Assembly (NCBI GenBank): GCA_015178975.1
Contig: WHVD01000064.1
Coordinates: forward strand, 186,001 to 250,000
Length of the DNA stretch: 64,000 nt
Reading direction: 5' to 3'
Origin: Hysterangium stoloniferum
Taxonomy: Eukaryota; Basidiomycota; Agaricomycetes; Hysterangiales; Hysterangiaceae
Shown: positions 1 through 64,000 of the stretch, piece by piece
Layout of the letters: every line of letters begins with the position of its first letter
Numbering within the stretch: position 1 is the first letter of the stretch
Notes under the pieces: generated by a model
Databases searched by the model: none
Told to the model about the DNA's origin: nothing
Seen by the model: the letters and a program-made list of their open reading frames with translations, nothing else
Program-made: the position numbers and the translations under genes

Positions 1-2379
1 GTCTCCATGAGCACGAGAAGGATCGCCTGTGCAAACATATATCCACGTAACGAGGCGCTACGAGCACTGCGAAATGCATTGGTCATCCATGTCTCCCTGA
101 TCGCGTGATTGTGCTTTTGGAAAACCGAGCTGAGGGAGAGAACTACCAATGGTTCGGAAATGTATACAGGATAGTTCATATTACGTTTGAATTGCCAAGG
201 GTTCGTCATCGTGTCCAAAAAACCTATGCCATACCCAATTATGTCGTGCATATGGCCTTCGATGGGGATGTACGTAAGTTCACTTCCTAAAGTCCACCGC
301 ATAAGAACGTCAACTAAGTTTCCTAACAATTCCTCTCCTATCAAATATGCGGTCAGTCCATACATCAGTAAAAAATATATCACACTTACTGTTCTGTTCT
401 TTGCAAATGTGGTTCAAATCACAAATTGGGCTATAATGGCCGATCATCGAGGACATCTCAAGGGAAATGGGGGGTTCACCAGCCTCCAGTTCGATTGTGT
501 CAGTGAGTTTGAATCCAGTCAACTGCTCAACGAACGAGGTGAAGACACGGTGACGCGGAACATTTTCGAAGCAGAGGAAAAGCTCTATGAGGCTAGCTGT
601 AAGGCGGTGACTACAATATGAACGATGAGAATGAATCTTGTAGGGTCAAATGATAGACATACCGGCCAGAAAACCAGTACATTATACGCTTCAATAATAG
701 TCGATCTGAGTCATTTTCGGAGAGAGTGAGGTATCGGCGAATATAATCCTCTTGAGAAGAATCACCCCTCGTGAAACGCCCAATATCAGTGAAGACTAGG
801 GGCCGTGCAAACCTGTCTGTCCGTTTTGCGGAAAGAGAACCTGCGGTATTCTGCACCATTTCCATCGACAGACCCGTTCCCGAAAGAATAATCCCAGATA
901 TAATTTCAGAGTCCAAAAAAAAACTATACATTTCATGAAGAATGGGGCGCAGATCTGACCCAGTGTCGGAGCGAAAGTACTCTTTCAAATGGTCGGCAGC
1001 CACCTGTGCCTCGTCGATCACGGCGAATAGAGGTGTGAATCCCGCTGGAAACAAATCTTTCCTCTTATTCATAAACTGATTTAGCATGGAATTGATACTT
1101 GTGATCATGATATCAGTGTCAGCGTGCCGAATGGTTTGAAGGATTGTGACGAAGAGGTCGTCACCCTTCTGGGACAAGCGGGGTGGCAAAGCTTGAGCAA
1201 GAACCCATCGCCGTCGAGCTACCGTAGCATCTGTGTTAAGAGGAAGGTATTTCACAAGTTGCTTCAGGACGAAGACGCGCGCAAACAACAACATTGCGAA
1301 GACGCGGTCTGCAGATTCAGCGTTTTTGCTATGCCCATCACTGTCTCCTGTGTTCCAGGTGCTCATAGTTTGCAACATTTTCGTCGCTACATTGAAGTCG
1401 TTGGAGCCAGATGCTGGGCCTCCTGTGTTCTTGCACGAAATATAAAGGCCCCAATTCCAGCAAAGACCGTCAAGTGAAAGGCGTGTTTTACCCGAGCCAG
1501 AAACGCCGAATAGATGGCTGGAAAGAGCAAGATTAGGATGAGCTGTTTTTACAATTGTGCGGATGCCACGAACACTGTATCATCGATGAACAATTTTTCG
1601 ATCCGCTTGTTGTCCACATGCCTGCCGAGGTCGTGAAGGAGAAGAATTGGATCAAGGGGCAGATAAACGCCGAGGTCTGTAACTTTGTCGTGACGTTGGA
1701 TTGAGTCGAGATATCCGTCCAATTTCCCAATAGCCAAGTATTTAATGTAGTTCTCAAAGTCTTTAAACGCGGCGGCAGTCTTCCTTTCCGTCTGTTCGAG
1801 GGTGAGACGTGGGGATAATTCTAATGAAAACTGTTCACAACCATCCACACTAAAAGGTACACGACCTACCATCGGCTGCATTTCTTATGCGTGTCCCGGC
1901 AGGCGGGGTGTGCGGTGGTTGGCTGTGGTCTGATTGGAGCATCTCTAATAAGAGCGATGAGGACAAATGGCGCGACAGTAATAAACTAGAAACTTACCAA
2001 GGCTCCGAATCTCTGAAAACGATTCTTTTTGTAAACATTCGCCCAATAAGTTGAAGAGCTCATCGTTCTCCTCGATACACTTGCGAACATTGCGACGGTT
2101 GTCTAGGGCGGGGAGGAGAGGTGGATTGGCCGTTTCAGCAATTTGAGACAGAAGGGCGACAGCCAATTCGACATCGAACTCTTGCAGGCCTGATTGGACG
2201 GCCACGCGAATTACGGCAATATTAGTATTCTTTAACACCTCACCATCTTCCCTCTGCTCGTCTTCAAGAGAGGTGCGTCGTGTGGTCGTACGAAGAAGTT
2301 TCTTGGTTGAGGATTGGTTAGCAGACTGCGAGGATGAAGACCGCTGGGTATCATGAGGGAGCTGTGGTCGATTGGACAT
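1..2379 (-). CDS. P-loop NTPase of a basidiomycete-expanded family; C-terminus beyond the left edge
   Basis: Reads right to left from the ATG at 2379. Exons that keep one frame: 2379-1998, then a second exon starting at 1883 or 1865 (two usable acceptors), then to 663, 610-390 and 337 to the window edge. Introns 611-662 and 338-389 are each 52 nt GT-AG, and joining across them gives a continuous protein. The first ~125 residues are Ser/Thr/Arg rich. Walker A is GVSGSGKT (about 1507-1484) and a Walker B-like LFAVIDEAQ lies near 1031-1005. After intron 611-662 the text GRHRLTASLIELFL follows, as I recall it in many agaricomycete NTPases, some attached to Crinkler-type proteins; no Crinkler header is seen here. 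The frame changes just before Walker A: either a 35-nt intron (1518-1552, with a CTAAT branch-like site) or a one-base lesion. Function unknown beyond probable nucleotide binding. Confidence 0.75.
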
Positions 2380-2399
2380 GATAGTGGTGGGCAGAGATG

Positions 2400-2860
2400 A
2401 CAGGAGACACGAAGCTCACTCGGAACTTCTTACCACCGTAGCATAGTTTCGCTGGGGGCCTTTCCACCCCCTAGCCGCAGTTGGCCATTGTTGCTTGAAG
2501 CGGATACAAATATAACAAAAAAAAAAGGAGGTCACGTGATTGCAGTTTTTTATTTTATTTTAATACATTTATATACCGCGTCGCATAACTAAGATACATA
2601 GCGGTTGGGAGAAAAGTACCCTAATGGTAGGTGGGGGCGGCAGGATGTGTATGTAGCTGGTTGGTATGGGCAAGAGGGTCGAATGAAGCCTCCCTCTCCT
2701 GACCGGTGTACCGCCCACCTGTATACTACCCGCCATTGGGTCTCAAGATTCTTGGGATTTCGTTGCACACGTAGGACGGCATGAGTCCATTATCTTATCA
2801 CTCCCTTTGGTTCCCAAGCTCAGTAGTAGACTCCTAAACAGTAACTCTGGAAGGGAAAAA
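2400..2860. other. Non-coding stretch upstream of the NTPase gene
   Basis: No credible coding region on either strand. It must contain the promoter of the minus-strand NTPase gene; no clear TATA box could be assigned. An A/T-rich run lies at about 2515-2575, and the part near 2640-2720 is G-rich and non-repetitive. Confidence 0.4.
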
Positions 2861-2918
2861 CAGTAGGGGTAGGGGTATCCCCCTGATGAGAGCTTTCGTC
2901 GGCTCGAAACCGTTACAG
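2861..2918 (+). ncRNA. Hammerhead-ribozyme-like fold (type III topology), candidate
   Basis: The strict core CTGATGA (2883-2889) and GAAA (2906-2909) flank a perfect 4-bp stem II (GAGC 2890-2893 with GCTC 2902-2905, 8-nt loop). Directly before the core is a 4-bp stem I, GGGG 2872-2875 with CCCC 2879-2882, loop TAT. Just before stem I is the triplet GTA (2869-2871), a permitted NUH cleavage site. Helix III pairs 2861-2869 with 2910-2918: six Watson-Crick pairs, one G-U and two mismatches. Every element of a type III hammerhead is thus in order. The weak helix III and tiny loop I argue for caution; no activity is claimed. Confidence 0.45.
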
Positions 2919-2939
2919 TCCATTTCCCCTAGCCACCCT

Positions 2940-3731
2940 CTACCTTAGCTGACAAAGTTTGATCTTCGGAGACAACTGATTGTGGCGAGTGATAGGGTGG
3001 TGGTCTGCCCAGTGGCACTTTGGTGGATGCTGGTGACCTTGCATTGTCATGGTCACCTGGCTAATGTAAATGAGAACTGAGGGAAAACTTTGTAACTCAG
3101 ACTTACAGTATATGTATAGAATGCTTTTGATGTCACATACACAAATGTATGTGGAGGTTGTGGACTGTAGTGGACCAAAACAGGCACATGATGCAGACAC
3201 ATCACACTGTATTCTAACATACATTACACTGTATCATACCTTACACACATATACCCCATGTCTCACTTCCATATTGTTTTACCTATTTATCCTTCCATAC
3301 TCACAACACCATACCTCAGTTGAATCACCCACTTGTGTCAACTGAGCATACTTGTTACAGGTTATGGGCCTCAAACAAAGCTGCTAAACTATTGACATAT
3401 CAGAAATTGACTGACAGACCTGACAGAACTTGTGGACACATGTTGAAAACTGTCACACACTGAGCTGAACTGTTGCCACACTGAGCTGAAAAATCTATGC
3501 TGCACTGAACCCAAACCCTGAACCTGAACTGTCAACCATTGTTCACCCCTGACTGACTAAACCTAACCCCTGCACATACCAAAAATGAATATGTCTACTC
3601 AGCCTGCCCTATTCATGCTGCAATCAGAAGACCATTTTGATGGACATAATTGGCTCACATGGCACAACACCATTTGGTCTGCTGCAGGTGCATAAAGGGT
3701 CAAAAGATACCTGGATAGAACCCTTCCCCCA
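2940..3731 (+). mobile_element. 5' fragment of a Ty1/copia-type retrotransposon (LTR end, PBS, start of gag)
   Basis: A probable LTR end (TTACA near 3359) is followed at once by GGTTATGGGCCTC, a tRNA-type primer-binding site of the kind used by copia elements. A gag-like reading frame starts at 3585 with HFDGHNWLTWHNTIW, the usual N-terminal pattern of copia Gag. It is stopped by TAA after 36 codons, continues in frame, and is cut at 3732 by the GGAGG-ended element. The LTR start is not defined; 2940 is a guess. No other part of this element is seen to the right of 13919. Confidence 0.5.
3585..3731 (+). pseudogene. copia Gag N-terminal fragment
   Basis: About 48 codons beginning at ATG 3585, with one TAA stop after residue 36. 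The segment with two tryptophans three residues apart (NWLTWHNTIW) matches the start of copia-type Gag (UBN2/gag-polypeptide-like). The 3' part is lost at the insertion of the element starting at 3733. Confidence 0.5.
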
Positions 3732-4092
3732 TGGAGGATATCTGAAAACTATTAAGTACAGTATACCAAATTCTAATATACTCTAAAGGTCATTTAAACA
3801 TCTGGGATGTGATTCAAACTTAATTTGGTCTTCCAAACTTTGGGAATGTTTAAAACTTATTTGTATATTATGAAACAAAGCATATTTCAGGAGCTGAGTA
3901 GATTATGAAAGAGGTTAATAGTTTGAAACATCAAAACTTTTAAAAAGCATATCCTGTTAAATGGTCCATTTCATGCATACAGTATGTATGTCATTGACAC
4001 CTCTCAATATATATGTATTACATTGGAATGGGTCTGTCAATCTGAACAGATTTCTACTTGATTCAACATACCAAGAATATATAGGTGGTTTC

Positions 4093-4921
4093 TGTTAAGG
4101 GACATGTGGAGCTTAGTGGAGGGTTTCTGGAGAAACCTGCAGGTAATCTGGTAGGACTTGGCTTCAGCTTATAGGCTGCGCCCTTGTGAGAATGTGATGT
4201 CCAATTTCAAACAGGTGGATGCAAAACCCAGGGAGTACAGGATAGTTGAGAAGTCGAGAGGTTGGGTGGTCAGAGGTTGGGTGGTTGGAGGTTGGGTGGT
4301 TGGAGGTTGGGTGGTTGGGTGGTCAGATTGTTGGGTGGTCAGAGCCTGTGGGCTCTGATGAGGTCAATAGAGTAGAATATATGCTAGAGTTACTGGGGGA
4401 GAACTTAGTTGATTTTCTGACTGGATTGTATGTACAAGCATCAGCTAGATTATATAGACTGTGGAATGTATGCAATACTAAATCTGGTAATAATAAAACT
4501 AAAATAAGTAATCATGAAACAAGGCAAGTAAACACCAAACTACGTAGGTGTTAGGGACAGAGTGGAATGGAGGCAGAATCCAAAACATGAACAGGTCATT
4601 TGACCCATAATGGGAACAGGGCTCAGTTAGAGAGCTGATGGGTTGTCTGGGTGGAGGCTGGTGACTGGTGCATGAAATGGAGTTGGACATATGCAGGTTA
4701 GACATGTGCAGGTTCCAGCAGAGTTGGGCATAGACAGGTTTGATGTGTGTGGGTGGTTTGTCTGATGACTGATGCACAAGACACAGAGGATTGGGAACAG
4801 ATAGGTTTGATATGTACAGGTCTGGAGCCTGGTGGGCTTTCTGGGTGATGACAACCTGGTATAGAGAGTCAGGTGCATGTAGGATGGGATCCAGACCCCA
4901 GTGGGTTTTCCAGTCCTAACA
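4093..4921 (-). repeat. 3' LTR of element A
   Basis: 829 bp, ends TGTTA and TAACA on the plus strand, collinear with 12380-13164. It has a short tandem of GGTTGGGTGGT-type units (about 4258-4340) that differs from the other LTR. The GGACTTGGCTTCAGC leader motif lies near 4157-4175. The adjacent tract 4922-4936, read on the minus strand, contains AAAGGGAGGG, a good polypurine tract for plus-strand priming. Confidence 0.9.
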
Positions 4922-5102
4922 GTACCCTCCCTTTATGCTGAAGTCCCTAGAGGCTCTAGAACTTGATAAAGTTTGTTGGTTACATGTATGTGTTAAAGAG
5001 TCATGTGATCTGGAAGGTAAGGTTCAAACATGATGAGCCTATATAAAAATTGGATTTTTATAATTTCTTTTCTTCTTTCAAACTGCCATCATCTTTTTTG
5101 AC

Positions 5103-6359
5103 ATGGGGCCAAAACCAATGCCTTGTAAACCAAATGCTGTTGCCGGGCCCTCCATGGGCTCCCCATATCAGGCTCCACTCTCTGCTGCCCAAATCTTGGC
5201 ATAGCGGGAGGAGCAGCATTGACAAAGGGAAGAAGTATTAGAGTAAACTGAAAGCTGGGGAACCACAGTATGAGACTCTCTATGTAGGTACTAAGTAGCT
5301 TAGATAGAGTGGTATAGAATATAAACCAGTGATATAGCTGGGCTTCCAGTTGAGGTTTCTACCCCTCAACTGGACTAACTATATACTGTTATACTGTACT
5401 ATATGGTCTGTGCACTGGTCTGTAGGACTATCTGCTTAGGAACCATCTAATAATAACTATCAAATGATGTGAACCAGTTGAATCTATAAAGACACAAAAG
5501 GAGATATAAGGTCATAGCTAATTGTATATACTCATATTATAACAGGAAGTGGAGAAAAGGGCCAAAGAGGTTGAGGAGGAATTGGAGAGGGAGTACCAGG
5601 TGGTGGTGGTCATGGAAAAAGAGGCTGAGGAGAAGAAGAAGAAAGAGGAGGAGGCAGTGTGGGTTGCCACAGAATGTGCTAAAACAGCCATGGAGAGGAC
5701 TGTGATTGCTGCAGGAAAGGTAAGTCCCAACAATTTACATATGTGTCCTTACTGACTCTGCTTTTTAGTGCAAAGTGGTAGAGGCTGAGTTGGAGTCCAA
5801 GGGGGAGCCAGAGAGCTCTCAAAAGGTAAGTGGCAGGTCCACAGGGATGTCTGGGGCTGACCAAGTCAATAGAAGGCAAGGAAAATGGCTCCAGTCTGTT
5901 TGGGGATAAAGAATGACCCACAGTGTTCCAGTTGCAATAACTGGAACATGGACTGCTTCTGAAAGTGTGAGTGGGGACCAGGCTGTTGGCCATGTGTGCA
6001 CCTCAAAGCCAGGTGCTCACTGGTTCACAAGCCCATGGGGTCTGTGCATGGGAAGCAGGTGGCTTGGCAGAAAGGCCTGGGGGTTTGGAGGAGGTTTTGG
6101 GACACATAGCCATGGGCATAGAGGCCCAGAACTGGTTGCTTGAAGAGAGCAACTGAGTGCAGGGGGCCATTTTGGAGACTCTCTCTGCAGGGAGTTCTGG
6201 GGATTCTTGGCAGAGTATGGTGGGTATGTTTATCAGGAGCCCCAGGTTGGGAGTTCCAAAGAGGCCAGGGATGAGGATGGGTTAGGTGAGGAGGTGACAG
6301 AACTCCAACAGGAGTTTGATAAAAATGGGCAGAAAGAACTTCCCATTAAAGTAGAATAA
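5103..6359 (+). pseudogene. Antisense spliced gene carried by element A: coiled coil plus Zn2Cys6-like cluster (decayed)
   Basis: Runs opposite to element A, between its chromodomain and 3' LTR. ATG 5103, exon 1 to 5719, intron 5720-5768 (GTAAGT..TTTTAG), exon 2 5769-5825, intron 5826-5872 (GTAAGT..CAATAG), exon 3 to TAA 6357-6359. Splice sites match the copy in element B. Exon 1 encodes a Glu/Lys/Arg heptad-like stretch (EKRAKEVEEELEREY and onward). Exon 3 has cysteines spaced C-x2-C-x6-C-x9-C-x2-C-x6-C (CSSCNNWNMDC then CWPCVHLKARC), the fungal zinc-cluster spacing, with one TGA inside the linker. A ~0.3 kb insertion (about 5235-5546) and several stops and frameshifts disable this copy. The role is unknown; DNA or RNA binding is inferred only from the cysteine spacing. 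Confidence 0.65.
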
Positions 6360-6539
6360 AAGAAAATAATAAATTTTTTTTTTTAATTTCAAAATAAAAG
6401 TGTGAAACTAAAAGTCCATGGGAGGTCTGCTAAGACTAAAATAAGACAAGTCAGAAACCTGTAAAAGCAAAGAGAGACATAGGGTGACAGGGAAAAATGT
6501 AGTGAATCCAACATATACATGGGGTCCATGGATTGTGGC

Positions 6540-8419
6540 TAGAGAGAAGATAGTGGTCTGGGTTTGAGTGGGTACGCTGTGTGAAAGTCAGTGATGATCT
6601 CCATGGCATTACTGAGTTCCATGGCCAAAATCCATGATGTCTCTTCATCAGTACCCTCGTAACCCACCTACTTGATGAAGTAAAGCAGTTTACAAGTGTA
6701 TTGATGCTTATCTATTTTTGAGTCCAAAATCTGTGAGATTTCAAACTCAGGTTCTCTGTCAATAATGACTGGAGGGGGGTGGAGATTGCATGTGGTCCGG
6801 GATAGTATTTGCAGTACACAGTTCTAGCATAGAAACATGAAATACCAGGTATACCACACACATGCTATCTGGAAGCCATAGGGTCCATGAGACTGAACCT
6901 ACTTGTTCTATTATTTCAAATGGACCTAAATATTTTTCAGCAAGTTTCTTTGATGGATGGGTAGTCTGGAAGAATTGAGCTTTGACAAAACACAATCACC
7001 AATCTTGAAGTTGGGTGACGTAATCTGGTTTTTGTCCACTGAATACAGATATTGCTCTTGGGCAGATTTTATTGTGGTCCAGAGTTCCTCGTGGAGCTCA
7101 TGGAGGTCCGTGATGACCTCTTGAGCACAGGCAGAGGTAAGATTCCATTCTGGGTGTACCATAATATTTGGATTATACCCTTTATTTACAAAGAATGGGG
7201 AAACACCGGTAGTGGCCAAGGGTGCATTGATGTAAGAAATTCTGCAAGTGGTAATAGAAATTCCAATTGTCCTGTTGATAATTGCAATATACACAGAGAT
7301 ATTCTTCCAATGTCTGATTGACACACTCAGTTTGTCCATCACCTTCCAGGTGATATCTGGACATGAAGTGTAACTTTATTTCCAAGGATTCCTGAGGAAT
7401 CTAAAGAAGTGGAATACAAATCTGATCCTCAATGAGAAGTTACATGGGATGGGACTCTGTGCTTGAAAAATACATTGATAATAAAAAGTTCTGCTAACTG
7501 CACAGATGTGATGGTACCATGTGTAGGGATGAAAATACCTTGTTTTGAGAATCTGTCAGCAATGAGTAGAATGGTGGAAAAGCCTTCAGAGTCTGGTAGG
7601 TGTTCAATGAAATTGATAGAGATAGAATTCCACAGGTATTCCAGTACCAGTAGTTGTTTCAGAAGGCCATATGGCTTGTGATGCTGTGATTTAGAATGTG
7701 GACAAGTAATGCAAGATTTACAATAGTGCTTAACAAAATCTCAGAGTCTGGGCCAAGTATATTCTCTTCTTATTATTGATAGAGTCTTGTTGAACCCAAA
7801 ATGTCCCAAGAGTGGATGGTCATGTTTGTACTGGAGAATCCTGAGGCAGAGGCCATCAGAGTCTGGTACATATATGTGATTGTCAAGTCTAATGAAACTA
7901 TGCTGGTCAAGAGACCACTGGGGTTGACCAGGGTCCATGGGATTGTCAAGGTGTCCTTTACTTATCAGATCTAGCAGAATTGCCGATAAAATATCTTGAT
8001 GTATTTCTCGATATCCATAATTATAATCCCACAGATGATGGGATGGATGAGGAAAGTTGCACAGACTGATGAGGTAAGCTGCTGGTTTGTGAAAATGGGT
8101 TTCAAGTTGTGCAGGTTTATCATGGCATAGTCATTGCTCCCCTCTTTAGGACAGATATCCCATCATCTAGTTAATGCATTGGGTTTGCTGCCAAGGTGGC
8201 TGGGTCAAAAACAGATGATCATATTGAAAGTGGACAGGTATTCAGACCAGCAGGCCTGCCAGTGGGTCAAAAGTTTCATAGTCAAAAAATAGTCCAGGTT
8301 TTTGTGATCTGTTACAATGTCAATTGGAATTCCTGTGCCCTCCAAATAGTGTTGCCAGGATTTGAAGGCTGTGAAAATCACTAGGAGTTCCTTGTCATGG
8401 ACTTCATAGTTGAGCTCTG
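6540..8419 (-). pseudogene. Element A integrase and chromodomain, 3' part of pol
   Basis: Read on the minus strand. The integrase zinc region (HDHPLLGHF, then CKSCITC) lies near 7840-7690. The catalytic core region has DSEGFSTILLIADRFSKQG but not a clean DDE set. The C-terminal part (NAPLATTGVSPFFVNKGYN) is at about 7240-7150. A chromodomain (VGYEGTDEETSWI) is near 6670-6620 with a TAG just before it. It is collinear with element B 30130-31780. Many frameshifts and stops make it non-functional. Confidence 0.8.
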
Positions 8420-9141
8420 TGTTAAGAACTAGAAACTGACTAATGCCGGTGGCCGACGGGGACTGATCGGAAGGACTTGGCTTCAGCTTATGTGCTGCGC
8501 CCTCGCAATTATCCGTTGGTTGTCCTTAAATTTCAGACGGGTGAAGACTAAATCCTAAGAAGAACCTTTCGGCGAGATACCGATCGGAACCGAAGGACAA
8601 GTCAAGTGTCGGGCCAAGGGGTCGGGGCCGAGAGTGGGCAAGCGCATGCGAAGGCGGATGGGGGATTCTTAGTATGAGACTGCTGCAGATGTATGAGGGT
8701 ATTCTGAGTTGATATTCTGATTGCCTAGTTACTACAACTACACCGGGTTCATATACAAGTAACAGGCATCTAGAAAGTACTAATGGGGAGAAGGGCAGAA
8801 AACGGTATTAGCATTAAGCTTGACTAGGAACGGGAAGTTTATGATTAGTTCGGAGGCCGATGATAACCGATAATGGAAATTACGATAAAAGGAAATAGTT
8901 CGAGGACTACAAATATAGATAGACATATGTGAAACATAGAGTGGAACGGATCAACATAATAAAAGGGACGTATCAAAACATAACCAGACAGAAAGGTGTA
9001 GTCGGGTTTGATTGACCGGAGGGCATATGTCAGCATCAGGGGACCAACGGCTTCCGAGATCTTGTCTTGTTGAAGATGTATAACTACGATATACCATCGG
9101 GGACCATCAGCGTGCGAAGGGTTGACGACACAGTCGTAACA
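8420..9141 (-). mobile_element. Solo LTR, family F, inserted in element A RNase H
   Basis: 722 bp, TGTTAAG..GTAACA, flanked by CTCTG (8415-8419 and 9142-9146). It breaks the RNase H reading frame of element A. On the minus strand a TATAT box at 8755 is followed 33 nt later by AATCAGAATAT (8722-8712), the predicted RNA 5' end. Its CG content is much higher than that of element A, so it is a later insertion. A second F LTR is at 42537-44862, and the end of a third, with its PBS, is at about 51820-51968. Confidence 0.9.
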
Positions 9142-10560
9142 CTCTGGTCCAGAAAAAGTCCAGGACAGAAAAGCCACAGAGTGGATTTCTCCATCAGAGT
9201 CCTGGATAGACAAAATTGCTTTAAGTGCATAGTCCAAGGCATCCATCTCAACAATGAGTGGAAAGTCTGGTTTCCAATGTGAAAGGATTGGAGCTGAAGA
9301 AAAAGAATCTTTTAAAAGATTGAAAGCTTTTGACACTTATCATCAAAATTCCATGGAGCACCCTTGCGTGTAAGATGAATAAGGGTGACTGTGACCTCGG
9401 AATATCCATGGATAAACCATTGGTAGAAATTGGCAAAGCCCAGGAAAGATTGTATATCTTTGACTTTTCTGGGTCCTGGCCAATCTTTGATGACTTGTAC
9501 TTTAGCTTCATCCATATGGAGTCTGTCAGATCCCATAATGAAACCTAGATATTCCACAGAGTCTGTGTCAAAAGTACATTTTTTACCATTTGCAAATAGA
9601 CCATGTTGTCTGAGTCTCTGGAGAACTTCACAGACTTGTTTGTCATGTTCTGTGGGGTCCTCAGAGTAGATAAGAATGTTGTCCAAGTAAACAATGACAT
9701 ATACATCAAGCATGTCAGAGAAAATATCATTGATAAAATGTTGAAAAACAGACAGAGCATTGGTGAGCCCGAAAGGCATCACCAACCACTCAAAAGCCTC
9801 ATAATGGGTTCTGAAAGTGGTTTTCCACTCATCTCCCACAGATATCCAGACCCAGTGGTAGGCATGTTTAAGGTCTATTTTGGTATAAATCTGGACATTC
9901 TGCAGAGCATTGAGCAGGTCAGATATAAGTGGGAGTGGATACTTTTTTTTTGTGACAGCATTGAGTCCTCTGAAATCAACACATAGTCTAAGGGATTCAT
10001 TCTTTCTCTTAACAAACAGAACAGGTGCTCCAAAAGGAGATTTCAATCTGATAAAACCTATGGACAAATGTTCATCCAGGAAATCCTGGATTGTGGAAAG
10101 TTCCATGGAGGACAGTAGGTAGATATGTCCAAGGGATGGCTGGGCACCTTCTTCAAGGTTGATTTTTAAGTCATACTCTCTGTGGGACAGAAGCTGGTCA
10201 ACTTTTTGCTTACTAAAAACATCCACAAAATCATGGTATTTCTCAGGGATGCCTTCTAGGTCAGCAGATTGCTCAGATGCTGGGGTTGAAAAATGTCTGG
10301 TTGCTTCATCAATTTTCAAATTGATAGTGAATGCCTGGAATCCATCCATTTTCATAGCTCTGATAAACACTGCAGCTTTGATAAGAGAAATGGACGGAGG
10401 TGCCATGGGTTCTGGGGAAGCCATAGGTGCCATAGGGATCACAGGGGCCCCCAAGGCTGCAGGTGCTGGGAAGGCCATGGGTGCTGTGGAGGCCATGTCA
10501 GATACAGTAGTCTCAGTGCCACAGGTGTCTGGAAAGTTATACTGTTTGATACCCAGTCAA
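9142..10560 (-). pseudogene. Element A reverse transcriptase and start of RNase H
   Basis: A long minus-strand reading frame (10496-9312) covers the RT palm and fingers: [47 protein letters not shown], then YLDNILIYSED at about 9689-9665. The second Asp of YLDD has become Asn, which removes a catalytic metal ligand. Thumb and connection motifs (SFLGFANFYQWF) follow, then the first RNase H strands up to the solo LTR at 9141. It is collinear with B 28280-29880. Confidence 0.85.
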
Positions 10561-10599
10561 TCAACAGATTGTATCGGGTAAGCCAGTTATGTCCTAGGA

Positions 10600-12345
10600 C
10601 AACCAAGCAACTTGAGTCTCACTGGGTCACATAGAAAGTGACCAACTGAGATGTTCCACATGGGAACCAGATAGATAGGTCGCAAGCTTGGGTGATAACT
10701 GAATTCCTTGTGCCATCAAAAAGGCAGAGTCTGACTGGGTTGATCAGATATGTTGACAACAGATTATTTTCTGTGAATTCTGTTTCTACAAAGCAATGAA
10801 TAGAACTGGAATCTATGTGTGCTGAAAAAATGAATTTTGGAATCATATTAGACATAAGTTCAATAAAAAATGAGTCAGAGTTCAAAAGAGCAGATGTATG
10901 AAGATAGGTAAACTTGTGAATGTGTGGAGAGGTAACACAACCCCCAACCCATGTGGAGTCTGTGGGGATTCTGTGGAGGAAATCTTGGCTACACAACCTT
11001 TTGCAGAGTTTGCTTTCACCAACAGACATTCCAGAACTCGATGACTGGGTTTTCCACACAAGAGACAAAGACTGTTGTCCATACAACACTGTCTTTCTTG
11101 TGGAGTCAGTTTACCATCAGGTCTGAGCTTGCCTGTAAGGTTGGGCTTTCTGGTTTGCTTGCTGGGTTGCTGACCTTTGTTGTAGTTGTAGTTGTAGTTG
11201 TAGTTGTAGTTGTAGTTGTTGTTGTTGTAGTTGTTGTAGTTGTTGTTGTTGTTGTAGTTGTAGTTGTAGTTGTTGTTGTTGTTGTAGTTGTAGTAGTAGT
11301 AGGAGTAGTAGTAGTAGTAGTAGTAGTTGTTGTTGTTGTTGTAAAATTTTTTGTTGTTCTTCTGATCAGAGTAGTGGATGGAGTTTTGGTTGCTGGTAGA
11401 TGGGGTGTTGTTGTTGGGTTTAATGGCCATGGACTTGTTGACCTTGTTCATGGAGGTCTTGCAGGCAACTTCCATGCAACATTCCCAATAGTGTGTGTCC
11501 ATATTTTGAGCCTTGAGGTGCATACAACAATGTTTTGGGTTTGCCATCTTCTCCTTCTGAGACTTCATCCTTGAGGTGGGATGGCAGACTGGCATAGAAC
11601 TGGTGGTGGAGAGTGGAATCACCCCATCAACAATGAGCTGCAAGATTGTTGAATTGGATGATGTAGTCCATGATGTGCTGGCTGTCCTTCATGTGAAGAT
11701 TGGTGAGGCTATTCTCAGCTTCTCAGGTCAGGTCATACAGGCCAAAGTTTGTTTCTAGCTCTTCAACAAAAACATTCCAATCTTCAAGCCAGGTTGGCTC
11801 TTCCTCAGAAAGTCTGCTAAAAGCCAGTTTGAACCATTTCAACATGGATCCCAAGAGGTATGAGAGTGCATAGTTGACTTTTTGGGAGTCTGTGGAGAAT
11901 GTGTGGAGAATGTGGTGGATTGATCACAGAAATTGAAGCAACATTGCATGAGGAAGGTGGAACATTTGTTGGGATTGGAACCTGTGAAAGGTTCCAGAGC
12001 ATTGATGTTTGACCATGGAGGTTCCAGATCCTTTTTCTTGTTCTCTCCAAGCATGTGATCCATCAATCTTTCTATAGTGATTGCCAGAAACTTGGAAGTG
12101 GGATCTGAAAGTGGCAGTCACTCATTAGATGGGGAATGTTCAACACTCTTGCCCTTGTCAGGGGCTGTGGACTCATGCTTGTGCACGGAATTGTCCAGGT
12201 TTTCTGGAACTTCTTCATTATGGGATTCAGCCATGGTGTCCAGCTGGTTTGTGAGTGTCTGACTGGTATACAAAGTAAGTGGGGAATGAATAGTTGAAGG
12301 TCCAGGTATGTTTTCCTGTACAGGTGCTTTTCTTCTTGGTGGCAT
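10600..12345 (-). pseudogene. Element A Gag with Asn-rich linker and CCHC knuckle, running into protease
   Basis: Starts MPPRRKAPVQENIPGP at 12345. The central Gag is broken by frameshifts. A repeat-encoded Asn/Tyr-rich tract (11343-11170) joins Gag to a CCHC zinc knuckle, C-x2-C-x4-H-x4-C (CLLCGKPSHRVLEC, 11067-11026). Protease follows with IDSSS in place of the expected D-S/T-G (near 10820-10790), so the active-site glycine is lost. The plus-strand poly-Val reading frame over the tract is only a shadow. Confidence 0.8.
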
Positions 12346-12366
12346 ATTGAACAATCTGTGAGTCCA

Positions 12367-12377
12367 GGTCAGAAAAT
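12367..12377 (-). other. Self-primer-type PBS of element A
   Basis: Two bases inside the 5' LTR end, the minus strand reads ATTTTCTGACC. This is the exact 11-nt complement of GGTCAGAAAAT in the element's own LTR (12679-12669), which lies 34 nt downstream of a TATATAA box. No tRNA-like TGG start is present. Confidence 0.75.
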
Positions 12378-12379
12378 AC

Positions 12380-13164
12380 TGTTAAGGGATGTGCAGAGCT
12401 TGGCAGAGGGTTTCTGGAGAAACCCACAGGTGATCTGGTAGGACTTGGCTTCAGCTTATAGGCTGCACCCTCATGAGATTGTGATGTCCAATTTCAAACA
12501 GGCAGATGACAAACCCGGGGAGTCTGGGGATAGTCAAGAGGTCAAGAGGTCAAGAGGTCAGGTGGTCAGGTGGTCAGGTGGTCAGGTGGTCAGATTGTTG
12601 GGTGGTTGGAGCCCATGAGGTCAATAGAGTAGAATATATCCTAGAGTTACTGGAGGAGAACTTAGTTGATTTTCTGACCAGATTGTAGGTACAAGCATCA
12701 GCTATATTATATAGACTGTGGAATGTATGCAATACTAAATCCAGTAATAATAAAACTAAAATAAGTAATCATGAAACAAGGCAAGTACAGTAACACCAAA
12801 CTAGGTGTTAGGGACAGAGCAGAACAGAGGCAAAATCTGAACCATGACAGGTCATTTGACTATAATGGGAACAGAGCAGGAGTGGGGTCCAAAACATGAC
12901 AGGTTGTTTGACCATAACAGGCATGGGGCTCAGTTAGAGAGCTGATGGGTTGACCGGGTGGAGTCTGGTGATTGGTGCATGAAATGGAGTCAGACATAGG
13001 CAGGTTAGACATGCACAGGTCCCAGTGGAGTCAGGCATAGACAGGTTTGATGTGCACAGGTCCCAGCAGGTTGTCTGATGACTGATGCAGGAGACACAGA
13101 GGATTGGGAACAGATAGGTTTGATATGTGTGGGTCCAGAGCCCGGTGGCTTTCTGGTCCTAACA
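12380..13164 (-). repeat. 5' LTR of element A
   Basis: 785 bp, TGTTA..TAACA, with a CAGGTGGT-type short tandem at about 12550-12600. The promoter reads on the minus strand: a TATA box at about 12713, predicted transcript start near 12679. The leader hairpin motif is near 12440-12475. Confidence 0.9.
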
Positions 13165-13318
13165 GTTTCACTTAATGAAGAAAGCCACAGGATGAAAAAT
13201 CTCTAATAACATCTTACATATTTTACTGGGAAATAACTACAGTTTAGCTTTTAAAAAACAAATTACCAACAAAAGTATTAGCAAGTATTTACATAACTTG
13301 GAAAACCATATACAATAG

Positions 13319-13747
13319 TGTCACGAATCAATAATTCTTCGATAAAGTCAAATAATATTCTATTAACTGAACGAGGTTTCTGAGTTCAACGAAGTATATA
13401 TTCACCCTGTTGATGAAGTAAGAGGTTATACCAGTCGTGAGAACTCACGGAAGTATTTGTCGAAGAAGTTACGACAAGATAGATTACTAATATCACTAAT
13501 ATACAGATATTTCGACTGACTTCCCTCGCTCCTTTCGTAGCCCTTTTATGCTTTTCATCATATCGTTATGACTATGTTATGAACTAATTATGAAATCATA
13601 TATGATGTTGAAATGAGACATGTTGAAAGAGATTTGATGGTGTCGAATAATGTTCGGTTTTGTTGAGTTGAATTCGATAGGTCGAAGAGTTGTCGAAAGT
13701 TACCTTTGAATGTTTGTGACAATATGTGACATGTGACGGTTGTGACA
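13319..13747. mobile_element. Solo LTR, family G, TSD AATAG
   Basis: 429 bp, ends TGTCAC and GTGACA, flanked by AATAG at 13314-13318 and 13748-13752. It interrupts the right half of the GGAGG element; removing it restores collinearity with 59052-59726. No coding capacity. Its family has no other clear member in the window. Confidence 0.85.
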
Positions 13748-13919
13748 AATAGGTTCACTCTGAATTGTTTAGGATGTAACATGGAGAATTATTTCTCAAG
13801 GTTGGTGGTTAACAATATAATAGTCTCAGAATATATACCACTATTTAAAGATGAAGTTTTGTAGCAATATTGCTTTTATTAGTAAACATTTGATATTATA
13901 ATGATTACGGACAACCTCC

Positions 13920-14225
13920 ATAGTCTTCCATAGTCATGTACTTACTCCTTAGTTTTAATCTCAAATTAGTCTTGATCTAATCTGCTCCTTTGTTCTTTCT
14001 GTATGCTTGATATCCGGAAACCCCTGGAACTCTGGAACTTCATGAACTCTCTGGCATATATCTGCCCTTTGAAATCTGGACACTGAAGTAAGTACACAAG
14101 GGTGCAGCACATAAGCTGAAGCCAAGTGCATCCATACTCTGGTAATATTCTGATACTCCCCAGACTAATCCTCAGGAGCTCTGTGGACATGGCTGTCCTT
14201 CCAAGCTTTCTGGTTGTGACAAACA
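13920..14225 (+). repeat. Eroded family H LTR fragment
   Basis: Shares the order of motifs with the LTR at 35943-36750: CTGGAACTCTGGAA, a TCTGGACACT-type segment, then GCACATAAGCTGAAGCCAAG near 14105-14125 and a GGTAATATTCTGATAC segment. No ends or TSD can be seen. Confidence 0.5.
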
Positions 14226-14352
14226 TTCAATAATTCATCAGATCAGCTCTGGACAGCTTGATAATGCAGTTGAGGGTACTCAATTCATTAATTCTATCAT
14301 CTCCAACTCTGTCACTTCCCAAACAGTCAGAAATGCGTTGAAGGAGAATGGT
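14226..14352 (+). pseudogene. Tc1/mariner transposase relic
   Basis: A stretch of ~125 nt matches the N-terminal third of the transposase at 43789-43910 (AGCTTGATAATGC, then ATTCTATCATCTCCAACTCTG and CAGAAATGCGTTGAAGGA). Frameshifts and stops break it. No inverted repeats remain, so it is an old fragment. Confidence 0.6.
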
Positions 14353-15887
14353 TTTTAATCTGAAATGAGGATCCTAAAGTTTATTGGATTCTACATCCTG
14401 CAATCACATGTTACATAGATCCTTAACCAATTTTAACTCGGTTATGGATCTTTAATGATCCAAAAGTTCTTTGGATTCTAAACCCACCAATCACATGTTG
14501 GATACTTAACCGACTTTAAATCGGTTAAGGATCCAATGAGTGATTGGCGGAGTGTATATAAAATAAGCCTCCCTAAAAATCTTTGGAGCAAGGGCTTTTC
14601 CCGGTGCTTAGAACTGATTGGGAGCAGTGACTTAAACTCCCAGAGTTTAGTTGTTCAGAGAGATGGTACTAATGTGGCGTTTTAAGTATGTGCTATGGCT
14701 ACAAAAACTCAGCTTGACCATTTCAACAGGCAGACTATTCGAACTTATGCCGAGGTCTATGGAGAAAATACGAATAAAAGGATAAAACCCGTTTATTCCT
14801 CTGCGTGTGAGGAACACCTCTATTCATCACACTTAGAGATACACTTTTCACTTCACTAATCTCGTAATTACGTACCGGAAAACTAGAATGATAGCAAACT
14901 AAAATGAAGGAATTGGTGTGGAGTGGTTGTCCTGCCTAAGTGTGCAACCCTGCACCTCTCCTCTCAAACACCAAAGGCATGGTCACACAGCTCATGACTT
15001 CTTTCATGACAGTGCTCTCTTATGATTAGATAATGAGAGGACTCAGAAGCTCATTGGGTGTTCATAACCATTAAGATTATATTGTCAAATAGAATAAGTA
15101 TCTGCTTAAAGGCGTGGACAACCTGATTCAGATGGTGATAGTAATTGAGAAGCATCTATTGGGCATTGAGTCATGACTAAAAGTTGGTGAAAAATATTCA
15201 GCATCGTTGGTTGTCGATAACACATACTGGATCTATGGAAAGGGTAGGTAGTGTATCCGGGTTCAGAGGTTCACGTCAATGGGAAAAAAGGGGGGACAGA
15301 GTCAATTCTTTACTGATTGGCTGTGTGATGCTGGGCTCGCTATCTGTATTGGTGTTCAAATTTTCAATTTGATCCATATACAGACTTTAAAGCATAGGTG
15401 ATCAAGGAATAACGTGAAACTATGAACAATGCGGCTCGATGACCTGTGGTCTGAATCCGACAAATCCCGGCTCCATCAACATGCAGGTCACAGCGCATAA
15501 ATAAGTCCGTGTTCGCGGGTGGCTTTGATATCAGTACGACTTCCACGAACAATAGTTATGTATCGTTATAATACGAAAAATGAGACAATGTCGTCCCATC
15601 CCCAATTGTAGTTGTAGATCAATGATCGGTTGTACTATTTCCGTTTCGCCCTCGTACCTTGAATCAATGAAATCGCGAAATTTGAGCCGAACGCGAGTCT
15701 GGGTTATTCTTGCGTAACCATACAAGGTGTGCTGCGCTTATTGTCTTATGGAGGTCGTGTTGATGTTTCTTGCAGGGCGAACAGACGTGCATTCCCTCTG
15801 ATGGTCAACACACTTTTGTTCCGGCTTTTTCTAATTGTCTCAACACTTTAGAGGAAATTAAATCGATATACTATGTCATTGTGGGTC

Positions 15888-15995
15888 CACAAGTTTATTC
15901 TTTTGACTGACCTTATTATCAATGGCTCATTCGTATATTACACAAGTTTATTCTTTTGACTGACTTTATTATCAATGTCTCGTTCGCATATTGTC
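15888..15995. repeat. 54-bp tandem duplication
   Basis: The unit beginning ACAAGTTTATTCTTTTGACT occurs twice in direct order, about 54 bp apart, with a few substitutions (GGCTCATTCGTAT against GTCTCGTTCGCAT). No coding role is seen. Confidence 0.7.
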
Positions 15996-16404
15996 GGTTT
16001 CCCTTATAACCTACCGTATGATACAACGTACCCCACTCGATTTCCACTTCACGTTGGCTGAGGCAAGTTCTTTCCCCTCTTCCTGCTCCGACTGAGGAAT
16101 AGATCCGGTGTGTTCGTCGCAGTAAGAAGCTAAAACACCAAATGGTTGCACCTACTTCAGGTGGTTGAACAAGACAGAAGACGGCTGCGTCCGCCTCCTC
16201 CGTAGGAAGCCACACGTGTTTGCCTTGCAATATGGGATTCATGTAATCCCGTCGTCAATTGGGATCACTGGCGGTCACACAAGTTGACAGGACCACGGTG
16301 TATTGTCCAGAACAAGACAGGATACAGGCAAGTGCAGCGTACGGTAAGGAAAGAGAAGGAAAACTACCTAGGCTTTATATGCTGTGATCACATGGTAGAA
16401 CAAA

Positions 16405-16490
16405 GGGAGTGGAACAAGGGAGTGGAACAAGGGAGTGGAACAAAAGGACAATGAGAACAAAGGAGTGGAACAAAAGGACAATGAGTAAGA
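16405..16490. repeat. Short tandem repeat (GGAGTGGAACAAG-type units)
   Basis: Three or four consecutive ~14-bp units, then two longer units ending GGACAATGAG. Low complexity; the reading frames over it are not supported. Confidence 0.7.
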
Positions 16491-16689
16491 CTGGGGCGCC
16501 AGGCTTACAATTCAAGTGCAAACACGGCCTCAAACGCTATAACACAAAAAGCCTAAAACACCATGAACAGGCGGGAAGATTCTCTCAGGAGGCATCGGTC
16601 GAAATATACATGTTATCGCTAAAGCTGAATTGTTGCTCAGGAGGGTATCTCGTTCATGTATCATAGGTGAGCCTCTCAATATCTATTAT

Positions 16690-17275
16690 GCCCATGCACA
16701 TTATTGCCTTATTCTTCTCGCTGTTTGTTCCTCATAGCTGATCCACTTTATTCAGCGACCACAACTTTCTGCGATTTTACTCCCTACCATTACACCGCTT
16801 TCCAAACCAATGCCAATCGTCTATATCCTACCATGAGATATTTTGGCGTACACACCCCACCCAACACTATCTTCATTCGCGTCCAATCCCGAGCTCCTTC
16901 CGCAAACGATTCATCGCTCAATCAACGAAATTTTCTTCAAGGGACAATGATTTACTTGAGATCCGCGAGTTGTGCCTGTCAAATTTACAGGGGCTATTGG
17001 CAGCGAGTTAACATTGAATAGTCTTCACTATTTTTACCCTCAACCCCTCTTAGACTAACCACCCTTACTCGTCGTTCATTGTCATCAGGGAGTGTAGCTT
17101 GTGTAGCACACTCACTTGGCATCCCCGATATGTTCATGGACTTGGAAGCGGGTGATCGAGAAGGGAATTTCTCATATGCAATAGGAGAACTCCTCTTGAC
17201 CACAGAAGCTTCAAGTGCCGCAGTTGATTTTAACAACCTGTTGCAAGAATATAACCAGGAGTGTAATGAATAAAT
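16690..17275 (+). pseudogene. Gene fragment of unknown family, inverted paralogue of 17280-18350
   Basis: Two conserved blocks. One, at about 16735-17000, reads ADPLYSATTTFCDFTPYHY then NRLYPTM and HTPPNTIF. The other, at 17094-17240, reads GIPDMFMDLEAGDREG and then TTEASSAAVDF. Both are matched on the opposite strand in 17280-18350, with changes mostly tolerated at protein level, which argues for a real protein family. A TAG separates them unless 17010-17090 is an intron. I do not recognise the family. Confidence 0.4.
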
Positions 17276-17279
17276 CCAA

Positions 17280-18350
17280 CTCCATGACAGGTATAAGGAT
17301 TACTCACCAGTAGGCTCATAGCAAAAATCAACTGCGGCACTTGAAGCTTCCGTGATGGTCTCAAAGAGTGCTCTGAATGTATATGACGCGCTCCCTTCTT
17401 GATCGTCCGCGTCCAATCCCATGAATATCTCAAAGGTAATTGAGGGTGCCACACTCTGGCGCTCCCTCTGAATGGCGACTCAGGGTGCTTTCTCTGAGAG
17501 GGAGTTCGGGGAAAAAATAAATGCAGAGTAGTCAATTGTAACTCACTGCCAATTGCCCTTGTAAAATTGACAGTGACGACCCACATTGAGGCTGGTTTGC
17601 GAATTCTCCTGCTTCCTTGAACCGCTTGCAGCAATGGCGCACATCTCCAGTATATCATCATCCCTTGAACTAAATTCATCAATTGATTGGAGGGTGATTT
17701 GGGAGAGGAGCGCAGGATTTGATGTGGCTAAGAAGATAGCGTTGGGTGGGGTGTGTATGGCAGAATATATCATGGTAGGATAGAGACGATTGTGGTTAGT
17801 GTAGAGAGCTGTGTTGTGGTAGGGGACGCAGTCGCAGAAGTTGTGGCTGATAAATAAAGTGGATCGGCTATTAGGAACAATAGATCTCTGGTCCACCAAA
17901 AGGCAAATACCTGATAGAGAGTGAGTATTAATGGACTTGTCAGACGGCCACTGGGCTAGCACAGCTATAAAGGGACTGTGATTCTCATTGGGCAGAGCAA
18001 CAGGATGCCTCCTGTTGTTCTGCTTCGCTAGCATCGCCGTGAATCGTGCCCCCTTTATACCTGTTTTATGCCGCAATTGCATAGGGGAAGGAAGAAGCAG
18101 TAGGAAGATTAGGACATGATTGGCTACATGTCCTGTAGCCCCCGAAGCCGATGTCACGACCATAGTCAATGATATCCAGCAGGGCGATTCCATTCGAGAT
18201 CCACATCCACTGTGGAGGTGACTGTGTCACCGATCTCCGCGCCAAGCCACCGGATGCTCAGGTTTGCTCTCGGTTGCTGACAGAGACTTATGTAGTATGG
18301 ATAGCGGACCAAATGTTTCAACGACATTCCCGAGCTGCTGGGCATCATTT
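17280..18350 (-). CDS. Uncharacterised fungal gene (or fragment), inverted paralogue of 16690-17275
   Basis: Minus-strand blocks: LSIRWLGAEIGDTVTSTVDV near 18265-18205; HNFCDCVPYHNTALY, NRLYPTMIYSAIHTPPNAIF and SIDEFSSRDDDILEMCAIAA at 17850-17600; and EIFMGLDADDQEG with TEASSAAVDF at 17440-17320. Plausible GT-AG introns separate them (donor near 17593, another around 17540-17470), but I could not fix one consistent model. The start is unresolved. No recognised domain. The inverted arrangement with the copy to the left suggests local duplication. Confidence 0.4.
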
Positions 18351-19301
18351 GAGACGCGAGTCGAGGTAAGCTGAATTTATTATCCGTTCGGGCTTTGTGC
18401 CAAAATCGATGGAACGAAAGAAGTACAAGCTTGGATGTGGATAGATAACCGTACGCCGATCCCTACAGAACTGTGAGCATATAAGTACTCATTTGCAGCT
18501 GGCTTCTGTGTCAGATTACATCCAGGGGGTGGGGATAGGTGACTAAACCTACCGGCGATGTTAGGGTTGGGAGTCCATCGATACACGGCGAAATTTACAG
18601 AATGCTATAGAAAGGGGAAGTAATCCGATTAGGGTACGATGGTGAGTATCAGGTCGTACGTATTGCAAAGTTTTCTTTATAATGATGATTTTGGCTGTGT
18701 TGTAATTTCTAAGAATTTGCGTTGCAAGCCGTTGAGGACGCAAGGGGTCTGCTGTGCTCCTCAGCAAATTGTATATTTGATGCTACTGTATTTATTCATA
18801 TGTTCACATGTTTAGCGTATTTAAATGTAAATAATATGGAAAAAAGTAAGAGGAAAATTAGATTCTCCCCCCTCCTTTCCGGAACACCCGTCGTAGATGA
18901 TACCGCGGTCGCTCCCTTTCCTGAAAAGGTTTTCTGTACTGTTATATGCAATTTTTAATCATAACACCGGGTCGTTTTTGAAGGGCTAGGAGCGCTGAGA
19001 GAACAACGGTTAATTTCCTGTTTTAGTCAACTCCTTTTCGTGAATGAACATGACGTTACAGCTGAAATCAAAGTCGAGTCGCGGCTCAGGCTGCAAGCAA
19101 CGCTAATACTGGCTGTCGCGGGTAAAAAATTTAAACAATGAGTCATTTGTTATTTGCAGTTATTGAGCAATTATTATGATGGCTAAGGTAATCTATTTGC
19201 GATAAGGTGATCTACAAGTACAAGAAATACGCGGCGTCCATCCAGCCAACTATCTTTCAAACAGACTCATGGATTTATGCAAGTCTCATGTTGAAACCGT
19301 T
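18351..19301. other. Intergenic; nothing supported
   Basis: No reading frame with recognisable content and no clear repeat boundary. It lies 3' of the minus-strand dioxygenase gene and probably includes its terminator region. Confidence 0.4.
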
Positions 19302-20824
19302 TCAGTAGTTTACCGCCAGCCGCTTCATGATATATTCGCCTGCCTATAAGAGATGTACCTGTTAGCAAATATATGGGTAGATATAGGCGACAAATACAGA
19401 TATAGGCTCGTATTTCTTTGGATTTGCCTCTGACCAAGTTCCAGGTACGCAATCAACAACAGTGGAAAGATCCTAGACAAATCAGGTAAGTGGAATATTA
19501 CCATCTGTTAGAAATAAACAGTCACCGCTGCACAGAACTTCCAGTGGTAGATGAATCAACAGTCATGTTAAGCATGGTGTTTGATTGTGACTTACGTAGG
19601 GAATAGAATATCGTTCCGGGGTCATACCATTCGCATTTACCTTCCCTGTTGGGGCGCGAACACGGTGTACAGTACTCCTAATGATATCGTTCGACCCTAG
19701 TCACAAAACGTCAGCAAACTGAATATCTGAGGAACCCAAAGGAGCACGTACAACGCATCATGAAATCTCCAGCATTTACAATAAGGGCTCCCTCGACGTA
19801 TGGGGCCGGCTGCAGTTCATTAGACAACTGTTGGTATATAAAGAGGTACGGCACCCACTTTAAAAATACCAGGATTCTTGGGATCCTCGATTTCTAAGCC
19901 GCCTACCCCGTCTTGCAACAATAGAGTTATACTCGCGAAATCGGAGTGAGCACCGATCCTGGTGATTTTTCCTTTTTCGAGAGATTCAGCGGGAACGCTG
20001 AAACATGATTAGCGTCATGGTATAGTTAGTGTTGGCGGAGGGACAAGCACCTTGGGTAGTGCAAAAAACGAAGCTGATTATCCGATTTCATATGAACAGA
20101 CGCGAAATAGTCTTCTGATAAGTGAAAGGCGAGGGCCAATGCCTTCAAGATAACAAGTTCAACTTCGTTGCATGTCTTCATAGGGAAGTCAACCTCAATC
20201 CCAAATCTCTCCGTGATTACCAGAACTATGGTGACGTACCCAATAAAAATCGAGACATGTCTCTTTAAACCCAGGGAGCACGCCTTCTGGAAGCCATATG
20301 TTAGGCATTTCCAGAGACACTTCCCGTCCGCATTCAAAGCTTTCTTTGACGTCAGGCGCCTCGGCGCGGTTACGCACCAACGGCTCCGAATCGTAGCCAT
20401 GCTGCGTCACTTTCTCTAATCCTGGTTTCGAATATCCTATCAATTAAGGTTAGAACCTTTGTAAAATCCCTTGCTCTGGGAAGATCCAACTTGCCCCGGT
20501 GGTGTGTTCCAGATGGCGGGTGTGGCGCAAGCATTTTGATCTCCATTGGAAGGGAGAAGAATTTCTTTGACTGTCAGCATACAAAAAAGCTGGCTTGAGC
20601 ACTAGCCTACATCAATGCACAACATCAATTAAGCCGCTCACTAAGTCAAACATTGCCTTAATCTTTCTCTCTGGTAATGGATGGTTAACAAGATACACAA
20701 ACCCGGCATCCTTAAACGATTCTAACATCGCATCTGCTACGCCTTGTCTATCGGTTGCGTCAAGGAAGGGGGCAAAGTTGACGATCAGGATGCCGCTTGC
20801 ATCGCCAAGCTTGATGTTAGACAT
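19302..20824 (-). CDS. 2OG-Fe(II) dioxygenase, isopenicillin-N-synthase-like, 335 aa, ten exons
   Basis: Exons 20824-20642, 20570-20495, 20436-20240, 20175-20051, 19997-19859, 19809-19752, 19696-19596, 19537-19526, 19472-19398 and 19343-19302 sum to 1008 nt with no stop. Introns are 49-71 nt. The N-terminal non-haem dioxygenase domain (DRQGVADAMLESFKDAGFVYLVNH) precedes the 2OG-Fe(II) domain. The iron ligands are visible: H and D in IGAHSDFASITLL and the distal H in STVHRVRAP. The 2-oxoglutarate R-x-S is in RYSIPY. Enzymes of this fungal family oxidise small molecules with 2-oxoglutarate and O2; the substrate is unknown. Intron 20437-20494 begins GC rather than GT, and exon 8 is only 12 nt. 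The downstream neighbours are transposon debris, so no cluster is implied. Confidence 0.9.
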
Positions 20825-21429
20825 GTCACGTTTGTGTTGTAGTTCCGGGGTTTACTTTTAGGACTTCAATCTGGTGGTTAGAAGGCAGAGACTAAGCACT
20901 GCTTATAAGTTTGAGCGTAACTTGCTGGTACTCACAGAGCGCCCACAAGCTAAAGTCTCAGAATCTGTATTGCAAGCACATCAGACGCGCGCCACTTCTT
21001 TTGTCACCAATGGCTTTTCCCGGTGAGGCGCTGGGGACCCACGCTTGGTGGCGCCGCACTGTCGGTCCCCGTATAATTTCTCTGATCGCCAGCTATTACA
21101 CGGCGCCTCGCACCTTTGGGGAACTGCCCGCGAAATAGGCGCCTTAGATATAATACTCTAGCGGGACTTGGACGGTGTTGGGCTGCATTTTTCTCACGCG
21201 CGTGTACATAGGATGCGACTGCTGGCCGGCCTGCTTGGGTCCTGCAGGTGACACGCCGACAGGGTGACATACAAAAGGTACGTTGGATTTTGTCATTTTA
21301 TATATATTTTTACAAATCAACTCCCTTCTCCCTCAACGCCTTCTACCCAGATTGTTACTTCGCCACCGTCTAAATTCCATCTTATTAAATCTTCCGAAAT
21401 ATAAGTTACCAAGTGAATATTTGGTATGA
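20825..21429. other. Intergenic, upstream of the dioxygenase gene
   Basis: No supported gene. The stretch just above 20824 should hold the dioxygenase promoter; no TATA box is evident. The 21000-21280 part is GC-rich and its short frames lack family signatures. Confidence 0.4.
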
Positions 21430-21432
21430 ACT

Positions 21433-21815
21433 ATATTAACTGATGACGCTAGATCCACCGAGGATCTGACCCCGCACGAACGGGACAGTACGGCCCAGGC
21501 TAGATGGTGGGGTCGTTTCAAATTTCCAGTAGAGATCACTTCGAGCTAATGTAACACCCAGGAATGGTACCACCGTGTGCACATTGCCCGCCGCACTGCG
21601 ATGATAATATTGCACATAGTCAGCCACGCAACGTCGACGGTGCTACCCCAACTGCGAACCTTGCACCAGTTTCGATGACTAGTACTTTGACATCTGGACT
21701 CTCTGTTAATCTGTTGGCCAATACGCAACCTGTTGAAATAATAGCGTTACGTAAGCTACCTTTGGTAAGCTGGAACGCAGTGTAGGGCAACTGTATTATC
21801 CTGAAAGAAACCATA
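21433..21815 (-). pseudogene. GMC oxidoreductase N-terminal fragment
   Basis: Minus-strand blocks match the FAD-binding N-terminus of GMC (glucose-methanol-choline) oxidoreductases such as aryl-alcohol oxidases: CVLANRLTESPDVKVLVIETG, then after a likely 60-70 nt intron NVHTVVPFLGVTLARSDLYW and VPFVRGQILGGSSVI. The nucleotide-binding GxGxxG segment upstream and everything after GGSS are missing (a stop follows directly), so this is a fragment of roughly 90 residues from a protein of about 600. Confidence 0.75.
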
Positions 21816-22036
21816 TCTTATTTTTCTAGTCTGACTGGGGCATTGTTTGAATGTTTCTTTATGCATGTGCACATCGCAGTGAGATTAGTATAGCCTCAGG
21901 GTGTTACCGGGCCATTGGAGACTGTGGAAACGAACTTTGGATCATGCACGTGTGGCATAACGTTAGTGCGGCATTTTTAAGTGAAATTGCTGCAGTCACC
22001 AGATGTGGGTGGCTGTAGTAATAGTAATCCTCATTA
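21816..22036. other. Intergenic; nothing supported
   Basis: Short stretch between the GMC fragment and the palindrome, without recognisable coding or repeat content. Confidence 0.4.
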
Positions 22037-22142
22037 GAGAGTATTTGCAATTAATATATATTAGCAAACTGAATGCTGTTCCTAATATGAATATCAGGAA
22101 CCAATTCAGTTTGCTAATATTTCATTAATTGCAAATACACTC
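22037..22142. mobile_element. Foldback palindrome, MITE-like, TA-flanked
   Basis: 106 bp that fold back almost completely. The outer arms GAGAGTATTTGCAATTAAT and ATTAATTGCAAATACACTC are followed inward by ATTAGCAAACTGAAT with its complement, and the centre GTTCCTAATATGAATATC is itself palindromic. TA dinucleotides flank both ends, as expected for Tc1/mariner-type insertion. No coding capacity. Confidence 0.7.
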
Positions 22143-22421
22143 TATTACATTATGTGGTAGCGATGCTTCATAACCCTGGAGATACAATTGTGGATAGCAC
22201 CGCCCCCCTGGATCCGACGGCAGTGCAACACTGCCTTTTGTAATTTTATCCAGCGCTTTGGGCTATTGTATATATAGGATGAGGAGATGGAATAGGTCAT
22301 TCCAGTTTTGACCCTTCATTGCCTGAAACAACTGCTCCCAGAAATACCACTTTGATTTGCAATTGAGACGATTGTATCAGGCACTCACTGGCGATTTTCT
22401 TCCCACTCCCACAAAGATCAT
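22143..22421. other. Putative promoter region of the gene at 22422
   Basis: Contains TATATATAGG at about 22269, roughly 150 nt before the ATG, a plausible TATA element. No other feature is seen. Confidence 0.4.
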
Positions 22422-24081
22422 ATGCACTCCGAGTCGAAGGAGAAAGGTCCCATTCGCACGAAGATCGTGACCATAACAGCGTTGCTCGTTCCTCCAGCAC
22501 AAGGTTTAATAGCTCGTGGAAGGTCGCTGTCCAACGTGTCCTTAAGGTCGCTTTCAGGGAAACCTGCGACGAGCCCAACTTCAACCCCGAACGACACCAT
22601 TGATCTGTCTCCCCGTTCCTCTATCGATGCCAAAATACCTTCCTTTGTCGATGTCATGACCATAGCGTCGAGTTATATAGCACCACACGATATCCTTACT
22701 GCCTCCATGACAACGCGGTTGTGTCACAACCTCCGCACGTCTCACACATTCCAGAACTGGTTGGAATTCAACGGTTGGGATACAGGCGCGCTGGTACGAA
22801 GAACGGATGAGGCGAAAGGGAAAACGCGGTGGATGCACGTCGCCAAGTCCGCTATACAAAAGGCGTCCCTCTTGGAAAGATACCACGTGCTTTTGGAGCA
22901 TGTAAAATCAGCTTCCAAGGGCAAGCACCATAAGAAATCAATCGAAGAGTTTATGAAAATTTTAGTAGACACTGTTACAGAGCATGGTGTGTCACTTCCT
23001 TATATTGTCTGCTCATGAGCTCATTTTCTTTTTCTTCCAGAGACCCGAAATTGGCGAACACTCAATGCACTCGCTGGAACATTAAATATGACTTTTTTGC
23101 AGTTTGTTGCCACTATCCCCGCAGGCGACTGGAAAATTCGCTATCAGAAGACATTTTTAATGACCGCTTATGTAAATAGTAAGTCACCATCGATGGCATA
23201 TTTCGCATCATGTATTTAAATATTTTTTTTTAGCACAGCCATTATATCCAGGCATTGAAAAAGACGTAGAAAATGTCGTAAAAAGCATCGACTTCAACGA
23301 CATCTGCATATCTTCAGCACGGTATTCAGCTTACGACAACTTTTTATTCACATGCGCCTGCTTCGCCTGGACCGGCCTTCCGCCACCCCTACCCTCGCTC
23401 GACTATGATCCGCCATATCACTCGCTTTCATTCCGTTCATCATTAGTCCCAGGTTTACGACAGGGCGCTGAACAGTACAAATATTCGACGCTAATGAAGG
23501 AGGCATATCGCAAGGCCAACGGAGGTGAGTCAAAAATAACTATGAAGTTCGAGCCTAAAGTCGTCAGCACATCTCCAGCATTTCAGGCAGCTCACGACAA
23601 CTCTTTATCCACATACGCCTGCTTCACCTGGACCGACGTTCCGCCACTACCCCTGTCCTCGCTCGATTATGATCCGCCATATCACTCATTTTCATCCCGT
23701 TCATTATCAGTCCCAGGTTTACGACAGGCGGCGGAACGGTACAAATCTTCCATGCCAATGAAGGGGACATATCTCAAGACCAATGGAGATGAGTTGAAAA
23801 TGACTATGCAATTCGAGCCTAAAGTCAACACTAAGGGACTTGCAAACAAATTATCTCTGCCATTCACGGACAAGCACCTTGCACTTACAGCCACTGTAAG
23901 TGATGACGAGGGTAACCCTTCTTGCGGGATGGAAGGCTCCGTCAACTTGGAGACAGGTCGAGGTACGATAAAGTCGCGAAAGGGGATGGTATATAATTTA
24001 CGGACAAGCCCGTGGAGTATTGTCGGAGAGAAAGTATTGGGAGAAGACCATCTGGGCTCTTTTGTACTACAGTGGATTTGA
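22422..24081 (+). CDS. Uncharacterised 516-aa protein with an internal 87-residue tandem duplication
   Basis: Exons 22422-22986, 23041-23178 and 23234-24081 (1551 nt, open). Introns of 54 and 55 nt have GTGTGT..CCAG and GTAAGT..TTAG. The first ~75 residues are Ser/Thr/Pro rich; then comes a conserved-looking region (TFQNWLEFNGWDTGALV; ETRNWRTLNALAGTLNM). An 87-residue unit occurs twice in tandem (from 23329 and from 23590), each with ACFxWT, LDYDPPYHS and VPGLRQ. The C-terminal region ends SFVLQWI. No membrane segment, signal peptide or known catalytic motif is seen, and I do not recognise the family. The intact frame across three exons and the spared duplication suggest a functional gene. 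Confidence 0.8.
23329..23850 (+). repeat. 261-bp direct tandem duplication inside an exon
   Basis: The segment starting GCTTACGACAAC at 23329 is repeated from 23590 (GCTCACGACAAC) with the same order and spacing. The period of 261 nt is a multiple of three, so the frame is kept. Confidence 0.9.
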
Positions 24082-24287
24082 TAACCCGCCAAAGGTATGA
24101 CTGCCGGGTCAGGTTTTTGGCAGAGAAATGGCTGAATCTTTTGTATCCTTAAGATATTTGATTAGATTATTTCCATTAGTCATATTTCCTGTTATCTGAT
24201 GTAGCCATACTATACCATACCAGGTATTGGATGATAAAAAATTGTCATAAACTGATGTGTAACTGTTATTTCCTTTTGTCACCATTG
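24082..24287. other. 3' region of the preceding gene
   Basis: A/T-rich sequence with no coding content, probably the 3' UTR and terminator of the gene ending at 24081. Confidence 0.4.
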
Positions 24288-24503
24288 TTCATTTTGTGGC
24301 TGTGGTTCATTTTGTGGCTGTGGTTCATTTTGTGGCTGTGGTTCATTTTGTGGCTGTGGTTCATTTTGTGGCTGTGGTTCATTTTGTGGCTGTGGTTCAT
24401 TTTGTGGCTGTGGTTCATTTTGTGGCTGTGGTTCATTTTGTGGCTGTGGTTCATTTTGTGGCTGTGGTTCATTTTGTGGCTGTGGTTCATTTTGTGGCCA
24501 TGG
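24288..24503. repeat. 18-bp minisatellite, 12 units
   Basis: Unit TTCATTTTGTGGCTGTGG, 12 units in register, nearly identical; the last has GCCATGG. The long reading frames in several phases over it are a by-product of the repeat. Confidence 0.95.
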
Positions 24504-24554
24504 TTTATTTTGTAGCTTTTGAGCTGTGTTAAGGTTGCATACATGGAGGGTTTC

Positions 24555-25321
24555 TATTATGACTGGAATTCCGGGTGGACTCTGGGCACTAACTTATATG
24601 CACCTGCACCCTATATTCGCATCCATTGTCAGTTTACTGGAATACCCGCTGGACTCCATACATCAGACTTGTCTACGTTCGACTTTGTTACGTTGTGTAT
24701 CAGTCACCGGAATACCCACCAGACTCCATCCCTGTCTATGTATGTCTGACCTTGTCCCACACATCAGTCACTGGACCCTGCTTGCAGACTCCACTCCTGC
24801 TCTGTTTCCCGTTATGGTTTATGATTTGTCACAATTTGGACTCTGCTCCGTTCCATCCTGTTCCTAACACCAAATTTGGTGTTTACTATTCTCATTTTAT
24901 GTTTTGCTAGTTTTGTTTCATTATTACTGGATTTGGTATGTCATTCATTCCACGGTCTATATAGTCTGGCAGATGTTGTACATACAATCCAGTCAGACAA
25001 TTGGCTTAGATTCCCCCCAGTAATCTAATACATTTTTTGCTCTAAACTCCTACTTGAATCACACCGCTCATGCTAGTCAGAGCCCACGGGCTCCGGCACA
25101 TCTATCTCTCTTATCTATCTCGACTCACGACCTCTCAACCCATGATCTCCAACCTATGACCCCTCGACCGATGAACCCTGCCCAGACTCCCCAGGATTCC
25201 TGTCTGCCTGTCTAAAATTGGACAACACGATCTCACGAGGGTGCAGCCTATAAGCTGAAGCCAAGTCCTACCGGATATTCCATGGGTTTCGCCAGAAACC
25301 CACTGTGTACATACCCTAACA
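24555..25321 (+). repeat. Extra LTR at the 5' side of element B
   Basis: A full LTR (first bases TATTATGAC, probably from TGTTATGAC, to CCCTAACA) directly abuts the LTR at 25322. It carries its own TATA box and leader motif (25235-25270). The flanking GTTTC duplication encloses both LTRs, so the pair belongs to one insertion or arose in place by recombination. Confidence 0.85.
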
Positions 25322-26092
25322 TGCCCTATACGCACCAATTGTCAGTTTACCGGAATTCCTGCCAGACTCCGTACATCAGACTTGTCTACGTTCAACTTTG
25401 TTATGTTGTGTATCAGTCACTGGGATACCCACCGGACTCCGTCCCTGTCTATGTCTGACCTCATCCCACGCATCAGTCACTGGACCCCACTCGGAAAACC
25501 CATCATCCCTCTAACAGAGCCCTGTTCCTGTTTCAGTCAAATGACCTGTCACGATTCGGACTCTGCTCCCACTCCATTTCCCATTATGGTTTATGATTTG
25601 TCATGATTCGGACTCTGCTCCATTCCGTCCTGTTCCTAACACCAAATTTGGTGTTTACTATTCTTGTTTTATGTTTTGCAGTTTCATTTCATTATTACTG
25701 GATTTGGTATGTCATTCATTCCACAGTCTATATAGTCTGGCAGATGTTGTACATACAATCCAGTCAGAAAATCGGCTTAGATTCCCCCCAGTAATCTAAT
25801 ACATTTTCCACTCTAAACTCCTACTTGAATTACACTGCTCATGCTAGTTGGAGCCCACGGGCTCCGGCACATCTATCTCTCTTATTTATCTTGACTCCCG
25901 ACCTCTCAACCCATGACCTCCAACCTATGACCCCTCGACTCACGAACCCCTCCTGGACTCCCTGGGATTCCCATCCACCTGTCTGAAATTGGACAACACG
26001 ATCTCGCGAGGGTGCAGCCTATAAGCTGAAGCCAAGTCCTACTGGATATCCTGCGGGTTTCTCCAGAAACCTGCCGTGTATGTACCCTAACA
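25322..26092 (+). repeat. 5' LTR of element B
   Basis: Starts TG and then lacks ~53 bp found in the 3' LTR. TATATAG at 25729; predicted transcript start AGTCAGAAAAT at 25762-25772, 33 nt downstream. The leader hairpin is at 26011-26035. Ends TAACA at 26092. Confidence 0.9.
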
Positions 26093-26094
26093 GT

Positions 26095-26105
26095 ATTTTC
26101 TGACT
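26095..26105 (+). other. Self-primer-type PBS of element B
   Basis: ATTTTCTGACT, two bases after the LTR. It is the perfect complement of AGTCAGAAAAT at 25762-25772 in the element's own LTR. At the eleventh position it differs from element A (T instead of C), and the LTR site carries the matching change (A instead of G). Confidence 0.75.
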
Positions 26106-26127
26106 AAGACTCGCAGATTGTTTCAAT

Positions 26128-27119
26128 ATGCCACCAAGAAGAAAAGCACACACACAGGCATCATTACCTGGACCATCGACTCTTCATTCCCCGTTAACTT
26201 TGTATACCAGCCAGACACTCATGAACCAGTCAGAAGCCATGGGAGAAGCCGATATCGACGAAGTCCCGGAAAACCAGGATGAATCCGAGCACAAGGACAA
26301 GTCCGTGGCCCCCGACAAGGGCAAAGGTGTTGAAAATCCTCCATCCAGCGATCAACCGCCGCTTTCGGATCCTGCCTCTGAGTATTTAGCAATCACTTTA
26401 GAAAGGTTGATGAATCATATGCTCACAGAAGGCAAAAAGAAAGATCCAGAACCCCCACAGTCAAAAGTCAATACTCCAGAACCCTTCATGGGTTCCAACC
26501 CAAACAAACTCTCTACTATCCTTATGCAATGTCACTTCAATTTCTGCGATCGATCTGCTGCGTTCTCCATGGACTCCTGAAAAGTCAACTACGCACTTTC
26601 ATACTTGTCGGGATCCGTGTTAAAATGGTTCAAACTGGCTTTTAGCAGACTGTCTGAGGGAGAGCCGCTCTGGCTCGAAGATTGGGATGCTTTTGTTGAG
26701 GAGCTTGAAACCAACTTTGGCCCATATGACCTAACAGGAGAAGCTGAGAACAGCCTCACAAATCTTTGTATGAAGGACATGCAGCGCATCACGGACTACA
26801 TCGTCCAATTCAATAATCTTGCAGCTCATTGTCAGTGGGGCGATCCTGCTCTCCACCACCAATTCTATGCTGGTCTGCCGTCCCACCTTAAAGACGAAGT
26901 CTTGAAAGGAGAAGATGGCAAGCCAAAAACCCTGTCCTGTATGCACCTCAAAGCTCAAAATGCGGATGCACGCTATTGGGAATGTCACGGGGAAGTTGCC
27001 TGTGAGACCTCTGCAGACAAAGTGAACAAGTCCATGGCTAATAAAACCAACAACAACAACTCATCAACCAGCAACCAGAACTCCACGCAATCTGACAAAA
27101 AGAATGATAAAAAGCCTTC

Positions 27120-27193
<74 letters not shown>

Positions 27194-27420
27194 CCAACAA
27201 CAACAACAACAACAACAACAACAAGGGTCAACAGTCCAGCAAACAAACTGGAAAACCTGACCTCACAGGCAAACTTGGACCCAATGGCAAATTGACCCCA
27301 CAAGAAAGACAACATCATATGGACAATAACCTCTGTCTCTTGTGTGGAAAACCCAGTCATTGAGTTCCAGAATGTCTGCTGGCAAAAGCAAACTCTTCAA
27401 AGGGTCAAACAGCCAAGGCC
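26128..27420 (+). pseudogene. Element B Gag with poly-Asn linker and CCHC knuckle
   Basis: Starts MPPRRKAHTQASLPGP. The conserved Ty3-type Gag core reads ALSYLSGSVLKWFKLAFSRL through FVEELETNFGPYD and ITDYIVQFNNLAAHC. An (AAC)n tract (27121-27222) encodes about 34 residues, nearly all Asn. The zinc knuckle is CLLCGKPSH-stop-VPEC near 27330-27372. The in-frame stops (26578 and 27361) are TGA, both at positions that read as arginine or are open in related copies. It would package element RNA if intact. Confidence 0.85.
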
Positions 27421-27559
27421 TCTACGGAAACCCCGTCGAAGGACAAACTGGCTTCAGACTTGACAAAAGAGTGAGCAACCCCATGGACTCCATGCGGGTT
27501 GGGGGTTGTGTTGCCTCTCTGTGCCATTCAAGAGTTTACCCATCTCAATGCATCCGCTC

Positions 27560-28226
27560 TTTCACATTCTGATTCATTTTTCATTAAACTTATGTCTAAT
27601 ATGATTCTGAAATTCGTTTTTTCAGCTCTTATAGATTCCAGCTCAACTCATTGTCTTTTAGATACAAAATTCATGCAAAAAAATTTGTTGTCAACTTATC
27701 CAATAAATCCCATCGGCCTCCGCCTCTTCGATGGCACAAGTAATTTGGTTGTCACCCAAGCTTGTGATTTATCCATCTGTTTCCTGTGTGGAACATCTCA
27801 ATTGGTCACTTTCTATGTGACCCAGTTAGACTCAAGTTACTCGGTGGTCCTAGGACACAACTGGAATACCCGCTACAATCCGTTGATTGACTGGATAGCT
27901 AACAGTATAACATTCTGGACCCCCATGGCAGCTGAGGAAACTGTGCCCATCACGGCCTCCACGGCACCTGCAGTCTCAAGGGCTCCTGTGATCCCTATGG
28001 CACCCATGGCTTCCCCAGAACCCATGGCACCTCTGTCTATTTCTCTGATTAATGCTGCAGCTTTTATTAGGGCTACAAAAATGGACTCCCAGGTGTTCAC
28101 TATCAACTTAAAAATTGATGAAGCAACTGGACGTTTTTCAACCCCGGTATCTGCATCTGAGCAAGCTGCTGACATAGACGGTGTCCTGGAGAAATATCAT
28201 GACTTCCCGGATGTTTTTAGCAAGTG
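27560..28226 (+). pseudogene. Element B protease region
   Basis: Reads ALIDSSSTHCLLDTKF at about 27630-27675, where element C has IDSGS: the glycine of the D-S/T-G active site has become Ser by a G-to-A change. Downstream YSVVLGHNWNTRYNPLIDW is the usual second conserved block of Ty3 proteases. The frame ends at a TGA (28224-28226). Confidence 0.8.
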
Positions 28227-29034
28227 AAAAGCTGACCGGCTTCCACCCCACAGAGAATACGACTTAAAAATTGATCTCGAAGAAGGTGCCCAGCCACCCC
28301 TAGGACATATTTACCCACTTTCATCCATGGAACTTTCTGCAATCCACGATTTCCTGGATGAACATTTGTCCATAGGCTTTATCTGACCCTCAAAGTCTCC
28401 TTTTGGAGCACCTGTTCTGTTTGTCAGAAAAAAGGATGGATCCCTTAGACTATGTGTTGATTTTAGAGGACTCAATGCTGTCACCAAAAAGGATAAGTAT
28501 CCACTTCCACTTATATCTGATCTGCTCGATGCTCCGCAGAATGCCTGGATTTACACCAAAATAGATCTCAAACATGCCTATCATTTGGTCCAGATTGCCA
28601 TGGGCAATGAATGGAAAACCACATTTAGAACCCGTTATGGGGCCTTTGAGTGGTTGGTGATGCCCTTTGGACTCACCAATGCTCCGTCTGTTTTTCAACA
28701 TTTTATCAATGACATTTTCTCCGACATGCTCGATGTATGTGTCATTGTTTACTTGGACGACATTCTTATCTACTCTGAGGATCCTGCAGAACACGACAAA
28801 CAAGTCTGTGAAGTTCTCCAGAGACTCAGACAACATGGTTTATTCCACACGGACTCTGTGGAATAGCTGGGTTTCATAATGGGACCCAACGGACTCCGAA
28901 TGGATGAAACTAAAGTGCAAGTCATCAAAGATTGGCCTGAACCCTGAAAAGGTAAAGATATACAATCATTCCTCGGCTTTGCCAATTTTTACAGATGGTT
29001 TATCCACAGATATTCTGACATCACGGTTCCCCTT
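28227..29034 (+). pseudogene. Element B reverse transcriptase, 5' part
   Basis: Fingers and palm: [47 protein letters not shown] and an intact [11 protein letters not shown] at about 28752-28784. TGA stops interrupt at 28384 and near 28945, and a TAG at 28864. It is cut at 29034 by the solo LTR. Confidence 0.85.
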
Positions 29035-29664
29035 TGTGAGAGGTATGGCGAAATACACTCAGGAAATATAGTCGGATGTGCTCTTACTATATTTCCTTTA
29101 TTATTTCTATTTTCTCTCTTTCATTATATCTATAATTAGTTCGACGACCTATGTATGCAGTAGATCGACTCTTGTGGGCGCACACACGCCAGACTTATGT
29201 ATTCTAGCACCCGTAGTTTAGAACTCAGACAGTTTTTACACCGCAACCACGACTTACCCAGACACCCGTAGTGTCCTGTAAGTTGTGATTGGTGTATCAT
29301 CTTGACCGTCACAGACGGGCTTTAGCTACTCATTCAACCTGAGTTTCAAACTGTATCAGTCGAAACTCGATCCTTATCTCAACTCGCGTGGACTACATCC
29401 ACGCTACTCTATTATTCGACTCTCTAGCTACTCTACGTGCATTCGAGGAGTTGTCCAGAATCGCACTTAACCAGTCGATTATGCTTATCCATTCTAGCTA
29501 TCTACCTTACTTTAGATAGCTACTTCTCTCTACCGTATTGAACTAAGTAGTCAATACACGTTCGGTCCGTATTAGACTTAGACAGTCAATACATTGTGGT
29601 ATCGTACTTCAACGGTTGATATTCTTCGTATATAGAACGGTTAGAACTTCTACCACTCTTCACA
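29035..29664 (+). mobile_element. Solo LTR related to family E, TSD CCCTT
   Basis: 630 bp, TGTGAGAGG..CTTCACA, flanked by CCCTT at 29030-29034 and 29665-29669. Removing it rejoins RT to the connection and RNase H region in frame. It shares ATTAGTTCGA and CTTGTGGGC segments with the E LTR. Confidence 0.9.
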
Positions 29665-29669
29665 CCCTT

Positions 29670-30130
29670 ACCCATCTTACATGTAAGGATACTCCGTGGA
29701 ATTTTAATGATAAGTGTCAAAAAGCTTTCAATCTTTTAAAAAATTCTTTTTCTTCAGCTCCTATTCTGTTGCATTGGAAACCGGACTTCCCACTCATTGT
29801 TGAAATGGATGCCTTGGACTATATGCTTGGAGCCATTCTGTCTATCCAGGACTCTGACAGAGAAGTCCACCCCATGGCTTTTCTGTCCCGGACCTTTACC
29901 AGAGCAGAGCTCAACTATGACGTTCATGATCAGGAACTCCTGGCAATTTTTTCAGCTTTCAAAGTGTGGCGACACTATTTGGAAGGCTTGGGAACTCCAA
30001 TTGACGTTGTAACAGATCAAAAAACCTGGAATACTTTTCTACCACAAAACTTTTGACCCGTCAGCAGGCCCGCTGGTCTGAATATCTATCTGCCTTCAAT
30101 ATGACTATCCGTTTTTGACCTGGCCATCTC
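29670..30130 (+). pseudogene. Element B RNase H
   Basis: FPLIVEMDALDYMLGAILSI (first Asp), HPMAFLSRTFTRAELNYDVH (Glu follows) and [10 protein letters not shown] (third Asp region). A frameshift near 30025 and a TGA near 30117 break the link to integrase. Confidence 0.8.
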
Positions 30131-31780
30131 GGTGGCAAACGACACTTTAACTAGACGATGGGATGTCTATCCTAAAGAGGGGAGCAATGACTATGCCATG
30201 GTAAACCTGCACAACCTGAAACCTATTTTCACGAATCAGCAACTTACCATATCAGTCTGCGCAACTTTCCTCATCCATCCCATTGTCTGTGGAATTATCA
30301 TTATGGATATTGAGAAGTTACATCAAGATATTCTATCGGCAATTCCGCTAGACCCGATAACTAAAGCTCACCTTGACAATCCCGTGGACCCCGATCAACC
30401 CCAGTCGTCTCTTGATCAGCATGGTTTCATTAGACTTGACGATCAGATCTATGTACTGGACTCCGATGGCCTCTGCCTCAGGATCCTTCAGTACAAACAT
30501 GATCATCCACTTTCAGGACATTTCAGATACAACAAAACTCTATCATTAATAAGAAGAGAATATACTTTGCCCAGACTCTGTGGATTCGTTAAGCACTATT
30601 GTAAATCTTGCACTACTTGTACCTGCTCGAAATCTCAGCAACACAAGCTATACAGCCTTTTGAAACAACTCCTGGTACTGGAACACCTGTGGAATTCTAT
30701 CTCTATGCATTTCATTGAACACCTACCAGACTCCGAAGGCTTTTCTGCCATTCTAGTCATTGTTGACAGATTCTCAAAACAAGGTGTATTCATTCCTACA
30801 TATGATACAATTACATCCATGCAGTTAGCAGAACGTTTTATTATCCATGTATTTTCCAAACATGGAGTTCCGTCCCATGTAACTTCTGACTGAGGATCAG
30901 AATTCGTATCTCACTTCTTTAGATCCCTCAGGAAATCCTTGGACTTGAAGCTACATTTCACATCTGGACATCACCCGGAAGGTGATGGACAAAACGTCAA
31001 CCAGACATTGGAACAATATCTCTGCTATATTGCAATTATCAACAGGACAATTGGAAATCCTTGTTACCACTTGCAGAATTTGCTTACAACAATGCACCCT
31101 CGGCCACTACTGGCACTTCCCCGTTCTTTGTAAATAAAGGATATAATCCAAATATTACAGTACATCCAGAACGAAATCTCGCCTCTGCTCATGCTCAAGA
31201 GTTCACCACAGACCTCCACGAGCTCCATGAGGAACTCCAGACTGTAATAAAGTCTGCCCAAGAGCAATACCAACATTCAGTGGACAAACACTGGATTCCA
31301 CCACCGAACTTCAAGATTGGTGACCGTGGTTTTGTCAAAGCTCAATTCTTACAGACTACCCATCCATCAAAAAAGCTTGCTGAAAAATATTTAGGTCCAT
31401 TTGAAATTATCGCACAAGTAGGTTCAGTCTCTTGGACCCTACAGCTTCCAGATAGCATGTGCGCAGTACACCCAGTATTTCATGTTTCTATGTTAGAACC
31501 TTGTACTGCTAACACTATCCCGGATTGCGTGCAATCTCCACCCCCTCTGGTCATTATTGATGGAGAACCCAAGTTTGAAATCTCACAAATTTTAGATTCA
31601 AAAATTGACAAGTGTCAACACACTTGTAAACTGCTCTACTTGGTCAAGTGGGCTGGTTACGATGGCACTGATGAAGAAACTTCTTGGATTTTGGCCATGG
31701 AACTTGGTAATGCCACGGAAATCATTACTGACTTTCATACAGCTTACCCACTCAAACCTGGACCACTATCTTCTCTCTGA
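30131..31780 (+). pseudogene. Element B integrase and chromodomain
   Basis: Zinc-binding HHCC region: HDHPLSGHFRYNKTLSLIR, then CKSCTTC. The core begins SISMHFIEHLP, where related elements have MDFIE, so the first catalytic Asp appears as His. SDRGSEF-type text has a TGA at 30892-30894. The C-terminal GPFEIIAQVGSVSWTLQLP is followed by a chromodomain LLYLVKWAGYDGTDEETSWI near 31640-31690. The chromodomain is expected to steer integration towards modified histones. The frame ends at TGA 31778-31780. Confidence 0.85.
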
Positions 31781-31787
31781 CCACACC

Positions 31788-32602
31788 TGTTACAACCGGA
31801 AATCCCGCCGGACTCCAGGCACTAACTTATACGTACCTGCACCCTATACACACCCATTATCAGTTTACTGGAATTCCTGCTGGACTCCGTACATCAGACT
31901 TGTCTACACTTGACTTCGTTACGTTGTGTTTCAGTCACCGGAAAACCCACCAGACTCTGTCTCTGTCTATATCTGACCTCGTCCCATGCGTCAGTCACTG
32001 GACCCCATTCAGAAAACCTGTCACCTTTCTAACAGAGCCCCGTTCCCATTGTAGTCAAATGACCTGTCACGATTCGGACTCCGCTCCCACTCCATTTCCC
32101 GTTATGGTTTATGATTTGTCACTATTTGGACTCCACTCCGTTCTGTCCCGTTCCTAACACCAATTTGGTGTTTACTATTCCTGTTTTATGTTTTGCTCGT
32201 TTAGTTTCATCATTACTGGATTCGGTATGACATTCACTCCACGGTCTATTTAAACTGGCAGATGTTGTATATACAATCCAGTCAGAAAATCAGCTTAGAT
32301 TCCCCCCAGTAATCTAATACATTTTCTGCTCTAAACTCCTACTTGAATTACACCGCTCACACTAGTTGGAGCCCACGGGCTCCAGCACATCTATCTCTCT
32401 CACCAATCTCAACTCATGACCCACGACCTCCGACCTACAACCCCTCGACCCACAATCTCCACCTGGACTACCCGGGATTCCCATCCACCCGTCTGAAATT
32501 GGACAACACGATCTAGCGAGGGCACAGCCTATAAGCTGAAGCCAAGTCCTACTGGATATCCCATGGGTTTCTCCGGAAACCCGCCCTGTACATATCCTAA
32601 CA
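31788..32602 (+). mobile_element. Solo LTR of the A/B group nested in element B, TSD ACACC
   Basis: 815 bp, TGTTACAACC..CCTAACA, flanked by ACACC (31783-31787 and 32603-32607). It has the leader hairpin near 32523-32550 and the AGTCAGAAAAT primer site at about 32281. It lies between pol and the antisense gene. Confidence 0.9.
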
Positions 32603-32792
32603 ACACCCCATGGACCCCGTGTTACGTTTGGACTCATTTTCATTATTCCCTGTCACCCTATGTCTCTCTTTGCTTTTACAGGTTCTGACATGTGTTTCAA
32701 GTCCTTAAGCGGACATCCCACAGACTTTGATTCTTATGTTTTTCACACTTTACTTTTATGTTCAAAAAATTATTGTCAAGTTATTATTCTAT

Positions 32793-33775
32793 TCAGTCTA
32801 CATTTATGGGGCTGTCCTTTTTCCCCACCTCCTTTTTTCCCACCTCAGCCATCTCATCGGGTAGCTCCACTATCTCCATGGGCACCCCGTCCTCATTCGA
32901 CCTGGCATCCTCAGAACTCCCGGCCTCTGGCTTCTCATAAACAAACCTGGCATACTCCACTAGGAACTTGAAATGTTCCGAGCAGAGTGCGCAGAGATCA
33001 TTCACCATTACTACATGCACCTTGTTGCTCTTCTGGAGCAACTCGTTCTGGGCCTCAATGCCCTCAGTGATCCATCCCAAGACCTCTTCCAAACCGGAAT
33101 GGCCGTCTGTCCCACTAATGTCCCACTAATGTCCCATGCCCCGGACCCCGTGGGTTGCTCGTGGACGAGTGAGCACCTCACCTTGAGGTGCATGCACTGG
33201 TAGCACCCCGGTCCCTGCCTGGACTTCCGATTACACTCAATGTTCCAGTCATTGCAACCAGAACACCATGGGTTGTTCCATGTCGGTAGGCGGACTGGTG
33301 CCACCTTCCTTGCCTTCTGTTGATTTGGTTAGTTACCATGGATATCCCACGGACCGAGACTCACCTTGTAAGGGCTCTCCAGCTCCCCCTCGGACTCCAC
33401 CTCTGTCGCCTTGTGCTGAAAATGACAAGTCAGTCAAAAGAAAAACGACAAGTTAAAGATTTTGGGACTTACTTTGCCTGTGATGACCACGGCCCTCTCT
33501 GCAGCTGCCTGGGCTTTCTCCATGGCAATCTGCACAGCCTCCTCCTCCTCATCCTTCTTCCTCTTCTCCTCTGCCACTTTCTCCACGGCCACAGCCAATT
33601 CCCTATCCAGGGCCTCCTCGACCTCCCTGGCTTTTTTTTCCACCTCCTCTCGCTGTCGGCATTGTTCCTCCCACTGTGCCAGAATTTGGGCAGTGGTGAG
33701 AGGTGCCCAGTATTGATTGCCTGTGGAGGGCCTGGTGGTCGGCAATGGCCTTTGCGGCATTGGTTTTGGTCCTAT
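32793..33775 (-). CDS. Antisense spliced gene carried by element B: coiled coil, Zn2Cys6-like cluster, acidic C-terminal region
   Basis: Opposite strand to pol. Exon 1 33775-33473, intron 33416-33472 (57 nt GTAAGT..TTCAG), exon 2 33365-33415, intron 33317-33364 (48 nt GTGAGT..AACAG), exon 3 33316-32793, ending TGA. The first codon is ATA where element A has ATG; the next ATG is six codons on (MPQRPLP). Exon 1 encodes a long Glu/Lys/Ala coiled-coil-like stretch (EEVEKKAREVEEALDREL and on). Exon 3 has CSGC, six residues, C, nine, CYQC, six, C: exactly the Zn2Cys6 pattern. An 11-bp direct duplication (33109-33119 and 33120-33130) shifts the frame; without it the reading continues into GLEEVLGWITEGIEAQNELL. 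The acidic tail ends with Lys/Asp. Function unknown; a regulatory nucleic-acid-binding role is inferred. Confidence 0.65.
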
Positions 33776-33985
33776 GATGTTGAAGATGGGGGTAATAAAG
33801 AAGAAGAAATTTTCATTTTTTTTAATTTTTACATAGGCTTGTCGTGTCTGAACCTTACCTTCCAGATCACATGACTCTTTGACACATACGTGTAACTGAC
33901 ATGACTTTTGACACATGCATGTAGCCGACAAGAACCTTATCGAGGTCTAGAGCCTCTTTGGGACTTTGGCATAAAGGGAGGGTAC

Positions 33986-34806
33986 TGTTATGACCAGAAT
34001 TCCTGCTGGACTCCGGGAACTAACTTATACGCACCCACACCCTATAGGCACCAATTGTCAGTTTACCAGAATTCCCACTGGACTCCGTACATTAGACTTG
34101 TCTATGTTCGACTTTGTTATGTTGTATATCAGTCACCGGAATACCCACTGGACTCCATCCCTGTCTATGTCCGACCTCGTTCCATGCATCAGTCACCAGA
34201 CCCCACTCGGAAACCCCATCCCTCTAACAGAGCCCCATTCCCGTTTTAGTAAAATGACCTCTCACAATTCGGGCTCCACTCCCACTCCATTTCCCGTTAT
34301 GGTTTATGATTTGTCACGATTTGGACTCCGCTCTGTTCCGTCCCATTCCTAACACCAAATTTGGTGTTTACTATTCTCGTTTTATGTTTTGCTAGTTTTG
34401 TTTCATTATTACTGGATTTGGTATGTCATTCATTCCACGGTCTATATAGTCTGGCAGATGTTGTACATACAATCCAGTCAGAAAATCAGCTTAGATTCCC
34501 CCCAGTAATCTAATACATTTTCCACTCTAAACTCCTACTTGAATTACACCACTCATGCTAGTTGGAGCCCACGGGCTCCGGTGCATCTATCTCTCTTATT
34601 TATCTCAACTCCTGACCTCTCGACCCACGACCTCTGACCTCCAACCCCTCGACTCACAAACCCCTCCCGGACTCCCTGGGATTCCCATCTGCCTGTCTGA
34701 AATTGGACAACACGATCTCGCGAGGGCGCAGCCTATAAGCTGAAGCCAAGTCCTACCGGATATCCTGCAGGTTTCTCTGGAAACCCACTGTGTACGTACC
34801 CTAACA
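33986..34806 (+). repeat. 3' LTR of element B
   Basis: 821 bp, TGTTATGACC..CCCTAACA. The preceding AAAGGGAGGG (about 33973-33982) is the polypurine tract. TATA box and primer-site copies are present at about 34444 and 34477. Confidence 0.9.
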
Positions 34807-35578
34807 GTTTCTGGAGAAACCTGCAGGAAAGCCGGTAGGACTTGGCTTCAGCTTATGTATAGGCTGTGCCCTTGCGAGATTGTGTTGTCCAATGTCAAAT
34901 AGGCGGACAGGAATCCTGGGGAGTCTGGGTGGAGTTCATGGGTCAAGAGGTTGGGGAGTCGAGATAGATAAGTCGGAGGTTGAGTGATAGATGCATCAAA
35001 GCCCATGGCTCCGACTAGTAAAAGCAGTGTGATTCAAAGAGGAGTTTAGAGCGGAAAATATACTAAGATTACTAGGGAGAATCTAAGCTGATTTTCTGAC
35101 TGGATTGTATGTACAACATGGAATGAATAACATACCAAATCCAGTAATAATGAAAACAAAACTAACAAACATAAAACGAGATAAGTAAACACCAAACTTG
35201 GTGTTAGGAATGGGACGGAATGGAGCGGAGTCTGAATCATGACAGGTCAGGAACCCATAATGGGAATGGAGCAGGAGTGGAGTCTGAATTGTGACAGGTC
35301 ATTTGACTATGATGGGAATGGGGCTCAGTTAGAGGGATGATGGGTCTTCTGAGCAGGGTCTGGTGATTGATGCGTGGGACAGGGTCGGACATAGACAGGG
35401 ACGGAGTCTGGCAAGTATTCTGGTGATTGATACATGAAGTAACAAAGTCAAATGTGGACAGGTCTGATGTATGGAGTTTGGCAGGAATTCCGGTAAACTG
35501 ACAATTGGTGCGTATAGGGTGCAGGTGCATATAAGTTAGTGCCCAGAGTCTGGCAGGAATTCCTGTCATAACAAGCTG

Positions 35579-37402
35579 ACAGAATGCATACAGGAAGATG
35601 TAGATTCCGGAGTTCCCATGGGAGTTCCAGGAATCAAGCATCCAGACAGACAAGAGGACTAGAGACTGGATCAGGACTTGTTTGAGGGTGTAACTTGTTC
35701 GAGATTCAAACTGGATTCTAAGTACATGAATATAGGAGACTTATATAGACTGTGAAATGTAATAATGTCAAGACCCATTCCCGGTAACTCCATGGAGTAT
35801 CCTTCAGATATTATATTAGGTTCTTAACTATCTTCCAGACCACTATCAAGATCCGGAATCCACTGGAACCCAACCCTCATCCCTCAAGTCCCCTTTGACT
35901 CACATCCTATTCTGTCAGTCTGCCCCCAACTAGATACCTTCTGTTATGACCCGGAAAACCCACTGGACTCCAGACTCCACCCTACATACACCCGACACTC
36001 TGTATCTCACGGACCAGTCACCAGACTCTGACCGGACTCCTGGAACCCCTCTAACAGAGCATAGAACCCTGCTCCCATTATGGTCCCATGATTTGTCTGT
36101 GTCTCATGCACCAGTCCTCGGACTCCACTGGACCTGTAAATCAACCTGTTTATACCTGACTCTCTGTGCCTGTCACCAGACTCCAACTGGACTCCCGGGG
36201 CCCCTCTAACAGAGCATAGAACCCAGCTCCCATTATGGTCTAATGACCTGTCCTGTCATGTTTCCATTCCGTCCCTAATACCTAGTTTGGTATTTACTTG
36301 TTTCATTTTATGTTTAATAGTTCTGCCTCTCATTAATACCAGATTTGGTATTATTACATTTCACAGTCTATATAAGTCTCCTATATTCATGTACTTAGAA
36401 TCCAGTTTGAATCTCAAACAAGTTACACCCTCATCCTGATCCAGTCTCTAGTCCTCTTGTCTGTCTGCATGCTCGATTCCCAGAACTCCCACAGGAACTC
36501 TGGAATCTACATCTTCCTGTATGCATTCTGTCAGCTCGAAATATGGACACCCGAATGAGTGTATGAGGGCACAGCACATAAGCTGAAGCCAAGTCCATCT
36601 CTATCTCTCATCTCAGCTATACCTACTTCTGGTAATTATTCTGATACCACACTCCCTTGTACTAATATCCCTGGAAACTCCCCCAGACTTATTACCTGGG
36701 GACTCCATGGGACATTTCCCAGAAGAAAGAGGTGTTCAGAATAATTACCAGGAAATCTGTGGGACTTCCAGATTCTTTGTTTCAGAACTTAACAAATAAT
36801 ACCAAATCTGGTATTAATGAGGGGCAGAACTATTAAACATAAAATGAAACAAGTAAATACCAAACTAGGTATTAGGGATGGAATGGAATGGGAGTGGGGT
36901 CTGAAACATGACAGGTCATTAGACCATAATGGAAGTGGGGTTCTGTGCTCTATTAGAGGGGTTCCAGGAGTCCGGTAGGAGTCCAGTGACAGGCACAGAG
37001 AGTTGGGTATAAACAGGTTGATTTGCAGGTCTGGTGGAGTCTGAGGACTGGTGCATGAGACACAGACAAATCATGACAGGGCATGGGACCATAATGGGAG
37101 CAGGGTTCTATGCTCTGTTAGAGGGGTTCTGGGAGTCCAGTGACTGGTCCATGAGATACAGAGTGTTGGGTGTACAGTATATAGGGTGGAGTCCGGTGTC
37201 TGGTGGGTTTTCCGGGTCATAACAGAAGGTGTCTAGTTGGGGGTGGACTGACAGAATGGGATGTGAGTCAAAGGGGACTTGAGGGATGAGGGTCAGGTTC
37301 CAGTGGATTCCAGATCTTTATACTGGTCCAGAAGATGGTCCAGAACCTAATATAATATCTGAAGGATACTCTGTGGAGTTCCCAGGAACAGGTCTTGACA
37401 CT
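35579..37402. repeat. Large inverted repeat built from family H LTRs
   Basis: Arm 35767-36355 is inverted at 36795-37402. Within and beside it, 35579-35765 is inverted at 36362-36545. The full-length H LTR runs forward from TGTTATGACC at 35943 to about 36750, and a partial reverse LTR ends CATAACA at 37222. The non-LTR flanks (CTCAAGTCCCCTTTGACTCA) are also mirrored, so the duplication included flanking DNA rather than being two independent insertions. Confidence 0.85.
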
Positions 37403-37459
37403 ATTGTTGGTTCCTTTGTAACCATTGTTTCCTTTTGTCACCATTGGTTCCTTTGTAAC

Positions 37460-38026
37460 TGTGATGTATTAGCCTTATTTTAATACTATCTTCTGAAAAA
37501 GGAGTCCAATGCTCTATCAAAATGTGCAAATACTCAATTCACTGCAAAGTAAAATAATTTAAGTATTTGATATTAATCAGTGGCAGCCTGAATAGACTTA
37601 AAACCCCTAAAGTCAAGAGTTTACTTGAATATATGTACATATGCACCCTACTTTGCAAGGAAGGTTTTGAGAGCTGCTTTTGCAATCTATTCTTTTGCTG
37701 TGAAAAAAATTACTAAAATATGAATAACAATTCACTGATTCCAAAATTAGATTTGACTTTGATTCTAGCTAGTTTATATATATATTGTACTATTTAGCAA
37801 ACAGTAAAAATATTTATAAATAAGCCAAAAGATTAGTTATAGAATAAAACACTATTTGGCTAATATATGCTTTATTTACACTAACCTACCAGATCTACTG
37901 TGATACTAATTTATCAGGATCTTAATGTAGTCTTAGGGATTCTGCACGAATATTCTCAGTATTTATTTATATCTAAAACCAGATAGAAATTAGAAATGTA
38001 TTCTTAATCTCAATATAACATTATGT
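37460..38026. repeat. Family K LTR, truncated copy K1
   Basis: Begins TGTGATGTATTAGCC and follows the first ~560 bp of copies K2 (40201) and K3 (53543). It is cut at 38026 by the start of element C. Confidence 0.8.
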
Positions 38027-38755
38027 TGTTAGGACTGGAAAACCCACCAGGCTCCAGACCCCACCTTATATATACCTGACTCTATATGGTACCCAAAGTA
38101 CAGTCACGACTGGAATATCTGTGGGGACCCATGCATGTTGAACCTGTCTATGTCTGACTCCATTTCACACACCAGTCACTAGACTCTGCCTGGACAACCT
38201 GTCAGCTCTCTAACTGAGCCCCACTCCCATTATGGTTAAATGATCTGTCATGTTTTGCATGCTGCTTCTGTTCCATTCCACTCCTAACACCTAGTTTGGT
38301 GTTTACTCATCCCAATTCATGATTACTTGTTTAGACTTTCATTATTACTGGAATTGGTATTGCATACATTCCACAGTCTATATAGTCTAGCTGATGTTTG
38401 TACATACAATCTGGTGAGAAAATCAACTAAGTTCATTCCAGTAACTTTAACACATATTCTACTCTATCTCTGCTTCTCATCTTAAACACAATGCTCTCAA
38501 TGTCATCAGAGCCTGTGGGCCTTCTGACTTGATTTCCTACCTATCACCCTCCATGGGCAACCCAACCTATCAACTGTTTGACCTCCCAACCTCTCAACTA
38601 TCTCCCAGACTCCCCAGGTTTCCCATCTGCCTGTTTGAAATTGGACACCCATGATATTGTGAGGGCATAGCCTATAAACTGAAGGCAAGTCCTACATGAT
38701 TATCTGCAGCTTTCTCCAGAAACTCTCCACTAAGCTCTGCATGTCCCTTAACAGT

Positions 38756-38766
38756 ATTTTCTGACC
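38756..38766 (+). other. Self-primer-type PBS of element C
   Basis: ATTTTCTGACC, two bases after the LTR. Its LTR site at 38413-38423 reads GGTGAGAAAAT, complementary at 10 of 11 positions. Confidence 0.65.
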
Positions 38767-38788
38767 AGGACTCACAGATTGTGTCAAT

Positions 38789-40045
38789 ATGCCACCAAGA
38801 AGAAAAGCACCCATACAGGAAAACATACCTGGACCCTCAACTTTTCATTCTCCACTTACTTTGTACACTAGTCAGACACTCACAGGCCGGCTGGATGCCA
38901 TGGACGAACCCTGTATTGAAGAAGTCCCAGAAAACCTGGACGATTCTGAGTATGAGGATGAGTCTGTGGCCCACAAGGGCAAGGGTGTTGAAAATTGCCT
39001 GTCTAATGAGCAACTGCAGTTCTTGGATCCTGCTTCTGAGTTGTTAACAATCACTTTAGATAAATTATTTGATTACATGCTGGGAGAAAACAAGAAAAAG
39101 GATATGGAACCTCCATGGTCAAAAGTTAATACTCGGGAACCTTTCACAGGTTTCAACCCCAACAAACTTTCCACCTTCCTCATGCAATGTTGCTTCAATT
39201 TCCACAATTGATCCATCACATTCTCCATGGACTTCTGAACAGTCAACTACACACTCTCATACCTCTCAGGATCTACATTGAAATGGTTCGAACCAGCTTT
39301 TAGCAGACTTTTTGAGGAAGAGCTGACTTGGCTTGAAGATTGGAATGCTTTTGTTGAAGAGCTAAAAACAGGCTTTGGCCTGTATGACCCAGCCAGAGAA
39401 GCTGAGAATAACCTTACCAATCTTTGTATGAAGGACAACCAGTGTATCACAGACTACATTGTCCAATTCAACAATCTTGCAGCATGTTGTCAATGGGGCA
39501 GTCCCACTCTCCACCACCAGTTCTATGCCAGTCTGCCATCCTGCCTCAAGGACAAAGTCTTGAAAGGTGAAGATGGCAAACCTAAAACATTGTCCTGTAT
39601 GTGCCTCAAGGTTCAAAATGTGGGAATGTCATGTGGAAGTTGCCTGCGAGACCTCTGTGGACAAGGTCAACAAGTCCATGGCCAACAAGCCCAATAACAA
39701 CACCCTGTCTACCAGCAACCAAAACTCCATGCACTCCAATTGGAAGAATGACAAGAAGTCTTCCAACAACAACAACAATAACAACAACAACAAAGGTCAG
39801 CAAGCCAGCAAGCAAACCAGAAAACCTGACCTTACAGGCAAGCTCAGACCCAATGGCATACTTATTCTACAAGAAAGGTAGTATTGTATGGACAACAGCC
39901 TTTGTCTCTTGTGTGGAAAACCTGGTCATCAAGTTCTGGAATGTCCATTGGTGAAAGCAAACTCTGTGAAAGGTTATGTAGCCAAGACTCCCTCCACAGA
40001 ATCCCTGTTGAAGGACAAACAGGCTTCTGATCCAAAAAAAGAGTA
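38789..40045 (+). pseudogene. Element C Gag and CCHC knuckle
   Basis: MPPRRKAPIQENIPGP, then the Gag core (TLSYLSGSTLKWFEPAFSRL; ITDYIVQFNNLAACC). TGA stops occur at 39209-39211 and near 39236, and a frameshift near 39615-39640. The Asn tract is short (about 10 codons, 39765-39792). Zinc knuckle CLLCGKPGHQVLEC near 39905-39946. Confidence 0.8.
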
Positions 40046-40200
40046 AGCAACCCCATGGACTCTGCACAGATTGGGGGTTGCATTACCTCTCTGCACATTC
40101 ATGAGTTTACCTGTCTTAATGCATCTGCTCTTTTGAACTCTGACTCATTTTTTATTAAACTTATGTCTGATATGATCCCAAAATTTGTTTTTTCAGCACT

Positions 40201-42452
40201 TGTGATGTATTAGCCTTATTTTAATACTATTTTCCGAAAAAGGAGTCCAATGCTCTATCAAAATGTGCAAATACTCAATCCACTGCAAGGTAAAATAATT
40301 TAAGTATTTGATATTAATCAGTGGCAGCCTAAATAGACTTAGAACCCCTGAAGTCAAGAGTTTACTTGAATATATGCACCCTACTTCGCAAAGAAGGTTT
40401 TGAGAGCTGCTTGTGCAAGCTTGTTCTTTTTCTGTAAAAACACTACTAAAATATGAATAACAATTCACTGATTCCGAAACTAGATTCAACTTCGATTCTA
40501 GCTAGTTTATATATATTTTATACTATTTATCAAACAGTGAAAATATTTATAAACAGGTCAAAAGATTAGATATAGAATAAAACACTATTTGGCTAATATA
40601 TGCTTTATTTACACTAATCTACAGGGTCTACTGTGATACTAACTTATCAGGATCTTAATGTAGTCTTAAGGATTCTGCAAGAATATTCTCAGTATTTGTT
40701 TATGCCAAAAACCGGGTAGAAATTAGAATATATGTATTTCTAATCTCAATATAACCTAAAATATTTATTACTTTAATTTATAGCCAACAACTCAACTAGA
40801 GGTGGATAAGTAATAAAGGATAGCCAGCTACTCAACTAAGTGTTGGAAAGCATCATGGACAACAGTGTCTATTCTTAGAATGACATAGGGGTGGTCTCCG
40901 GAACTTGTGGACACACGGGGATATAGGGCCGTGTCACCTTGTATAAATACTAAGAGTCTGTTACTATGTTACTTAGTCAATAATACTTATCCATGACTCC
41001 CTCATAATATGGGTCTTAAATTCTAACACTAAGAGGTGGCAAAAAGGGGAACAAGATTGTGTCAGAAGCTCAACTAGAGGTGACAATGGATTAGGATTAT
41101 TACCAGAAGCTCAACTAGAGGTGGCAAAGGGATCCTAAGTTAGCTTAGGTCAGCAGCTCAACTAGAGGTGACTAAGTGTTTATATATATTTATCCAACAG
41201 CCCAACTAGGGGTGGAATATAACTGCTGATGCAGTGGCACACTGATGTGGTGTAGTAAATGGGTTAAAATAAGTTATATTTCAGTGGTGGAGCAGAGCTC
41301 CTTATATACAGTAAAATCTGAGACATGGGAGAATGTTTTAGCTACTTGTTTTACCTATTTTTAGCTATTTTACCTGGAATCTGCTGGAATATTCCAGGAG
41401 GTTCTACTACTTTCCATTGTAGCATATATGCTGATGTAATGTTCTCGCGTGTCGTGAAGTTTGCTGATTTCGTGCGCGCGCTGATTACATAATTTTCCCG
41501 CGCGTGTCACAATGTTTCCATGTGTGACATTTTTATTATTCCAGCCGTTTGTGACAGCTGGGACCAAGTCGTCGCATTTTGTGACACCGGTCACTTGTTG
41601 TGACACCGGTCACTTGTTGTGACACCGGTCACTTGTTGTGACACCGGTCACTTGTTGTGACACCGGTCACTTGTTGTGACACCGGTCACTTGTTGTGACA
41701 CCAGTCACTTGTTGTGACACCAGTCACTTGTTGTGACACCAGTCACTTGTTGTGACACCAGTCACTTGTTGTGACACCAGTCACTTGTTGTGACACCAGT
41801 CACTTGTTGTGACACCAGTCACTTGTTGTGACACCAGTCACTTGTTGTGACACCAGTCACTTGTTGTGACACCAGTCACTTGTTGTGACACCAGTCACTT
41901 GTTGTGACACCAGTCACTTGTTGTGACACCAGTCACTTGTTGTGACACCGGTCACTTGTTGTGACACCGGTCACCTGTTGTGACGAATGTCACCTGTTGT
42001 GACGAATGTCACCTGTTGTGACGAATGTCACCTGTTGTGACGAATGTCACCTGTTGTGACGAATGTCACCTGTTGTGACGAATGTCACCTGTTGTGACGA
42101 ATGTCACCTGTTGTGATGAATGTCACCTGTTGTGACGAATGTCACCTGTTGTGACGAATGTCACCCATTGGGATGAATGTCACCCGTTGTGACAAATTTT
42201 CCCGCGCATTGTGCAATAAGCGCCAGATGGCCGACTTAGAAGATATTTAGATAAAAAAGAATAACAGTAGAAATTCGATAACTCTCCCCAAATAAATGAT
42301 AAAAATATGAAATAAATTGTAAAAATCAGCTTAATTTCATGAGACTATTGTACAATAATTTCGTCGCAATATAAGTACATTTAAATGTGTTTTTATCAAT
42401 TTGTTTAGGGGGAGATTGGTTAAAAATTGGAAAAACCTATAAATACATAACA
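40201..42452. mobile_element. Family K LTR, copy K2 (2.25 kb), TSD GCACT
   Basis: TGTGATGTATT..ATACATAACA, flanked by GCACT (40196-40200 and 42453-42457). Inserted in the protease of element C; removing it restores FVFSALIDSGSTHCF in frame. It contains dispersed CTCAACTAGAGGTG motifs (about 40790-41210) and a 19-bp minisatellite (41581-42188). No coding region is seen. Confidence 0.9.
41581..42188. repeat. 19-bp minisatellite, about 32 units in three sequence blocks
   Basis: Unit GTGACACCGGTCACTTGTT. The first 6 units carry CCGG, the next 13 carry CCAG, two revert to CCGG, then ~11 carry GACGAATGTCACC. Each unit contains GTGAC and GTCAC as an inverted pair. K3 has only a short irregular equivalent near 54900-55010. 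Confidence 0.95.
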
Positions 42453-43220
42453 GCACTCATAGATTCTGGTTCTACTCATTGCTTTGTAGATGCAACATTT
42501 ACTCAAAAAAATCTGTTGTCAACCTATCTGATCAACTGTTAAGAACTGAAAACTGACTAATGTCGGTGGGCCAATGGGGACCCATCAGAAGGACTTGGCT
42601 TCAGCTTATGTGCTGCACCCTCGCAACTTTCTGTCGGGTGTCCTTAAATTTCGGGCGGGCGAAGACTAGTCTTAACGAATACCTCTCGGTGAAACTACCA
42701 ATTGGAAATGAAGGATAAGTCGAGTGTTGGGCCAAGGGGTCGGAGGCCAAGGGTGGGCGAGCACACGCGAAGGGAGATAGTTGAGTACTTAGTATGAGAC
42801 TGCTAAAGGTGTAAGAGGGTATTCTGAGTCGATATTCTGATTGCCTGGTAACTACAACTACAATGGGTTCATATACAAGTATTCGGCATCTAGGAAATAC
42901 TAACTAGGAGAAGAGTGGAAAACGGTATTGACAAATAAGCTTGACTAGGAACGGGAAGGTAACAATTAGTTTGGAGCCGTGAGATAACCGAGAGCGGAAT
43001 TACGAAGAAAGGAAATAGTCCGAGGGTTACAAGTATATATAGACATATGTGAAACATAGTGTAGGACAGATCATCATAATAAAAGGGATATATCAGAGTT
43101 TAACCAGATAGTATGAGTATATTTTGACAGGGGCGTAAATGGAGTTTGATCACCGCGAAAGCATACGTCAGTGTCGGGTTTCCAATGTGAGGACTTGAGC
43201 GATGACTTGAATCATCAATA

Positions 43221-44813
43221 CAGTGGGTCAAAAAACTGCCCCAATGTTTGTCCATTTTAGAAAGATTGATACTGTGTGAAGGAATGACATCAGCGAAAAT
43301 TCTGAACAATTCACATGATATACTAGAACATGTTGGCTATCTACCAACTTAAGAAATCATGTGATTCCAATCAAAACTCATTGCTTAATAAATCAAACAA
43401 AATAATCACTCATTGGGGCAGTTTTTTGACCCTCTATTATTTTCTCTGATTTTCAATATTACACACCAGTATAAGGTAGGAGTGGATCATATGAATCATG
43501 AACATGTCATGTGACCTTATTTGTATCAATTTGGCATGCTGAACTTTGTTCATTCATCTCTTGACTCCTTACCACCACTATGAAATCCATCTCTGCAGAA
43601 AAGCATTCTTCTGTTATTTTTCTCCTCAATGAGGGGTATTCCCAGTGTCAAATTCAAGCTAGGACTGGTCTGGGAAAGGGTACTATTGGCAGGATCAGTA
43701 GGGAGGTAGAGGGGGATAAGGAAAATCATCCTGGTGGCCATTCTTCCAAGCTTTCCCCTTATGATAAACAGTCAATTATCCATTAAATCAGCTCTGGGAA
43801 GCTTGATAATGCTGTCCAAGCCACCCAATTTATAAATTCCATCATATCTACCTCTGTCACTCCTCAGACTGTTAGGAATGTGTTGAAGGAAGCTGGCTTT
43901 AGGTCAGCAACAAAGAAGAAAGTCCCTATGTTCAAGGGGTCTCATCGTCAGCAACATCTAAAGTTTGCCCAATACCATGAAAATTGGACTATGGAGGACT
44001 GGAAGAGGGTGTTGTGGACTGATGAGACAAAAATCAATAGGATTGAGGTATATGTTTGGAAGCAACAAGGGGAACCAGTATCAGACAGGACCACCACACC
44101 AACTATCAAACATGGAGGGGGGAATAACTTGATGGTTTGGGGGTGTATGGGCTGGAATGGGGTGGGGAAGCTGATAGAGGTGCAGAAGAACATGTATACA
44201 GTGCAGTATTATGAGATTTTGGAGAAGGGAGTGGAGGAGAGCATTGAAAGTTTGGAGATGGCTGAGGATAAGTGGTACTTCCAACAGGACAATAATCCAA
44301 ACATACCTCAAAAAAGGCAGACCAGTGGTTATCTGACAATAACATCATTCCCATGAATTGGCCTGCCCAATCCCCTGATCTAAATCCCATTGAACACCTC
44401 TGGCAACACCTCAAGGCCAAACTCCAACAATATGACATATCACCCAAAGGAGTACATAAATTATGGGACAGGGTGGCAAAGGAGTGGACTGAAATACCAC
44501 CAGAGACATGTCAGAAGCTAATAGAAAGCATGCCTAGGAGGATACAGGCAGTTTTAAAGGCAAAAAGGGGTCATCAAAGTATTAGATTGTAAAATAATAG
44601 AGGGTCAAAAAACTGCCCCAATGAGTGATTATTCTGTTTGATTTATTGAGCAATGAGTTTTGATTGGAATCAAATGATTTCTTAAGTTGGTAGATAGCCA
44701 ACATGTGCTAGTATATCATGTGAATTTCTCAGAAATTTTGCTGATGTCATTCCGTCACACAATATCGATCTTTCTAAAATGCACAAACATTGGGGCAGTT
44801 TTTTGACCCACTG
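43221..44813 (+). mobile_element. Tc1/mariner transposon with ~215-bp inverted repeats, TSD TA
   Basis: 1593 bp. Terminal repeats start CAGTGGGTCAAAAAACTGCC and extend about 215 bp, including an internal copy of the GGGTCAAAAAACTGCCCCAATG core at their inner ends. TA duplications at 43219-43220 and 44814-44815. It carries one transposase gene. Confidence 0.95.
43580..44592 (+). pseudogene. Tc1-family transposase, one stop and one frameshift
   Basis: N-terminal helix-turn-helix (SVIFLLNEGYSQCQIQARTG), TAA stop at 43784-43786, then Tc1 text to RVLWTDETKINR (first catalytic Asp), WGCMGWNGVG, and WYFQQDNN (second Asp). One base is missing in an A-run near 44297; the frame then continues as WPAQSPDLNPIEHLWQHLK (third acidic residue, DDE-type spacing) to the stop at 44592. 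About 337 codons, the normal Tc1 length. Both lesions are minor, so the copy is young, but as read it cannot make a full transposase. Confidence 0.9.
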
Positions 44814-44862
44814 TAGGTGGCGATAACCTCAGGGACCGTCGGGTTGCGACATGGTCGTAACA

Positions 44863-46810
44863 CAGGAACAACAACCAAAACCCAAGTTCCCCAACTTCAA
44901 AAGAATACCATGACCCCAACCTATCAATACTTCTACCATGTCATCTTGTACTGAAAATGTCGAGCACTGTACGGGTAATTCTGGGATGACATTGTCAATG
45001 CACTCCACTGTGCTGGATAACACGGCAGGAACCTCCACCAACTCGGGGAGCAGCCCACCATCTTGAACAGAGATTGTCAAGCGCTTGGGGGAGGCCTCTT
45101 CATCCACATATCCTATGTGGATGGACCCCATTCCAAAAGCTGCACCCTATCCTCTGATACTTGGGGGGCTCCCTCAGGAACATGGAGTGAAACCCCCCCC
45201 CCACCCCTCATAGCATCTTCCCTTCCACCGAGGAGGAGATCAGGAAAAAAAAGCAGTCTGAGGCTTTCTCCTTGCAGGTTCAAGAGCAACTGAAAATGCT
45301 CAAGGGGAAGAGGAGGGAGGAGTACTTAGAAGGACAGTGAAAGAGGGGTGCTAGGGATAATGTCCCCTCAAAGTGGACACGGCAGGAATGGAGGAGAATG
45401 GAAGGAAGCAACAACCCTTCAACCATCGCTCCCCCCCCAGGCCATAAGTGGATGGATTTCGCTGAGAGGGATTGCAGCGATGGGGGCACACTATGTGTTC
45501 AGAGTGTGGGACAGAAAAGCAGGAAAGGAAAAGACAGGGTCACCTTCTATGATTGGGACAGAGTACGGAGGATCAAACTACAAAGCATTGCATTGCAACA
45601 TGGGGACGGAGTTGCACTACCTCCCAGACCTCCTTCCCAATGTGGGCCCCAGGAATGAACCCACTGGATGGGGCCCATTGATTTCTCATGCGATTCAGAG
45701 GATGACCAACCATGCTACCCTGCCTACGATGACAAGTACCTCAGTGCTGATTGCCATGAAGGTTTTTTACTTCCTGACAACATTCACCTCTTCACGAGTA
45801 ACCCTAACCAATGACGAGAATTGCCAACTTCCATCAGAGTTTGGAGGGGGTATCGTCCAGCCAACCCTGCAATGCCGTCCAGCTCCGCTCACCTCTCTCC
45901 ACCTCTGCCTGTTTCTTCCACACCCCCCCTGCAGTGCTTTACACCCTTTTGAGAGCTGCCAGGAAGTCTTGAATCATCCACCAACCCACCTCCTCTTCCC
46001 CCTATACCTTTACCCCTTCCCTCCACAGGACCTTCCCTCATACCACCACCCTCACCTGCACCCAAGCCCTCTCCAGCACTGTGGCCAACCCCACCCCCCC
46101 GCACATCACCTGACCCCCTTGTTGCCACCCACTCTACCCCAACGCCATTGTTCTCTGTGGTGTCGGACACTTCCCTTGTTCCCCTGCCAGCTCAGAGTCC
46201 ACTGCCTGCCTCTCCCTGCTCACCTTGCATTTCTCTGGGAAGCCCCATTCATCAACCTGATATTACATTGATGGATGTTGATCACCCTATCCAGTAAGTC
46301 CTCAAGGTGCCTCCCTCAGTCATGGAGGAAGTCCTCAAGGCACCTCCCTCAGTCATGGATGTCTTCAAGAAACCCTTCCCCAGCCACAGAGGTCTTCAAG
46401 GAACCTCCCCCAGCCATGGAAGTCTTTGAAGAGCCTCCCTCTTAAGCGAAAAGGCAAAGGGGAAGCGGAAGGCTGATGTTCAGGCTGACAAGCCCCTTGC
46501 CATTGACCCCTTCCTGGCCAACCCCGTTTGCAGCCCCCCACTGCAGCCACCTTCTCCCCCTCACTCTCGGGACATGGACGACTCAGCTCATTTCTTACAG
46601 GCAGGTTGGATGCGTGTGTCCATTAACTACCCCTCTGACATTCTCACGGTGGGATGCACGTGCGACTGGGGCCAACCTTGCGGCACCCTCTTCTTAAAGG
46701 GCTTATCCAGGGGTATAGTGGGTCTCTCACACTGTCAGACTGCATGAGTGCACTTTATTTACACGTCAACGACCCTAAGGAACAGCTGTGTTTAGGGGAG
46801 GACATCAAAC
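44863..46810 (+). pseudogene. Decayed copy of the extra retrotransposon ORF (ORF3)
   Basis: Recognised by collinearity with 63103-64000: PKPKFPNFKRIP near 44880; CTENVEH; PPPGHKWMDFAE; SRKGKDRVTFYDWDRVRRIK near 45510-45575. It is followed by a long Pro/Ser/Thr-rich stretch (45880-46250) and MKAPPSVME-like repeats (46300-46440). Several stops (mostly TGA) and frameshifts. The region beyond 45800 shows what the part of ORF3 outside the right edge may look like. Confidence 0.6.
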
Positions 46811-47174
46811 ATGTTGTCCAATTTCAAACAGGTGGACAGGAATCCTGGGGAGTCTAGGCAGAGTTCATGGGTTGAGGGGTCATGGGTCGAGAGGTCAGAG
46901 AGTCGAGATAAATAAGTCGGAGGTTGAGTGATAGATGCATTGGAGCCTGTGGGCTCCGACTAGTGAGAGTGGTGTAATTCAAAGGGGAGTTTAGAGTGGA
47001 AAATGTACTAGATTACTGAGGAGAATCTAAGCTGATTTTCTGCCTGGATTGTATGTACAACATCTGCCAGACTATATAGACTGTGGAATGAATAACATAC
47101 CAAATCCAGTAATAATGAAAATGAAACTAGCAAAACATAAAACGAGATAAGTAAACACCAAATTTGGTGTTAGG
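46811..47174 (-). repeat. Truncated A/B-group LTR, reverse orientation
   Basis: Matches the middle of LTR X (34890-35210): CAATTTCAAACAGGTGGACAGG, CTCCGACTAGTGAGAG, AATCTAAGCTGATTTTCTG and CCAAATTTGGTGTTAGG. Both ends are lost. Confidence 0.8.
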
Positions 47175-47575
47175 TGTGAAGAATGGTGGAAGTTCTGACC
47201 ATTCTATATACAAAGAAATGAGTAGAATGGGAAGAAGGATGATTCGAGTGGAGGCCTCAACTGCTAAAGTTCGAGGCCTGAAGTGTTAGATAGCTCAGAT
47301 AATGCTACCTATGTGGTAGCTGACATGTTACCCTGATCACCGCTCGCTGTAGACCTAGTTTATGTCTTACGAGTGGTGGTGCTTGGGTGAAAGTGTGTCT
47401 GAGTTTCATTTGGTGCTGAGTGCACCCACAAGTATACACAAAGCTTCGAACTAATGAAATGGTGCAATATTTGAAGAATATAAAGGATAGAAAAATATGA
47501 ATAAAATGTGTAAAATATAAATAAAATACATAAAAGAAGTGTTTTACCACAATGAAACTGTGGTAAAAGCAGTAC
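47175..47575 (-). repeat. Family D LTR, possibly the 3' LTR of element D
   Basis: TGTGAAGAATGG at the left; collinear with the solo LTR 50420-50893 up to the hairpin TTTTACCACA..TGTGGTAAAA (47541-47567). The last bases differ, so the right boundary is unsure. Confidence 0.7.
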
Positions 47576-48834
47576 AATTGTGATAATGGACCCAAATATG
47601 GCACTGAGGTTGGGTCACATAGTTCTGTCCAGATGTATCTGATCTAGGTGTTGCCCTGTGAGCTATTGAACCTTTTGCAGCTAGTCGACCACCGACAAAA
47701 GTAAAGTGGAGGGGTGGAGGGGAAAGGGTCCATGTGTGTTGGCGAGAAGTTGTCAGGGCACAGTGTTGCAAGGCATCACACACCAAACCTGAATCTGTGA
47801 GTGCCTCATCAGAAAGTGTTGCACACTGAGCCTGAAAGTCGCGAAGGTCAAGAAAGGCAAAGCTCCAACTATTTCAGTGTGAGGCTTTAACCATGAGGAA
47901 GGACCTTGTTGAACAGTGTATGCTGAACCTGTAAGTTGCAAAGGTTAGAAGAGCAAAGCTTCGACTATTTCAGTGCGAAGCTTTAGCAGAGGGGAAGGCT
48001 AAGAGTAGATGACATTGAAAATTAAGATGGTGTGATTGCTTCATCGTGGGGTGACACAGCCCTACATGCACATGTGTCCACAGGCTTTGGAGGTCAGTCC
48101 CTTAGTCTGTTTCATGCTCGACTGTCATCCTCACATCCTCATCATTTGGAAGGACTGGGTATGTCCACCTTTCTGGCATTGTCTTGCTTGGTGATGCCAT
48201 CCACATACTGACTTGCACACCTTTGAACCGCTGCACAGTGCATCCTTGAACTGCCATGCGGTGGACCCTCAAACCACACCCCTGCCGCACTTGCGCATTC
48301 GTGCAGCATGCTCTTGAACTGCACCCATGGACCGCACCCATACACCTTCAAACTGCACCCTCGTACTGCACTTGTGTACCCACGGGGCGTACTGTCATAC
48401 CTGCATGATGCAGTCGCACACTTGCATACCCATGTGGTGTGCCCACATCCATGCACTGTGCACACACACCACATCCATGCAGCACATTCATGCCCCCACA
48501 CAATGTGTTGACACACTCGTGCAGTGTGCTTGCGCACCCGTGCAATGTGTTCACACACCCAGGCAGCGTGCTTGCACACCTGTGCAGCTATGTGCTCATG
48601 CACTGATGCACTGCACCCAGCTCTCAACTGTTTCATCGGTGAGGCTGGTGACATAGTCATTTGCACACTGCCACACCCATATCCACGCGCTGCACCCATA
48701 CTCCCACACACTTGCACCTATGTGCTCATGCACTGCACCCCACTCTCGACTGTTCCATTGGTGAGACTGGTGACATAGTTGTTTACATGCTCTTGCTGGC
48801 CATAGGTGACGATCCCATAAGTGCCTTCTCCTAT
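47576..48834. other. Non-coding region with degenerate TGCACC-type repeats
   Basis: From about 48140 to 48780 the sequence is built from irregular 16-20 nt units such as GTGTGCTTGCACACCTGTGC. A ~117-bp duplication (about 48600-48665 and 48718-48782) shares GGTGAGRCTGGTGACATAGT. The Cys/His-rich reading frames over it arise from the repeat and are not supported as genes. Confidence 0.5.
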
Positions 48835-49517
48835 TGTGAAGGATAGGTCACATAGGAGGCACGACTAAAGACTCTAAGCCTTACCCCTTAGCTGCTTTAT
48901 AATTCCATTATTTCCTTTATGTTTTATATTTTTATTTTATTTTCTATCACTCATAAATACAGGTCATACCCCTTTTTATTAGTTCGAGAGTCCATGTATG
49001 CTTGTGGGCACTCTAGCCCACAAGAAGTATGCGCATGTCACAGTAGTAGTCACACGCAAGAAACTTAGACACTTTGCAACCCCGACAACCATCACCTGCA
49101 CACGCAAGTACTGGTTCGGGGTCTTGTCTAAAACAAACCTTCACTCTATCTCTCTTCCCAGATCAGCAGTAACTACACTTCACACTGTAACAGTCGAAGT
49201 TAGTTACTACTATTCAACTCGACTTCAAGTTCTTGCTTCACGTGGTAAGAATATCCATCATAGCTCACTTTCTTAGGATATTCTCTCTCTCTTGCAATAT
49301 ATACTTTCTCTTATCTACTTGGCCATCGGCCCAGCTAGCTACACAGTCAGATCGCACTGTAAGGTCGATCCACCCTTGTAATTATCTACCGATCGCACCT
49401 TAAAGGTCGATTGTAATCTACATCTTGACTACCTATAACTACTAGTCGATTGTACTTTGCACTATCGTTAGTCAATAACAATCGCACATTGAGTGGTAAA
49501 CTACTCAACCCTTTACA
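48835..49517 (+). mobile_element. Solo LTR of family E, TSD CCTAT
   Basis: 683 bp, TGTGAAGGATAGG..CCTTTACA, flanked by CCTAT (48830-48834 and 49518-49522). Over 90% similar by eye to the 5' LTR of element E. Confidence 0.95.
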
Positions 49518-49625
49518 CCTATATCCCCTATACTGCCCCACTGTTGCGATATTGTTGTGCCAGAACAATCTTGCAACATAACAATTGTCCTCCACATGAC
49601 ATAATTTTCGAGGGAGCGTCCTGGG

Positions 49626-51303
49626 TCAAATGGGAATGTATCCATCCTCAGCTTGGTCTGTCGAGAGGTGTCCAGCATGGTGTCTGTGATTGCCTTCCAT
49701 TTGCAGAAACTTCATCAGTGCCCCCCATTCTGGAATTAGGGGTTTATGTCGATGAATTCCCAGTGGTGTCTCCATGGGAAGGCTTTTGTTGAGCTCTGTG
49801 AGATGGGATGACTTTACCATTGGTGAGTCCTGTCCCAGGCCTTTTCTATTGTCAAAACCATAATCTGATTTCTGCTCCCCAGCTCCCAAGCCACTATTGC
49901 AATCCCAATCATTTGAGCTATTGGACAACTTGTTGAAGGGTCCACTCAGGGGAGTAAATGGGATAGGATGGATAGACAATGAATGGTGAGATTTGTCAGG
50001 ACACTGCGAATCTCGACCTGAGGATGATGGGGAACTGGAGATGACTTTGACTGCGATCTTTTCCATAGACACATTGAAGAAAGACAACTGTCCTTTTTTG
50101 GCAGTTGATCTGGCATGGATCCCAGGACATTCTCCATGAAAGGGACCAGAGCTGGAGGATGAGGGTGTTCGTTCTGGCTCATCAAACCCACTGAGCAATT
50201 CTGCCATCATCTTGTTACATCTCTCCAGGTTGTGCATCAATCTTGACCTGAGAGTAAAGTAGGTGAAACACACATTCGAGGGTTTACTGTATATGGATTC
50301 CTTCAACATTTGAATGTATATGAAATCTGTATCGACCCTTGGCACGATGTGGTCCCCTCTGAGCAATACATAATCTGTAGCAGATCATCATGCACACAAA
50401 GGAAATCAGTGAGGAGAATTGTGAAGAGTGGCAGAAGTTCAGACCGTTCTATATACGAAGAAATGAGTAGAAGAGAAGGATATTGACCTATTCGGTGCAA
50501 TATAAGAGAAAGTGAGAGAAAGAGCACGAGATGACGAAGGAGTCAACGAGTGCGATGGTTCGAGTAGAGGCCTCGACTATTACAGTTCGAGGTCAGAAGT
50601 GTTTAGTAGTTCAGATATTGCTACTTATGTAGTAGCTGACACGTTACCCTGATCATTGCTCGTAGTAGACCTAGTTTGTGTCTTACGAGTGGTGGTTCTT
50701 GGGTTAAAGTGTGTCTGAGTTCTAATTGGTGCTGAGTGCACCCACAAGTATACACAATGCTTCGAACTAATGAAATATGCAATATTCGAAGAATATGAAA
50801 GATAGAAAAATATGAATAGAATATGTAAAATATAATTAAAATAAAAGGAGTATTTTACCACAATGAAACTGTGGTAAAAGCATACTCCTCACAAGAATGA
50901 ACAGTTCCATATTGATACCTGCTATTCCTTTTTCTTGAAAGAACATCACTTCATTTGACCACTTTGGGATCAACTTTGTTACCTCATCGAGAGTTCCAGG
51001 CCAAGTGAATAAATCGTGTGCTGATATGATGCCATGATACCAACCTAGCCAAGCTGCTACTGTTGCAGGCATGGATGGGTATCTAGTCCTGTAATCCTTT
51101 GTGGCAGCGATGACCTTATCTCTCGAAACTTGAGGAGCATAGTAAGAGTCCCACTTCACATTGACAGGCTCCAAATAAAGTGGTTGGCCATGTTGTTTGA
51201 GGATAACTTGCCTCGGTGGGAAGACCAGGGCATCCTTCATAAAGGAGCAAGCATTTTGCCTTTCCAAGGGACTTGACTGCTCGAAGTTCGAGTTACCTTC
51301 CAT
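49626..51303 (-). pseudogene. Element D Gag, interrupted by a solo LTR of its own family
   Basis: Minus strand from ATG 51303. The block PPRQVILKQHGQPLYLEPVNVKWDSYY through WLGWYHGIISAHDLF aligns with E Gag (PPPQVML; EPANDKWDKYY; WLGRLNSIVIIDSFF). The frame is cut at 50898-50894 by the LTR 50420-50893 and continues LTDFLCVHDDLLQIMY, then with one frameshift to 49626. The later part is Ser/Pro rich. No zinc knuckle or pol follows. Upstream, at about 51470-51453, is a TGGTGATCTGAGCTGG PBS. Confidence 0.75.
50420..50893 (-). mobile_element. Solo LTR, family D, inside element D gag, TSD AGAAT
   Basis: 474 bp, TGTGAAGAG..CTCCTCACA, flanked by AGAAT (50415-50419 and 50894-50898). Removing it rejoins NMELFI with LLTDFLCVHDD in frame. 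It contains the 10-bp hairpin TTTTACCACA/TGTGGTAAAA at about 50853-50879. Confidence 0.9.
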
Positions 51304-51472
51304 TTAACCAGATTCGCGATGCTCAGCGTGTGAGGAGTTCCAGACAGTGTTTTGTGAAGTCGCTAATGTTGACACCCTTGCAACCGTGTAGTTAGTTAGA
51401 ATTGGGTATTAGATAGTTGAATATAAAAGATTTTCTTCATAGGGAAAGAGCAGTCCAGCTCAGATCACCACG

Positions 51473-51721
51473 GTGAAGAGTGGTGGAAGTTCTGACTGTT
51501 CTATATACGAAGAAATGAGTAGAATGGGAAGAAGGATGATTCGAGTGGAGGCCTCAACTGCTTCAGTTCGAGGCCTGAAGTGTTAGATAGCTCAGATAAT
51601 GCTACCTATGTGGTAGCTGACACATTACCCTGATCACCACTCGCTGTAGACCTAGTTTATGGTGGTGCTTGGGTGAAAGTGTGTCTGAGTTTCATTTGGT
51701 GCCAAGTGCACCCACAAGTAT
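51473..51721 (-). repeat. Truncated family D LTR, probable 5' LTR of element D
   Basis: Collinear with 47175-47440. It adjoins, on its left (downstream in element sense), a TGGTGATCTGAGCTGG primer-binding site and the gag start at 51303. It stops being similar at 51721. Confidence 0.75.
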
Positions 51722-51819
51722 GGAGGATAACCTAAAACTTTAAAAGTTATTTATCCACTAAAGTATATATATTTATATTGTTTGTTGTAAAATTAACCAA
51801 TCAGTGACTTACTGAGAGG
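51722..51819. other. A/T-rich junction sequence
   Basis: About 100 bp between the D LTR and the F LTR remnant, containing TATATATATTTATATTG. No identity assigned. Confidence 0.3.
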
Positions 51820-52099
51820 ATTATTTGATAGGACTTAGTTTTCCACCCATCTGAAATTTAAGGACACCCGATGGTAACTTGTGAGGGTGCAGCACATAAG
51901 CTGAAGTCAAGTCCTTCCATTTGGCCCCTGTTGGTCTTCCGACATCAGTCAGTTTTCTGGTCTTAACAGTATATTCTGATTTCACACTCGCATCCTCCAT
52001 CAAATCATGCCTCCGAGGAAGAAAGATGTTAAGCCAAGTGGCAAAGCAGAATCCTCCACCCTTCAATCTCCATTCCTGTCTACAGCCCAAGCTACTCTG
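51820..52099 (+). mobile_element. Family F element fragment: LTR end, PBS and first 31 codons of gag
   Basis: The LTR end with leader hairpin (GCAGCACATAAGCTGAAG near 51888) and TCTTAACA at 51968 is followed by PBS ATATTCTGATT (51971-51981) and gag ATG at 52007 (MPPRKKDVKPSGKAESS). It is cut by element E at 52100. This is the only place in the window where the family F PBS can be read. Confidence 0.85.
51971..51981 (+). other. Self-primer-type PBS of family F
   Basis: ATATTCTGATT is an exact 11-nt complement of AATCAGAATAT, found in both other F LTRs (8712-8722 and 42832-42842 on the opposite strand), 33 nt after the TATAT box. Confidence 0.75.
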
Positions 52100-52777
52100 T
52101 GTGAAGGATAGGTCACATAGGAGGCGCGACTGAAGACTCTAAGCCTTACCCCTTAGCCGCTTTATAATTCCATTATTTCCTTTTATGTTTTATATTTTTT
52201 ATTCTCTTTTCTATCACTCATACATAAATATGGGTCATACCCCTTTTATTAGTTCGAGAGTCCATGTATGCTTGTGGGCACTCTAGCCCACAAGAAGCAC
52301 GCGCATGTCACAGTAGTAGTCACACGCAAGAAACTTAGACACTTTTCAACCCCGACAACCATCACCTGCACACGCAAGTACTGGTTCGAGGTCTTGTCTG
52401 AAACAAACCTTCACTCTATCTCTCTTCCCAGATCAGCAGTAACTACACTTTGCACTGTAACAGTCGAAGTTAGTTACTACTATTCGACTCGACTTCAAGC
52501 TCTTGCTTCGCACGGTAAGAATATCCATCGCAGCTCACTTTCTTAGGATATTTTCTCTCTCTTGCAATATATACTCTCTTTCATCTACTTGGCCATCGAC
52601 CCAGCTAGCTACACAGTCGGATCGCACTGTAAGGTTGATCCGTCCTTGTAATTATCTATTGATCGCACCTTAAAGGTCGATTGTAATCTACATTATAACT
52701 ACTAGTCGATTGTATTTTGCACTATTGTTAGTCAATAACAATCGCACATTGAGTGGTAAACTACTTGAACCTTTACA
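52100..52777 (+). repeat. 5' LTR of element E
   Basis: 678 bp, TGTGAAGGATAGG..CCTTTACA. It is followed after one base by TGGTGATCCGGGCC, which would pair with a tRNA 3' end reading GGCCCGGATCACCA. Confidence 0.9.
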
Positions 52778-53542
52778 GTGGTGATCCGGGCCAGACCCTC
52801 ATTCACTGCGATCCACGCGAATAATCAGCTAGTAGTATTATGACCTTAACCAACAGCGGAACCACTCAAATTCCTACACCTGCAGGTGCCCCTCAGACTA
52901 GAAAGGAATATCCCGGCTTAGGGCTACCCAGTAATGTCACAACACGAAAGTCGTCTCTAATGACTCAAGAGGCCAATACTGTCTTGGAGCCCTCACAAGG
53001 TGAACGTGGGCTTCCCGCGAGTGATTCTGCTGGAACGAGCAAGGATAACTCCTATTTTAAGTCGTCGGAAACTCTCGGACTCCTTACCACTCGAGCAAAC
53101 AGAAACGACACCAGTCTAAAATTTCCACCGCCTCAAGTAATGCTGCAGAATCCCTTTAGGGGTCAGGTATATTTCGCTGAACCAGCAAATGACAAATGGG
53201 ACAAATACTACTCGGAACAAATTGAAGAGAAGGAAGTTGATGCAGTAGCTGCAGACTACTTAGACAGATACCCCAACATGCCAAAAGAGGTGTCCGTCTG
53301 GCTAGGCAGGTTGAATAGCATCGTGATCATCGATTCTTTCTTTTCCCAAACCGGTACTATAGATCAGCTGGCAGAGCAACTCCCCGAGTGGTCTGAGGAA
53401 CTTGTTACTATTGATGTCGCTGGAAGAGGATGTATAAGGCTAGCGTTATTCGAACGGATTCTTGACCTAGTGGCCATGCACGATGACACGTTACAGATCT
53501 TACACATGATCCTAGATCAGGGCGGAACAGTACCTAAGGTAG

Positions 53543-55416
53543 TGTGATGTATTAGCCTTACTTTAATACTATTTTCTGAAAAAGGAGTTCAATGCTCTAT
53601 CAAAATGTGCAAATACTCAATCCACTGCAAGGTAAAATAATTTAAGTATTTGATATTAATCAGTGGCAGCCTAAATAGACTTAGAACCCCTTAAGTCAAG
53701 AGTTTGCTTGAATATATGCACCCTACTTCACAAAGAAGGTTTTGAGAGCTGCTTGTGCAAGCTTGTTCTTTTTCTGTGACAACAACTATCAAAATAAGAA
53801 TAAGAATTTACTGATTCTGAAGCTAGATTTAACTTCAATCCTAGCTAGTTTATATATATTATACTATTTATCAAACAGTAAAAATATTTATAAACAGGTC
53901 AAAAGATTAGATATAGAATAAAACACTATTTGGCTAATATATGCTTTATTTACACTAACCTACAGGGTCTATTGTGATACTAACTTATCAGGATCTTAAT
54001 GTAGTTTTAGGATCTTGCAAGGATATTCTCAGTATTTATTTATGTGAATATGCCTTATTGATTCACAATAAATGAGCAAGGGAACAGGGATTATTTGCAA
54101 TATAATAAACAGTCAAATTACTCAAGTAGAGGTGACTGAAGTCTTAGACTACAAATAACAATGTAGAGAAAACTAATAATCAGTACTCAATTAAGAGATG
54201 GCTATAGTATAAGATTATTTATATATTATTGATTGATAACCAACAACTCTAACTGAGGTGGAAATAATATATAAAAGATAGCCAGCTATTCAATTAAGAA
54301 GTGGCAAGGGGAACAAATAAAAGTCAACAACTCAGATTGAGGTGACAAGGGATCTGATTGGCCAACAACTCTGATAGAGGTGGCAAGGGTTTCCAACAGC
54401 TCTGATAGAGGTGGAATGAGATGTCCACTGCCCAGATTGGGGTGGAGTAGCCTGCTTGCTGCAGTCACACACAGATGTGGTGGGTTGATAAGATGATATG
54501 ATTGATTTATTGATTCATTTTCAAGGCTGGAGCTGAGCTCCTTATATACATTTTAGTCTGAGACATTTAGAAGATTCTAGAAGATTGAATGATGTCATTC
54601 TAAGAGGAATGATGTCATTTAGAAGATTCTAGAAGATTGAATGATGTCATTCTAAGAGGAATGATGTCATTTAGAATTTTCTAGAATTTTCTAGAGCATT
54701 GTGGAAGGTTCTAACGACTTCTAAGACACTATAGAATATTCTTGGCACAATAGAACTTTCTGGAATCTTATTGAATATTCTACAATATTCTATCTATTAT
54801 TAGTACCTATTAACTACTATTCCTTTGGAAGCCACTGGAATATTCCAGGGAATTTCCGGTTTTTGCTGTAGTAGCATATATGATGACATAATGCTCTCAC
54901 GCCTGTGCGTGTGCATGACACCCTTCGCGTCTTGACTGTCACGTGTTGTGACTGTCGTGCGCCTGTGTGACCATCGCGCACCTGTGTGACCGCTGTCACT
55001 CGTTGTGATGATTTTCCCGCGCGCCATGTAATCAAAGATGGCCAGTTTGATATTATTATATGTTTATTATAATAATATAAATATATATATTGCCTTGAAA
55101 ATGCATGATTAATTCACATCGTGTTTTGTCGGCGTCGGAGTTTGAAATGTCATGTGAATATCACGTGATCACTCACGTGTTGTGAATAAGCGCTGAGTCA
55201 CCGACATATTAATCAAAAAAGAATAAAAGTTAGAAATTCAATAACCTGCTCAATGTATAAGATAAAAATACAAAATAAATTGTATAAATTCAAGATAAAT
55301 CAAGCAAATATTGTACAATTTTATCGTCGCAATATAATTACATTTAAATTCTCTTTTTCGCAATTTGTTAGGGGAATTGGTTTTAAAAAATGGAAAAAAC
55401 TTAAAAATACATAACA
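53543..55416. mobile_element. Family K LTR, copy K3 (1.87 kb), TSD GGTAG
   Basis: TGTGATGTATT..ATACATAACA, flanked by GGTAG (53538-53542 and 55417-55421). Repeated CTCTGATAGAGGTGG-type motifs at about 54120-54440; a heat-shock-element-like array at 54565-54850; a TATATA at 54543. No coding region. Confidence 0.9.
54565..54860. promoter_or_regulatory. Array of heat-shock-element-like GAA/TTC repeats in LTR K3
   Basis: AGAAGATTCTAGAAG occurs twice in a ~53-bp duplication with ATGATGTCAT. Then comes AGAATTTTCTAGAATTTTCT, in which GAA and TTC alternate every five bases for at least four units. Then GAACTTTCTGGAATC, and TGGAATATTCCAGG. These match the nGAAnnTTCn consensus bound by heat-shock factor; binding is inferred. 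Confidence 0.6.
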
Positions 55417-57089
55417 GGTAGATTACCGGTATCTTTATACGTGTACACTGGAAAGATCTCTATACGAAGCCTCTCCGACCCTCCCATTTGCCTACCACAG
55501 CCTGCGACATAGGCTCATTCGCTACCGTGAGAAACGAGACAAGTTGTTCATGGAAGTTCTCCACTCGTATGACGATAGTACTCAAGTACCTGCTTCCCCG
55601 GCTCACACATCCGAAACCTTCATTCGAGATCTCCAAGGATCCCCCGGCACTAGCTTTCTGTGCTCTCTCAACCATAAATCTATCCTCGAGAGTTTTCCCC
55701 AGGATATGAGGGAGGAGATCTTGGGAAGACTCCATGAGAAATCTATTGCACCCATCCTTCTGGCCAGTGGAATCAAGACCCTCGGCGTATCACCCCAGGG
55801 TGACTGCAGACCAGGAACTTCAAACAGACCACGAAGGAACGAAGAGCCAGATACTCCCCGCCGTCGAGTTGCTTTTGGGTCTCAAGTAGCTTCCCCCTTT
55901 ACAACGGTTAGTCACTCCAACGCCCCTATTAGATCCATCACAAATCGAAACCGTTCTTCCTTTGCTACCACCTTCGTTGAAGGAATCACTGGACAAATAC
56001 CCGGAAGGGGAACTTCTTACCCGAACAACACTCTCCCACCTTTGCCAATTTCACAGGCCACCTTCTTTCCCCCTGGAGGACTGCCTGGGGATTCTTCTGA
56101 TGGGTCCAGTGATTCAGACCACAGAAGAGACTGGGACGAGAGAAGGTGAAACCCGAGAAACCCAGGAGGCCCAGCAGGTACTAATAAGAACACTAGGAGT
56201 GCCACTCCTGAGACCGACACTGGGAAGTTGACTTTGAACACCAACGATCTCAAAATCAAATGGTCTGATCTCCCAGAATATGACAGCTCACAATCTAAGG
56301 CACTGGACTACATAATGGACGTTATGAGCTTGTCAGAAATCTCAGAATCCATGACGATGATCCTAGGCATTGCTCTTCCCAGATGACTCAAAGGAAATGT
56401 GAAAGCCTGGTGGACTACTTTGGATCATGAGCATCGCACTGAATTCAGTCGATCGCACAGATCCTTTCTTTGGAGCATAGTCAAAGGGTTATTGGGTACA
56501 CGATGGTGTGAATCCTTGTCCTTAGAATGGGAAGAAATGAGGTTTCGCCAGCCCCACCACGACTGTGAAACCCCCATGCAGTATATTCAAAGAAGAGTTA
56601 AGCTCTACAGATTTCTATACGGATTCTACCAAGAAAAGGAAGAGGAGACTCGCCGGTTAATACTTACCCTGCCCACAGAATGGTTATACTTAATACAAGG
56701 GCAAGCCATTGATGACATCATGAGCCTACAAGCACATGCCAATAACTTACAGGAAGCTCTAATTAATGCCTGGAATCAAATGCATAGAGATAGATTTTGC
56801 CCCATTAGACCTTGGGTCATGGTCGCAGAAAAAAACGAATTAGAATTGGAGGCCCCAGAGCATACCCCAACTTCCCCCGATTCCACCCCCATCAGGTCCT
56901 CGCCAGTGAAGTAGATGACAAGGGCATGACGAAGACTCCCAGAGCAGGAAGGACCGATCCTACGCAAGGGAAATGACATGGGAAGCTTGTCTTCGAGAGG
57001 AGCGAGAAAAGGAGTAACACTAGACCTTCCAAGGAGTGTTGGATTTGTGGGAGTGCAGAACACTTCAAGATTGACTGTCCTCAGGTAAA

Positions 57090-57668
57090 ATGGCTCACTA
57101 TGTCTCGTTGAATCTATGCTCCAGGCAGAATCCTTCGGAGGAGGCAGAGGAGCAAAGACTATATGAGGCAGTTTATGGACTAAGTACAGGAACTCGAGTA
57201 TATAATGTCGAAAGTGAATTAATTTTCATTCCTGCTTATACTGCTACCCCTGAAGATCATGAAATAATTGAGAGGTCACCCGGAGATGAGGAACCCCGGC
57301 ATGGGGAAGTATACATTTCTATATCTCATGAGGATTTCGTTGAAAGGGGAGATTGTTTGGGAGTGCACTGTCAGCACCGTGAAGGTCTGTCAGGGCCTAA
57401 GAATTCTTCAAACAACATACCGCCATCGATTGAAGAAATCGTGGACGAGGAAATGTCTATCGATTGGGTTGCCTGCCTTAACGAGCAACGTCTAATAGAG
57501 GACATAAGAAACAATATGGAGGAGGAAACCTTTCCTTTGGACCCTGGACTTCCTCCTGACCTCTTGATCGGTGACAAATTGGACCCTGAGGGGGAAACAG
57601 ATGTGACCGTCTTGAACAGACGACTCCGTTGGAACGCTGAACTAGCCCTTAGAAAAGAGGTGAAATGA
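57090..57668 (+). pseudogene. Element E linker between zinc knuckle and protease
   Basis: 193 codons of acidic sequence (LYEAVYGLSTGTRVYNVESE; EEIVDEEMSIDWVACL), ending at TGA 57666-57668, in the place where Gag-Pol linkers lie. No known domain is recognised. Confidence 0.6.
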
Positions 57669-57701
57669 CCTAGAATACAATATCCCCAATCCAGTAAGCT
57701 A

Positions 57702-58541
57702 ATGAAAGAGGACGCCTCAATCATATACCAAAAGAGGGAGCCACTGGGAGGATATTCTAGTGTTGGCGTTTCAGCACTACATATACTTGGAGGAGTAGGG
57801 AATCCCAATTGGGAAGAACCAATCAAAATTAGACTGGATACCGGAGCCGATTTGTCCCTCATGTCAGAGGAATTCTACCAAGAACTGAAGGATCAGCTTA
57901 AGCTGAAGCAAGGACTTAAGCTGCGATTAATACAGCTTACCGGGAGTGCCCGAGTACTGGGTTATATTAACATTCCCATCTACCTTAGGGACGATAAAGG
58001 AACCCTGCTGCGATTTAATGCGGAACCCTACGTAGTACGAGGGATGACCGTACCTATCCTCTTAGGAGAAGACTTCCATATCAACTATGAGATAGGAACA
58101 TTGCAAGACCAACCCCTGGGATCAAGACTAATCCTCCCTGGGAGAGCAGGATTCATTCCTGCCAGCTCCTCCAACAAACCAGTCCTGTTGACCTTTTCAG
58201 TCAACAAGATCTCTCTGGAAGACAAACTAATCACGCCGACTAATCTAACATCCAAACCTGACAAGGGCATGCACACTGAGAGAGTCACGAGAGCCCTAGG
58301 AGATTGCATGATAGAACCCGAGGTGGTTAGGTTAATACCCATCTTTACCGGGGACCTAGAGGACGGGGAATGGATCGTGGAGGGCATAGTTTTACAGAAC
58401 AAAGATGGGACTATCCTCGCTGCTCCCACGACTGCTATCTCTAAAGAAAAGGGTGTGGTGCCACTGGCTAATCCGACCTTAACTCCTCAAACTATCAGAA
58501 GAGGAGAGATCATAGGTCTAATTCACGACGCCCGAGCCTAG
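57702..58541 (+). pseudogene. Element E aspartic protease
   Basis: The active-site motif IRLDTGADLSLMS is intact near 57825-57865, followed by LRLIQLTGSARVLGYINIPI and VRGMTVPILLGEDF, the second conserved protease block. A TAG (58539-58541) separates it from RT in the same frame; it may be a C-to-T change in CAG. The enzyme would process the element's polyprotein. Confidence 0.85.
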
Positions 58542-58562
58542 GCCCAAAAGCCTCGATCCCGA

Positions 58563-60410
58563 GTGGAAGAGGAATCGATGCGAGTCGCAAACTCAAAGAT
58601 CACCCATTTCATAGAAAGCATCTCCAAGCTGGAAGCAGACAACACCTCCAGTCCTCAACCATCTGTGGTATCCTCAGGGAACGAGATGGTAGATGACTTT
58701 GATCCCACAGGCCCAAAGACTTCGGAAGTTCCTTCCTTGGAGAAGCTTTCCTCGGAGGATCTGCATAAATTGGTCAACTTAGGACCTGACGTCCCTCCTG
58801 ACATTATGCCTCACCTTAGGGCAATATTGACTAAGAACGTGCAAGTGTTTGGAGTTGACAGAAGACTGGGCCAGGTAGACAGCAAGGCCACTATCCTGCT
58901 GAAAACTGATGTGCAACCAGTGTCTGTACTGATGTTTCCAATTTCCCCTGCCAACAGGAAGGTTATAGATGAGCAAATGGACACCTGGTTCCAACAAGGA
59001 GTCATCGAGCCTTCAAAAAGCCCTTGGGGAGCACCTGCCTTCATAGTCTATGGAGGATATCTGAAAACTATTAAGTATACCAAATTCTAATATACTCTAA
59101 AGGTCATTTAAACATCTGGGATGTGATTCAAACATAATTTGGTTTTTAAAACTTTCAAAAAGTTTTAAACTCTCTCATACATTACAAACTAAAGAATCTT
59201 TCTGGACACGAGTAGACAATAAAAAAAATTAGTAGTTTGAAACACTAATACTTTTAAAAAGTAGATACCTTTAGATAGTCCATTCCATGCATATGTATAT
59301 CATTGGCACCTCTAAATACATATGTATTACTTCGGAATGGATCTGTCAATCTGAACAGATTTCTACTTGATTCAACATACCCAGAATATATAGGTAATTT
59401 CACTTAATAAAGAAGGCCATAGGATGAAAAATTTCCAATGACATCTCATATATTTTACTAGGAAATAACTACATTACAGCTTTTAAAAGACAAAGTACTA
59501 ATAAAAGTATTAGTAGACATCTGTAAAAGGAAGGAAATTATATACAATAGAATTTGTTAAATAACTATGGGTTGTATAAGATGTAATATGGAGAACTATT
59601 TCTGATGGTTGTTTTTTGATGATATAATTGTTTCAGAATAGATATTACTATTTAAAGATGGTGTTTTGTAAAAATAAGACTTTTATTAGTAAATATTTGA
59701 GACTATAGTAATTATAAACACCCTCCTATCATAATAATAAGCCTCACGTGGTCATTGATCATCAAAAACTGAACAGCCTTACTATCCCAGACGAGTTCCC
59801 CTTGCCCCGACAATCAGAAATTATGCAAGCACTCTTGGGATCCAATGTTTTATCTTCGTTTGATGCCCTAGCTGGTTTTACCCAACTAGAAATGCTGGAG
59901 GAAGACTGACACAAAACGGCCTTTCGATCACATCGAGGACTATGGCAATTTAGAAGGATGCCTTTCAGATTGAGGAACAGACCTTCCATTTTCCAGTGAG
60001 TCATGCAAAACACGCTGGCACCCTATCTGTGGATATTCTGTCTAGTCTACATAGATGATATAGTAATCTTTTCTAAGACCTGGGAGGATCATATCGAACA
60101 CCTGGACCGAGTATTACAAGCAATAATTTCAGCTGGCATCACTCTTTCTCCCAAAAAATGCTATGTAGGCTACAACTCTATTCTCCTTCTTGGACACAAG
60201 GTGTCACGGTTAGGCTTTTCAACCTACCAAGAGAAAGTACGAGCCATATTGGAACTAGCAACCCCAACTAAGGTGTCTGAGCTTCAACGTTTTCTGGGTA
60301 TGGTATTGTACTTCTCGGCTTACATACCCTTCTATGCATGGACTGTATCCCCACTCTTCTCGCTACTCAAAAAGGGCACACAATGGTCTTGGGGAGTAGA
60401 CCAGGAATGA
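58563..60410 (+). pseudogene. Element E reverse transcriptase, split by a GGAGG element
   Basis: Fingers: VIDEQMDTWFQQGVIEPS, SPWGAPAFIVY at 59014-59051; then after the insertion NKPHVVIDHQKLN from about 59735. The palm has an intact YIDDIVIFSKTWEDH near 60049. TGA stops at about 59908, 59998 and 60408. Removing the insertion with one TAT restores the frame, so the catalytic parts are all present apart from stops. Confidence 0.85.
59052..59726. mobile_element. GGAGG/CCTCC-ended element, copy 2, TSD TAT
   Basis: 675 bp, GGAGGATATCTG..ACACCCTCC, flanked by TAT (59049-59051 and 59727-59729). It is the uninterrupted counterpart of copy 1 (3733-13919). A/T rich, no coding capacity. Confidence 0.8.
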
Positions 60411-61010
60411 GCCTTTAACGATGTCAAGGCAGCCCTGAGCTCTTCTCCAGTTCTAGCACATCCCGCAATTGGAATGCCCTACCATCTCTACATGGACGCC
60501 TCTGACTTCATCCTAGGCTGCTGTCTGCAGCAAGTACAAAAAATGACTCTACGGGATCTAAAGAACATGAAGATCTATACCCAAGTGAAATCAGCATTCG
60601 AGCAGTCAAAACCAGTGCCAACATTCGTCACCCATTTTAAGACCAAGGTTCCCGAGATCACTTGGATGGACTCCTGGGCAAAAACATTTGAGGATACTTG
60701 CGTTACAGTAGAGCGGGTTATTGATTACTGGAGTCGTACTCTCAAGAAACCAGAACACAACTATTCAGCCACAGAGCGGGAAGCATTAGCTGCTAAGGAA
60801 GGCCTGGTTCATTTTCAACCATTCGTGGAAGGGGAGCACATACTCCTCATAACGGACCATGCCGCTTTACAATGGGTCAGGTCATACGAGAACACCAATC
60901 GACGACTGGCCACATGGGGGGCAGTGTATGCAGCGTACCCAGGCCTCGAAATACTACATCATGCTGGACGAGTACACAGTAACATCGATCCCCTATCTAG
61001 ACTACCATGA
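60411..61010 (+). pseudogene. Element E RNase H
   Basis: LYMDASDFILGCCLQQV (Asp), YSATEREALAAKEGLVHF (Glu) and LLITDHAALQWV (Asp) show the catalytic residues kept. An acidic/basic insert lies between the first and second motifs. TGA stops at 60408-60410 and 61008-61010 bound it. Confidence 0.8.
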
Positions 61011-62790
61011 GTACCCCACTCAGTGAGTCCAGCTGGAGATGATCTCCCGACAATCATGTCAAGCTCGCTCAGCAAGGGAACTGAGGAGAAACCACAAGAG
61101 GATAATCCCACGAGGAGAGCCATCTTTGCTACACAACGAGAACTAGTAGAACCCATCGGAACCCCAGAGGACACCCCACAAACTGAATGGGATTTGTATA
61201 ACCTCCCCAGAGACGATAAAGTGGATGAATCGCAATTCTGTTTGTTAAACCCTCAGCTGCTCGTAAGCATCAACGAAAGATTCCTAAAAGAGTTCTCGGA
61301 AGGGTATCAGAAGGACCCCGCCTTCAGAAGCTACTGTGTTGAGGAACCGAAATCCCCAAATGCTGTAGCTACCCCCTCACATTTCTTCATCGGAGAAAAG
61401 GGACTGTTGTCTTTTCATGATTCGGACTGGAAAAGTCGGATCTGTGTTCCTAACAATATGACAACCACAATTCTAAAGCTGATACATGATAATCCCTTCG
61501 AAGGAGCTCACGCAGGAGGGCATAGACTATTCCTGCTCATGAAAGACCGCTTCTTCTGACCTAGAATGTTACAGGATTGTGCGGCGTATGCTCGCAGTTG
61601 TGACACCTGTCAGAAGATGAAAATCGATCACTCCGCACTGCAGGGAGCCCTCAGACCAGCTGATGTACCTTCTAAGCCATTCGAAGTAGTCTCCATGGAT
61701 CTCATAACTGGATTACCAACTTCCAGCAGCGACTTTTACTCGGCCATTTTCATGGTGGTTGACAAGCTGACACACTTCGTTATCTGTGAATGCACCTTTT
61801 CTAACTTGTCCGCCGAAGGATTCGCACAGATCTTCATAAACTGAGTGGTGTCTCCTTTCAGACTACCCTCCAGGATTATCTGTGATAAAGACAAAAGGTG
61901 GACCTGTAGGTTCTGGAGGGAGGTTTGCAAGATATATGGAACCGCTCTAGCAGTCTCTTCTTCTCACCACCCTCAGACGGACAGGCAGACAGAAAATATG
62001 AACGCCACCCTCAAACAAATGCTGAGGGCTTACTGCTCATCAGCCAAGGAAGAATGGTCGAAATGGATTGGGATAGTAGCCAACACTTACAACTCCACCG
62101 TTCATAGTTCGACTAACTACACTCCCGCCTTCCTCTTAATGGGGTACCTACCGAGGGGAATGTCCAGGGTACTAGGAGGAGATGATCCTATATGTAGTTC
62201 CCAGGGAACTGTCTGAAAGTCCTATGGCGGACTCATGGATCGTGGAATTGGAAAGTCACAGACAAATGGCGAGGGACTCAATCGCCCGAGCACAAGAGAC
62301 CCAAGCTCAATCCTACAACAAGCATCGAAAACCGGTCAAGGAAATCTTGGAGGGGGATCTAGTATTAGTCAACCCCCATTCCTTAGAATTGGTAGAAATT
62401 AAGGGTAGTGGAAGGAAACTAATCCAAAGATGCATCGGACCATTTCAGGTCCTGGAAAAAATTAATCCCCAAGTCTTTAGACTCAAAATACCCCCAGAGT
62501 ACCAAATGCACCCCGTCATTAATCGAGCCCACCTTAAGAAATATCACTCGTCCCCGGAAGTGTTTGGCCTTAGGGAACTACTCAAGAACCCCAGAGAGCT
62601 AAGTTCAAATGAGGAAGAATACGAAGTCGAACCCATTACTGGCCACATGAAACTTTGAAATTGTCTGCTTTTTCGAATCAGGTGGAAAGGCTATGGACCT
62701 GAGGAGGACTCCTGGCTAAACAGCACTGACCTCCGAAACGCCCCAGCTCTACTCAGAGTATACAAGACGCTGCATCGGATTTGATGATGG
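61011..62790 (+). pseudogene. Element E integrase and chromodomain
   Basis: Zinc domain: HDNPFEGAHAGGHR, CDTCQKMK near 61600. Core: VVSMDLITGLP (first Asp), RIICDKDKRW (second Asp), HPQTDRQTENMN (Glu): the DDE triad is readable. C-terminal: RCIGPFQVLEKINPQVFRL; chromodomain FRIRWKGYGPEEDSWL near 62672-62718. TGA stops at 61557, 61842 and 62656, and a frameshift near 62180. Confidence 0.85.
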
Positions 62791-63102
62791 GTATATGCAA
62801 TCTCACCAAGAACCTGGAACCACTTCCCTCCCCAAGAATGCAGTCTATTTTCTTTACTCTATTCAACAATCAACTCTAATTTTAACTTTTATTTCCTTTT
62901 TCCAAAATTCGACTTTGGTCACCTCGCCTTCACTCCATGACCACCAACCTCTAGTCTATCACCTCCTCACCTCGTGCCAGTAACCGAGCGGAGTCCTAAT
63001 CCCTAAGGGTACAAAAGATGTACAGTCACTTAAGAATCTCTGACCTCTCTTTATCTTCAACCACTACCACCACACAACACCCGTACGACCCGCAATCATA
63101 AC
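62791..63102 (+). other. Spacer between pol and ORF3 of element E
   Basis: Pyrimidine-rich, no coding content. It includes CTCCTCACCTCGTGCCAGTA and a run of CACCACTACC-type sequence just before the ORF3 start. Confidence 0.4.
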
Positions 63103-64000
63103 ATGTCCCAACCACCTCTCTCAAAGTCCAAATTCCCGAAGTTTAAAAGGATCCCACGAACACCTGCCACTGAGCATCTATGGAATTCTGCCACCACCTC
63201 CTCGGGACCACCTTGCACTGAAATAGTCGAGCACCCTTTCTCTTACCACAAGGCCTCCACTTCTAATTCCTCGAGCTATTCTTCAATACACTGGAGATCA
63301 GCAGAGCCTACCTCAAGGGTCGTCCACGATTCTCAAGGGCCGCCTCGCACCGAAATGGTCGAGACACCCACTCCTTGTAACCAGGCCCCTCCCTCCAGAT
63401 GTTGGGACCTAAAGGACATCCCTTGGGACGGACCCCCCGCTCAAACCTCCCCAGCCCCTTCACCCGAGGAAGTAGCCCGGAAATGTCGTGAAAAGGAGGA
63501 GTGTCACGCCCAAAACCAACAGGAGCTCAGGGAACTTAAAAGAAAGAGGAGGGAGAAGTTCGTGCAAGATCGGGTAGCCAGGGGAGGAATGGAGGGAGTA
63601 CCCTCAAAGGCCCAAAGGAGAGAGAGCAGGATTCAGGAGGGCTACACCCCTATCACACCAATTCTCCCTCCCCCAGGGATGAAATGGGCAGACTTCATAG
63701 AGACCGAGGAGAGTGATAACAGAACCCCCTGCATACATGCCACTGGAGCTAAAAGCCGGAAAGGGAAGGATGGTACTACCTTTTACGATTGGGAACTGGT
63801 CAGACGGATCAAACTCCGAAGTATCAAGCTGACTCAAGGAGATGAAAAGGAACCACTCTCAGGGACCAATCCTCCTCAGGGACCAGCAGAGAAAAGGTTT
63901 CGGGTCAGCCCCACCAACTCTTCTTCAGACTCGGAGGACAGTGACAGCACCTATCCACGATACAGGGTGAAGTATCTGGGGGAGGACTCGTTCGAAGGGT
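63103..64000 (+). CDS. ORF3 of element E, env-position protein of unknown function, open to the right edge
   Basis: ATG 63103, open for 299 codons to the edge without a stop. The N-terminus is basic (MSQPPLSKSKFPKFKRIPR). Two copies of a GPPxTExVExP motif follow, then a charged, probably helical stretch (AQNQQELRELKRKRREKF), then a conserved block PPPGMKWADFIETEE and SRKGKDGTTFYDWELVRRIK, then Ser/Asp-rich sequence. No signal peptide, transmembrane segment or fusion motif is seen, so it is not a typical envelope protein. The same ORF survives as a relic at 44863-46810 next to a family F LTR. It is in sense with pol and lacks stops although pol has many. Confidence 0.7.
   Translation, partial: MSQPPLSKSKFPKFKRIPRTPATEHLWNSATTSSGPPCTEIVEHPFSYHKASTSNSSSYSSIHWRSAEPTSRVVHDSQGPPRTEMVETPTPCNQAPPSRCWDLKDIPWDGPPAQTSPAPSPEEVARKCREKEECHAQNQQELRELKRKRREKFVQDRVARGGMEGVPSKAQRRESRIQEGYTPITPILPPPGMKWADFIETEESDNRTPCIHATGAKSRKGKDGTTFYDWELVRRIKLRSIKLTQGDEKEPLSGTNPPQGPAEKRFRVSPTNSSSDSEDSDSTYPRYRVKYLGEDSFEG

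Follow-up and report, generated by a model that had tools for sequence, protein, structure and literature searches.

Why should an LTR retrotransposon carry a spliced gene on the strand opposite to its pol gene? The question is raised by two broken Ty3-type elements of Hysterangium stoloniferum, A and B, each of which contains, between its pol and its 3' LTR, a three-exon gene in antisense orientation. They lie in one 64,000-nucleotide stretch of DNA, here called the window. A sequence-only reading of the window had described the same gene in both elements, with two introns (GTAAGT or GTGAGT donors, AG acceptors), the pattern C-x2-C-x6-C-x9-C-x2-C-x6-C in exon 3, and damage to both copies. All of this was seen directly at the places given below: A is broken by an insert and an internal stop and B by a frame break.

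Element A spans positions 4093–13164 on the minus strand and is enclosed by 5-bp duplications (GTTTC). Its 5' LTR (12380–13164, minus strand) was delimited by repeat blocks and by reading its end and the duplication, its reverse transcriptase (RT) segment (9537–10013, minus strand) by tblastn (83.75% to the reference copy L035), and its 3' LTR (4093–4921, minus strand) by repeat blocks, the ends TGTTAA..CTAACA and the GTTTC duplications. The antisense gene of A runs on the plus strand. A promoter-like block (4922–5102), placed from a 22-copy alignment, consists of a purine-tract complement, one repeat unit, TCATGTGA, TATATAAAA and a pyrimidine tract. It is followed by exon 1 (5103–5719), which is broken and split by a high-copy repeat of about 308 bp (inserted at about 5236–5544), intron 1 (5720–5768, GTAAGT..TAG), exon 2 (5769–5825, from the alignment), intron 2 (5826–5872, GTAAGT..TAG) and the likewise broken exon 3 (5873–6359), whose six-Cys cluster at 5924–6016 contains an internal stop.

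In element B the strands are reversed. The RT segment (28423–28878, plus strand; tblastn, 86.9% to L035) has one stop. Between pol and the antisense gene lies a solo LTR (31788–32602, plus strand) with ACACC on both sides, which resembles the 3' LTR (33986–34806, plus strand; from repeat similarity and ends) and belongs to the same family as the LTRs of A and B; the three LTR blocks in the window are 87–89% similar to one another. On the minus strand, the gene comprises a promoter-like block with a purine tract (33776–33985, from the alignment), in which TATGTAAAA replaces TATATAAAA, exon 1 (33473–33775) with ATA where other copies have ATG, intron 1 (33416–33472, GTAAGT..CAG), exon 2 (33365–33415, from the alignment), intron 2 (33317–33364, GTGAGT..CAG) and exon 3 (32793–33316), in which the frame is broken after the cluster (33265–33173). 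A six-frame scan of the whole window found the Zn2Cys6-like pattern in A (5924, with the internal stop) and in B (33265) only. Apart from these, the scan matched poly-Cys reads of one simple repeat at 27181–27223.

Further copies, which the sequence-only reading had made a condition of its claim, are numerous in the genome (111 Mb, 554 contigs). With exon 3 of B as query, at least 150 matches with 74–100% identity were obtained (150 scored of 928 candidates), and a DNA search with A (40 scored of 1,299 candidates) led to 30 loci. After removal of four loci that repeated others, 62 copies were aligned to the natural copy L035. The L035 element has identical 821-bp LTRs and CAGCT duplications, and its gag, RVP_2, RVT_1, RNase H, H2C2, rve and Chromo pieces all score above the Pfam cut-offs. 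With gag, protease, RT, RNase H, integrase, chromodomain, LTRs and 5-bp duplications, the carrier is a Ty3-type chromodomain LTR retrotransposon. The antisense gene of L035 has 109 + 19 + 166 codons and two phase-0 introns of 49 nt. All exons are open and all splice sites kept in 4 of 61 copies by one strict map, from which L016, close to L015, had also been removed; exon 3 is open over at least 150 codons in 21 of the 62. Downstream of other RT matches, L069 and L072 contain a homologue that is likewise built of three exons, with phase-0 junctions and an acidic second exon. Exon 3 of this clade II, as opposed to clade I above, again gave at least 150 matches (150 scored of 376 candidates).

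Two public H. stoloniferum gene models cover parts of the gene: P0002 has the same junction between exons 1 and 2 and omits the cluster, and P0001 includes half of it. Protein searches for relatives returned these two models only, or nothing (37 candidates), and none was confirmed among the viral contigs searched; such searches depend on shared 5-residue words and may miss distant fungal relatives. Similar Cys-rich proteins occur in other Agaricomycetes.

The position of the gene is highly regular. In clade I all 19 RT–exon 3 pairings, drawn from 150 RT matches of 3,086 candidates, are antisense, with exon 3 on the downstream side within 8 kb, at 3,260–3,294 bp. For one further RT, an exon 3 in the same orientation lies upstream, within 6 kb. 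In clade II, the matches listed include 30 RT pairings within 7 kb; all but one, which is same-strand, are antisense (29 of 30), and 25 of these lie at 2,968–2,986 bp. Among the matches listed, the gene thus lies between pol and the 3' LTR and antisense to pol, as is characteristic of an aORF-3R.

Between LTR and ATG a block is conserved that consists of a purine-tract complement, repeats of about 29 bp, TATATAAAA, TCATGTGA and a pyrimidine tract; TATATAAAA is present in 19 and TCATGTGA in 13 of the 22 aligned copies. The 150 bp upstream of the ATG differ from L035 by 5–12% in nine of ten mid and old copies, and in the same nine the introns differ by 9–38% and third positions by 25–45%. In the tenth copy, L018, the upstream difference is 22% and the upstream part looks replaced. 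TCATGTGA and ATATAA are common to clade I and three aligned clade II promoters. We infer that the gene has an antisense promoter of its own.

The splice sites have been maintained to a similar degree. Among the 62 copies, GT at donor 1 and AG at acceptor 1 are each kept in 60, GT at donor 2 and AG at acceptor 2 each in 58, and two further copies have GC at donor 2. The intron interiors vary freely in length among aligned copies. Thirteen young copies contain 33 indels in 1,274 bp of intron and 23 in 11,505 bp of exon, all counted against one reference, so that shared events are counted repeatedly. Young copies decay too, as 17 of those 23 exon indels are frameshifts. The six cysteines are kept in 59–62 of 61–62 copies. 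Copies throughout the genome thus keep frame, splice sites and cysteines, and hence the gene is not a product of chance. The conserved introns would moreover mark antisense expression. That the gene is an accessory gene of the element and an antisense unit in its own right, as had been proposed from the window, agrees well with the splice sites and antisense position kept across these copies.

The claim of past selection likewise withstood the comparison. For exon 3, dN/dS (ratio of means; 17 of the 21 open copies, L004, L022, L051 and L065 being omitted because of differing tails) is 0.22 for young-young, 0.16 for young-mid, 0.17 for young-old, 0.22 for mid-mid, 0.24 for mid-old and 0.31 for old-old pairs (3 pairs). 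Exon 1 gave 0.25 and 0.30 in 17 frame-clean copies. Four unrelated control frames gave 0.74–2.26, and the values of the gene are well below the ratio near 1 that had been named beforehand as speaking against selection. These are Nei–Gojobori estimates from non-independent pairs with large dS and strong CpG decay. The antiparallel frame that shares third positions with the gene reaches 0.23–0.37, yet it contains 2–7 stops in each open exon-3 copy (21 of 21); a different antiparallel frame is free of stops in some young copies, with ratios of 0.78–1.32. By these measures, the antisense gene is real, is under purifying selection and is part of the element.

The protein itself changes in an unusual manner. 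Between clades I and IIa, identity is 87.5% in the RT and 84.1% in the chromodomain, whereas it drops to 35.4% in exon 1 and 30.1% in exon 3. Compared with shuffled sequences, homology between the two clades is firm for exon 3 (z 10.6), weaker for exon 1 (z 3.4) and not supported by score for exon 2 (z 0.4). IIa and IIb are 96.8% identical in the RT and 61.6% in exon 3. Within clade I, 33% of third positions outside CpG differ in exon 3 versus 9.7% in the pol tail of the same copies, and dS is 0.91 (49 pairs) versus 0.25 (35 pairs). The step in divergence is sharp at both gene ends in three of four profiled pairs; L018 lacks the conserved upstream side. At the same loci the pol tail has a dN/dS of 0.24–0.39, and hence the gene is at least equally constrained relative to its own dS. 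Codon and identity comparisons together indicate that selection has kept the gene functional despite unusually rapid change in its sequence. It may be either an old cassette that recombination has moved between element backbones or a unit with faster change. Over all copies, gene and pol distances correlate with r 0.48 (1,182 pairs), a value which is blurred by poor pol alignments of old copies and does not decide between the two. Whatever the role of the protein, such a sharp island of divergence beside pol needs explaining.

The six-Cys cluster offers a first indication of what the protein may do. Zn2Cys6 clusters follow the pattern C-x2-C-x6-C-x5-12-C-x2-C-x6-8-C. The spacing found here fits it, and PF00172 is the best Pfam match, with 19.2 bits at best and 18.8 bits for B, both below the gathering score of 21 bits. 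Three of seven members match PF00172 at E 0.1 or better with the whole exon 3; none of 10 half-cluster pieces matched Pfam when searched alone. The first half of the clade I cluster (residues 13–33) matches profile positions 15–34 and, in one member, the second half (residues 37–52) matches positions 2–16. This is a swapped order, in which the basic DNA-contacting half does not come first. One clade IIa member matches the profile in ordinary order (11.4 bits), and thus the swap is not general; another clade II member gave no match. Lys 45 of the second loop is invariant (61 of 61 copies), and in the canonical first half a DNA-contacting Lys is likewise conserved. Four PDB profile matches, to Leu3 (two sequences), Pho7 and C27B12.11c, are not significant (E 0.38–3.8), and the Leu3 alignment runs through the cluster Cys to Cys. 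AlphaFold2 gave no usable structure for the 66-residue piece of B from the window (pLDDT 43, pTM 0.20). Since the relation to PF00172 is below the cut-off and the halves are swapped in clade I, a DNA-binding regulator is no more than plausible.

The sequence-only reading had placed a coiled coil in exon 1 and had proposed dimerization through it, which our results do not support. Exon 1 has no heptad signal (p 0.74–0.85); with its many Ala, Glu, Arg and Lys residues it forms a charged or Ala-rich predicted helix (46–63% charged). A better candidate for a coiled coil is the stretch after the cluster, with a heptad signal in clade I (p 0.01) and no clear one in clade IIa (p 0.13) among five stretches tested. 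The protein resembles fungal Zn2Cys6 factors such as Leu3 and Pho7 in its six cysteines, in the spacing and register of Leu3 and, in clade I, in a heptad-like stretch and an acidic tail after the cluster. In contrast to them it stays below the Pfam cut-off, has swapped halves in clade I, and no further transcription-factor domain was found in the Pfam searches. If true, the swap would be a structural novelty in a well-known domain.

Some clade II copies have lost the cluster. L068 and L070 keep exon 1 and an open RT frame and lack exon 3, which indicates that the gene is not needed in cis; exon 3 is apparently missing from C101 as well, where the flanks are separated by only some 90 bp. The junctions of L068 and L070 were matched by no other copy (40 scored of 675 and of 401 candidates). 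In the L068 group 14 of 14 two-piece copies have 720–728 bp between the pieces and thus room for exon 3. In the L070 group 36 of 40 scored copies also appear in the exon-3 list, the four absent being C14 (L070 itself), C9, C101 and C515. The loss is thus recurrent and confined to a minority of copies, and seems not to be spread by a shared junction.

Antisense accessory genes as such are already known from plant elements and from fungal Boty. PMC7264820 and PMC11963269 describe plant Ty3 aORF-3Rs (gene23 of maize Grande, rice RIRE2, TRP28 of Silene Retand) as antisense and located between pol and the 3' LTR, as in H. stoloniferum; Grande has a promoter upstream of gene23 and a nuclear product. 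TRP28 is predicted to bind DNA (PMC11963269). Plant aORF-3Rs are present in most copies and their function is given as undetermined, as is the role of antisense accessory genes of LTR retrotransposons in general (PMC7264820). In contrast to them, the gene described here comes from another host kingdom and has a zinc cluster rather than TRP28, the likeness being one of description only. It also has two introns, whereas the word 'intron' is absent from the main text of PMC11963269. Among fungi, Boty-like elements of Botrytis cinerea contain an additional antisense gene, brtn (Zhao et al. 2011, as cited in PMC8365987 and PMC7264820), beside which our gene can be set, again by description only. 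No fungal LTR element with an antisense zinc-cluster gene appeared in the literature listings, which is weak evidence of absence because subscription papers were mostly beyond reach. As far as these listings show, the novelty lies in a basidiomycete family whose antisense gene encodes a zinc-cluster protein and has conserved introns, in the swapped order of the cluster in one clade and in the divergence island. The family provides hundreds of copies within a single genome, no fewer than two diverged clades, a recognizable DNA-binding-type domain and a clear selection signal.

We propose that the product is a trans-acting, DNA-binding regulator of its own element, either an activator or an anti-silencer, and give this reading about an even chance. 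The cluster, the autonomy of the unit, its rapid divergence and the copies that have an open RT but no exon 3 are all in keeping with it. The promoter-like block beside the 3' LTR would drive an independent unit of three exons and two phase-0 introns, convergent with pol, and the antisense RNA would be made from this promoter and then spliced. That retrotransposition has not removed the introns presumably reflects that they cannot be spliced from the sense genomic RNA. The product would then enter the nucleus, bind DNA through its zinc cluster (with halves swapped in clade I), perhaps dimerize through the post-cluster helix, and act in trans on the LTRs or promoters of its own family, most probably activating them or countering their silencing. 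The choice of this direction over repression is our guess. Rapid change in a protein that stays functional would be in line with an arms race against host silencing or with DNA recognition specific to each family. In this family, whether an LTR retrotransposon encodes a DNA-binding regulator of its own becomes a question that can be put to a direct test. A tentative extension, which we regard as rather doubtful, is that the lineage evolved its own class of sequence-specific zinc-cluster regulators, spliced, antisense and half-swapped in one clade, which re-open their own family; the gene would then be a fast-changing cassette, more divergent by far than the adjacent pol even at synonymous sites, and the families regulatory specificities in competition with one another and with host silencing.

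HBZ of HTLV-1 is a bZIP protein and its transcript is spliced; Pfam searches with the pieces of B gave no bZIP family match at E 1 or better. HBZ nevertheless provides the model for the opposite reading, in which the protein damps sense transcription from within the nucleus, as a repressor or a factor controlling copy number. The anatomy is the same, an antisense unit at the 3' LTR and convergent with pol, our protein probably binds DNA, and HBZ is described as antisense with a nuclear product (PMC11963269). A self-repressor is expected to spread worse, yet most recent clade II copies have exon 3 (the 36 of 40 scored copies found with the L070 flanks), and we consider repression unlikely. Quite unlikely, in our view, is a part in the replication cycle, be it nuclear import, choice of integration site or a nucleic-acid chaperone in the particle. 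Such a role has been proposed for plant antisense ORFs (PMC7264820) and the cluster could bind nucleic acid generally, but a replication protein is expected in sense with gag-pol, and pol already has an integrase and a chromodomain.

The selection data bear on two further readings. The introns and the fungal-type domain look host-like, and elements are known to capture genes; both features would be accounted for by a host gene that was captured and is carried as a passenger, its selection dating from its life in the host. The selection is, however, seen between copies of element families and in at least two element clades, and all scored clade I matches (150 of 928 candidates) are at least 74% identical to the element copy, which renders a passenger highly improbable. 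The idea that the antisense RNA and not a protein is the functional product, acting through dsRNA or siRNA, draws on reports that antisense RNA of elements can feed RNA silencing (PMC7264820). With dN/dS well below 1 against frame-specific controls, and with introns and cysteines kept, we find this scarcely credible.

In 36 diverged copies the LTRs keep 0.57 of their CpG sites, compared with 0.84 elsewhere. Such decay is as expected under methylation of the elements by the host and makes anti-silencing attractive. The VANC proteins of Arabidopsis VANDAL transposons are anti-silencing proteins (PMC5735166), element-encoded, sequence-specific and fast-evolving, and serve us as a working analogy only. 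VANDALs, however, are plant DNA transposons, and here a comparison of LTRs with gag-pol and the gene region found no LTR-specific target motif. CGG-N3-CCG was considered as an LTR target, with 5 occurrences in the clade I LTRs versus 0.47 in shuffled sequences and 5 versus 0.16 in IIa. It was dropped, since it is enriched also in gag-pol (12 versus 1.32) and in the gene region (6 versus 0.73); two IIb LTRs contain 2 and 0.

At nine RT loci (L071, L089, L090 and L092–L097) neither gene form was matched in the stretch fetched, where element length may differ. In a tree of 25 RT sequences these nine fall outside the gene-bearing group, together with L081, whose gene content is unscored. The gene-bearing loci group together, along with L002, L082 and L083 (gene content unscored) and with L076 and L091. 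L091 has a degenerate antisense frame with six Cys which, judged from a pattern match only, may represent a third form of the gene.

In clade I, one of at least two diverged forms of the antisense zinc-cluster gene and its carrier elements, the antisense gene is about three times more divergent than the neighbouring pol, even at non-CpG third positions (positions 7151-8554 of the reference copy L035 and homologous stretches). This divergence island may result either from cassette exchange or from a faster rate. Across 36 diverged clade I copies, the LTRs retain a fraction of 0.57 of their CpG sites, versus 0.84 for other sites; judged from the sequences, this CpG loss points to either CpG methylation or a process resembling RIP. 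Exon 1 contains a 21-bp tandem repeat (L035:8041-8108), which gives rise to heptad-length Ala/Glu/Arg repeats in clade I. Despite these repeats, the hydrophobic heptad test of exon 1 was negative.

Clade II elements carry deletions of exon 3, the exon holding the six-Cys cluster, at L068:115-464, L070:251-600 and, apparently, G000:C101:387520-387926. The junctions in L068 and L070 each occurred in just a single copy (among the best 40 of 675 and the best 40 of 401 candidates, respectively), and a short repeat common to both flanks sits at the L068 junction.

Both elements of the window contain insertions. Exon 1 of element A is interrupted by a repeat of about 308 bp (window 5236-5544). Since at least nine other places match solely this stretch, with 91-93% identity (DNA search with element A, best 40 of 1,299 candidates), it is a high-copy mobile repeat. 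In element B, a solo LTR of the same family, flanked by ACACC, lies between pol and the antisense gene (window 31788-32602).

L091 (G000:C42:33172-34672), whose reverse transcriptase (RT) belongs to a more distant lineage, holds an antisense six-Cys frame that is degenerate and has a helix-prone stretch after it. This frame is possibly a third form of the antisense gene. Another retroelement family within the window is marked by a very distant RT at 59748-60194, which is 29% identical to clade I and has two stops. On the minus strand, an open frame of 255 amino acids (window 611-1378) gave no Pfam match at E 0.01 and is possibly part of a host gene. A 197-residue open stretch in pol sense was also found in L071 (803-1394), downstream of an RT that lacks a match to either antisense-gene form in the stretch fetched.
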